A DNA stretch of 40,423 bases, from assembly GCA_947176585.1 (NCBI GenBank), contig CAMWRI010000004.1, positions 1 to 40,423 of the forward strand, given 5' to 3'. Both the position numbers and the translations under genes were made by a program. Shown in pieces: positions 1 through 40,423 of the stretch. Within the stretch, counting starts at the first letter, position 1. Each line of letters starts with the position of its first letter. The notes beneath the pieces were generated by a model. That model worked only from the letters and a program-made list of their open reading frames with translations, was not told the DNA's origin and ran no database searches. Source of the stretch: an uncultured Porphyromonadaceae bacterium. GTDB taxonomy: Bacteria; Bacteroidota; Bacteroidia; Bacteroidales; Muribaculaceae.

Positions 1-201
1 ATAGGTGGAGGGATGAATGGCTTTTTTCATATCTTGACGGCTTATTTTTGGCGGTTTAAGAATTGCACGCTGGTCAGGCGCCTCAATCGTAATGGCCTGC
101 AAATTTAGTGCTTTTTTGCTTCACGACCAAATTTTGAGCATTATATTTAATGAAAAAACTATTTTAAACTATTTTTTAAAGTCTCTATCCCAAAAAATTA
201 C
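1..201. other. left-edge intergenic stretch, no gene seen
   Basis: AT-rich sequence upstream of glyS. I see no ORF with coding character, no tRNA-like fold and no strong hairpin. Short T runs near 20-30 and 110-117 could belong to a terminator of a gene to the left of the window, but no convincing stem precedes them. Confidence 0.5.
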
Positions 202-209
202 TACCTTTG
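202..209 (+). promoter_or_regulatory. Bacteroidota -7 promoter box for glyS
   Basis: TACCTTTG fits the TAnnTTTG consensus of the primary Bacteroidota sigma factor. It lies 33 bases before the chosen glyS ATG, in an A/T-rich region with no other start, and it overlaps the in-frame TTG at 207. This argues against the longer reading of glyS, because transcription should begin downstream of that TTG. No clear -33 TTG element is seen. Confidence 0.65.
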
Positions 210-242
210 CTCTCTGAATCTGAATATACACATTTTTATCAC

Positions 243-1787
243 ATGGCACAACAAGACGACGTGTTCAAAAAAATCGTTTCCCATGCCAAGGAATACGGTT
301 TTGTGTTTCAAAGCTCTGAAATATACGACGGCCTCTCCGCCGTCTACGACTACGGCCAGAACGGCGTAGAACTCAAAAATAACATCAAGCGTTACTGGTG
401 GGAAGCCATGACGCTCCTCCACGAGAACATCGTGGGTATCGACTCGGCTATCTTCATGCACCCCACCATTTGGAAGGCTTCGGGCCACGTGGACGCATTC
501 AACGATCCCCTCATCGACAACCGCGACAGCAAGAAGCGCTACCGCGCCGACGTGCTTATCGAGGAGCAGCTCGCAAAGTACGACGACAAGATAGCCAAGG
601 AAGTGGCCAAGGCCCGCAAGCGCTTCGGCGAGTCGTTCGACGAGGCTATGTTCTTGCAGACCAACGGGCGAGTGGCTGAAATCGTAGCCAAGCGCGACGC
701 CCTGCATGAGCGTTTTGCAGCAGCGATGAACGACAACAACCTCGACGAACTGCGTCAGATTATTCTCGACGAGGAAATCGTGTGCCCCATAAGCGGTACC
801 CGCAACTGGACCGAGGTGCGCCAGTTCAATCTTATGTTCAAGACCGAAATGGGTTCCACCGCCGACGGTGCCATGACCGTGTATCTCCGTCCCGAAACCG
901 CGCAGGGTATCTTCGTGAACTATCTGAACGTGCAGAAGACCGGCCGTATGCGTCTGCCCTTCGGCATCGCCCAGATTGGTAAGGCTTTCCGCAACGAGAT
1001 TGTGGCCCGTCAGTTCATCTTCCGCATGCGCGAGTTCGAGCAGATGGAAATGCAGTTCTTCGTGCAGCCCGGTCGTGAGATGGAATACTTCGCCTACTGG
1101 AAGGAGCAGCGCCTGCGCTGGCACAAGGCTCTGGGCCTGGGCGACGAGAAGTATCGCTACCACGATCACGACAAGCTGGCCCACTATGCCAACGCCGCAA
1201 CCGACATCGAATTCCAGATGCCCTTCGGCTTCAAGGAAGTGGAAGGCATCCACTCTCGCACCAATTTCGACCTCTCGCAGCACGAGAAATACTCCGGCAA
1301 GAAGATCCAGTACTTCGATCCCGAGCGCAACGAGAGCTACACGCCCTATGTGATCGAGACTTCCATAGGCGTGGACCGCATGTTCTTGAGCGTGCTCTGC
1401 TCCAGCTATGAGGAGCAGAAGCTCGAAGGCGGCGACACTCGCGTGGTGCTCCACCTGCCCGAGGCTCTCGCTCCCGTGAAGTGCGCTGTGATGCCCCTGG
1501 TCAAGAAGGACGGCCTGCCCGAGAAGGCACGTGAGATCGTGAACGACCTCAAATTCGACTTCGCCACCCACTACGACGAAAAAGACAGCATAGGCAAGCG
1601 CTACCGCCGCCAGGATGCCATAGGCACTCCTTTCTGCATCACTGTGGATCATCAGACACTCGAGGACGGAACCGTGACGCTGCGTGAGCGCGACTCCATG
1701 CAGCAGACACGCGTGGCCATCGCCGACCTGCACCGCCTCATCCACGATCGCGTGAGCCTCAATTCTCTCCTGCGCAAGCTCGCATAA
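243..1787 (+). CDS. glyS: glycyl-tRNA synthetase, single-chain (alpha2) type
   Basis: Charges tRNA-Gly with glycine in the cytoplasm; class II aminoacyl-tRNA synthetase of the homodimeric, eukaryote-like type rather than the bacterial alpha2beta2 type. About 514 residues. Visible class II features include RPETAQGIFVNYLNVQ, the motif 2 region with FGIAQIGKAFRNEI, RMREFEQMEMQFFV, and the motif 3 region near TSIGVDRMFL. The C-terminal part, from about residue 410 (VVLHLPEALAPVKCAVMPL), is the anticodon-binding domain. I chose the ATG at 243 (MAQQDDVFKK) because the in-frame TTG at 207 lies inside the promoter box. It is the first gene of an apparent operon: lemA follows 12 bases after the stop. 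Length is normal and no key motif is missing. Confidence 0.96.
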   Translation: MAQQDDVFKKIVSHAKEYGFVFQSSEIYDGLSAVYDYGQNGVELKNNIKRYWWEAMTLLHENIVGIDSAIFMHPTIWKASGHVDAFNDPLIDNRDSKKRYRADVLIEEQLAKYDDKIAKEVAKARKRFGESFDEAMFLQTNGRVAEIVAKRDALHERFAAAMNDNNLDELRQIILDEEIVCPISGTRNWTEVRQFNLMFKTEMGSTADGAMTVYLRPETAQGIFVNYLNVQKTGRMRLPFGIAQIGKAFRNEIVARQFIFRMREFEQMEMQFFVQPGREMEYFAYWKEQRLRWHKALGLGDEKYRYHDHDKLAHYANAATDIEFQMPFGFKEVEGIHSRTNFDLSQHEKYSGKKIQYFDPERNESYTPYVIETSIGVDRMFLSVLCSSYEEQKLEGGDTRVVLHLPEALAPVKCAVMPLVKKDGLPEKAREIVNDLKFDFATHYDEKDSIGKRYRRQDAIGTPFCITVDHQTLEDGTVTLRERDSMQQTRVAIADLHRLIHDRVSLNSLLRKLA

Positions 1788-1799
1788 CACATTATAAGA

Positions 1800-2414
1800 A
1801 TGAAAAAATCAACAATCAGCATTATAGTCGTAGTCGTGCTTCTCGTCGCTATCCTCGGCGGCGGATGCAGTGTCTACAACGGTATGGTCACTCAGCAGCA
1901 GGAAGTGGAAGCTGCATGGGCCAAGGTGGAAGTGCAGTACCAGCGCCGCCTCGACCTCATTCCCAATCTGGTGGAGACCGTAAAGGGATATGCCGCTCAC
2001 GAAAGCGGTACGCTCGAGAGCGTGACACGCGCACGTGCCGGCCTCAGCGATGCCTACAATCAGGCCGACAGTCTGCAACGAGCCGGTGCCGGTGCCACCG
2101 CTGCAGGTTTCGAGCAATATTCCGCAGCCCAGAGCTCGCTCAACCGTGCCCTGAGCATCTATGTGAACGCAGTTCACGAAGCGTATCCCGACCTCAAGGC
2201 CAACGTAAACTTCATGAACCTGCAGACGCAGCTTGAAGGAACCGAAAACCGTATCGCCACAGAGCGCGGCCGCTACACCGAGGTGGTTAAGAATTACAAC
2301 GTGAGCATCCGCCGCTTCCCCCGCAATATTCTTGCCGGGATATTCGGATTCGAGCCCAAACCTCAGTTCCAGGCCGAGGCTGCTGCTCAGTCGGCTCCTA
2401 AAGTGCAGTTCTAA
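1800..2414 (+). CDS. lemA: LemA family membrane-anchored protein
   Basis: 204 residues. A basic N-terminus is followed by a hydrophobic stretch (about residues 6-22) containing GGGC, so it is either an N-terminal membrane anchor or a lipoprotein with Cys at about 23. The rest is helical and carries the LemA signature: AWAKVEVQYQRRLDLIPNLV, ESVTRARAG, and later GTENRIATERGRYTEVV followed by YNVSIRRFPRNILAGIFGF. LemA proteins are widespread and of uncertain function; they often sit beside TPM-domain proteins, which are absent here. It starts 12 bases after glyS and ends 2 bases before the next gene, so the three are probably cotranscribed. The call is firm; the function is not known. Confidence 0.93.
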   Translation: MKKSTISIIVVVVLLVAILGGGCSVYNGMVTQQQEVEAAWAKVEVQYQRRLDLIPNLVETVKGYAAHESGTLESVTRARAGLSDAYNQADSLQRAGAGATAAGFEQYSAAQSSLNRALSIYVNAVHEAYPDLKANVNFMNLQTQLEGTENRIATERGRYTEVVKNYNVSIRRFPRNILAGIFGFEPKPQFQAEAAAQSAPKVQF

Positions 2415-2416
2415 GT

Positions 2417-2977
2417 ATGAAGAAATTACTTTTTATTGTCGTAGCTGTAGTGGCTGTTGCCGCACTTGCAGCCTGTCATGACGACGACGACAAATATGCC
2501 ACCACCTGGGAAAAGTATGCCGACTGGCGCGCTACCAACACCGCCTGGATAGCGTCGTTGCAGACGCGAACCAATGCCGACGGCACTCCGTTCTACAAGG
2601 TAGTAACTCCCTCGTGGTACAACGGTGCATATGTGCTGGTGCACGTTTTCGGCGAATCGAACACCGCGAACCTCCGTCCGCTTTCCACGAGCACCGTCGA
2701 TGTGATATATCAGGGCTTCAATTGCGAAGGCGAGCGCTTCGACTCGTCGCTCACCCAGACGGCTTATGGCCCCGGTGTAGCTCGCTTCGCTCTCAATGAG
2801 GTGATTGACGGCTGGACGGCTGCATTCGAGACTCTTCATGTGGGCGACAGCGCTGAGATCGTGTGCCCCTACAATATGGCCTACGGTGAAATGTATATGA
2901 GCGAGCTTATCAAGCCCTATTCGGCTCTGCGCTTCAACGTCAGGCTCGTCGACATCTACGGCTACGAGAAGAAATAA
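2417..2977 (+). CDS. FKBP-like peptidyl-prolyl isomerase lipoprotein
   Basis: 186 residues. The signal peptide ends in a lipobox (ALAAC, Cys about 20) followed by an acidic DDDD run, a feature associated with surface export of lipoproteins in Bacteroidota. The second half matches the FKBP fold: VIDGWTAAFETLHVGDSAEI, then a Pro-Tyr-containing loop with AYGE, and the closing strand SALRFNVRLVDI. In typical FKBPs this arrangement forms the prolyl isomerase site, so a periplasmic or outer-membrane folding role is likely. The strand before the active site (YQGFNCEGERFDSS) corresponds to the 'G.l.dG..FDsS' segment of FKBPs. Third gene of the glyS-lemA run. Catalytic activity is inferred from the family and not shown here. 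Confidence 0.85.
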   Translation: MKKLLFIVVAVVAVAALAACHDDDDKYATTWEKYADWRATNTAWIASLQTRTNADGTPFYKVVTPSWYNGAYVLVHVFGESNTANLRPLSTSTVDVIYQGFNCEGERFDSSLTQTAYGPGVARFALNEVIDGWTAAFETLHVGDSAEIVCPYNMAYGEMYMSELIKPYSALRFNVRLVDIYGYEKK

Positions 2978-2986
2978 CGTGCCGGA

Positions 2987-3017
2987 TTGCAGAGTTCGCA
3001 AATAATTGCTAACTTTG
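2987..3017 (+). promoter_or_regulatory. promoter of tRNA-Leu (-33 TTG, -7 TAACTTTG)
   Basis: TTG at 2987-2989 and TAACTTTG at 3010-3017 are separated by 20 bases, which fits the Bacteroidota primary promoter well. The tRNA begins 8 bases after the -7 box. This is one of the two best-formed promoters in the window. Confidence 0.8.
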
Positions 3018-3024
3018 CACCACT

Positions 3025-3108
3025 GCCCGAATGGTGAAATGGTAGACACGAGGGACTTAAAATCCCTTGACTATAGCAGTCGTGCGGGTTCGAGTCCCGC
3101 TTCGGGCA
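3025..3108 (+). tRNA. tRNA-Leu (anticodon TAA)
   Basis: Seven-pair acceptor stem GCCCGAA (3025-3031) with TTCGGGC (3101-3107), discriminator A at 3108. Anticodon stem AGGGA (3051-3055) with TCCCT (3063-3067) closes a 7-base loop, CTTAAAA, which places the anticodon TAA at 3058-3060. The long variable arm (about 3068-3083, GACT/AGTC pairing) is typical of class II tRNA-Leu. T arm is GCGGG/CCCGC around TTCGAGT (3084-3100). CCA is not encoded; the bases after the discriminator are CAA. Confidence 0.97.
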
Positions 3109-3151
3109 CAATATTCCCCAATCATTAAACCACCGGAATTCAATACCATAT

Positions 3152-4033
3152 ATGACAGCGGCCGACGACACCCTGCGTCTCAGACACGAAATGTGTATGC
3201 GCGTGGTCGATTATCAGGAGGCGCTGTCGCAATTGCTCACTGTGGTTGAGGACGATGATGGCCGCGTACATCGTTTTTATACCCGTGATGCCGGAATCAC
3301 ATTGTCTTTAATTGCCGATGATATCCGTCGCATGGCTGCCGCGTTGGGCGATCCTGGTATGGGCGCGTGGCTCGAAGCAGAGAAACGCAAGATGCTGGGC
3401 GAGACCGTAGCGCCTGCCGTTGCCGCTTCCGAAGCTGCTCCCCGCCGTGGTCGTGGCCGGAATGTTCTGTGGGGCATGGGAGCCGCAGGAGCTCTTCTTG
3501 TGGGGTGGCAGGCTTTGTCGTATGCCTCGTCGGGAGAGGAACGTGCACGCTTCGACGAAACAATGGCCACGGCAGAAGCTGCGCTGCACGACGGTGACTA
3601 TCAGGCGGCGCTGGGACATGCCGATTCGGCGGCCGGTGCTTATTCGGCAGCCTTTATGTCAGGCGTATACAAAGACAAGGCCCGTGCCGTGGCCAAGACA
3701 GCATCTGAGAGAATCCTGGAGGCGTGGCTTGCCGATGTGCGGCGCCATCTTGGCGCAGGACGCCCGGAGCTTGCAAAAGCCCGCACCCTGTCGCTTCCGG
3801 GCAATCTCGATCTCAGCAAGTCTTCCGCAGCTCTTTTTGCCGAGACGTGCCGTGAGATAGACGAGAGGTTGGCGCAGCGTTGTGAAGCTTTCGTGGAGGC
3901 CCTTATAGCAGATGCCTACAGCCATGGCGGCCAAATTTCCGGCCAGGCTCGACTCGAACTCGAGAGCATATTGGAAGTGGTGCCTGATAATTATTGGTTG
4001 AACTATTTCAAAAACAAGGTCGATGAAAAGTGA
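3152..4033 (+). CDS. unknown single-pass membrane protein, first gene of the Hxs cassette
   Basis: 293 residues, family not recognised. Residues 1-100 are soluble and mostly helical. A basic patch (PRRGRGR, about 98-103) precedes one membrane segment at about 104-124. By the positive-inside rule this places the N-terminus in the cytoplasm and residues 130-293 in the periplasm. The periplasmic part is Ala-rich and helical, with segments such as ALHDGDYQAALGHADSA that resemble TPR-like repeats without being convincing ones. The gene starts 43 bases after tRNA-Leu with no promoter box of its own in the gap, and its last 11 bases overlap hxsA, so it appears translationally coupled to it. That suggests a partner role in displaying or processing HxsA at the inner membrane; this is inference from position only. 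Confidence 0.8.
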   Translation: MTAADDTLRLRHEMCMRVVDYQEALSQLLTVVEDDDGRVHRFYTRDAGITLSLIADDIRRMAAALGDPGMGAWLEAEKRKMLGETVAPAVAASEAAPRRGRGRNVLWGMGAAGALLVGWQALSYASSGEERARFDETMATAEAALHDGDYQAALGHADSAAGAYSAAFMSGVYKDKARAVAKTASERILEAWLADVRRHLGAGRPELAKARTLSLPGNLDLSKSSAALFAETCREIDERLAQRCEAFVEALIADAYSHGGQISGQARLELESILEVVPDNYWLNYFKNKVDEK

Positions 4034-4868
4034 GCAGGCAAAGATAATCAAGTCGCTGCTCGTATCGGCCACACTCGCGTTGCTTCATTCACCGGCCGGC
4101 GCCGAGGAAGCACCCCGGGTGTCAGAAGGGGATGCCGGCTCGGGTAATATTATTCCCGGAGAAACCTGCGGACTGCGCATCGATAAAAACGTGTACAAGC
4201 TGATGCGCGACGGCGGCACCAAACTTATTGCCGCACATCGCTCTCATTCGTCCCACCGCTCTCACCGTTCTAGCCGTGCAGGCTGCTATTCTCGCACGTC
4301 GCGCCCGTCGAAGACGCGTACAGCCGCTCCGCAGGCACTTTATTCGCAGGACGCGCAGATGCCGCGAAAGCTGGGCGAGAGAGCGCTGGGGCAGGGAATG
4401 CGTGGCGCGGATGTGGACGAACTCGTGGCATATCTCGTGCGCTTCTATTATCTTCACGAAGAAGACGCGTCGCAGGCATCGGGAGAGAGTGAATATAATA
4501 GCAAGGTAGTTGATGCCGTGCGCCATTTTCAGCGCGATGCGGGATACGTGGCGGATGGTAAGTTCACTGCCGCTATGGCCGACAGGCTCAAGCAGTGGGA
4601 TGCTGCGCGCACCACTATCGTTCTCGGTTTCCGGCCGCTCGCCGTATCTGCCAAAATGTCGGGCTTCGATGTGGACACTCTGGTGGAACTGCTCATAGCA
4701 GCCGGATGCGCTCCTGACGGGGCCAAACTCACGAAGCAGGAGGGGCACTATGTCTTTACTGACGATATCCTTACAGCGCTGAAGGTGTTTCAGGCCACAC
4801 ACGGTCTGCGACCCACTGGTGACCTTGACGAAGCCACCGTGAAGAAACTCAACGGATTCAGGAAATGA
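4023..4868 (+). CDS. hxsA: His-Xaa-Ser repeat protein HxsA (predicted substrate)
   Basis: 281 residues. An N-terminal signal peptide (hydrophobic core about 9-25, likely cut after AGA at about 28) predicts Sec export. Residues 72-83 are four uninterrupted His-Xaa-Ser tripeptides, followed by a Ser/Arg-rich tail with Cys88 (SSRAGCYSRTSRP). Two peptidoglycan-binding-like modules follow, at about 117-192 (VVDAVRHFQRDAGYVADGK) and 196-281 (ILTALKVFQATHGLRPTGDL), both with the helical 'V..FQ...GL..dG' pattern. This layout, together with an adjoining HxsD and two radical-SAM genes, matches the His-Xaa-Ser system, in which HxsA is the presumed target of the radical-SAM pair. It overlaps the upstream gene by 11 bases and hxsD by 4 (ATGA). 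What the modification is, and whether it happens before export, cannot be told from sequence. Confidence 0.88.
   Translation: MKSEQAKIIKSLLVSATLALLHSPAGAEEAPRVSEGDAGSGNIIPGETCGLRIDKNVYKLMRDGGTKLIAAHRSHSSHRSHRSSRAGCYSRTSRPSKTRTAAPQALYSQDAQMPRKLGERALGQGMRGADVDELVAYLVRFYYLHEEDASQASGESEYNSKVVDAVRHFQRDAGYVADGKFTAAMADRLKQWDAARTTIVLGFRPLAVSAKMSGFDVDTLVELLIAAGCAPDGAKLTKQEGHYVFTDDILTALKVFQATHGLRPTGDLDEATVKKLNGFRK
4236..4271 (+). repeat. four tandem His-Xaa-Ser codon triplets within hxsA
   Basis: Encodes HRS-HSS-HRS-HRS (residues 72-83 of HxsA). The codons vary (His is CAT or CAC; Ser is TCT or TCG), so the repetition is conserved at the protein level rather than being a recent DNA slippage product. 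It is the presumed modification site. Confidence 0.9.
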
Positions 4869-5152
4869 AAGTGACAGTCGACCGCCGTATATATCCCGAA
4901 AGCGTCATTTCTAAGGCTGTGTACAGCCTCTGCGACCGATACAGCATCGCCCGCATGCTTGCAAGCGAGCACTTTGAGGAACTGGAGGCTCCGGGTGCCG
5001 GGCCAAGCTTCGAGGCAGACCTGTTGCAGGCTCTCAACGATTACAAACTGCGGCAGATCATCGCTGATGAAACGCGCGATGTGAAAACTATTCTATATGC
5101 CGCGGCTTTCGGCGGCGACGATACATTCTCAGCTGATGATGTCCAGGACTGA
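4865..5152 (+). CDS. hxsD: His-Xaa-Ser system protein HxsD
   Basis: 95 residues, small and helical, no signal peptide, so cytoplasmic. It carries the family hallmark around LQALNDYKLRQIIADETRD (about 55-72), corresponding to the 'LLNDYxLRE' signature by which HxsD was first named, followed by an AAAF helix. HxsD always accompanies the two radical-SAM genes in this system; its role is unknown, perhaps as a peptide-recognition or docking subunit comparable to RRE/PqqD-like partners (inference). The ATG overlaps the hxsA stop (ATGA at 4865-4868), and hxsB begins inside its 3' end, so all are translationally coupled. Confidence 0.87.
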   Translation: MKVTVDRRIYPESVISKAVYSLCDRYSIARMLASEHFEELEAPGAGPSFEADLLQALNDYKLRQIIADETRDVKTILYAAAFGGDDTFSADDVQD

Positions 5153-6551
5153 TCGCAATTATCATCTCTTGCCGTTCAACTTCGTGCGTCTCTGCGGCAG
5201 AGAAGTCCTCGTCAACGAACTGGGTGATATGATCGTTGCTCCGGCGGGTACGGTGGAGCGTATAGTGGAGCGGCGCATGGAAGACGATGGCCTGTATAAA
5301 TCACTGATGTCTAATTTCTTTATTTCCCGCGAAGCGATTCCGCCGCTCAGCGGTCTTTATGCGGCGCGCTTGCATGAGCGCAAAAGTTTTATTGACGCAG
5401 GTCCGGCGTTGCATATATTCGTCCTCACCTTGCGGTGCAACCAGAATTGCCGTTATTGCCATGCTTCGAGCCGAGTGATTGACAGCCCGGATTGCACGAT
5501 GAGTGTCACTGTGCTCGATCAGGCCGTTGCGCTTATGATGCAGTCGCCATCACGTGAAATCACGATGGAATTTCAGGGAGGCGAGCCTTCGCTTCTGCCT
5601 GAACTGATACGGCACGCCATACTCAGGGCCGACGAACTTAACCGTCGGGCATGCAAGACCATACATTATGTGCTGTGCACCAATTGCGTGAATTTGTCGC
5701 CCGGTTTGCTCGAATTGTGCGCGGAATACGGTGTAGTGATTTCCACCTCTCTCGACGGTCCCTGGTGGCTGCACAACGCCAACCGGGGCACATGCGACAG
5801 CCACGCCCGTGTAGTGGCAGGGATTGAAAAAGCCCGAGCGGCTGTGGGGCACGATAAGGTATCGGCGTTGATGACGGCGTCCCGGCTGTCGCTCGATTAT
5901 CCGCGCGAGATTGTGGATGAGTACCTGTGCCGTGGATTCAACTCTATTTTTCTGCGGGCTCTCAATCCCTATGGTCTCGCCGCCGACAACGCTGATTGGG
6001 CAGACTATACGGATCGTTTTGTGGAGTTCTACAAGCAGGCCCTGGAGTATATCATTGAGCTCAACAGGAGAGGAATATTCATCGTGGAGGAGTTCGCCTC
6101 CATCGTGCTTAAGAAGATTCTCACTCCCGGAGGGTCGGGGTTTGTGGACTTGCAGTCGCCGTCCGGAATCATCAACTCGGTGCTTGCCTATAACTACGAT
6201 GGCGGCGTGTATTGCTCCGACGAATCGAGAATGCTCGCCGAGCGGGGCGATGATTATTTCCGCCTTGGATGTACGGCCGACGGCTATGAAAGCATTGTTT
6301 ACGGACCGAGGGCAAAAAAAATAGCGCAAACCTGGGCGGCGGAGGCGCTGGCCGGTTGCAGCGACTGCGCCTTGAGACCATATTGCGGAGCCGACCCTGT
6401 GCGTGCCTATTCCACGCAGGGGAATGCCTACGGGCACCGACCCACATCGCTGCAATGCAGGAAGCATAAGGCCATTATCGAGCATCTCATCAGCCTTATC
6501 ATAGAGCGGGCCGACGAGGTACTTCCCATTTTCAGCAGTTGGACCGCATGA
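5136..6551 (+). CDS. hxsB: radical-SAM maturase HxsB
   Basis: About 471 residues. The N-terminal segment (YHLLPFNFVRLCGREVLVNELGD, read in parts) is typical of HxsB and precedes the radical-SAM core. The 4Fe-4S motif CX3CX2C is CNQNCRYC at about 101-108, followed by the SAM-binding EFQGGEPSL segment. The C-terminus has a SPASM-like cysteine cluster (Cys408, 411, 417 and 441 in CSDCALRPYC...LQC), which would bind auxiliary clusters, as in peptide-modifying radical-SAM enzymes. I chose the ATG at 5136 (a second ATG follows at 5139). The ATG at 5097 would add 13 residues lacking family character that read over hxsD codons. The stop overlaps hxsC by 4 bases. Predicted role: modify the HxS tract of HxsA with HxsC. 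Confidence 0.9.
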   Translation: MMSRTDRNYHLLPFNFVRLCGREVLVNELGDMIVAPAGTVERIVERRMEDDGLYKSLMSNFFISREAIPPLSGLYAARLHERKSFIDAGPALHIFVLTLRCNQNCRYCHASSRVIDSPDCTMSVTVLDQAVALMMQSPSREITMEFQGGEPSLLPELIRHAILRADELNRRACKTIHYVLCTNCVNLSPGLLELCAEYGVVISTSLDGPWWLHNANRGTCDSHARVVAGIEKARAAVGHDKVSALMTASRLSLDYPREIVDEYLCRGFNSIFLRALNPYGLAADNADWADYTDRFVEFYKQALEYIIELNRRGIFIVEEFASIVLKKILTPGGSGFVDLQSPSGIINSVLAYNYDGGVYCSDESRMLAERGDDYFRLGCTADGYESIVYGPRAKKIAQTWAAEALAGCSDCALRPYCGADPVRAYSTQGNAYGHRPTSLQCRKHKAIIEHLISLIIERADEVLPIFSSWTA

Positions 6552-7426
6552 TAAGGGATTTTGATATAAGCAGCAACGACAACACCCTGTATGCTACCGG
6601 CCGCTGCAGCAATCGCTGTGTCTTTTGCTGTGAGCCACCGGTGCAGCACGAAGACACCGAAGCGCTTTGGGCAGAGAATATGCTCGTTCTCCAACGTGCG
6701 CCCGACGGAGTTCCTGTGGTGGGAATATCCGGCGGCGAACCGGCGGTGCTGGGTGAGCGCCTGATTGAACTTTTGGAGATTGTGGGACGCCGCTTTCCGC
6801 GGGCAGATGTGCATCTGCTCACAAACGGCAGGGCTTTCAGCAATTTGTCGTATGCTCGCCGTGTAGTTCAGGCAACCCGTGGAAGACTCGTGGCGGGTGT
6901 GCCGCTGCACTCCGATTATTGCTGCGATCACGATATGATAGCGGGTGTGGCGGGAGCATTCGATGAAACCGTGGCCGGAATATGCAATCTCGCGGCTGCA
7001 GGTGCAGCCGTGGAGCTGCGGGTGGTGATAAACCGATACAATTATATGCGGCTACGCGACATCGCCCTGTTCATTCACCGCAATTTGCCCTTCGCTGCTC
7101 TCACAGCTTTTATGGCTATGGAGAGGGTGGGACTGGCCTCCGATAATGCCGCCGAAGTGTGGATAGAGCCATGCGATTATTCCGGATACTTGGCCGGGGC
7201 TGTAGATTTTCTTGATCAATGGCATCATCCTGTGGCCGTCTACAACGTGCCGTTGTGTCTGCTCAGCCCGGGCAGCCGGCGTTTTGCATGCCGCAGTATA
7301 AGCGACTGGAAGCAGCGTTTCGCTTCCGAATGCGACCGTTGCGAGCTCCGGGCAGAGTGCTGCGGCCTTTTTGCCACGAGCACCGAGCCTTTCAGAAATA
7401 TCCATGCAATATGTTCTTCGGCATAA
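6548..7426 (+). CDS. hxsC: radical-SAM maturase HxsC
   Basis: About 292 residues. Near the N-terminus YATGRC-SNRC-VFCCEPP gives the CX3CX2C cluster (Cys20, 24, 27) with an additional adjacent Cys28, followed by the Pro-Pro typical of HxsC. GISGGEPAVLG is the SAM-binding GGE motif. The C-terminus ends in a Cys-rich segment (ISDWKQRFASECDRCELRAECC) like that of other HxsC proteins, suggesting an auxiliary cluster. I chose the ATG at 6548 because it overlaps the hxsB stop as ATGA; an in-frame TTG nine bases upstream is less likely. Last gene of the cassette; a lipoprotein gene with its own promoter box follows. Only a weak 4-bp hairpin and a T run (about 7454-7473) could terminate it. Confidence 0.9.
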   Translation: MIRDFDISSNDNTLYATGRCSNRCVFCCEPPVQHEDTEALWAENMLVLQRAPDGVPVVGISGGEPAVLGERLIELLEIVGRRFPRADVHLLTNGRAFSNLSYARRVVQATRGRLVAGVPLHSDYCCDHDMIAGVAGAFDETVAGICNLAAAGAAVELRVVINRYNYMRLRDIALFIHRNLPFAALTAFMAMERVGLASDNAAEVWIEPCDYSGYLAGAVDFLDQWHHPVAVYNVPLCLLSPGSRRFACRSISDWKQRFASECDRCELRAECCGLFATSTEPFRNIHAICSSA

Positions 7427-7474
7427 AATGCAATTTAGTGGCGTTCGGAGAAAGCACGGGTGCGGTTTTTTTGT

Positions 7475-7482
7475 TAATTTTG
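7475..7482 (+). promoter_or_regulatory. -7 promoter box before the lipoprotein gene
   Basis: TAATTTTG fits TAnnTTTG and lies 26 bases before the next ATG. No -33 TTG at the right spacing. It separates the downstream genes from the Hxs cassette. Confidence 0.55.
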
Positions 7483-7507
7483 CGGCATAAATGAAAAAAT
7501 ATATCTT

Positions 7508-8308
7508 ATGATTAAGAAAGAGACCATACTGAACCTGGCTGCCGCATTTGCCTTGGTGGCTACGGTTGCCTCCTGCGGTGGAAATAAGGAAGCTGAAGTG
7601 CTTCAGAAACAAGCTGCCCGCGTCAATGCGGAGCTCGCAGAGGAAGTGAAGGAAGCGCCCTCATTGCTGGCCGAGGCTTCGGCTGTGTATGCCGATTCTG
7701 CATTCAATGTCAATGTGGTGTTTGCCGACTCCGTGATGCATGTGAGCGACTATTCGCAGACTCTCGTGGAATATTTCCTGGCCGACGAAATAAAGAGTTC
7801 CGCCGGTAAGGACCTGGACGAACTGGTGAACTCTCTGGCGAAGACCAAAGAACCCATGCGTCTTACGCTCACCGATGTGTACGGCACCACCCGCAGCTAC
7901 GATCTGCCGGCTGCCACGCTGCGCACGCTGTTCAAGACCAAGCGCTCGCAGCTGCAACTGCCGGAGGTGCGTTCGGAGGTGCTTGCTATTTTCGCAGGCC
8001 GCAGCTTCGGCTTCGGAGTGGGTGCGGGAGTTCAGAAGGTGGATTTCGCGCTGTCCACCAGCTTTGCAACCTACACAGTGATCTACGACAGCCCCAAGGC
8101 CTACAGCGGCTTGAACGTGGCTAATGTGAAGGCCCGCTATCTCAAGTTGCTCAAGCCCATCTACAAGGCCTACGGCCCCATTGCGGATGAAATCGTGGAA
8201 ATGAACGAAAGCCTGGGTATCGACGGCTATCGCTTCGTGCTTACCACGCCTTCGGGCGATTCCGAGCTCAAGGCCACTCTGCCCTGGCGCGAGATTCTTA
8301 AAGATTAA
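7508..8308 (+). CDS. hypothetical lipoprotein
   Basis: 266 residues. The signal peptide has a lipobox (TVASCGG, Cys about 23), so the mature protein is lipid-anchored in the periplasm or outer membrane. A helical, Ala/Glu-rich stretch (about 30-60) is followed by an alpha/beta domain I do not recognise (for example MRLTLTDVYGTTRSYDLPAATLRTLF, read in parts). No catalytic motif or metal site is apparent. It has its own promoter box and lies 25 bases before pepT without another promoter, so the two may be cotranscribed. The reading is a convincing gene by length, signal peptide and codon use, but the function is unknown. Confidence 0.8.
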   Translation: MIKKETILNLAAAFALVATVASCGGNKEAEVLQKQAARVNAELAEEVKEAPSLLAEASAVYADSAFNVNVVFADSVMHVSDYSQTLVEYFLADEIKSSAGKDLDELVNSLAKTKEPMRLTLTDVYGTTRSYDLPAATLRTLFKTKRSQLQLPEVRSEVLAIFAGRSFGFGVGAGVQKVDFALSTSFATYTVIYDSPKAYSGLNVANVKARYLKLLKPIYKAYGPIADEIVEMNESLGIDGYRFVLTTPSGDSELKATLPWREILKD

Positions 8309-8333
8309 AAACATTTATCTTACATACTAAGCC

Positions 8334-9557
8334 ATGAATATAGTCGACAGATTTCTCGATTATGTGAAATTCGACACTCAGAGCGACGAGCTCACAAACC
8401 TCACGCCTTCCACTCCCGGGCAAATGAAATTTGCCAAGCACCTGCGGGATATTCTCGAGGAAATGGGACTGGATGATATCACTCTTGACGAGAACGGCTA
8501 CCTGATGGCCACTCTGCCCGGCAATATCACCGACCGCAAGGTGCCCACGATAGGATTTATTGCCCACCTCGACACGTCGCCCGATATGAGTGGCCACAAT
8601 GTGAAGCCCCGTATCGTGCACGACTACGAAGGCAATACCATAACTCTCAATGAGAAACTGGGTATCGTGCTTTCGCCCGACGAGTTCCCCGAATTGCTCA
8701 ACTATCGAGGTGAGGATCTCATCGTCACCGACGGCACAACCCTCCTTGGGGCCGACGATAAGGCAGGTATCGCCGAGATCGTGAGCGCAGTGGCATATCT
8801 CCAGCAGCATCCCGAGGTGAAGCACGGCGACATCCGTATTGCTTTCAATCCCGACGAAGAAATAGGGCAAGGTGCCCACAAGTTTGATGTGGAGCGCTTC
8901 GGTGCCGAATGGGCCTACACTATGGACGGCGGCGAGATAGGCGAGCTGGAATACGAAAACTTCAATGCCGCGGTGGCGAAGGTGACTTTCCGCGGTCGCA
9001 ACGTGCACCCCGGATATGCCAAGCACAAGATGATCAACTCGATGCGCATCGCCAATCAGTTCATCATAATGTTGCCGCGCTGGGAGACGCCCGAGCACAC
9101 CGAGGACTACGAGGGATTCTACCATCTCGTGGGAATGAACGGCTCGGTGGAGGAAACCGTGCTCACATACATAATACGCGACCACGACCGCGACCGCTTC
9201 GAGCGCCGCAAGAAGGAGCTTGAGCACCTCAGCCGCAAGATCAATAACGAGTTCCCCGGTTGCTGCTCCATCGATATCAAGGACCAGTACTACAACATGC
9301 GCGAGAAGATTGAGCCGCTGATGTATATCATCGAAATCGCCGAAGAGGCCATGCGCCGCTGCGACGTCACTCCCAAGGTGCAGCCCATCCGCGGTGGCAC
9401 CGATGGTGCGCAGCTCTCGTTCAAGGGACTGCCTTGCCCCAATATCTTTGCAGGCGGACTCAACTTCCACGGGCGATATGAATTCGTGCCCATCCGCTCC
9501 ATGGAGAAAGCTATGGAGGTGATCGTGGAGATTGCCCGCCTCGTGGGCGAACGCTGA
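8334..9557 (+). CDS. pepT: peptidase T (tripeptide aminopeptidase, M20B)
   Basis: 407 residues, the usual PepT length. Cuts the N-terminal residue from tripeptides in the cytoplasm using two zinc ions. The metal and catalytic motifs are in place: HLDTSPD (His ligand and Asp), GADDKAG (bridging Asp), NPDEEIGQG (general base Glu and ligand Glu), [10 protein letters not shown], and the C-terminal [19 protein letters not shown] segment with the last His in [10 protein letters not shown]. The start ([17 protein letters not shown]) matches the family. Its stop overlaps the miaA start by one base (TGATG), implying translational coupling. No oddities seen. Confidence 0.97.
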
Positions 9558-10471
9558 TGGCCCCCCGCCCGCTGCTGGTTGTGGTCACCGGTGCTACGGC
9601 ATCCGGCAAGACCGCATTGGCAATCGAAATCGCCCGAAGCCTCGGCACGGAAATCATCTCGGCCGATTCGCGGCAGATGTTCCGCGACATACCCGTGTGC
9701 ACCGCCGCGCCCACGGCCGATGAACTTGCGCAGGTGCCCCACCATCTTGTGGGGCATCTGCCTCTTGATGCCTGCTATAGCGCCGCTGCTTTTGAAGAAG
9801 AAGCCATGGCGCTTTTACCGGGAATTTTCGACCGCGGAGGAGGAGTTGCCGTGGTGTGTGGAGGCTCCATGATGTATGTCGATGCCCTCGTCCGCGGCAT
9901 AGACGAGATGCCTTCTATAAGCGCAGAAGTGCGCGAGCGGGTGCTCTCATTCTACCGCGAGCAGGGACTCGAAGCATTGCTCGCATGGCTCGAAATAATT
10001 GACCCCGAGATGTATCGCACCGTTGACCGCCTCAATCCCAAGCGAGTGATTCATGCAGTGGAAATCACTCTGCAGGCAGGCGTGCCCGCCTCGCAGCTGC
10101 GCACAGGACAAAAAAAGGCGCGGCCCTTCGACGTGCTCAAATTTGCCATCGACATGCCTCGCGATGTGCTCTTCGACCGCATAAACAGCCGCGTTGATGC
10201 TATGGTGCGGAACGGCCTTGAAGATGAAGCGCGCGGCGTTTATCCGCAGCGTCACCTCAATTCGCTCAATACGGTAGGACTAAAGGAAATGTTTGCCTAT
10301 TTCGACGGAACGATGGACCGCACCACGGCCATAGCCCGTATAGCCAAAAATACTCGGGTCTATGCCAAGAAGCAGCTCACGTGGCTGCGCCGCAGCGACG
10401 ATGTGCGCTACCTCGACTCAGCCGATGCCTTGTGGCAAGCTCTTGATATAATATCATTTAAACACAAATGA
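9557..10471 (+). CDS. miaA: tRNA dimethylallyltransferase
   Basis: 304 residues. Adds a dimethylallyl group to N6 of A37 in tRNAs that read codons starting with U, using DMAPP. The P-loop GATASGKTALA is near residue 11, followed by the family motif ISADSRQMFRDIPVCTAAPT. GGSMMYVDALVRGIDEMP corresponds to the 'GGTGLYi.all.G' motif with Ser-Met replacing Thr-Gly-Leu. NPKRVIHAVEIT and KNTRVYAKKQLTWLRR complete the set. The one-base overlap with pepT and the 1-base gap to the DUF2007 gene indicate one operon. The variant GGSMMY motif is seen directly; whether it is usual in this lineage I cannot tell. Confidence 0.96.
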   Translation: MAPRPLLVVVTGATASGKTALAIEIARSLGTEIISADSRQMFRDIPVCTAAPTADELAQVPHHLVGHLPLDACYSAAAFEEEAMALLPGIFDRGGGVAVVCGGSMMYVDALVRGIDEMPSISAEVRERVLSFYREQGLEALLAWLEIIDPEMYRTVDRLNPKRVIHAVEITLQAGVPASQLRTGQKKARPFDVLKFAIDMPRDVLFDRINSRVDAMVRNGLEDEARGVYPQRHLNSLNTVGLKEMFAYFDGTMDRTTAIARIAKNTRVYAKKQLTWLRRSDDVRYLDSADALWQALDIISFKHK

Positions 10472-10472
10472 A

Positions 10473-10691
10473 ATGAAAGATACCGACCTTGTTCTGTGTG
10501 CCCGCTTTACCGATGCCCCAACCGCCTCGATAGCGCAGGGCCTTCTCGAAAGCAATGATATCCCGGCAATTATCGACAATGAGATTATGGGCACGATCTT
10601 TCCTCCGGCCGGCGCTGTGCGACTGATGGTACGACGCACGGATCTTGTGCGTGCGCAGAACATCCTCGCCGAAGGGCATCTGACGGATTGA
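10473..10691 (+). CDS. DUF2007 family small protein
   Basis: 72 residues. The pattern VLCARFTDAPTASIAQGLLESNDIPAII (read in parts) followed by VRLMVRRTDLVRAQNIL is that of DUF2007, a small ferredoxin-like-fold domain often annotated as a putative signal-transducing protein; its function is unestablished. No signal peptide, so cytoplasmic. It starts one base after miaA and is the last gene of the pepT-miaA operon. No strong terminator is visible before the next promoter at about 10738. Confidence 0.85.
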   Translation: MKDTDLVLCARFTDAPTASIAQGLLESNDIPAIIDNEIMGTIFPPAGAVRLMVRRTDLVRAQNILAEGHLTD

Positions 10692-10737
10692 ATCGTACTC
10701 CGTGTATTTCATTAGTGGTAAATATTCGGCATAAATG

Positions 10738-10768
10738 TTGTTTTAACGACAAATTTACCATATATTTG
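10738..10768 (+). promoter_or_regulatory. promoter (-33 TTG, -7 TATATTTG)
   Basis: TTG at 10738-10740 and TATATTTG at 10761-10768 with a 20-base spacer: a well-formed Bacteroidota promoter, 31 bases before the ATG at 10800. Confidence 0.75.
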
Positions 10769-10799
10769 CGTTGTTAATGTTAATTATACACCTGTAGAT

Positions 10800-11147
10800 A
10801 TGAGAAAGATGATTTTGTCTATTGCGCTTGGCCTATTTGCGGCTTGCGCCTATGCTCAGGAATCCGGACTCCCCGCAGTCGCCGAGTGCGATTCCATTAA
10901 CGTTCCTGTATTTCTCGTGGACGGAGTGGAGGCTCAGAATATAGATGACTTACGCACCGAAGATATCGTGAGTATGGAGGTGGTCAAGGATCCTGCAATT
11001 ACCAGAATCTTCAAGCCGCGTCTCGGTGGCGTGGTTTTGATCACTACCAAATCCAAGCCATTGCTCACACCTCTGCTGAAGATTCACGAAGAACAGCAGA
11101 AGCAGCAGAAGGAACAGCGTATAGACGGACAGCTAATGATTCGCTAA
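10800..11147 (+). CDS. small exported protein with a stand-alone TonB-receptor plug-like motif
   Basis: 115 residues with a signal peptide (about 1-20, ending CAYAQ). Residues about 36-85 read VPVFLVDGVEA...LRTEDIVSMEVVKDPA...LGGVVLITTKSK, which closely follows the plug-domain signature of SusC/RagA receptors ('PL.vVDGv....l..l.p.dI.sieVLKDasAtaiYGsrgaNGViliTTK'). However, there is no beta-barrel, no carboxypeptidase-like domain and no TonB box. The C-terminus is a charged Gln/Glu/Lys-rich tail. It has its own strong promoter. It could be a small periplasmic protein that uses the plug fold on its own, for instance to interact with the TonB system, or a remnant of a receptor. The clean signal peptide and promoter favour a functional gene. 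Confidence 0.75.
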   Translation: MRKMILSIALGLFAACAYAQESGLPAVAECDSINVPVFLVDGVEAQNIDDLRTEDIVSMEVVKDPAITRIFKPRLGGVVLITTKSKPLLTPLLKIHEEQQKQQKEQRIDGQLMIR

Positions 11148-11174
11148 CGGCCGGCCGCTAAGATGAATCGCATG

Positions 11175-11858
11175 CTATTTCGGCTGCTTATTTTTGAAAA
11201 CTCTGCTGCTGAAATAATGATTGATATAGTCGTGAAAGCCGGCCGGATCTTTCGGGCATTGGCATTTGATGAATCTGTCGCGATCAATTCTCTTGTCGAA
11301 TTTCACCATTCTTCCGGGCACTAAGAAAAACTCGTCGGGGCACGCCGGCGTGCCTCCCACTCCGAGTGCTATGAACAGTTCCAGCTTTCCGTCTTTGGCA
11401 GCATTGTGGTAGCGGATGTATTGACCGGATAGATCCACTCCATCCTCACCCCACGAAGAGCGGTATTTGCACTCGATCAGATACTCTACTTCCCTATCGT
11501 CAAGCCTGTGGCGAAGATGCAAGTCCGGCAAAAGATTTTCGAGCGCATATGTGCTTCCGGAAATCTTATCGCCACGCCATGCAAGCAATTTGAAGCGTCT
11601 TTTGTCGGAGCACAGTGATACAACGAATTCTTCAAATTTCCTGCCTTTAAGTTCCTGCGCATTCACGGCTTCTACCTCCGGCAGATCTATATTTTTAGCT
11701 ATGGCGTAAGTCATGCGATACATATAAGCCGGGTCAAGATTGAAGTGGCTGGCAAATTCTTTGAGAATTTTCCGTTCGGAAGCCGTCACCACGCCATCTG
11801 TCGCAGCCATCGCCGCGAGCCATCGCGCAGCATCATATATGCTTATTGAATTTGTCAT
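11175..11858 (-). CDS. TerB-like domain fused to a PD-(D/E)XK nuclease-like domain
   Basis: 227 residues, cytoplasmic. Residues about 8-55 (AARWLAAMAATDGVVTASERK..) resemble the helical TerB domain, with the conserved Asp-Gly and Glu spaced 'aDG.vt..E...l'. Residues about 70-185 look like a restriction-endonuclease fold: FEEF (Glu76/77), a central PD (111-112), then a strand IECKY with E129-x-K131, i.e. the E...PD...ExK arrangement of PD-(D/E)XK enzymes. The fold is a motif-based guess and could also be a catalytically inactive relative. It is convergent with the gene to its left and has a promoter box at 11875-11882. Possible roles in DNA repair or defence are inference only. Confidence 0.7.
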   Translation of the reverse strand: MTNSISIYDAARWLAAMAATDGVVTASERKILKEFASHFNLDPAYMYRMTYAIAKNIDLPEVEAVNAQELKGRKFEEFVVSLCSDKRRFKLLAWRGDKISGSTYALENLLPDLHLRHRLDDREVEYLIECKYRSSWGEDGVDLSGQYIRYHNAAKDGKLELFIALGVGGTPACPDEFFLVPGRMVKFDKRIDRDRFIKCQCPKDPAGFHDYINHYFSSRVFKNKQPK

Positions 11859-11874
11859 AACGCCTTATCTGACG

Positions 11875-11882
11875 CAAAAATA
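11875..11882 (-). promoter_or_regulatory. -7 promoter box for the TerB-like/nuclease gene
   Basis: The + strand reads CAAAAATA, i.e. TATTTTTG on the minus strand, fitting TAnnTTTG. It lies 16 bases upstream of the ATG at 11858. Confidence 0.5.
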
Positions 11883-11957
11883 ATCATTTTTTCTTTTTAT
11901 CTCATTATAAACGCCACTTTCTACCACATTTTTATAAAGATGCATAAAGTAAGCAAA

Positions 11958-11987
11958 CTCGGCTGTGGCGGAGGGGCCACAGCCGAG
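11958..11987 (-). terminator. intrinsic terminator of the RND efflux operon
   Basis: Perfect 12-bp inverted repeat CTCGGCTGTGGC / GCCACAGCCGAG around a 6-base loop, located 24 bases beyond the stop of the last operon gene. In the minus direction it is followed by a T-rich stretch (GTTTGCTTACTTT), as expected for a Rho-independent terminator. Confidence 0.8.
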
Positions 11988-12011
11988 CTTATTGTGCATG
12001 GAATTGTGGAA

Positions 12012-12305
12012 TCAGATGGATTGCTCAACGTTCCATACGAATGCGCGGAGGCCCAGCTTGGGGCGCTCGTCGTTCAGAGCCTTCAGGCGGGCGAGCAGGG
12101 GGGCCACGCGCTCGTCGGGCACCACGGTCATGATTGCTGATGCCATGGAGGGCCATGCGTGGGAGCCGTAGTGTGGCTCGCCATCCACGCTTCCGCGTCC
12201 CTCTACCGTTTCCCACGACGTGAATCCGCGGCAGTTGTTGCGGTCGAGAATATCGATGATGCGCTCGCGATGAGCCTGGTCGAATGCTATGAATATTGAT
12301 TTCAT
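12012..12305 (-). CDS. small PII-like protein associated with the RND pump
   Basis: 97 residues, no signal peptide. It starts MKSIFIAFDQAHRERIIDILDRN and continues with a Gly-rich loop region (VEGRGSVDGEPHYGSHAW in parts) and a second strand-helix unit (AIMTVVPDERVAPLLARLKALN). The beta-alpha-beta repeat with a flexible loop after the first helix suggests a PII/ferredoxin-like regulatory fold; small proteins of this kind are found beside efflux systems in Bacteroidota. Its ATG overlaps the RND pump stop (ATGA), so it is translated with the pump and may sense a ligand or regulate the complex; that is inference. It is the last gene before the terminator. Confidence 0.7.
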   Translation of the reverse strand: MKSIFIAFDQAHRERIIDILDRNNCRGFTSWETVEGRGSVDGEPHYGSHAWPSMASAIMTVVPDERVAPLLARLKALNDERPKLGLRAFVWNVEQSI

Positions 12306-15300
12306 TTCGATACGGTTTTACGGAATTTCTTGCGCTGGTTGCGGATACCGTTGTAGGCAAAGACGCAATAAAGCATCGGCACAAATAGCAGAGTGAGGAT
12401 GGTAGAGAATGTGAGACCGCCTATCACGGCTGTGCCCATGGGACGCCACATCTCGGCACCCTGACCGCTACCCACTGCCATCGGCACCATACCCAGAATG
12501 GTAGTGAGAGTGGTCATGACCACGGGACGCAGGCGCGACTCGCCGCCTAGAATCACGGCACGGCGTATGCTCATGCCACGCTCGCGGTTGAGGGTGATGT
12601 AGTCGATAAGCACGATACCGTTTTTCACCACGATACCTATAAGCATGATCGCGCCGATCATACTCATCACATTGAGCGTGTGGCCCGTGAGCCACAGGAT
12701 GATGAACACGCCTGAGAAGGCAAACATCAGCGAGGTCATGATAATGGCCGGATAGGTGTAGCTCTCAAATTGCGCGGCCATCACGATATATACGAGGATC
12801 ACGATGAGCACCGCCAGAGTGAGCAGGTCGCGGAAGGAATCCTGCTGGTCCTCGTAGCTGCCGCTCAGCTGTATCGACACACCCTGGGGAATCTCCATCT
12901 TGTCGATCTCCACCTGCGAGGCCTCCACAACATCGCTCATGGGCACATCCTGCACGGTGGTCTTGACGGTGACGATGCGCTCGCGGTCTTTGCGCTCGAT
13001 GGTGGGAGGTGTGAAACGTTCCACCACCGTGCCCACATCGCTCAGGCGCACGCCCTTGCCGGCGGAGTTGTAGATGAGAATATTTTCGATGTCGTCGATC
13101 GACGTGCGGTGGGCCGGGTCATACATCACCTTGATGTCGTATTCCTCACCGTCCTCGCGGAAGCGCGAAGCCGTGGAGCCGTTGATGCGGTTACGCAGAT
13201 ATGTGGCGGCTGTCTGGAGATTGAGGCCGTAGATGGCCAGTTTCTCGCGGTCGAAGTCAACCTGATACTCCGGCTGGTAGTCCGAGCGCGAAATGTACAC
13301 GTCGGCTGTGCCGGGAATACCTTCCAGAATGCTTTTGAGCTGACGTGCCACCGAGTCGGTGTGCTCGAAGTTGTAGCCGTATATCTCGTAGTCGATGGTA
13401 GCCTGGCCTGCCATGCCGGCACCGCCGCCCACCTGCACCTGAGCCTTTTTGAACTGGGGATAATGCTTGAGGTCTTCACGCATCGATGCGGCAATTTCGG
13501 TGATACCGCGGTCGCGCTCGCCGGGGTCGGTGAGGCGGATGTTCATCGACACGATGTGCGGGCCGTTGTCGCGCAGCGAAGCAAATGTGTTGTCGCTGTC
13601 GGCCGAGCCGGTGGTATAGTTGATTACCTTGATTTCAGGATATTTCTCCTGCCATTCTTTCACAAGCTGTGCGGTGATGTCCTGCGACATTTCCACTCGC
13701 GCACCGATGGGAAGCTCCAGCGACACGCTCAGGCGGCCGTCGTCGGCGGTGGGGAAGAACTCGGTGCCCACGAATTTGAGCAGCCCGAGCGAACCCGCGA
13801 AGATCGCCACGCACACAATCGCTGTGATGAGCTTGTGGCTCACGATCCATCCCAGCAGTTTGCCATAGCCGCGGTCGAATGCGTCGAGGCCGCGGTTGAT
13901 GGGGGTGAAAAGCAGGTTGTAGAGCTTGCCGTGGCTCTGGTTGCGTCGCAGCAGCAGGCTGCACAGCATGGGAGTGAGCGACAGGGCGCACACGGTGGAG
14001 ATAATCATCATGATGGTGACCATCCATCCAAGCTGGCGGAAAAGCACACCGGTCATACCGGTCACGAGGGTGAGGGGGAAGAACACCGCGATAAGCGTGA
14101 GTGTTGATGCCACCACGCTTATGGCCACCTCGTTGGTGCCGTGCACGGCTGCCTGTTTCGGGTCGGAACCGCGCTCGATGTGAGTGGTGACATTTTCAAG
14201 CACCACGATGGCATCGTCCACCACCATACCGATTGATATTGACAGGGCCGATAGCGAAACGATATTCAGCGAGTTGCCTGTGACGGCCAGGTATATGAAA
14301 GATGCTATGAGCGAGATAGGGATGGTGATGGTGATGATGAGGGTGGCGCGCCAGCGTCCCAGGAAGAAGAACACCACGATCACTACGAACAGCAGGGCGT
14401 AGAGCACCGTCTCCACAAGGGTAGCGATAGTGTGGCGGATGTTGTCGGAGGTATCCACGATGATGCCCAGCTTCACGTCGGTGGGGAGGCGTTTCTGAAT
14501 CGAGGGAAGCATGGCCAGCACCTTGTTGGAAATTTCCACGGAGTTGGCACCGCTCTGCTTCTGGATGATAATCATGGCTCCTTTCTCGCCGTCGTTGTAG
14601 GTCTGTTGCGCGCGCTCTTCCAGTGAGTCGTCGATGCGGGCCACGTCCTTGAGGTAAATGTTGCGGCCTCCCACGGAGCCCACAACGATGTCGGCCATCT
14701 GATCCGACGAGGTGAACTCGCCCTGCACGCGCAGCGAATACGTTTCTGAACCGATGTCGAACGAGCCGCCCGGAATATTGCGGTTCTCTGCGCCCACTAC
14801 TGCGGCTATCTGCTCGATGGAGAGGCCATAGGCTTCGAGGCGGGCGGGATCGGTATAAATATGAATCTCACGCTTGGGCGCGCCGGAGATACTCACGGAA
14901 CCCACGCCATTGATGCGGGCAAGGGGATTGGCCACAGCATCGTCGAGAATCTTATACAGACCCGGCATGCTCTCGGTGGCCTGCACCGACAGGAGCACGA
15001 TGGGAATCATGTCGGAGGAGAACTTGAAGATGGTGGGGCTCTCCACATCATCGGGAAGCGCCGACGATACGAGGTCGAGCTTGTCGCGCACATCGTTGGT
15101 GAGCACGTCGATGTCCTTGCCGTACTCGAATTCGAGAGTGATCACCGATATGCCCTCGCGGCTCTTGGATGTGATGTGCTTGAGGTCGTTGACGGAGTTG
15201 AGCACGTTCTCGAGTGGACGTGTCACGTTCTGCTCTATATCCTGGGCGCTTGCACCCTGATAGGATGTCATGACCATCAGAGTGTTGGTCTCGACGTCCG

Positions 15301-15412
15301 GATACAGGTCGATTGGAAGAGTATTGAGGGAGAAGAGACCCAGAATTACCACCGCCACAAAGCACAGGGTGGTCATGATGGGGCGCTTCACCGCGCTGCC
15401 GTATAAACTCAT
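12302..15412 (-). CDS. RND efflux pump inner-membrane transporter (AcrB/MexB superfamily)
   Basis: 1036 residues, full length for an RND transporter. It exports substrates from the inner membrane and periplasm through a tripartite channel, driven by the proton gradient. Visible features: N-terminal membrane helix then periplasmic porter domain starting LPIDLYPDVETNTLMV; FDIGSETYSLRVQGEF; TM4 region SALSISIGMVVDDAIVVLEN (with the conserved proton-relay DD pair in VVDDAIV); second half starting at about residue 525; ESYTYPAIIMTSLMFAFSGVF and MLIGIVVKNGIVLIDY near TM10-11. The sequence most resembles drug-type (HAE1-like) rather than heavy-metal pumps, but the substrate cannot be read. It lies 21 bases after the adaptor gene and overlaps the PII-like gene by 4 bases. 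Confidence 0.95.
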   Translation of the reverse strand: MSLYGSAVKRPIMTTLCFVAVVILGLFSLNTLPIDLYPDVETNTLMVMTSYQGASAQDIEQNVTRPLENVLNSVNDLKHITSKSREGISVITLEFEYGKDIDVLTNDVRDKLDLVSSALPDDVESPTIFKFSSDMIPIVLLSVQATESMPGLYKILDDAVANPLARINGVGSVSISGAPKREIHIYTDPARLEAYGLSIEQIAAVVGAENRNIPGGSFDIGSETYSLRVQGEFTSSDQMADIVVGSVGGRNIYLKDVARIDDSLEERAQQTYNDGEKGAMIIIQKQSGANSVEISNKVLAMLPSIQKRLPTDVKLGIIVDTSDNIRHTIATLVETVLYALLFVVIVVFFFLGRWRATLIITITIPISLIASFIYLAVTGNSLNIVSLSALSISIGMVVDDAIVVLENVTTHIERGSDPKQAAVHGTNEVAISVVASTLTLIAVFFPLTLVTGMTGVLFRQLGWMVTIMMIISTVCALSLTPMLCSLLLRRNQSHGKLYNLLFTPINRGLDAFDRGYGKLLGWIVSHKLITAIVCVAIFAGSLGLLKFVGTEFFPTADDGRLSVSLELPIGARVEMSQDITAQLVKEWQEKYPEIKVINYTTGSADSDNTFASLRDNGPHIVSMNIRLTDPGERDRGITEIAASMREDLKHYPQFKKAQVQVGGGAGMAGQATIDYEIYGYNFEHTDSVARQLKSILEGIPGTADVYISRSDYQPEYQVDFDREKLAIYGLNLQTAATYLRNRINGSTASRFREDGEEYDIKVMYDPAHRTSIDDIENILIYNSAGKGVRLSDVGTVVERFTPPTIERKDRERIVTVKTTVQDVPMSDVVEASQVEIDKMEIPQGVSIQLSGSYEDQQDSFRDLLTLAVLIVILVYIVMAAQFESYTYPAIIMTSLMFAFSGVFIILWLTGHTLNVMSMIGAIMLIGIVVKNGIVLIDYITLNRERGMSIRRAVILGGESRLRPVVMTTLTTILGMVPMAVGSGQGAEMWRPMGTAVIGGLTFSTILTLLFVPMLYCVFAYNGIRNQRKKFRKTVSK

Positions 15413-15433
15413 GTTGAAATGGGGTAGAGGGGT

Positions 15434-16462
15434 TTACTTGGAGTTGATAACTTCAACGGCCACACCGTCGGCGAGGCGCGTCTGGCCTGAAATCACCACG
15501 GTATCGCCGGCTTCCACACCGCTGATGAGCTCATAGGTGTCGCCCAGACGACGGCCCAGTTCCACACGGTTGTAGCTGACGTGGCCATTGCGGAGCACAT
15601 ACACGTAGCGGTTGCCGCTGCCGGTTTGTTTCACCACTGCCATATCGGGCACCACCACGCGGTTGATGGCGCCGTGGTCTATCTCCACGCGGGCAAACAT
15701 GCCGGGCTTCAGGCGTTCGCCGGGATTCTTGATCTGAATTTCAGCCTCAAACGTACGGGTGGCCGGGTCTACCGAGGGATAAACGCGCGACACGGTGCCG
15801 GTGAATGTCTCGTCGGGCAGTGCATCGAAAGTGATATTCACGCTTTTTCCTCGCTCGATCTTTGTTATGTCGGCTTCGGTGGCATTGATTATGATCTTAA
15901 CCACAGGCGAGAGCTGGCCAACCGTGAGCACGGGTAGGCTTCCGGTCATGTCGCCCGGGTCGTAATTACGTGCGGTCACAACACCGTCGACGGGCGAAAC
16001 GAGCACCGTATTCTCGCTCAAATTCTTATACTGCGTGCGTGCTGCGTCGAGCTGAGCCTTGAGCTGGTCCACGGCCTGTTGCGTGCCTGCGCCAATCTCC
16101 AGCAGGGTGCTGGCGCGGTTGTATTCGCGCTCTATCTGGTCGAGGTTGATTTTGATCTGTTCAAGCGAAGCTCGGTCGAGCGTAACGAGGGTTTGTCCGC
16201 GGCGCACGCGGTCGCCCACTTCTACCGCGATGGTCTTGATACGGTTAGGCTGCGCGGGCGAGATGTTGTTCACATTGTAGGCCTCCACATTGGCGGTATA
16301 TTCCTTTTGCTGCGGAACATCGCGAGTCTCTGCCATGCCTGTTTCCACGCGGGGAAGTTCTTCTTTGGCATCGGCAGCATCGGTGGTTTCGGTCTTGCTG
16401 CAGGCACTCAGCAGCCCGATGGAAGCCGCGAGAATGCAATAATGGATGAAGTGACGGTACAT
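15434..16462 (-). CDS. RND periplasmic adaptor (membrane fusion protein)
   Basis: 342 residues. The signal peptide ends in a lipobox (LLSACSK, Cys about 21), so it is lipid-anchored on the periplasmic face. The order is typical of the HlyD/AcrA family: lipoyl/barrel-sandwich half (IKTIAVEVGDRVRRGQTLVTLD), an alpha-helical hairpin (about 105-145, SLEQIKINLDQIEREYNRAS..), the second lipoyl half (VLVSPVDGVVTARNYDPGD), a beta-barrel (GKSVNITFDALPDETFTGTV), and a membrane-proximal domain (VVVPDMAVVKQTGSGNRYVYVL). It bridges the pump and the outer-membrane channel. Eight bases separate it from the upstream TolC-like gene. Confidence 0.94.
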   Translation of the reverse strand: MYRHFIHYCILAASIGLLSACSKTETTDAADAKEELPRVETGMAETRDVPQQKEYTANVEAYNVNNISPAQPNRIKTIAVEVGDRVRRGQTLVTLDRASLEQIKINLDQIEREYNRASTLLEIGAGTQQAVDQLKAQLDAARTQYKNLSENTVLVSPVDGVVTARNYDPGDMTGSLPVLTVGQLSPVVKIIINATEADITKIERGKSVNITFDALPDETFTGTVSRVYPSVDPATRTFEAEIQIKNPGERLKPGMFARVEIDHGAINRVVVPDMAVVKQTGSGNRYVYVLRNGHVSYNRVELGRRLGDTYELISGVEAGDTVVISGQTRLADGVAVEVINSK

Positions 16463-16470
16463 TGTTATCG

Positions 16471-17889
16471 TTAGCGTTGAATTTTATACGAGTCAAGGGG
16501 GGCTGTTCCGCGCAGCAGTTCAAGCTGGCTGTCGGCCACCAGAAAATTGTAGATGCTCTGGTAGTGGGCGAGGCGTGAGCGCGTGAGCGCGAGCTCGCTG
16601 TCGCGCAGGTCGAGGTAGCTGGCGGCGCCAATGGCGAAGGAGCGCTCCATGATATCGTGGGCGCGTGTGGCCTGCGACACGCTTTCCTGCGTGGATGCTA
16701 TCTGCTCTGCGTTCTGCTTGATATTGTCGATAGCCAGAGCCACTTGCATCGACACGGTGTGCTCGATATTGTCGCGCTGCAGTTCCGATTCCAGCAGCTG
16801 TATTTTGGCCTGCCGCTGGCGGCTGTAGCGTGCTCCGCCGGTGAAAATAGGCATGGACAGCGAGAGCCCGAAGGTGGACGAATTGCTCCAGCGGAAGTTC
16901 TTGAAGGGCGAGCCGTTGCTGTTTGAGTTCCAGTAGTAGTTGATGCTGGCAGAGAGGGTGGGGAACCAGGCCATGCGCTGCACGTCCAGCGCATCATGTA
17001 GCATGCGGGTCTGCAACTGATTCTGCACCAGCGACGTATTCTGCGAATAGTCATCATCTATTGCCAGCAGGCGCTCGTTCATTGTGTTTTCGTAGTCGGC
17101 GAGGCGGCCTGTGATTTCGAGGGGGAAGGAGGCATCCACGCCCATGAGCACGAGCAGCTGCAGGCGTGCCTGCTTGATGGCTATGTCTGCTTGCATGAGT
17201 TCCGGCTCGATATTTTTCATGGCCACAGATGTGCGCAGAACGTCGTAGTCCGAAGCCGCTCCGGCCTCAAATTGTTTTTTGTAGATATCGTGGTTGAGCG
17301 CCGCCATATCATAACTCTGCTGCACCACGTCGCGGGAGTCGGTGGCGAGCATCAGGGCATAATATGCGTCTTTCACCTGATTCACCAGATCGAGGCGTGA
17401 AGCCCGGGCCTGCTCCACCGACTGGAGGATCTGAGTGTCGCTTAGCTTGAGCGATTTCCACAGCTGCGGTGCAATGAGAGGCACGGCCGCCGAGAAGCCT
17501 ATCTGATAGCTGTTGTCGAGGCCCATCTTGATGCCGGTGGTGTTTCCGCCCTTGCCTGACGATGCGCGCGACGCGGCGTTTTCCTCTCCGCTTTCTTCGC
17601 CGGAGCCGGATGAAGCTCCGCCGGCTCCCGGGAAACCGTCCATATTCATGTACATCACCTGCTTGGCAAGCATGCGTGAATAGTTGGCGCCGAAATTCAC
17701 CTGCGGAAGCAGTTGCGATAAGGTTTCGCCGCGCGAATAGTCCACGCGGGTTATTTCCATATCGGCCACCTGCACCGTGGGACTTTCGCTCAGAGCCACG
17801 GCAATACATTGTTCGAGTGTCATGGGCGTATTTGCCGCTGCTGTGGCGGCAGCTCCCAAAGAAACTGCAAGAAATAAGTTTCGTAGCAT
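16471..17889 (-). CDS. TolC-family outer-membrane efflux protein
   Basis: 472 residues with a signal peptide (about 1-19, ending AAANT). Two internally related OEP halves of long helices and short barrel strands are visible: MTLEQCIAVALSESPTVQVADM at the start and a similar segment after the middle (DALDVQRMAWFPTLSASINYYW, FGLSLSMPIFTGGARYSRQRQA). An insertion rich in Gly, Ser and Glu (about residues 85-120, GGASSGSGEESGEENAASRASSGKG in parts) sits in the first half where barrel loops are expected. It forms the outer-membrane exit duct. First gene of the four-gene efflux operon. A promoter box is not clear: CAATTTTG at 17922-17929 (minus) is one base off consensus. Confidence 0.93.
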   Translation of the reverse strand: MLRNLFLAVSLGAAATAAANTPMTLEQCIAVALSESPTVQVADMEITRVDYSRGETLSQLLPQVNFGANYSRMLAKQVMYMNMDGFPGAGGASSGSGEESGEENAASRASSGKGGNTTGIKMGLDNSYQIGFSAAVPLIAPQLWKSLKLSDTQILQSVEQARASRLDLVNQVKDAYYALMLATDSRDVVQQSYDMAALNHDIYKKQFEAGAASDYDVLRTSVAMKNIEPELMQADIAIKQARLQLLVLMGVDASFPLEITGRLADYENTMNERLLAIDDDYSQNTSLVQNQLQTRMLHDALDVQRMAWFPTLSASINYYWNSNSNGSPFKNFRWSNSSTFGLSLSMPIFTGGARYSRQRQAKIQLLESELQRDNIEHTVSMQVALAIDNIKQNAEQIASTQESVSQATRAHDIMERSFAIGAASYLDLRDSELALTRSRLAHYQSIYNFLVADSQLELLRGTAPLDSYKIQR

Positions 17890-18053
17890 TAATAATAAAA
17901 TAGACGTGTGATTTGCGATTACAAAATTGCGAAAAAAGCCGCGATTATCCGGTCTTTCATGAGGATTCTAACATATTTTAACCACATCGGAAAATATATT
18001 GGTCGGAAGTTCTTCGTTTTTGGCAGTTATTGCACCATACTATTTGATAACAC

Positions 18054-18091
18054 ACGACCGAGAGCCCGCCTTGGCGAGTACTCTCGGTCGT
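18054..18091. terminator. hairpin between the HU gene and the efflux operon
   Basis: Perfect 11-bp inverted repeat ACGACCGAGAG (18054-18064) / CTCTCGGTCGT (18081-18091). It is 27 bases beyond the hup stop and probably ends hup transcription; the T-rich run (TATATTTTGT) is on the + side, so polarity is uncertain. The rest of the 17890-18118 gap shows nothing else clear. Confidence 0.6.
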
Positions 18092-18118
18092 ATATTTTGT
18101 CAGTAATCTGAGCCGGAA

Positions 18119-18391
18119 TTACTTCACGGCATCGTTGAGTTCGGAGCCGGCCTTGAATTTCACAGCCTTGCGGGCAGCGATCTTGATGGTCTCCTTGGTG
18201 CGGGGGTTGATACCGGTGCGCTCGCCCTTCTCGCTTACGGAGAAAGTGCCGAAGCCCACGAGGGCAACCTTGTCGTTGGCAGCAAGTGCTTCTGCGATAG
18301 CAGCGGTGGTGGCGTCGAGGGCGGCCTTGGCTTCAGCCTTGGTCAGGTTGGCCTTCTCGGCGATAGCGTTGATAAGCTCTGTCTTGTTCAT
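18119..18391 (-). CDS. hup: HU family DNA-binding protein
   Basis: 90 residues, the standard HU length. A homodimeric nucleoid protein that bends DNA. MNKTELINAIAEKANLTKAEAKAALD is the N-terminal helical part, followed by VALVGFGTFSVSEKGERTGINPRT with the GFGTF and the RxGxNP(R/Q)T tip of the DNA-binding arm, then KFKAGSELNDAV at the C-terminus. I chose the ATG at 18391. A longer in-frame reading from 18430 would begin inside the promoter box at 18428-18435 and has no HU homology. Monocistronic and divergent from the rhomboid gene. Confidence 0.96.
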   Translation of the reverse strand: MNKTELINAIAEKANLTKAEAKAALDATTAAIAEALAANDKVALVGFGTFSVSEKGERTGINPRTKETIKIAARKAVKFKAGSELNDAVK

Positions 18392-18427
18392 AGGAGGATA
18401 ATTTAGAGTTTGGTTTATTTCAATGTG

Positions 18428-18435
18428 CAAATATA
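18428..18435 (-). promoter_or_regulatory. -7 promoter box for hup
   Basis: The + strand reads CAAATATA, i.e. TATATTTG on the minus strand. It lies 36 bases before the hup ATG. A purine-rich GGAGG-like motif (AGGAGG in + strand at 18391-18396 reads CCTCCT in the mRNA sense) is therefore not a ribosome-binding site. Confidence 0.65.
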
Positions 18436-18538
18436 ATCATAAAACTGAATATTACGTGTTTTTTTGTTAAAAAAAGCGCAAAAATACTTATTTTATTGTT
18501 TGAAGCGGATTTTTTAAGGTAAAAAGCGCGTTTTTTAG

Positions 18539-18546
18539 TACCTTTG
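18539..18546 (+). promoter_or_regulatory. -7 promoter box for the rhomboid operon
   Basis: TACCTTTG fits TAnnTTTG, 20 bases before the ATG at 18567, in an A/T-rich region shared with the divergent hup promoter. No -33 TTG at standard spacing. Confidence 0.65.
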
Positions 18547-18566
18547 CAGGTCGTAAATTATATATA

Positions 18567-19319
18567 ATGAGTTTTTTCTCCGGATTTATACAGCGTATTC
18601 CGCCGGTTACCAAAAATCTTGCCGGAATCTGTCTGCTTGTGTGGGTGTCCATGGCTTTTGTGCCGGGCATCGACCGCGCCCTCACGCGCTGGTGTGCGAT
18701 GTATTATTTCTCATCGCCCGGCTATATGCCGTTCCAGCTAATAACCTATATGTTTCTGCACGGCGGTTTCACGCATTTGTTTTTCAATATGTTTGCGCTG
18801 CTCATGTTCGGCGGTATCGTGGAGCGGACGCTCGGATCGCAGCGTTTCCTTTTCTACTACCTCGCTTGCGGCGTGGGTGCCGGCCTGATTCAGGAAGGAA
18901 TCGCAGCAATTTTTATCCACAAATACTCCGCGATGCTGCCACCGGAAGCCGTGGGGCAGATTATCGACCGTGGCTGGAGCCTAATGCAGCATGGCATGAT
19001 ATTCACCGATCCCACGGCGCAGGTGCTCAACTCGCTTGTGAACACGCCTCTCGTGGGAGCGAGCGGTGCCATCTACGGTATCCTGCTGGCGTTCGGCATG
19101 CTGTTTCCCAATCAGCCCATATATATAATGTTTATCCCCGTTCCTGTCAAGGCCAAATGGCTTGTGGTGGGCTACGGTGTGATTGAGCTGGCCTACGGTC
19201 TGGGCGGCGTGGCCGACAACGTGGCGCATTTCGCCCACCTCGGCGGCATGGTCGTGGGTCTGGCCATGATAATCTATTGGAAGAAAAAAGGAACCTTTAA
19301 TGGCCACTGGTTTGTGTGA
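18567..19319 (+). CDS. rhomboid family intramembrane serine protease 1
   Basis: 250 residues with about six membrane helices. Rhomboids cut within transmembrane segments of other proteins. The catalytic features are complete: HGGFTHLFFN (His70 and Asn74 of the HxxxN motif), GASGA with catalytic Ser166, and HFAHLGG with His224. A loop of about 50 residues between TM2-3 and the active-site helix (GIAAIFIHKYSAML... FTDPTAQVLNSLVNTP) is longer than in GlpG. First gene of a chain of overlapping genes: it shares 20 bases with the next rhomboid gene. Substrate unknown. Confidence 0.93.
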   Translation: MSFFSGFIQRIPPVTKNLAGICLLVWVSMAFVPGIDRALTRWCAMYYFSSPGYMPFQLITYMFLHGGFTHLFFNMFALLMFGGIVERTLGSQRFLFYYLACGVGAGLIQEGIAAIFIHKYSAMLPPEAVGQIIDRGWSLMQHGMIFTDPTAQVLNSLVNTPLVGASGAIYGILLAFGMLFPNQPIYIMFIPVPVKAKWLVVGYGVIELAYGLGGVADNVAHFAHLGGMVVGLAMIIYWKKKGTFNGHWFV

Positions 19320-20052
19320 CATCCGTGGACGCCTCTCGGCCTGCAATGCTCTGTGGGTGCTCGTGGCCGTCAATGCCGTGGTTTGGCTTGCGTCCATCGT
19401 GGACGTAAAACTGCTTCACGGCTCCATGGTTGTGGCCCTCGCGTTGCCTTCCGCTCCGCAGGGATTGCTTGTGCGTCCGTGGTCGCCTCTCACTTATATG
19501 TTTGTGCAGACAGATTTCTTTCATCTGCTTTTCAACATGCTGTGGCTCGTGTGCTTCGGGCGCCTGCTGATGCTGGCGCGCGGTGCCCGCACTCTGCTGT
19601 GGACCTATGTGGGGGGCGGTGTGGCCGGTGCGGTCGTGTTTATTCTTGCCGGAATGATATTCCCGGCCTTCGGGGGCGGAAGTCTCATTGGATCTTCGGC
19701 CGCGGTTCTCGCCGTGGCTGTGGCTGCCGCATTCGCCGTGCCCGATCTTGAATTGCCGCTATGGCTTATAGGCTCGGTGAAAGTGAAATGGATAGTGGCC
19801 GTGATGTGCGTGCTGTTCTGTGCCGGATTCACAGGCCCCATGACCGCAAATTCAGCCCATATAGGTGGAGCCGCCTATGCGGCCTTAGCGGCCATCTGGC
19901 ATAAGCGTGGCAAATGTCGTCCACGAAAGACCGACGACGAAGCGGCAGAGCTCGACAGGCTGCTCGACAAGGTGAAGCGCTCGGGCTACGACTCGCTGTC
20001 GCGCCGCGATAAGGAGCGATTGTTCAACCTCTCACACCGCGTGCGCCGATGA
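19300..20052 (+). CDS. rhomboid family intramembrane serine protease 2
   Basis: 250 residues, multi-pass, divergent from the rhomboid just upstream but keeping the active-site residues: TDFFHLLFN (His75, Asn79), GSSAAVL with Ser133 in the GxSx position, and NSAHIGG with His187. The C-terminal 45 residues are a cytoplasmic charged tail (RKTDDEAAELDRLLDKVKRSG.. LSRRDKERLFNLS) resembling the short DUF-like tail of many Bacteroidota rhomboids. The ATG at 19300 lies within the last codons of rhomboid 1; the stop overlaps the next gene's ATG as ATGA. I consider it active by motif, not a pseudoprotease. Confidence 0.9.
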   Translation: MATGLCDIRGRLSACNALWVLVAVNAVVWLASIVDVKLLHGSMVVALALPSAPQGLLVRPWSPLTYMFVQTDFFHLLFNMLWLVCFGRLLMLARGARTLLWTYVGGGVAGAVVFILAGMIFPAFGGGSLIGSSAAVLAVAVAAAFAVPDLELPLWLIGSVKVKWIVAVMCVLFCAGFTGPMTANSAHIGGAAYAALAAIWHKRGKCRPRKTDDEAAELDRLLDKVKRSGYDSLSRRDKERLFNLSHRVRR

Positions 20053-21179
20053 AAAGATTATCGCCCTGGCGGCAGATAGCCAATGCCGCGGTGCTCGCCG
20101 TGAACCTTTTAACGGGAGGCGCCCTCGTGCTCGCATCGTATGCCGGCGAATTTTCGCCGGCGGAGCGTCCGCTCATGGGGGTGATTGTGCTGGGCGTGCC
20201 CATTGCTTTGGCGGCGCTTGTGTTTTTGCTCGTTCTCGACTTCGTGTGGTGGCGCAAGACGGCGCTTGTGCCCATAGCGGCCATTGTGGCTTCATGGCCC
20301 ACGGTGTGGAGCGTGTGCCCTCTCAATATCGCAACAGGCATACCCGGCGGCACGCCCACGCAACGGGTGTTTACCCTCCTCACGTATAATGTGCTGTCGC
20401 TTCGCGATAACACGGGCAACTTTTCAGGCGACTGCAATCCCACCCTCAGCTACATCCTCAGTCAGGACGCCGATGTGGTGTGCCTGCAGGAGCTCAGTGT
20501 GCTCCATATCAACGAGGGGCTGCATATCACGCAGGCGCAGCTCGACAGCCTTCACGCGCGCTATCCATATATAATATTGAGTGGCACGGCTGTGGCGGTG
20601 ATGTCGAAATATCCCATAGAGAATCTGCATCTGGATTCCAACTCGGGCGTAAAGGGCAGCCGTTGCGATATGGGCGGATATGTGCTCAATGTGGAGGGCC
20701 ACAGGCTCGCGCTGTTCAACGTCCATCTCCAGAGCTTCAAACTCACCCGCAGTGATAAGGAAGCATATAACGAGCTCACGCATCTGCGCCACGAGGAAGA
20801 TATCAACGAGCTGGGCCACACGCTCGTAGGCAAAATCAAGACGGCGGCTGTGCGCCGTGCAGGGCAGGCTCAGATGCTCTGCCGGTATATCGACTACTAT
20901 GGCGGCGAGAACGTGATAGTGACCGGTGATTTCAATGATGCGCCAGGCTGCTACACGTTGCGTCAGTTGGCCGACCTCGGGCTGCAGGAAGTGTGGCCCG
21001 AAGTGGGTTTCGGGCCCACCTGGACCTACAACGAAAACCGCCTCTACTTCCGTATCGACCATATACTGTGGCGCGGACGCCTCAAGCCCGCAAGCATACG
21101 CCGCGGCAGCGGACGGTGGAGCGACCACTATCCGCTGATAGCCACCTTTGTGTGGGACGACGATGGTACTGAATCATAA
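20049..21179 (+). CDS. membrane-anchored endonuclease/exonuclease/phosphatase (EEP) family protein
   Basis: 376 residues. Two or three N-terminal membrane helices (about 10-100) anchor an EEP domain. Its motifs are in order: LTYNVLSLRDN, DVVCLQELS (metal-binding Glu), HLQSFKL, VTGDFNDAPG (catalytic Asp/Asn), FRIDHIL (Asp-His) and WSDHYPLIATF (terminal catalytic His). Such membrane-anchored EEP proteins occur widely in Bacteroidota; the substrate could be a phosphodiester, such as a phospholipid or nucleic acid. The ATG overlaps the rhomboid 2 stop. The domain is firm, the substrate unknown. Confidence 0.9.
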   Translation: MKRLSPWRQIANAAVLAVNLLTGGALVLASYAGEFSPAERPLMGVIVLGVPIALAALVFLLVLDFVWWRKTALVPIAAIVASWPTVWSVCPLNIATGIPGGTPTQRVFTLLTYNVLSLRDNTGNFSGDCNPTLSYILSQDADVVCLQELSVLHINEGLHITQAQLDSLHARYPYIILSGTAVAVMSKYPIENLHLDSNSGVKGSRCDMGGYVLNVEGHRLALFNVHLQSFKLTRSDKEAYNELTHLRHEEDINELGHTLVGKIKTAAVRRAGQAQMLCRYIDYYGGENVIVTGDFNDAPGCYTLRQLADLGLQEVWPEVGFGPTWTYNENRLYFRIDHILWRGRLKPASIRRGSGRWSDHYPLIATFVWDDDGTES

Positions 21180-21194
21180 CCCAATCATAAATCA

Positions 21195-23315
21195 ATGAAA
21201 AAAACTATCACGACAGCCCTGGTGGCGCTCGCGCTCATGGCAGGCGCATCAGGCTGCAAAAATGACAAGATGCAAGAGAATCCGTTCCTTGCGGAGTACG
21301 ACACTCCGTTTGAAATTCCTCCCTTCGAGAAAATCAAGCTTGAACACTATCTGCCCGCGCTGCAGGCCGGCATAGAGGAGCACAACGCCGAAATCAACGC
21401 CATAGTGGCCAACGAGGAGACTCCCACCTTCGACAACACCATTCTGGCACTCGACCGCTCGGGCCGTACCCTCGACAAGGTGGCCGCCGTGTACTTCGCT
21501 CTTTCCGAGAGCAATTCGTCGGAAGAAATGCAGGAGATGGGCGACCAATTCGAGAGCCTGTATCAGGCTCACGCCGATGAGATGATGATGAACGACGGCC
21601 TCTTCGAGCGCGTGAAATATCTCTACGACCGCCGCGACAGTCTTGGTCTTGCTCCCGACCAGCACCTGGCCGTGGAGAATATGTATAAGGACTTCACCCG
21701 CAACGGAGCCCTGCTCGATGCAGAGAAAAAGGAGCAGCTGAAGGCTCTCAATGCCGAGCTCACCAAGCTCTACAACACATTCAACAAGAATCTGCTCAAG
21801 GCCAATAACGATTTCTACGTCGTGGTCGAAGACTCCACCGAGCTCGAAGGCATTCCCGCCTCCACCCGCGCACAGGCCGCGGAGGCCGCTCAGGAGAAAG
21901 GCCTGAACGGCAAGTGGGTGTTCACTCTCCACGCTCCCAGCCGCCTCCCCGTGCTTCAGTTCGCCAAGAATCGCGACCTGCGCCGCCGCATCTACGAGGG
22001 CTACACCTCGCAGGCCATAGAAGGCGATAACAGCAATCTGCCGGTGATCAACAGCATCCTCAAGGCCCGTGCCAAGAAAGCTCAGCTGCTGGGCTTCGAA
22101 AACTTCGGCGCGTATATGACCGACAATGTGATGAGCGGCAGCGTGGAAGCCGCCGAAAACCTGCTCCACCAGATCTGGACTCCCGCCGTGGCCAAGGTCA
22201 AGCAGGAAGTGGCCGAGATGCAGGCTATAGTTGACGAGGAAGGCGGCGACTTCAAGATTGCCCCTTACGACTACTATTACTATGCCGAGAAGGTGCGTCA
22301 GAAGAAGTACGATTTCGACGAGTCGGAAGTGAGCGCCTATTTCCCTGTCGACAGCGTGCGCAACGGTATCTTCGGTATGGCCGAGCGTCTTTATGGCGTG
22401 AAGTTCACCGAGATGAAGGACGCACCCCTCTACTACGACGAAGTTAAGGTCTACGACGTGACCGATGCAGCCACCGGCGAGCACGTGGCCGTGTTCATGA
22501 CCGACTATTTCACCCGTCCCAGCAAGCGCCAGGGCGCATGGATGAGTGAGTTCAAGGGATCGTGGACCGAGCCCGACGGCACCTCGTCGCGCCCCGTTAT
22601 ATATAATGTGGGCAACTTCAGCCGTCCCACGGCCGACATGCCCTCGCTCCTCACTCTCGACGAAGTGGAGACTATGTTCCACGAATTCGGCCACGGTCTC
22701 CACGGCATGCTCAGCCGCGCACGCTACAAGATGCAGGCAGGTACGAATGTGGACCGCGACTTCGTGGAGCTGCCCTCGCAGATTCACGAGCACTGGGCTA
22801 TGGAACCCGAACTGCTGCGCAGCTATGCCCACCACTACAAGACCGGTGAAGTGATTCCCGACGAACTCATAGCCAAGCTCCAGGCTGCCTCCACCCACAA
22901 CCAGGGCTTCGCCACCGCAGAACTTGCCGGCGCTGCACTGCTCGACCTCCAGTACGGCAAGCTCAATCCCGAAAGCGACATCGACGTGCTCGCATTCGAG
23001 AGCAAAGTTGCCGACGAACTGGGCATGCCCGCCGAGCTCACCTTCCGCTACCGTTCGCCCTACTTCAAGCACATCTTCGGCAGCGATGGCTATGCCAGCG
23101 GCTACTACACCTACCTCTGGGCCGAAGTGCTCGACGCCGACGGCTTCGAACTCTTCAAGGAAAAAGGCATATTTGATCCCGAAACCGCCAAGAGCTTCAA
23201 GACCAACGTCCTCGAAATGGGAGGCAGCGCCAAGCCAATGGACCTCTACGTGCGCTTCCGCGGCCAGGAGCCCAAGGTGGACGCCCTGCTGCGCAACCGC
23301 GGCCTCGTGGACTGA
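21195..23315 (+). CDS. M3 family metallopeptidase lipoprotein (peptidyl-dipeptidase Dcp-like)
   Basis: 706 residues. The signal peptide has a lipobox (ASGCKN, Cys about 21), so the enzyme is lipid-anchored in the periplasm or outer membrane. The domain order matches Dcp/oligopeptidase A: helical N-terminal half, then the zinc-binding TMFHEFGHGLHGML (HEFGH, about 496-500) and a third ligand Glu in DFVELPSQIHEHW about 25 residues later. The C-terminal YFKHIFGSDGYASGYYTYLWAEVLDADGF (in parts) contains the substrate-binding Tyr residues typical of M3. Predicted to remove C-terminal dipeptides from peptides. It starts 15 bases after the EEP gene with no promoter in between, and ends in a good terminator. 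Confidence 0.94.
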   Translation: MKKTITTALVALALMAGASGCKNDKMQENPFLAEYDTPFEIPPFEKIKLEHYLPALQAGIEEHNAEINAIVANEETPTFDNTILALDRSGRTLDKVAAVYFALSESNSSEEMQEMGDQFESLYQAHADEMMMNDGLFERVKYLYDRRDSLGLAPDQHLAVENMYKDFTRNGALLDAEKKEQLKALNAELTKLYNTFNKNLLKANNDFYVVVEDSTELEGIPASTRAQAAEAAQEKGLNGKWVFTLHAPSRLPVLQFAKNRDLRRRIYEGYTSQAIEGDNSNLPVINSILKARAKKAQLLGFENFGAYMTDNVMSGSVEAAENLLHQIWTPAVAKVKQEVAEMQAIVDEEGGDFKIAPYDYYYYAEKVRQKKYDFDESEVSAYFPVDSVRNGIFGMAERLYGVKFTEMKDAPLYYDEVKVYDVTDAATGEHVAVFMTDYFTRPSKRQGAWMSEFKGSWTEPDGTSSRPVIYNVGNFSRPTADMPSLLTLDEVETMFHEFGHGLHGMLSRARYKMQAGTNVDRDFVELPSQIHEHWAMEPELLRSYAHHYKTGEVIPDELIAKLQAASTHNQGFATAELAGAALLDLQYGKLNPESDIDVLAFESKVADELGMPAELTFRYRSPYFKHIFGSDGYASGYYTYLWAEVLDADGFELFKEKGIFDPETAKSFKTNVLEMGGSAKPMDLYVRFRGQEPKVDALLRNRGLVD

Positions 23316-23341
23316 TTTGTACTTTCCGTAAACACCCAAAG

Positions 23342-23373
23342 CCTGCATCCGGAGCATTCCGGGTGCAGGTTTT
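23342..23373 (+). terminator. intrinsic terminator after the M3 peptidase
   Basis: 11-bp stem CCTGCATCCGG / CCGGGTGCAGG (one G-T wobble) with a 6-base loop, followed by TTTTGT. Located 26 bases after the stop codon. Confidence 0.8.
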
Positions 23374-23448
23374 GTATTCAAGCTATGATATCTGATTTAT
23401 TGGTTAGGATTAAGTGTGAATTGCTACATTCAGGATCTTTGATAAAGC

Positions 23449-23456
23449 TATATTTG
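23449..23456 (+). promoter_or_regulatory. -7 promoter box for the cyclophilin-like gene
   Basis: TATATTTG fits TAnnTTTG. The leader to the ATG is about 100 bases and can fold: GCCCAT (23469-23474) pairs with ATGGGC (23504-23509) around an inner TCCC/GGGA hairpin. Whether this has a regulatory role is unknown. Confidence 0.55.
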
Positions 23457-23561
23457 CAATATCAAACGGCCCATCCCGAGAATTGGTTGGGAATACGATG
23501 ATAATGGGCTGTAATGTGACATGCTGCCGCCAAACTCATGCAGAATAAGCGTGTTATTAAT

Positions 23562-24164
23562 ATGAAACGTAAAAAAACTAATGTTCAAGCGATACAGATG
23601 AGACTGGCTCTACTGTTGTTTACGATAATTACTTCATGCGTCATGGCTAAAGCCCAATCCGAAATTACATTGACTGTCAACGGCAGTTCAAAGAAGATCA
23701 CCCTTGCCGATACCAAGGCTGCGCGGGAGCTTAAAACACGTCTGGAATCCTCGCCCGTGGCGGTGTCGATGAGCGATTACGGCGGCTTTGAAAAGGTGGG
23801 CTCCCTCCCGTGGAGTCTACCGGCCGAGAATCGCCAAATCACAACCACAGCAGGGGATGTGATGCTCTATCAGGGCAACAATATCGTGATATTCTATGGC
23901 TCCAATTCGTGGTCGTATACACCACTCGGTAAAATTGAGGGTGCTACGGCATCTGAAATCCGCGGGTTCCTTTCCGGCGGCACTATAGAGGCCACTCTGT
24001 CCGTTTCCGGAAATTCGGGATTGTCTGAGGCAATGCCGGACGGCCATACTGCCGCCACTGTCTATACTCTTCAGGGGGCACGCGTGGAGCTGAACGGCCG
24101 CAGCCTGTCTCAGCTGCCCAAAGGAATCTATCTTGTCGATGGTAAAAAACAAATCATTAAATAA
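23562..24164 (+). CDS. exported cyclophilin-like domain protein with C-terminal secretion-type tail
   Basis: About 200 residues. A signal sequence (hydrophobic core LALLLFTIITSCVMAKA) is followed by a cyclophilin-like domain: ITLTVNGSSKKITLADTKAA, MSDYGGFEKVGSLPWSLP, GDVMLYQGNNIVIFYGSNSWSYTPLGKI. This is the compact bacterial cyclophilin-like fold; the usual prolyl isomerase residues are not evident, so enzymatic activity is uncertain. The C-terminus (TVYTLQGARVELN...LPKGIYLVDGKKQIIK) is like the sorting tails of Bacteroidales secreted proteins. I prefer the ATG at 23562 over 23538 because it gives a normal signal peptide, though either is possible. No gene partner is nearby; base composition is slightly more A/T-rich than its neighbours. 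Confidence 0.8.
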   Translation: MKRKKTNVQAIQMRLALLLFTIITSCVMAKAQSEITLTVNGSSKKITLADTKAARELKTRLESSPVAVSMSDYGGFEKVGSLPWSLPAENRQITTTAGDVMLYQGNNIVIFYGSNSWSYTPLGKIEGATASEIRGFLSGGTIEATLSVSGNSGLSEAMPDGHTAATVYTLQGARVELNGRSLSQLPKGIYLVDGKKQIIK

Positions 24165-24261
24165 AGAATTATAAAACGTTTCCTGCAATAGCATTAGGAA
24201 CTTGGTCATGGGGCTCCTGTAGGGCCGGAGGCGATCAGGTGTTCGGAAAAACAGCCACGGC

Positions 24262-25611
24262 TTAAAACACACCCAGGCCGGCGAGGAATACGGCCAGGAT
24301 GCACACCGGGGCCACGTAGCGCATACAGAATACGATGGTGCGCATCAGGGCGCGTCCGCCGGCCGACGACGGAGCGAGCTCGCCGCGCACCACCTTGCGG
24401 TCCAGAAACCAGCCGGCAAAGATTGAGATGAGCATGCCGCCTACGGGCAGAAGCAGGTTCGACGACACGTAGTCAAAGAGGTCGAAGAGAGTGAGCCCGA
24501 ACACGCGCATATCGTTCAGGCTGCCGAAGGATAGGGCACAAAGCGTGCCCAGCACCATCGCAAGCCCGATATTGAGTGCGGTGGCGGTGCGGCGTTTCAT
24601 TCCCAGGTCGTCGCAGAACCAGGCGATGGATATCTCGCTCATCGACACGGTGCTGGTGAGCGACGCTATGAACAGCAGCAGGAAAAACAGCAGGCTCCAC
24701 ATTTGTCCGAAGGGCATATCCGAGAATATGGCAGGCAGAACCTCAAACACCAGTTTTGGACCCGCGGCAGGAGCCTGGCCATAAGTGAAAACTGCCGGGA
24801 AAATAATCACTCCCGCGAGAATGGCCACGAGGCTGTCAAGGGATGCCGTGAGCATAGCCGTCTTCATCAGCGGTGTCTCGCGCGAGAAGTAGCTGGAATA
24901 GGTGATAAGGCATCCCAGGCCCAGGCTGAGCGAGAAGAAAGCCTGACCCATAGCGCTGAGTACCACACGCGGGGTGATCTGCGAGAAGTCCGGCTTGAAC
25001 AGGAACAGCAGTCCTTCGCGCGCGCCGGGCAGAAACAAAGAATGGATGCAGAAGACCACGAGAATGGCAAAGAGCATGGGCATGAGCACGTTGCTCACTC
25101 GTTCGATGCCCTTTTCAACACCTCGGGCAAGCACGAAGTAATTGCATGCAAGGAAAATGAGCGTCCACATCACGGGGCGCACGTTGCTCGTGGCGAATGC
25201 GTCGAACTGCATATGCAGCGCCTCTGCCGTGTGCGCGGCTCCGAAACCGGCTATCGAGCGATAGATATATTCCATGGTCCAGCCTGCCACCACACTGTAG
25301 AAGCTCAGTATCAGTATAGACGCACCTATACCGATATATCCCACGCATCCCCATAGCTTGCCGCGCGACAGCTTGCGGAAAGCCGAACGCACATCCGCAC
25401 CCGTGTGGCGACCGATAATGAACTCGGCGCACATCACGGGCACGCCTATGACGAACGCAAAAAGCAGATTGAGCAGGATGAATGCCGCTCCGCCATGTGC
25501 GCCTGCCTCATAGGGGAAGCGCCATATATTGCCCAGACCCACCGCCGAGCCCACGGTCACGGCCACGACTCCCAGCCGGGTGGCGAATTGTGCTCTTTTC
25601 TGCTGTGCCAT
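24262..25611 (-). CDS. sodium-dependent transporter, NSS family
   Basis: 449 residues, about 11-12 membrane helices. Neurotransmitter:sodium symporters take up amino acids or related amines with sodium. The TM1 hallmark GSAVGLGNIWRFPYEAGAHGG contains the Na+-site residues and unwound segment, and the TM6 and TM8 regions (LGLGCLITYSSYFS, and SLTSTVSMSEISIAWFCDDLG) fit the family. Its substrate cannot be assigned, though amino acid or indole-type uptake is known for bacterial members. Its ATG is 1 base after the stop of the upstream AI-2E permease gene, so the two form an operon. No clear terminator is seen in the 24165-24261 gap shared with the convergent gene. Confidence 0.94.
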   Translation of the reverse strand: MAQQKRAQFATRLGVVAVTVGSAVGLGNIWRFPYEAGAHGGAAFILLNLLFAFVIGVPVMCAEFIIGRHTGADVRSAFRKLSRGKLWGCVGYIGIGASILILSFYSVVAGWTMEYIYRSIAGFGAAHTAEALHMQFDAFATSNVRPVMWTLIFLACNYFVLARGVEKGIERVSNVLMPMLFAILVVFCIHSLFLPGAREGLLFLFKPDFSQITPRVVLSAMGQAFFSLSLGLGCLITYSSYFSRETPLMKTAMLTASLDSLVAILAGVIIFPAVFTYGQAPAAGPKLVFEVLPAIFSDMPFGQMWSLLFFLLLFIASLTSTVSMSEISIAWFCDDLGMKRRTATALNIGLAMVLGTLCALSFGSLNDMRVFGLTLFDLFDYVSSNLLLPVGGMLISIFAGWFLDRKVVRGELAPSSAGGRALMRTIVFCMRYVAPVCILAVFLAGLGVF

Positions 25612-25612
25612 T

Positions 25613-26740
25613 TTATTTCTTGATTATGCTTTTCAATATTTTCAGGTCTTCCTTGTGTTCTTCGGGTGTCTCGCCGTCCTCGCGGGTGCTGATGTAGCGT
25701 GCATAATATGCAAGGAGCAGGGTGGTGAGCGGCAGGGCCACGATCAGACCCACAAAGCCCAGCAGGGTGCCCCACACCGATATCGATAGCAGGATAATGG
25801 CCGGATTCAGGCCCATCGCATGCCCCATGATGCGGGGCGTGAGCACCAGATCCTGAATGCACTGTACCACGATATACACCGCCATGCAGGCACCGAAAAT
25901 ATTCCAGAACTCGATTTTGGAATCGAGCGAGCACACCACGCACAGCAGCGTGACGGGCACTATGGAAATGAGCTGAAGATACGGCACCATATTGAGGAGG
26001 CCTATGAACATGCCCAGGACTATGGCCATGGGCAGCCCCACTATGGCGAAACCTATGCTGAAAAGGATACCCACGCACAGAGCCACGAGCGCCTGGCCGC
26101 GGAAATAGTGGTTCATGCTATCCTTGATATCGTTGCCTATGGAGAACACCACATCGCGGTACTTCGGAGGCACCATGCGGCGCATGCCGCGCAGCAGCCG
26201 CTCATAGTCGAGCATGATGAACACCACGTAGAGCACCACAAAGAACCAGTTGAACACGGCGAGCACCAGCTCGAAGCCTCCGGCCAGCACGTCGGTGGCA
26301 TGACCGAGGAGCTCGTGCCAGTCCTGGCGGGTGAGTTGCGAGGCTATGAGCTTGAAGTCTATCTCGCGGCGAATGAAATCGTGCACTCCCGCCGGAATGA
26401 AGGGAATGGAGGCCGAGTCGGAGGCGTAGTGATTGAAGAGCACCGCCATCTGCCGGGCCTCGTCCATGATGTCGGGCAACAGGATCACACACAGGGCCGT
26501 GAGCAGAAGCACCACTTCAAATAGTGTGAGAAATATCGGGATAATCCTCTTTTTCAGGCCCAGAAGCCGGCGGTTGTATTGCACGAAGGGCTCCAGCATA
26601 TATGCTATGAGCCAAGCCACGAGGAATGGCAGCAGAACATCGCGCAGCACATTCACGAGCCACAACGCGCACATAAATACTATGCCCGAAATCACCAGGC
26701 GCACCACGCGGTCGAAGGTATAAGGTCGCTGTTCCGACAT
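25613..26740 (-). CDS. AI-2E transporter family (PerM/TqsA-type) membrane protein
   Basis: 375 residues with about eight membrane helices. The family pattern is clear: an N-terminal helical pair, a long amphipathic middle segment (HDFIRREIDFKLIASQLTRQ), then the C-terminal hydrophobic block PMAIVLGMFIGLLNMVPYL and PRIMGHAMGLNPAIILLSISVWGTLLGFVGLIVALPLTTLL. Members exchange solutes; some export AI-2, others are Na+(Li+)/H+ antiporters, so the actual substrate is open. First gene of the minus-strand pair with the NSS transporter. It has a TAACTTTG promoter box at 26771-26778. Confidence 0.93.
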   Translation of the reverse strand: MSEQRPYTFDRVVRLVISGIVFMCALWLVNVLRDVLLPFLVAWLIAYMLEPFVQYNRRLLGLKKRIIPIFLTLFEVVLLLTALCVILLPDIMDEARQMAVLFNHYASDSASIPFIPAGVHDFIRREIDFKLIASQLTRQDWHELLGHATDVLAGGFELVLAVFNWFFVVLYVVFIMLDYERLLRGMRRMVPPKYRDVVFSIGNDIKDSMNHYFRGQALVALCVGILFSIGFAIVGLPMAIVLGMFIGLLNMVPYLQLISIVPVTLLCVVCSLDSKIEFWNIFGACMAVYIVVQCIQDLVLTPRIMGHAMGLNPAIILLSISVWGTLLGFVGLIVALPLTTLLLAYYARYISTREDGETPEEHKEDLKILKSIIKK

Positions 26741-26770
26741 TTAAAAGAATATTTGTACTACAATTTCGCG

Positions 26771-26778
26771 CAAAGTTA
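26771..26778 (-). promoter_or_regulatory. -7 promoter box for the AI-2E/NSS operon
   Basis: The + strand reads CAAAGTTA, i.e. TAACTTTG on the minus strand; 30 bases before the ATG at 26740. It is back-to-back with the MFS promoter, 12 bases away, so the two may compete for polymerase. Confidence 0.7.
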
Positions 26779-26790
26779 ACAATTTTTTAT

Positions 26791-26798
26791 TAATTTTG
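26791..26798 (+). promoter_or_regulatory. -7 promoter box for the MFS gene
   Basis: TAATTTTG fits TAnnTTTG, 25 bases before the ATG at 26824. Confidence 0.65.
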
Positions 26799-26823
26799 CG
26801 TTGATTTATCCATTATTGCAATT

Positions 26824-28236
26824 ATGAAAGAGAAAACCCAACAACTGCTCAACGACAAAGCCTGGGCCCGCTGGACGGCATTGGTGCTGATTGCATCGAT
26901 GATGTTCTTCGCCTATATGTTTGTCGATGTGATGTCGCCCCTGAAATCCCTTCTGGATGAAAAACTGCACTGGGACAGTGCCACATTCGGCACCTATGCC
27001 GCCTCGGAGTATTTCCTCAATGTGTTCTTCTTCTTCCTCATCTTCGCCGGTATCATTCTGGACAAGATGGGCATACGCTTCACCGGTCTGCTGTCGGCAT
27101 CCCTCATGGTGATTGGTGCCGTGATCAAGCTCATAGGCGTGAGCGCATGGTTCGAGGGCACCGCCCTCTGTGAGTGGCTCGACAGCTGGTGGGTGTCTTT
27201 CCCCGGCAGTGCCAAGATGGCGTCGCTGGGTTTCATGATATTCGGCTGTGGCTGCGAAATGGCCGGCACCACGGTGTCGAAGGCCATCGCCAAGTGGTTT
27301 GAAGGAAAGGAAATGGCGCTGGCCATGGGCGTGGAAATGTCTATCGCCCGTCTGGGTGTGTTTGCAGTGATGTGGATTTCGCCCATGATTTCCGGTATGT
27401 TCGACCAGTCCATTGTGGCTCCCGTGGCGTTCTGCACCGCACTGCTGCTCATCGGCCTTATCAGCTACACGGTGTTTGTGTTCATGGACACCCGTCTCGA
27501 CAAGGAGCTTGTGGCAGCCGGCAAGAAAGGCGACGACAGTGCCTCCGACGAGGAATTCCACATTTCCGATCTGGGCAAGATATTCTCAAGCAAGATGTTC
27601 TGGCTCGTTGCACTCCTGTGTGTGCTCTACTATAGCGGTATCTTCCCCTTCCAGCGCTATGCGCCCAACTATGTGCAGGAGACCCTCGACGTGAGCGCCG
27701 AGACCGCTGCCCGCCTTTTCAGCGTATTCCCCATTCTGGCCATGGTGCTCACTCCCTTCCTGGGTGCGTTCCTCGACTATCGCGGCAAAGGTGCCACGAT
27801 GCTCATCGTGGGTGCCGTTATCATGACGTGCTGCCATCTGGGCTTCGCTCTGCTTCTGCCGGTATTCCCCAAGGTGTGGCTGGCCGTTACGCTTATTCTC
27901 GTGCTCGGAGTGTCGTTCTCTCTCGTGCCTGCGGCTCTGTGGCCCTCGGTGCCAAAGATTATCGACAGCAATATTCTGGGCTCGGCCTACTGCCTGATTT
28001 TCTGGATTCAGAATATCGGTCTCTGCCTTGTGCCCCTGCTCATCGGTGAGACTCTCGACGCCACCGGCGGCTACCGTGTGCCCATGCTCATATTCGCGTC
28101 GTTCGGTGTGCTCGCCATAGTGTTCGGAGTGTGGCTCAAGGTGCTCAACTCCCGTCACCACTACGGCTTGGAAGCTCCCAACGTGAAAAAAAACGCCGAC
28201 GTGCTTGAGGCCGAGGCTGAAAGCGCCGAACAATAA
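26824..28236 (+). CDS. major facilitator superfamily transporter
   Basis: 470 residues, about 12 membrane helices with a central cytoplasmic loop (about 215-250, RLDKELVAAGKKGDDSASDEE). The loop between TM2 and TM3 has GIILDKMGIRF, the MFS motif A position ('G.l.Dr.GrR'). The start MKEKTQQLLNDKAWARWTAL is a typical cytoplasmic N-terminus with the last four residues entering TM1. The sequence resembles the MFSD1-like branch common in Bacteroidales, whose substrates are not established in bacteria. It has its own promoter. No terminator is obvious before the DUF4332 gene 67 bases later, which may be cotranscribed. Confidence 0.9.
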   Translation: MKEKTQQLLNDKAWARWTALVLIASMMFFAYMFVDVMSPLKSLLDEKLHWDSATFGTYAASEYFLNVFFFFLIFAGIILDKMGIRFTGLLSASLMVIGAVIKLIGVSAWFEGTALCEWLDSWWVSFPGSAKMASLGFMIFGCGCEMAGTTVSKAIAKWFEGKEMALAMGVEMSIARLGVFAVMWISPMISGMFDQSIVAPVAFCTALLLIGLISYTVFVFMDTRLDKELVAAGKKGDDSASDEEFHISDLGKIFSSKMFWLVALLCVLYYSGIFPFQRYAPNYVQETLDVSAETAARLFSVFPILAMVLTPFLGAFLDYRGKGATMLIVGAVIMTCCHLGFALLLPVFPKVWLAVTLILVLGVSFSLVPAALWPSVPKIIDSNILGSAYCLIFWIQNIGLCLVPLLIGETLDATGGYRVPMLIFASFGVLAIVFGVWLKVLNSRHHYGLEAPNVKKNADVLEAEAESAEQ

Positions 28237-28303
28237 TAAAGTCACAAACGTTATACTAATATGTTGAACTGCCCTCAAGGGCAAATACTTAAATCAATTG
28301 TTT

Positions 28304-28711
28304 ATGGCATACAAAATCATCGACATCGAGGGCATTGGCCCCGTCTACGCTGAAAAGCTCGAAGTTGCCGGCGTGAAGACTACCGACGACCTCCTCGACA
28401 AGGCCGACAACAAGAAAGGCCGTGAAAAACTCGCCGAAGAAACCGGTATTTCCGAAAAGCTCATCCTCAAATGGGCCAACCACGCCGATCTCTTCCGTAT
28501 CAAAGGCATCGCCGGACAGTTTGCCGAACTGCTCGAGGCTGCCGGTGTAGACACCGTAAAGGAGCTGCGCCACCGTGTTCCCGCAAACCTGCACGCCAAG
28601 CTCGTCGAGACCAACGAAGCACGCAACCTTTGCAACCGCGTTCCCGCTGTCTCCGAAATCGAGAAGATGGTGGCTCAGGCCAAGGAACTTGAACCCCGCA
28701 TGACATACTAA
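28304..28711 (+). CDS. DUF4332 helix-hairpin-helix protein
   Basis: 135 residues. Two helix-hairpin-helix-like units are seen: IIDIEGIGPVYAEKLEVAGVKTTDDLL at the N-terminus and FRIKGIAGQFAELLEAAGVDTVKEL in the middle (both read in parts), each with the 'IkGIG...ae.L..aGv.t...L' pattern of the DUF4332 family. This fold usually contacts nucleic acid non-specifically, or other proteins. No signal peptide. I chose the ATG at 28304 rather than the in-frame TTG at 28298. A small hairpin (GCCCT-CA-AGGGC at 28271-28282) lies in the leader. A strong terminator follows 27 bases after the stop. Confidence 0.88.
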   Translation: MAYKIIDIEGIGPVYAEKLEVAGVKTTDDLLDKADNKKGREKLAEETGISEKLILKWANHADLFRIKGIAGQFAELLEAAGVDTVKELRHRVPANLHAKLVETNEARNLCNRVPAVSEIEKMVAQAKELEPRMTY

Positions 28712-28738
28712 TACATAGCGATATCCCCCCCGTAAGCG

Positions 28739-28778
28739 GGCGGCTGCGAGCATCTCGCAGCCGCCTCTGATTTTTTTT
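28739..28778 (+). terminator. strong intrinsic terminator after the DUF4332 gene
   Basis: Perfect 12-bp stem GGCGGCTGCGAG (28739-28750) / CTCGCAGCCGCC (28754-28765) with a 3-base loop, followed by TCTGATTTTTTTT. Confidence 0.9.
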
Positions 28779-28899
28779 GAAAAATCGCACCTTGAATCGC
28801 GCATTTGCATCTCGCTGTTTTTCAGCATGATGCAGATATTTTTACGTGAATCGCGTCACGCAGTGCGCGATTATAGGTTATTGTGGTATAATTGTGTCG

Positions 28900-28907
28900 T
28901 AACTTTG
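28900..28907 (+). promoter_or_regulatory. orphan -7 promoter box just before the MITE-like element
   Basis: TAACTTTG is a consensus box with no protein gene downstream. A TTG at 28881-28883 is 16 bases upstream, which is shorter than the usual 19-21. Transcription from here would run through the inverted-repeat element that begins 12 bases later. The 28779-28899 stretch before it holds nothing else I can name. Confidence 0.45.
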
Positions 28908-28918
28908 CAGTGTAATAA

Positions 28919-29245
28919 GACCCCGTTCTACAATATTTGTTAAGGCTGAGGCGGTCAAGCGTTATTCAGATGTGTTTGCGCAGTGAGGGAGCAATGCGGT
29001 TGCATTGTGACCGAAACAAGCGGACACAGATGCATGACGATTGGCCGAGGCAAGGAGGATTCTACTCCACAGCCGGTTCAGATAATCGGAATTGAGTCTG
29101 TGATTGGAATATCTTCGCCTCGCATCTCTACGGCGCTTTCTGCCTTGTTCTTCAGTCACGTAGCATCGCTACGCTCCATCATCACAAGAAAAAATCACTC
29201 GGCGATATGCGACCTCAGCCTTAACACATATTGGAGAACGGGGTC
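28919..29245. mobile_element. MITE-like non-autonomous element, 327 bp
   Basis: The left end (28919-28951) and right end (29213-29245) are inverted copies of 33 bases matching at 31 positions, beginning GACCCCGTTCT. They are flanked on both sides by TAA (28916-28918 and 29246-29248), consistent with a 3-bp target duplication of the TNA kind made by IS5/IS1031-like and PIF-type transposases (established for those families; assignment here is inference). The interior has no credible ORF but has small perfect hairpins: CAATGC/GCATTG (28992-29007) and CGTAGC/GCTACG (29159-29173). A structured RNA gene with a long closing stem is the alternative reading. Confidence 0.65.
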
Positions 29246-29610
29246 TAAAACGACTCCCCATGAGCTCAGGGCGTCAGCCGGCCGGCGTTTTACACCACCG
29301 AGATAATCAACCCAAATTATTCACCCTTTAATCTGCACATCTATATCAATATGTTTCACCTCTTGAACTTCCATTCCCGAGATCCCACCTGAACCATGGG
29401 GCCGCTTCCGCAAGTTTCGACAATAGCGCTTCCTCGCGACTACTGAAAACGCCCCGCATCCACAATCCAAACGAAAAGAAACAGACGTGCCGCCCGAGCT
29501 ACCGGGGCGCGGGGGCACTCTGTCCGTATCGTAATAAATCAGGGAGCATGCCTGCTATGCCGGCGTGCCCCCCCCCTGCTTTAGTGTCTCGTATTCTGCT
29601 ATTCACACAC
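29246..29610. other. gene-poor stretch with a doubtful ORF and a weak hairpin
   Basis: Directly right of the element, TAAAACG (29246-29252) and CGTTTTA (29286-29292) form a short inverted repeat that includes the TAA. At 29551-29579 a GC-rich imperfect hairpin ends in a run of nine C (29568-29576). Apart from a doubtful small ORF on the minus strand (listed separately), no gene is supported. Confidence 0.4.
29321..29518 (-). CDS. doubtful small ORF, 65 codons
   Basis: Starts with GTG and has no promoter box upstream. The product is Gly/Arg-rich at the start (MPPRPGSSGGTSVSF) and ends in a more protein-like stretch (GMEVQEVKHIDIDVQIKG). No family recognised. It could be a decayed gene, a short clade-specific protein, or chance; it lies in a gene-poor area beside the MITE-like element. 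Confidence 0.2.
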   Translation of the reverse strand: MPPRPGSSGGTSVSFRLDCGCGAFSVVARKRYCRNLRKRPHGSGGISGMEVQEVKHIDIDVQIKG

Positions 29611-29650
29611 AAAAAAAACAGCCGCCGGCTTCCCATGAAGCCGGCGGCTG
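29611..29650 (-). terminator. intrinsic terminator of the BspA-like gene
   Basis: Perfect 14-bp stem CAGCCGCCGGCTTC (29619-29632) / GAAGCCGGCGGCTG (29637-29650) with a 4-base loop; in the minus direction it runs into eight T (A at 29611-29618). Lies 18 bases past the stop. Confidence 0.92.
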
Positions 29651-29668
29651 CCATATTGGATTACTGTT

Positions 29669-32104
29669 TTACTTCAGGGCGATTTTGCCGGTGCGCACCG
29701 AGCCGTCGCGGGCAGTGAGGCGCACTATGGTGCAGCCGCCGCGCACAGGAGCATCGAGATGTCGGCCGTTCAGGTCGAAGTACTCTACATTGGCTGCCGT
29801 TTCGATTTCAACATCGGTGATACCGCCCACGCCGAAGTCGATCGGGCTCAGACCTGGAACGGCCGCGTAAACCTCGGCTGTACCTTCGGGTGCCGTGCCC
29901 TTGCAGCCTTCGGCAATGCCTTCAAATGCATCTTCGGCAACAACAGGCGGCACAGCCGACATGAACAGTACCTGACTCAGAGCCGGGCAGTCGGCAAATG
30001 CGCGGGCCTTGATTTCCGTCACTCCGGCACCGATGGTCACACCCATCAGCTTCGGGCAGCCCGCAAATGCTTCTTCGCCGATAGTGGTGTAGGTTTCGGG
30101 GATAACCACAGATACTACGGATGCATTTTCGAGGAACGCGCCATCGAGTACTGCGGTGACTTCATATGACACATCCATGTAGTTTACTCCTCCGGGTAGT
30201 GTGATGATGCTGCGGCTGCCGGTGTAGCACTTCACCCACACAGCCGGAGCCTTGCTGCTCTTGTCCACAACGAACGTATAGTCGTCGACTGTAAATTCAG
30301 AGATTTCGGGAGCCTCGACAACGGCCGATACCGGCGTGCTCGGTGCCACTTCCACTCCATCGTAGAGGGCTTCAACGCTGAAGGTGTAGGTCTTGCCGTA
30401 TTCAGCGGCTTCAAACACCCAGGGCATGCTCACGCTGCCCACGCTCTCGCCGTCCACATAACCTTTATAACCTATGCACGGTGTATATTCCGTGCCAGGG
30501 TCCTCCCAGCTAAGAGTGATGGTGCGCTTGTCGGGATCGCTCTCGGTTTCAACGGCTCCAACGCTATGATAATCGGCGAGCACGATATCGTCGATAATGG
30601 CCGAGGAGGCGTGGTCGCTGAAGCCGGTGACAAAGCGCACGAACACGCTGCTCTTGCCAGCATAGTCGGGCAGGGGAAGCAGCACTTTCTTCCACGTGGC
30701 TTCATCGGCTCCGAGGGCTATCAGGGTCTTGGACACCGAGGTGAATTCTGTGCCGTCGGTCGAGAGCTGCACATCTATATACACATCGTTGTCGGGGATC
30801 GCGTAGTACCAGTAGCTCAGGGCCGGCATAGCGGCGTCCGACAAATCAATCTTGTAGGAAGTCATTGAGTTTGTGGTGCCGGAGGGCGAACTGTACTCCG
30901 AATAGTTGACGTATATCAGTCCGTCGCCGGTGTGGGGTTCCACGGTGGTGCCGTCGCCGTAGTCGGCCTCTTCCGCAACGTACATTCTTGCGTAGTACGA
31001 CGAGTAGGTGTGGCTCCACATTTTATCACTGCCGCCGTCGAAGGTCTCGACGAATGGCAATGTGTATGCCGGACCTATGATCAGGGAATAATCATAGGAG
31101 CTGTAGTTGGACTCGCCGGGACCTACATTGTTGGCAGCCTGCACTTCGTAGCGCACGGCCAGCGGGGCGGTCATTCCGGCGCCGTTGTCCACATATTCGG
31201 TCTCCGGAATGTTTTCGGCAATCAGTTCGCGGTTGTTTTCGCCGTAGCCCCAGCAGCGGAACACGTTGTAGACGGTCTTTGCCGGGTCTATCGCGCCCCA
31301 GTTGGCACCACGGTCCGGAGCTGCCCAGTACACTCTGATTCCTTCCGGGCAGTATTCGGCATTGACAGGGTAGGGAGCATAGGGCACGTCGAAACCCACA
31401 TAGCATCGCTCGGTGGTCTCGGCGAATCCGAAGTCGGTGACCGCGCGCGCCAGATATATTGTGGTCGTGTTTTCGTGCGGATCGTTGTCGGTCAGGCTCA
31501 CGGTCGAACCCAATTCCGGGTTCTCTATCTTGCCTACGAGTTCCGCGGCATCGTAGCCGCGATAGAACTCAATTGCCGTTACGGGCACGGGCAGAGGCTC
31601 CATGTTGCTCAGGGTAGAGGGAACCACCACCGACAGCTCCACCGATTTGCCGTCTACTGCGGGCGTGACCTTAAACGCCTGATACGCAAATGCGAACGAA
31701 AGACCGGGCTTCAAGCTGCCACCGTACGACCAGGAGTTACGCTCGCTGCCTATATAGGCCACGGGAGTGTAGGTGTACTCGTAGCCGTATTGCCATGCGG
31801 GCGTGGCATCGTCGGTGAACTGCGCTTCCTCGCCGGGCGCAAGATTGTCGAATGTAGCCACGAGAATATCGCTCTCGGAGAGGCTGTAGCACGAGCGGCT
31901 TACCGTTACGGTCATTCGGGTGTCGTCGGGAAGGCTTTGCCAATCACTGTCGCGAACGGGCGCGGTGACTGTGCCCACCACTTTGCCCACGTTGCCGTCT
32001 ATTTCAAAACTCATGCTTACCGATGGCGATCCGGGCGTAAGAGCCGCGGCACTGTTCATTGCCAATATCGCAGCCGATGCGACTAAAATTCGGAAAACTT
32101 TCAT
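29669..32104 (-). CDS. secreted multidomain protein with anchor-J, Fn3-like and BspA-like leucine-rich repeats
   Basis: 811 residues with a signal peptide (about 1-21). The N-terminal third is beta-rich with Fn3-like pieces (about 240-340, PYPVNAEYCPEGIRVYWAAPD). Residues about 345-505 look like a MAM/'choice-of-anchor J' jelly roll, opening LPFVETFDGGSDKMW and closing SSAIIDDIVLADY. Another Fn3-like unit follows, then three BspA/LRR_5 repeats at about 640-730 with the 'IGEEAFAGCPKL' and 'IKARAFADCPAL' signature. The C-terminus (VEYFDLNGRHLDAPVRGGCTIVRL) resembles a Bacteroidales sorting tail, so the protein is probably secreted or surface-attached and adhesive. It is divergent from the next large gene and has its own promoter and a strong terminator. 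Confidence 0.88.
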   Translation of the reverse strand: MKVFRILVASAAILAMNSAAALTPGSPSVSMSFEIDGNVGKVVGTVTAPVRDSDWQSLPDDTRMTVTVSRSCYSLSESDILVATFDNLAPGEEAQFTDDATPAWQYGYEYTYTPVAYIGSERNSWSYGGSLKPGLSFAFAYQAFKVTPAVDGKSVELSVVVPSTLSNMEPLPVPVTAIEFYRGYDAAELVGKIENPELGSTVSLTDNDPHENTTTIYLARAVTDFGFAETTERCYVGFDVPYAPYPVNAEYCPEGIRVYWAAPDRGANWGAIDPAKTVYNVFRCWGYGENNRELIAENIPETEYVDNGAGMTAPLAVRYEVQAANNVGPGESNYSSYDYSLIIGPAYTLPFVETFDGGSDKMWSHTYSSYYARMYVAEEADYGDGTTVEPHTGDGLIYVNYSEYSSPSGTTNSMTSYKIDLSDAAMPALSYWYYAIPDNDVYIDVQLSTDGTEFTSVSKTLIALGADEATWKKVLLPLPDYAGKSSVFVRFVTGFSDHASSAIIDDIVLADYHSVGAVETESDPDKRTITLSWEDPGTEYTPCIGYKGYVDGESVGSVSMPWVFEAAEYGKTYTFSVEALYDGVEVAPSTPVSAVVEAPEISEFTVDDYTFVVDKSSKAPAVWVKCYTGSRSIITLPGGVNYMDVSYEVTAVLDGAFLENASVVSVVIPETYTTIGEEAFAGCPKLMGVTIGAGVTEIKARAFADCPALSQVLFMSAVPPVVAEDAFEGIAEGCKGTAPEGTAEVYAAVPGLSPIDFGVGGITDVEIETAANVEYFDLNGRHLDAPVRGGCTIVRLTARDGSVRTGKIALK

Positions 32105-32162
32105 AAAAGATATATATGTATAATAATTATTTACTTGATGGCGAGCCGGTAATTATGTGTTG

Positions 32163-32170
32163 CAAAATTA
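32163..32170 (-). promoter_or_regulatory. -7 promoter box for the BspA-like gene
   Basis: The + strand reads CAAAATTA, i.e. TAATTTTG on the minus strand, 58 bases before the ATG at 32104. Confidence 0.6.
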
Positions 32171-32193
32171 GTGATTATTCCTAAAAAATGTGC

Positions 32194-32201
32194 TATCTTT
32201 G
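32194..32201 (+). promoter_or_regulatory. -7 promoter box for the 1107-residue surface protein gene
   Basis: TATCTTTG fits TAnnTTTG, 49 bases before the chosen ATG at 32251. It overlaps the first codons of a longer in-frame reading from 32188, so that longer start is unlikely. Back-to-back with the minus-strand box 23 bases away. Confidence 0.65.
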
Positions 32202-32250
32202 TGGGATTTTTGAAATATTTGTCACCAAAGGTGTAAAACTGAATATTCTG

Positions 32251-35200
32251 ATGAAAAAACAATTGTCCATTGTGCTGGCGGCGGCTCTTGCGTTATCTGC
32301 CTCTGCCGGCGTAAAAGTCCCTGAGGCAGACGGCCTTTTCCATCAAAAGGCCATGCAGCCGGGACGTCTCCCTGTGTTGAATCAGGGAATTCCGCAGCTC
32401 AAGACAGCTCAACTCAAAAGCGAGTCGGCCGCTCCCGTGCGTTATGCCACCGCTGCAGCTGCCGCCGGAGAATCCACGATTTTCGGTTATCTCAACAACA
32501 CCAATCTCGCCGGCAAGAAGAACGGCTTCTACAGCATCGACCCGGGCAAGACTGATTCCGGCACTTTCCTATGGCAGGATTATCTCACATCGCTTTCGTG
32601 GACGATATATACAGGCTGGTACCGCGACGGGCGCGTGTGCGCTCTCGATGGTTTCAAGTTTGAAACACAGTTCATGGGCTACGCCTATACGGAGTACGAT
32701 ATTACAAACGGCGATATCCTCAGAAACGAGTACATCGACCTGAGCGACGACAACCAGGGTATGCTGCCCGTATTGCTGTCGTCGGCTTTCCGTACTATGG
32801 ACGATAAAGTGTACGGCTACGGCTACGATGCCAACGGCGAGAACTTCTCTTTCACGGTGGCCGATGGCGACGGTTTTGCCAATATCACCTCGATCAAGAC
32901 CGTGGACTACGACGACGTGTGCGTGTCGCTGTGCTACAACGAGCAGGACGACCTCCTCTACGGTATCACCACCGGCGGCAAGCTCGTGCAGGTGGATTCC
33001 GAAGGCAGCCAGACCGTGCTGTTCAACGTGGCGTCGCAGATCACAGGCCTGTATGCAGGAGTGGTATCTGGCATGGTGTACGTGCCGTCGCTCAACGCAA
33101 TCCTGTGGAATGCGTTTTTCAGTGATGTCACCACTGCATTCGTGAAGATCGACATAGCCGATAAAAAGGCCGAGATCATGAGCAAAAGCGCGGGCGCTGA
33201 AATCTATGCCTTCCTGCTCACAACAGAGACAAACGCCGATGCAGCAGCCCCGGCTGTTCCGGAAATGAACAGCTTCGACTTCACGGGAGCTTCGCTGAAC
33301 GGCTCCATAACCTACACGATGCCCGGAAAAACCCAAGGCGGCTCGAATCTGGTGGGTACGCTTGGCTGGACGATGTATGTGGACGGAGTGGAATATTCCG
33401 CCGGCACCGCAGCCGCAGGGTCATCGGTGACCGTGGAGCTGGCCGATATCGCCAACGGCAACCGCACCTTCTCGCTCGTGGCATCCAAGGACAATCTCAG
33501 GAGCGCGCCCTCAATCATCCACCGCTGGATCGGTTCCGACACTCCGGCAGCTCCCGCCAATGTCGTTCTCACTGAAAATAAAGTGACCTGGGACGCTCCC
33601 GAGACCTCGGTGCACGGCGGTTATGTGGACTACGATGCCATAACCTATACCGTGAAACTCAACGGCGAGGTGCTGGGCACAACTTCTGCTACTTCATTTG
33701 AATACACTCTGCCCCAGGGGCGCCCCTTCAACAGCTATACCGCCGAAATCACCGCCGCATACGACTCCAAGGACTCCGAGCCTGCGCTGTCGAACTTCAT
33801 CACCTACGGCGAGCCTCTCACATGCCCCATCCACTTCCGTCCCGAGCCCAAGGATTTTGAACTTATGACCACCATCAACGTGGATGGCCACAAATATGAA
33901 AACGGCACCGACGACACCTGGCGCTTCATCACCGCCGACGAGATGGGATTCCCCGCGTTTGCTTCGGGCTACAACGGCGACGACTGGCTGATCTTGCCCC
34001 CGATTAATTTCGACAACACTGCCAAGGCCTACCGCTTTGAAATGGAAATAGGCCTTGTGCACGACAGCGATACCGACGGCACCTATGAGGTGTGCATCGG
34101 CACGGCTCCTACGGCCGAGGCCATGACGCGCGTGATTATTCCCGAATCGCACTGCCTGCACATGCTCGGCGATATTCTTGAGGAGTTCTTTGCAGTGCCT
34201 GAAGCCGGCGTTTACTATATCGGCATCCACGCCGTCACCCGCACCGTTTCCTTCCACGTGTCGGACATCGACATCACGCTGAGCAACCGCGATGCCGACG
34301 TTCCCACGGGCGTGACAGACTTGCAGGCCACCGCGGGAGCCGACGGTGCCCTCACCGCCACGGTGTCGTTCAAGATGCCCCTCACCACCGCCGACGGTCG
34401 CTTGCTTGACGCCTCTACAGAAATCACCGCCGAGGTAGCATCCGAAGCCACGGTGCCCGGCAAACCGGGCTCGAACACTCCCGTTGCATCCACTCTCGTC
34501 ACCGGTGCTCCCGGCTCGTTGCAAACTGTGGAAATCGAAACGGCGCAGAACTATAATAATATTAACGTGACGTGCAGCGTGGACGGTCGCACGGGCAAAG
34601 CCGAGACTGTGATGCTCTACACGGGCGTGGTTCGTCCTTATCTCGTGAACAACTTCAAAGCCGAGATGAGCGAAGACAATCTCACCGTCACCCTCTCATG
34701 GACTCCTCCCACCGAAGGCGAGGAAGAAGGTGCCATTGGCGACTCGTTCTACTACGAGGTGTACTACTACGACAGCGCATGGATTTTCCTCGACGAAGTG
34801 GGCTGGGACGAAACCGAGTACACTCTTTCGATGCCCGCAGGCACGGAACTGTTCTATACCACTCTCGGCGTGATGGCCCATAATGCCGCCGGAATCAGCT
34901 ACCATATCGTGGGCACAGGATTCTCGATAGGCGATCCCGTGACGCTCCCGTGGGAGAATAACCTGGATAACCAAATCACAGAGAACAATACCATTATCAT
35001 GCGCCCGTCCGACGAATACGACGGCACATACTGGATGCCCGGCAATCCTGCGTCCCTCCTCTCGCCTATCTTTGCAGTAGACGGCAATCTGGCAATGATG
35101 GGCTACACGATCAACGGCCAGACCGATGTGAAGGCTATGGTGGCTATGCCCAAATTCACCACGGCCGGTATCACCGATGCCACAATCACCTTCAACTACT

Positions 35201-35574
35201 GGGGAGGCGTGGCCGCCGCCAAGATGCGTCTGCTCGGTCAGGCCTATGGCATGGACGAGCCCGTGCTCATTGCCGAACTGCCTTTCGACAATGCAGGCTG
35301 GACCTCCGCCACCTTTACCTTGCCCGACGAGCTTCAGGATAAAGGTTGGGTGATATTGATGGTTGATGCCGATATAGCCGACGACCAGACCTACGCCCTC
35401 TTCTCCGGTTATACCCTCAGCACCAACGGCGGCCTGACCGACATTGAGGCTGATGCCGCCTATGGTACCGTTGAGTACTTCAATCTCCAGGGCATGCGCG
35501 TGAAAGGCACGCCGGCTGCCGGCATCTACATCCGCCGCCGCGGCAACCACGTGGATAAAGTCTACGTGAAGTAA
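32251..35574 (+). CDS. large secreted multidomain protein with two anchor-J-like domains
   Basis: About 1107 residues from the ATG at 32251, which gives a normal signal peptide (MKKQLSIVLAAALALSASAG). After a region with propeller-like repeats (about 60-330, e.g. YTEYDITNGDILRNEYIDL) come Fn3-like units (about 330-500, VTWDAPETSVHGGYVDYDAI). A jelly-roll domain at about 560-690 includes WLILPPINFDNTAKAYRFEM, followed by more Fn3 and a second jelly roll at about 915-1040. The C-terminus GTVEYFNLQGMRVKGTPAAG plus the basic IRRRGNHVDKVYVK end is a Bacteroidales-type sorting tail. Such proteins are probably secreted or surface-exposed and bind host or dietary glycans or proteins; no catalytic site is seen. 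Its partner is the divergent BspA-like gene. Confidence 0.87.
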   Translation: MKKQLSIVLAAALALSASAGVKVPEADGLFHQKAMQPGRLPVLNQGIPQLKTAQLKSESAAPVRYATAAAAAGESTIFGYLNNTNLAGKKNGFYSIDPGKTDSGTFLWQDYLTSLSWTIYTGWYRDGRVCALDGFKFETQFMGYAYTEYDITNGDILRNEYIDLSDDNQGMLPVLLSSAFRTMDDKVYGYGYDANGENFSFTVADGDGFANITSIKTVDYDDVCVSLCYNEQDDLLYGITTGGKLVQVDSEGSQTVLFNVASQITGLYAGVVSGMVYVPSLNAILWNAFFSDVTTAFVKIDIADKKAEIMSKSAGAEIYAFLLTTETNADAAAPAVPEMNSFDFTGASLNGSITYTMPGKTQGGSNLVGTLGWTMYVDGVEYSAGTAAAGSSVTVELADIANGNRTFSLVASKDNLRSAPSIIHRWIGSDTPAAPANVVLTENKVTWDAPETSVHGGYVDYDAITYTVKLNGEVLGTTSATSFEYTLPQGRPFNSYTAEITAAYDSKDSEPALSNFITYGEPLTCPIHFRPEPKDFELMTTINVDGHKYENGTDDTWRFITADEMGFPAFASGYNGDDWLILPPINFDNTAKAYRFEMEIGLVHDSDTDGTYEVCIGTAPTAEAMTRVIIPESHCLHMLGDILEEFFAVPEAGVYYIGIHAVTRTVSFHVSDIDITLSNRDADVPTGVTDLQATAGADGALTATVSFKMPLTTADGRLLDASTEITAEVASEATVPGKPGSNTPVASTLVTGAPGSLQTVEIETAQNYNNINVTCSVDGRTGKAETVMLYTGVVRPYLVNNFKAEMSEDNLTVTLSWTPPTEGEEEGAIGDSFYYEVYYYDSAWIFLDEVGWDETEYTLSMPAGTELFYTTLGVMAHNAAGISYHIVGTGFSIGDPVTLPWENNLDNQITENNTIIMRPSDEYDGTYWMPGNPASLLSPIFAVDGNLAMMGYTINGQTDVKAMVAMPKFTTAGITDATITFNYWGGVAAAKMRLLGQAYGMDEPVLIAELPFDNAGWTSATFTLPDELQDKGWVILMVDADIADDQTYALFSGYTLSTNGGLTDIEADAAYGTVEYFNLQGMRVKGTPAAGIYIRRRGNHVDKVYVK

Positions 35575-35591
35575 CAGCTGACCACACTCAT

Positions 35592-35634
35592 AAAATCACC
35601 CGCCACGGTCCTTGCACGCGGCGGGTGATTTTTT
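35592..35634. terminator. bidirectional intrinsic terminator between convergent genes
   Basis: 13-bp inverted repeat AAAATCACCCGCC (35592-35604) / GGCGGGTGATTTT (35620-35632) around a 15-base loop. T-rich on the + side and A-rich on the other, so it can stop both the + gene ending at 35574 and the minus gene ending at 35638. Confidence 0.88.
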
Positions 35635-35637
35635 GTT

Positions 35638-37302
35638 TCATTCAAAAGCAGCTTTTGATGCCCGGTCGAAATCGATGGATTGAATGGCTATGCGCGTTCG
35701 GGTGGAATCATAATCGCCCGACAGGAAGGAACGTTTAGGATCGTAAAACGGTGTTTCTATACCTCCCAGGCTCAGTATTGCCTGGCTTACGTCGTCGGTG
35801 GTGATTCTGAGTGTGGAAGCGCGGGCAACCCTGCTCGCCATTTCGGGCCGTTTTTCGCGAAAACTGTCCGACAACCATATCCACATAGGCACTCTTATCT
35901 GGCGGTCGATCATGGATGATGACGCCGCATAGCCATGGCCGAAACCGTCTTCACCCAATTCCTCGCCATGGTCGGAAAAATAGATTACGGCACAATCCTT
36001 GTCGCGGAAGTGATTGATTATGCTTCTAAGATTCCTGTCGGTATGAAGCGTGGCGTTGTCGTAGTGAGCTCTCCGGCTCCTGATTTCCTCAGATATGGAA
36101 TCGGGATAGTCCGTTGATGAAAACACGCTGTTTGATGCATCGCGTGGATAGCGTTCGCTGTAGGTATAGTGTTGCCCCATAAGATGTATCACATAGAGGG
36201 TGGGATCTTGGCTACGTACAGAGTCAAGCAACTGAAGCATGTCTTCATCGTAGGGGTATAGCCGGGTGTTCCGCTCATTAAACATCGCTTCCGATAGTCC
36301 TCGGTCTCCATTAACAGAAGTGCCACCGCCTGCCACGCATTGATTGTCGAGCATTACGGTGCGGTAGCCGGCTTTCCGGAAGAGCTGAGGGAACACAGGC
36401 GACGCGGTCAATCCCCGAATGGCGCCTGATGTAGAAAAGATAGAGGCCAAAGCCTTTGTTGTCCTGTCCCACGGGGTGATTGCATCTTTCATCACGGTGA
36501 GAGAACCTTTATCGCGAAGCTCACTCATAAGGGGTTCCGTGTTCTTTTTGTACCCGTATAGTTGTGAGTGAAATACGCTGTGGCTTTCGCCAATCACCAC
36601 GACCACGTTGCGCGGGGCATCCTCGGCAGCCCGGGCCGCGATGTCCGTGTTGTTCCGCACGATGTTTTCATATATTTGTAAATTCTGCATTGCTATGTGC
36701 CAGGCATAGGCGGCGCGCACAAGCGAGTTGCATTGCGTGATGCTCATGCCGTCGGCATATCTCAGATAGTTCCACGCGCACTTGCCGATATAGCATCCCG
36801 CTGCCCCTAAAATGACGCAGGCTACAGCCGTAACGATCTTATTCCCGGAAATATATTTATACGTGCACTTGGCTGCTTTCCACGATGCAACGTTGAACGC
36901 AACTACTCCGGCTATCCACAGGGTAGCTTTCCACCAGTTAAGGTATGTGTTCAGAAATTCCGCCGATTCTCCGGGATTTGTGTCCATGATGATGTCCACT
37001 GCATCCTGATTGAAATTTCCGTGAAAATTCAGCAGCATGAAATAGTCGGCTACGAGCAAAAGGTTGAAAACCACAGCAAAAAATACCACCAATGAATTTC
37101 TTACGGCAGACCATTTTCTGAACAATTCGCAAAAAGCCGACGATAGGAAGCCTATAATCAGGGCGATGCTGAAAATGAGAAATCCTATTCTGAAATTGGG
37201 GTAATAGTGTAGCAGAACCAGGCTCGAAGTAAGGTTCAGTAAGGAGAAATAAATGAAAAGCGGGCCGGCGGCGCGGCGCGCATAAGAGCTGCATATGCCC
37301 AT
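35638..37302 (-). CDS. phosphoethanolamine transferase-like membrane enzyme (EptA/CptA family)
   Basis: About 554 residues. Five N-terminal membrane helices (about 10-200) precede a periplasmic alkaline-phosphatase-fold domain. NVVVVIGESHSVFHSQLYGYKK carries the metal-binding Glu and the 'GES......lYGY' signature. ITPWDRTTKALASIF holds the predicted Thr nucleophile, and FSDHGEELGEDGFGHG has the Asp/His metal ligands. Such enzymes add phosphoethanolamine to lipid A or other surface glycans. The ATG at 37302 is preferred: the longer reading from 37389 would overlap lptG, and its extra residues are lptG codons in another frame. It lies 23 bases after lptG, in one operon with it and tgt, so a link to lipid A assembly is reasonable inference. 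Confidence 0.87.
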   Translation of the reverse strand: MGICSSYARRAAGPLFIYFSLLNLTSSLVLLHYYPNFRIGFLIFSIALIIGFLSSAFCELFRKWSAVRNSLVVFFAVVFNLLLVADYFMLLNFHGNFNQDAVDIIMDTNPGESAEFLNTYLNWWKATLWIAGVVAFNVASWKAAKCTYKYISGNKIVTAVACVILGAAGCYIGKCAWNYLRYADGMSITQCNSLVRAAYAWHIAMQNLQIYENIVRNNTDIAARAAEDAPRNVVVVIGESHSVFHSQLYGYKKNTEPLMSELRDKGSLTVMKDAITPWDRTTKALASIFSTSGAIRGLTASPVFPQLFRKAGYRTVMLDNQCVAGGGTSVNGDRGLSEAMFNERNTRLYPYDEDMLQLLDSVRSQDPTLYVIHLMGQHYTYSERYPRDASNSVFSSTDYPDSISEEIRSRRAHYDNATLHTDRNLRSIINHFRDKDCAVIYFSDHGEELGEDGFGHGYAASSSMIDRQIRVPMWIWLSDSFREKRPEMASRVARASTLRITTDDVSQAILSLGGIETPFYDPKRSFLSGDYDSTRTRIAIQSIDFDRASKAAFE

Positions 37303-37325
37303 ATACGAATTGTTTTTACTGCTTT

Positions 37326-38399
37326 TTAGCGGCGGGCGCGGAGGTAGAGGATGAGGGCCACTATGGAGTAGATAACGTTTGGAATCCACATGGCCACGAG
37401 CGGGGATGTCATGCCCGAGAGAGCGAAGGTCTGCGTAATGGTCATGAACAGGATGTAGCTGAAGCTGAGCACGAGACCGATACCTATGTTCACGCCCATA
37501 CCGCCCTTTACCTTGCGGCTCGAAAGAGACATGCCTATCACCGTGAGGATGAAGGCGGCTGCCGTCATGGCGTAGCGGCGATGGTATTCCACTTCAAAAC
37601 TCGCGATATTTCCCACGCCTCGGCGTCGCTGTCCGTCGATGTAGGCAGCGAGGTCGGGGGTGGTCATTTTTTCATGGTCGGTGGACGATATAAGGAAGTC
37701 GCGCGGTTCAAACGGAATGATTGTGTCGAGGTGCGAACCTTTGGTTATTATCTCGCGGTTCTCCTTGAAATCGCGGATGAGATAGTCGTTGACCCGCCAG
37801 TTGTAGAACGTGTCCCACACGATGCTCTGGGCCGTGAGCCGCGAGCGCAGCCGCTTGTCTTCGTCGAAACTTTCGAGCGAGAAGCGCGCGCCGGTCTTGG
37901 TGATGTTGTCGTAGCGGCTCATGTAGGCAATCTGTCCGGGCTGTACCATTAGCATGATATTTGAGCCATAGTCCACGCGCTTGTTTTTCACATATGTATT
38001 GGTATAGTCGATGCGCTTGATATTCGCCGGGGGGATGATATAGGCGTCGAGCACGAATGTGGCTGCGGCGATAACAGCCGCTGCCACCATATATGGCCGC
38101 ATGAGCCGCCCGAAGCTCATGCCCGTGGAGAGCATGGCTATGATCTCGCTGTTGTCGGCCAGCTTCGAGGTGAAGAATATGACCGCTATGAACGTGAAGA
38201 GCGGCGCAAACTGGTTGGCGAAGTACGGCAGGAAGTTGACGTAGTAGTCCAGCACAGTGGCCCGCAGCGGGGCTTTGAGGAATGCGTCGAACTTTTCGTT
38301 GATGTCGAACATCACCACGATGGCCAGCAGCAGCACGATGGCGAAGACATACGTGCCCAGGAACTTGCGTATAATATAGCGGTCGAGAATCTTGAACAT
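37326..38399 (-). CDS. LptF/LptG family permease
   Basis: About 357 residues. Part of the ABC transporter that extracts lipopolysaccharide from the inner membrane (YjgP/YjgQ family). MFKILDRYIIRKFLGTYVFAIVLL is the family N-terminus with TM1; three N-terminal membrane helices, a periplasmic jelly-roll of about 150 residues, and three C-terminal helices follow (YAMTAAAFILTVIGMSLSSRK, GIGLVLSFSYILFMTIT). The start at 38399 overlaps the tgt stop by one base (TGATG). A longer reading to 38492 runs through tgt. Whether it is LptF or LptG cannot be decided here; order beside tgt is common in Bacteroidales. Confidence 0.92.
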   Translation of the reverse strand: MFKILDRYIIRKFLGTYVFAIVLLLAIVVMFDINEKFDAFLKAPLRATVLDYYVNFLPYFANQFAPLFTFIAVIFFTSKLADNSEIIAMLSTGMSFGRLMRPYMVAAAVIAAATFVLDAYIIPPANIKRIDYTNTYVKNKRVDYGSNIMLMVQPGQIAYMSRYDNITKTGARFSLESFDEDKRLRSRLTAQSIVWDTFYNWRVNDYLIRDFKENREIITKGSHLDTIIPFEPRDFLISSTDHEKMTTPDLAAYIDGQRRRGVGNIASFEVEYHRRYAMTAAAFILTVIGMSLSSRKVKGGMGVNIGIGLVLSFSYILFMTITQTFALSGMTSPLVAMWIPNVIYSIVALILYLRARR

Positions 38400-39529
38400 C
38401 AGAGTCTTTGCATTACACGGTTCACCATCTCGCGTTTCCATGAGGGGAAGTCGCCCTCGATGATGTGGCGCCGCGCCTCTCCCACCAGCCACAAATAGAA
38501 GGCGAGGTTATGTATGCTGGCTATCTGCATGGCCAGCAGCTCGTCGGCGATGAACAGGTGGCGCACGTAGGCCTTGGTGTACATGCGGTCCACCTCCGCC
38601 GGGCCGTCTTCCTGCAGCGGCGAGAAGTCGTCGGCCCACTTCTTGTTGCGCATATTCATCGTGCCCCGGGCGGTGAACAGCATGCCGTTGCGCGCGTTGC
38701 GCGTGGGCATCACGCAGTCCATCATGTCCACACCCCGGTCTATAGCCTCAAGGATGTTGGCGGGCGTGCCCACACCCATGAGGTAGCGCGGGCGATCCGC
38801 GGGCAGGATTTCGTTCACCACTTCGATCATCTCATACATCACTTCCGTGGGCTCGCCCACAGCAAGTCCGCCTATGGCGTAGCCCTCGGCTCCCAGACCG
38901 GCCGCATGGCGTGCCGCCTCGCGGCGCAGGTCGGGATAAGTGCATCCTTGCACGATGGGGAAGAACGTCTGGGAGTGGCCGTAGAGAGGTTCCGTCTCCT
39001 TGAAGTGCTTCCATCCGCGCTCAAGCCACCTCTGCGTGAGGGCGAGCGAGCGACGCGCATAGTCGCGGTCGGCATCTCCCGGCGTGCACTCGTCGAGCGC
39101 CATCATGATGTCGGAGCCGATTATACGCTGTGTGTCCACCACGTTTTCGGGGGTGAAGAGGTGGCGCGATCCGTCGATATGGCTGCGGAAGTGGGCGCCT
39201 TCCTCGGTGAGCTTGCGGCGATCGCTCAGCGAGAACACCTGGAAGCCGCCGCTATCCGTGAGGATAGGGCGGTCCCAGCCGTTGAACTTGTGCAGGCCGC
39301 CTGCGCGCCTCATTATATCCATGCCGGGGCGCAGATACAGATGATATGTGTTGCCTAGAATTATCTGGGCTTTCACCTGCTCCCGCATCTCGCTCATGTG
39401 CACGCCCTTGATGGCACCCTGGGTGCCCACGGGCATGAATATGGGTGTGAGGATGCGGCCGTGGTCGGTGGTGATTTCTCCGGCGCGCGCTGCGGTGCCG
39501 GGGCATGTGGCCTGTAGCTTGAAATCCAT
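38399..39529 (-). CDS. tgt: queuine tRNA-ribosyltransferase (tRNA-guanine transglycosylase)
   Basis: 376 residues. Exchanges guanine 34 for preQ1 in tRNAs with GUN anticodons, the first step in placing queuosine. FKLQATCPGTAARAGEITTDHG is the family start. TDSGGFQVFSLSDRRKL holds the Asp general acid and the SGGFQ motif, and MDCVMPTRNARNGMLFTARGT holds the second catalytic Asp and the RNARNG segment. The zinc site is unusual. The normal CxCxxC of the C-terminal domain aligns with GPAEVD before RMYTKAYVRHL, so all three Cys ligands are replaced, while the His in SIHNLAFYLWL remains. Start at 39529 (MDFKL) rather than an upstream GTG-like reading to 39616. First gene of the tgt-lptG-transferase operon. 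Confidence 0.96.
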   Translation of the reverse strand: MDFKLQATCPGTAARAGEITTDHGRILTPIFMPVGTQGAIKGVHMSEMREQVKAQIILGNTYHLYLRPGMDIMRRAGGLHKFNGWDRPILTDSGGFQVFSLSDRRKLTEEGAHFRSHIDGSRHLFTPENVVDTQRIIGSDIMMALDECTPGDADRDYARRSLALTQRWLERGWKHFKETEPLYGHSQTFFPIVQGCTYPDLRREAARHAAGLGAEGYAIGGLAVGEPTEVMYEMIEVVNEILPADRPRYLMGVGTPANILEAIDRGVDMMDCVMPTRNARNGMLFTARGTMNMRNKKWADDFSPLQEDGPAEVDRMYTKAYVRHLFIADELLAMQIASIHNLAFYLWLVGEARRHIIEGDFPSWKREMVNRVMQRL

Positions 39530-39548
39530 TATACGATGGGAAAGTGCG

Positions 39549-40423
39549 TTACTTGAGAGCCGAGTAGTCGCGCGAGTAGCGCAGCATCTGATCGGCGTAG
39601 CCCTCGCTGTAGTCAACCTTGACGTCGACGATTTCGTCGCCTTCCATCACAGGAGTGTACACGGGGTTCACGAAGCCGCGGTAGGGCGGAATGTCGAGTG
39701 CGGCATAGCGCTCGCGCACTTCTTTGTGGAGCTCGGGATCGACCTTCACCGCATATTTCTCAACGAGCGCGCGTCCGGCCTCGTAGTCGCCGGTGCTGCG
39801 GATGCGCTGCACCTCTGCAAGGAGCTCCCCGAATAGACCGCGCAGGGCCTCGTAGTCGTTGATCTTGACGAAAGTCTTGCCGTCGCGCTTCACGAGCTCG
39901 ATCACTCCGGAATCTTTGCCGTGCTCGTAGGCCCACTCGGCGATGAGCTTGCGGTTGCGCATGTGGGCTTCCTCCACGTCCTTGCCCGGCTCGATGCGGT
40001 TGAGCTGGGTCATCATGCCGTTGAGGATGTATTTGTAGTACTCGGCCTTGTAGGCATCGGGGTTGTCGAGCAGACCGATTTCCAGCATCTTGGGATCGGC
40101 CAGGTAGTAGAGTGCGAACAGGTCGGCGCGGGCTTCCTCCAGAGTGGAGCCGTGGGCTTTGAGCGCATCGGGATCCACGCCGGGCAGCAGTTTGCCGCTG
40201 CCGTGGCCCAGACATTCATGCAGGTCGGTGTGCAGGTTGTCGGTGATGAACAGGTAGTCTTCGAGCAGCTTGCGCGTGGGCTCGTCAATCACGAATTCCT
40301 CGTTGAAGCCGTTGCCGTGGCTGGCTGCGTCGTAGGCTGCGGTGATGTTCTCGATAGTCACGCTCTTGGAGCCGTGGGCAGCGCGAATCCAGCTGGCGTT
40401 GGGCAGGTTGATGCCTATGGGTG
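39549..40423 (-). CDS. dipeptidyl peptidase III (M49), 3' part only
   Basis: The visible 291 codons are the C-terminal part; the reading frame is open to the right edge of the window and the sequence begins mid-domain (PIGINLPNASWIRAAHGSKS). Zinc site HEXXGH is HECLGHGS, followed about 55 residues later by the second motif EEARAD (family EEcRAe). Dipeptidyl peptidase III cuts dipeptides from the N-terminus of oligopeptides. In Bacteroidales this protein is often labelled 'dihydrofolate reductase' in databases by mistake (established knowledge). It ends 20 bases before the tgt start, so it may be cotranscribed with tgt. Confidence 0.93.
   Translation of the reverse strand, partial: PIGINLPNASWIRAAHGSKSVTIENITAAYDAASHGNGFNEEFVIDEPTRKLLEDYLFITDNLHTDLHECLGHGSGKLLPGVDPDALKAHGSTLEEARADLFALYYLADPKMLEIGLLDNPDAYKAEYYKYILNGMMTQLNRIEPGKDVEEAHMRNRKLIAEWAYEHGKDSGVIELVKRDGKTFVKINDYEALRGLFGELLAEVQRIRSTGDYEAGRALVEKYAVKVDPELHKEVRERYAALDIPPYRGFVNPVYTPVMEGDEIVDVKVDYSEGYADQMLRYSRDYSALK

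Follow-up and report, generated by a model that had tools for sequence, protein, structure and literature searches.

The His-Xaa-Ser (Hxs) system, reportedly defined by Haft and Basu in 2011, is represented in NCBIfam by the models TIGR03976–TIGR03979. HxsB and HxsC are named as putative maturases in an excerpt of one article, which also describes an unrelated cluster with a His-Xaa-Ser motif (PMC9062424); hxsABCD are listed among the genes of a genome in an excerpt of another (PMC8446631), and the term Hxs is absent from the excerpted part of a third (PMC10352776). Although the Hxs enzymes occur in many phyla, on plasmids and in some phages, no paper naming the product of the system was found in the open-licence literature.

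The window analysed here, a stretch of 40,423 nucleotides from an uncultured Porphyromonadaceae bacterium (contig CAMWRI010000004.1), carries a cassette that is ordinary when judged against the known system: HxsB, HxsC and HxsD score above the curated cut-offs, and a substrate gene with tandem HxS tripeptides lies directly before hxsD. It differs from that system in its HxsA, which falls under the cut-off and contains two wall-binding stretches, in its HxsC, which lacks the N-terminal extension, and in an extra membrane-protein gene, here called g5, in first position. What is new is this variant, with g5 first, a double wall-binding HxsA, a short HxsC and, in relatives, linkage to a triad of vWA, kinase and PP2C genes; the combination of the last three features with an adjacent membrane protein was not found in print in the open-licence literature.

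Layout, selection and distribution of the cassette

Five + strand genes, each overlapping the next, fill positions 3152–7426 of the window: g5 (3152–4033), the hxsA-like gene (4023–4868), hxsD (4865–5152), hxsB (5139–6551) and hxsC (6539–7426). Successive overlaps are 11, 4, 14 and 13 bases; with alternative starts at 5136 for hxsB and at the ATG at 6548 (instead of the TTG at 6539) for hxsC, the last two become 17 and 4 bases. A preliminary description gave overlaps of 4–17 bases without a gap. That description took all five genes for an Hxs cassette, an assignment that stands for four of them; the first has no NCBIfam match and no Pfam match above cut-off. It also passed over the short HxsC and the TerY-type operons of relatives.

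A tRNA-Leu (TAA) gene (3025–3109, +), the sole match in an Rfam scan of the window, ends 42 bases before g5, and a gene for an FKBP-type protein likewise lies upstream. The sister locus L056 has the same flanks, and upstream both loci also have genes that, from their sequences, we take to be LemA and glycyl-tRNA synthetase. The motif TAnnTTTG, which we take to be a Bacteroidales −7-like element, occurs on the + strand between 2980 and 7520 at two sites only, 7475, before the next lipoprotein gene, and 3010, upstream of the tRNA-Leu gene and the single such site in 2980–3152. L056 has a like pattern (4884 and 9361), and over both strands of the window the motif has 29 matches against 12.2 expected. 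It is reasonable to infer that the cassette is transcribed by read-through from the tRNA promoter. A promoter and terminator scan used the sigma-70-type consensus only, and nothing from it was used. In two genomes without hxsB (G190 and G225), another block, presumably including a YifB-like gene, follows the tRNA-Leu gene, and the lipoprotein gene found at 7508 in the window is on another draft contig, so that a clean empty site for the cassette was obtained in neither.

No stop interrupts any of the five genes. Compared with L056, dN/dS is 0.118–0.197 for the five cassette genes and 0.037–0.060 for four flanking genes, ratios that are rough because dS (0.8–1.7) is near saturation for the cassette. 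The cassette is under clear constraint by purifying selection, though it evolves faster than its neighbours. HxsB is found at E≤1e-60 in two of 49 genus genomes, that of the window and G203, and HxsC passes its cut-off in seven of 198 family genomes, three of which (G023, G040 and G165) differ in type, their HxsA being short and their HxsC longer.

The Hxs system does travel on plasmids and phages. hxsB is present in 464 of 72,556 plasmid records, 320 of them from Klebsiella, and in 3 of 50,697 phage records; the HxsB alignment found 15 loci in viral contigs (best identity 46%), in which an HxsC query found no relative. A prophage or plasmid origin of the window copy was considered and set aside, nothing close having been seen on such elements: all hxsB kin there are less than 60% identical, and g5 has no match in plasmids.

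The putative modifying enzymes and the HxS substrate

An alignment of seven HxsB sequences, scanned against genome contigs, gave at least 533 relatives among 590 stretches, and the best 80 come from Bacteroidota, Pseudomonadota, Cyanobacteriota, Spirochaetota and other groups. These 80 loci and 13 of the 15 viral loci (the weak L131 and L132 were dropped) form the 93-locus set used below. HxsC is present in 92 of the 93, the exception, L111, ending soon after hxsB, and HxsD in 86, four of the seven absences (L047, L048, L084 and L128) being loci that start at hxsB.

By hmmscan against NCBIfam, HxsB (470 residues) reaches 513.3 bits with TIGR03978 (cut-off 370; score computed on the ORF from 5097), HxsC 295.3 bits with TIGR03977 (cut-off 267.9) and HxsD (95 residues) 52.7 bits with TIGR03976 (cut-off 50). 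These scores and the HxS tract kept in relatives support the Hxs reading; HxsB and HxsC are not closest to unrelated radical SAM families. Pfam Radical_SAM is found in both, and the motifs on which the preliminary description relied, CNQNCRYC in HxsB, CSNRCVFCC in HxsC and LNDYKLR in HxsD, are all present, as are the further cysteine clusters it reported. In the alignment of relatives, Cys100, Cys104 and Cys107 of HxsB are kept in all but one of 94 rows, the exception being a gap, and Cys407, Cys410, Cys416 and Cys440 in all 94, while in HxsC Cys20, Cys24, Cys27, Cys237, Cys262, Cys265 and Cys271 (numbered from the ATG at 6548) are kept in 93 of 93, so that each enzyme has a SAM-binding 4Fe-4S motif and a second site of four cysteines.

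Other models match HxsB far below their cut-offs: PapB (89.9 against 340 bits), anaerobic sulfatase maturase (62.2 against 349.45) and the cyclophane formers GrrM/OscB (50.8 against 310) and YhhB (56.6 against 445), with all of which it has the radical SAM core in common. Anaerobic sulfatase maturase oxidises Ser or Cys. This group of a ranthipeptide maturase, a sulfatase maturase and cyclophane formers suggests that the product may be a crosslink or an oxidation, without choosing between them. PADLOC prokaryotic viperin models also match HxsB (41.7 bits) and HxsC (17 bits), which is attributed to the common core. A search of solved structures matched HxsB to five chain sequences (best 6.2e-07) and gave no match for HxsC or HxsA, and none below E 0.02 for the HxsD profile. 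HxsD is modelled as a small β-α-β-β-α protein (AF2 pLDDT 90.5), for which Foldseek gave no match at E≤0.001. A RiPP recognition element (RRE) has a winged-helix fold; HxsD, a small α/β protein with no clear fold match and no RRE protein named among the matches listed, is an unsupported but possible example.

The short HxsC marks a lineage. In the window and in L038–L056 the SAM motif lies about 15–35 residues from the start, except in L055 (61) and L056 (80), where the apparent extra length is attributed to ORF starts that were set mechanically within hxsB. The remaining 73 HxsC proteins have an N-terminal extension, with the motif at residue 89 or later. In an HxsB tree of 94 rows, made by a quick method without bootstrap, the 20 short-HxsC rows form one side of a branch with an SH-aLRT of 100, and a subclade of 11 rows that includes the window has a support of 99.

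The substrate, HxsA (281 residues), begins with a hydrophobic stretch (residues 8–26) that, by hydropathy only, resembles an export signal. The tract HRSHSSHRSHRS follows at residues 72–83 (4236–4271, +) and consists of four tandem HxS tripeptides, as first noted, an arrangement found in none of 100,000 composition shuffles of the protein. About 200 residues with two PG_binding_1 stretches (Pfam, 57.6 bits) come after it. With TIGR03979 the protein stays far below the cut-off (26.7 against 121.65 bits), its counterpart in L056 is below it too (41.4 bits), and the window protein is filed as an HxsA-like substrate rather than a member of that family. It also scores below cut-off with the HxsA2 and HxsA3 models (23.8 against 48 and 23.8 against 65 bits) and has no match to HxsA4 at E≤1. 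These three families (NF038296, NF038309 and NF038313) likewise have tandem HxS after an export-signal-like N-terminus, with a similar start position, but short-form substrates stop near the tract, whereas the window HxsA runs on into the wall-binding domains.

No part of HxsA is better conserved than the tract. At 85 of the 93 hxsB loci, a + strand ORF contains HxS tripeptides in tandem and three or more of them overall, so the HxsA orthologues do not lack the tract. Six of the eight loci without one (L038, L047, L048, L082, L084 and L128) are truncated by a locus edge adjacent to the genes, in L051 the upstream ORF lacks the tract, and L115 is unexplained. The tandem-HxS ORFs, 94 in number, divide into 38 long forms, with more than 20 residues past the tract, and 56 short forms. 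His72, Ser74, His75, Ser77, His78 and Ser80 are invariant in the long forms (n=39, with the window), and six tract columns, His and Ser alternating in the HxS register, are invariant in the short ones (n=40). PG_binding_1 was found in 30 of the 39 long forms and in none of the 40 short forms scanned (of 56; the other 16 were left out). Wall-binding HxsA is not itself new, because HxsA of L105, which passes TIGR03979 (140.5 bits, model positions 23–189 of 190), is a long form with a wall-binding-like C-terminus. The distinguishing marks of the window protein are the two wall-binding stretches together with the low TIGR03979 score, and such domains, being usual in long forms, are no proof of a special role.

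The first gene and the operons of its relatives

The g5 protein (3152–4033, +; 293 residues) is predicted to be a single-pass membrane protein. Its model, built on eight sequences from which the sister g5 was excluded for its unknown letters, shows an α-β-β-α-α N-terminal domain (residues 1–82), a low-confidence stretch (85–125) and a helical, TPR-like C-terminal part (about 130–292). The fold matches are common helical look-alikes, none of which stands out. The most hydrophobic 19-residue stretch is residues 105–123, preceded by four Arg and two acidic residues and followed by two basic and five acidic ones, a charge pattern that favours an orientation with the N-terminus inside and the helical part outside.

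Homologues of g5 lie directly before hxsA at eight of the 93 loci (L039–L045 and L056), all within the 11-row subclade, where nine rows, window included, have this arrangement (eight of the ten nearest relatives); the two rows without g5 are cut by contig ends, L038 beginning inside hxsA and L048, a Duncaniella muris record, inside hxsB. In L039, L040, L042 and L043 the protein has 561–567 residues and, compared with the window, an additional N-terminal domain of about 95 residues; from the alignment we read three α-β-β-α-α units in it. In L044 and L045 the N-terminal domain is accompanied by a single α-β-β-α-α unit. The N-terminal domain recurs in other proteins of the operons described next. 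It matches twice each in genomes G194 and G167 and three times in G090, and has no match in the window genome (G000) or in G203, a weak blank since G203 is 71% complete.

Upstream of g5 in these relatives are genes for TerY_C (PF15616), a kinase, a vWA protein and PP2C, which we take to be the TerY-P triad. Their Pfam domains were confirmed in L039 alone (TerY_C 42.3 bits against a cut-off of 28.4, Pkinase 52.2 against 31.7, VWA 47.0 against 23.8 and PP2C_2 98.9 against 24). Among the 93 loci there are four homologues of TerY_C, five each of the kinase and vWA, and six of PP2C, all inside the 11-row subclade. The four genes are complete in L039, L042, L044 and L045 and present in part in L043 and in L040, which has PP2C only, at a contig end; in L044 and L045 another gene separates PP2C from g5. 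No triad gene lies upstream of the cassette in the window or in L056, so the window has no vWA, kinase, PP2C and TerY_C set beside its cassette.

Proposed function and competing explanations

The reading that we find probable is a Bacteroidales-centred Hxs variant in which HxsB and HxsC modify the tract of an exported HxsA that is held at the wall and partnered by g5. The two enzymes would act in the cytoplasm on the HxS tract, with HxsD as a likely substrate helper, and would make a repeated change at the invariant His and/or Ser, leaving the middle residue free. These are the most likely targets because His and Ser recur every third residue in conserved positions, in long and short forms alike; the change itself may be a side-chain crosslink or an oxidation. 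Modified HxsA would then leave through its N-terminal signal, and its two wall-binding domains would hold it at the peptidoglycan, displaying the tract in the periplasm. With the helical domain outside and the small one inside, g5 most likely connects HxsA to the cell. Counting against this reading are a chemistry unreadable from sequence, the HxsA score below the curated cut-off, a tract of only four HxS, a signal peptide and topology taken from hydropathy only, and a g5 without functional annotation. A substrate with wall-binding domains and a fixed membrane partner offers a testable place, the periplasm and its peptidoglycan, and a testable partner, and the triad-linked relatives offer a testable regulatory context for the modification.

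HxsA might instead be a RiPP precursor, its modified tract being excised and secreted as a small peptide, for example an antimicrobial or a signal. The pairing of two peptide-modifying radical SAM enzymes with a small substrate gene fits that pattern, as do the short-form substrates, 56 of the 94 tandem-HxS ORFs, which extend no more than 20 residues past the tract, and the occurrence of Hxs genes on mobile elements such as plasmids. In the window, however, the tract is followed by some 200 residues with two wall-binding domains, and ORF listings of the window and the printed loci, inspected by eye, reveal no neighbouring gene that obviously encodes a dedicated peptidase or peptide exporter; we consider this explanation improbable. 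Decay of the cassette, which would then make nothing in its host, could account for the short tract, the short HxsC, a g5 shorter than in most relatives and the patchy distribution within the genus, but is hard to reconcile with five stop-free genes at dN/dS of 0.12–0.20 and with the retention of all cluster cysteines, and we give it very little credence.

A doubtful but somewhat stronger candidate, compatible with the wall-held HxsA variant, is that a TerY-type operon for envelope or stress signalling (vWA, kinase, PP2C and a g5 with an adaptor domain) has the cassette as one of its output modules, the window lineage having a stripped-down form that still works alone. Triad genes are found in all six subclade members with sequence upstream of g5, the window pair aside, and in these g5 has the additional domain absent from the window protein. 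The domain and the vWA protein both match in G194 and G167, which served as a control, and neither matches in G203 (a weak blank for vWA as well) or in the window genome, where the missing vWA homologue, at 90% completeness, speaks against the idea. So does G090, which has the cassette and the domain and no vWA match. L042, L043, L048 and L056 are not independent of the searches of G194, G167, G090 and G203. Outside the subclade there are nine short-HxsC loci, and their fetched stretches, some of them short, contain no triad gene either. More tentative still is the specific proposal that the cassette forms the envelope arm of phospho-signalling, wall-bound modified HxsA being read via g5 and its adaptor domain by the vWA-kinase-PP2C triad, with the window as a stand-alone version lacking triad and adaptor; we think it unlikely.

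The triad also occurs apart from the cassette: its vWA protein is found at E≤1e-60 in eight of the 198 family genomes, and six of the eight have no HxsC over cut-off, which again weighs against the output-module idea. The vWA neighbourhoods of four of these six, one on a contig of less than 5 kb, contained no tandem-HxS ORF of at least 90 residues. The triad resembles a platform whose cargo varies, Hxs being one such cargo, and in one of the four neighbourhoods a CX3CX2C protein is encoded beside PP2C.

The junction occupied by the cassette

The Hxs cassette (3152–7426, forward strand) lies at the junction of two gene blocks of the window, located at 2417–3109 and 7508–9557. In two hxsB-less genomes (G190 and G225), the glyRS–LemA–FKBP–tRNA-Leu block is followed by other genes, among them a YifB-like one, and the homologue of the lipoprotein encoded at 7508 is found on a separate draft contig from that block. 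The motif TAnnTTTG occurs at 29 sites in the window, against 12.2 in shuffled sequences, being 2.4 times commoner.

Gene content of related loci

Among the hxsB loci of relatives, L041, L042 and L043 contain a pair of adjoining tandem-HxS substrate genes 5' of hxsD, which in L042 comprises one long form (more than 20 residues after the HxS tract) and one short form (ending at or near it). Two HxsD-like genes are found upstream of hxsB in L066, L067, L068 and L119. Downstream of hxsC, all three of L057, L058 and L064 carry an MBOAT-like gene and a gene for a large membrane protein, the latter with further matches in L039 and L070 in a homologue search of 93 loci (the best 80 of 533 genome relatives plus 13 viral loci). 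The DNA/RNA non-specific endonuclease of L045 has homologues in the fetched hxsB neighbourhood of 9 of the same 93 loci (L044, L045, L046, L064, L077, L079, L096, L102 and L130).

Triad operons and mobile elements

Operons with TerY_C-, kinase-, vWA- and PP2C-like genes are present in L184, L186 and L187, where the neighbouring genes differ and the listed ORFs (at least 90 aa) include no Hxs genes; identities were assigned by eye from the sequences, except for vWA, found by homology search. Relatives of hxsB were detected in 464 of 72,556 records of a plasmid collection, 320 of them from Klebsiella and 338 predicted to be conjugative, and, in a phage collection, in a Leptospira phage.
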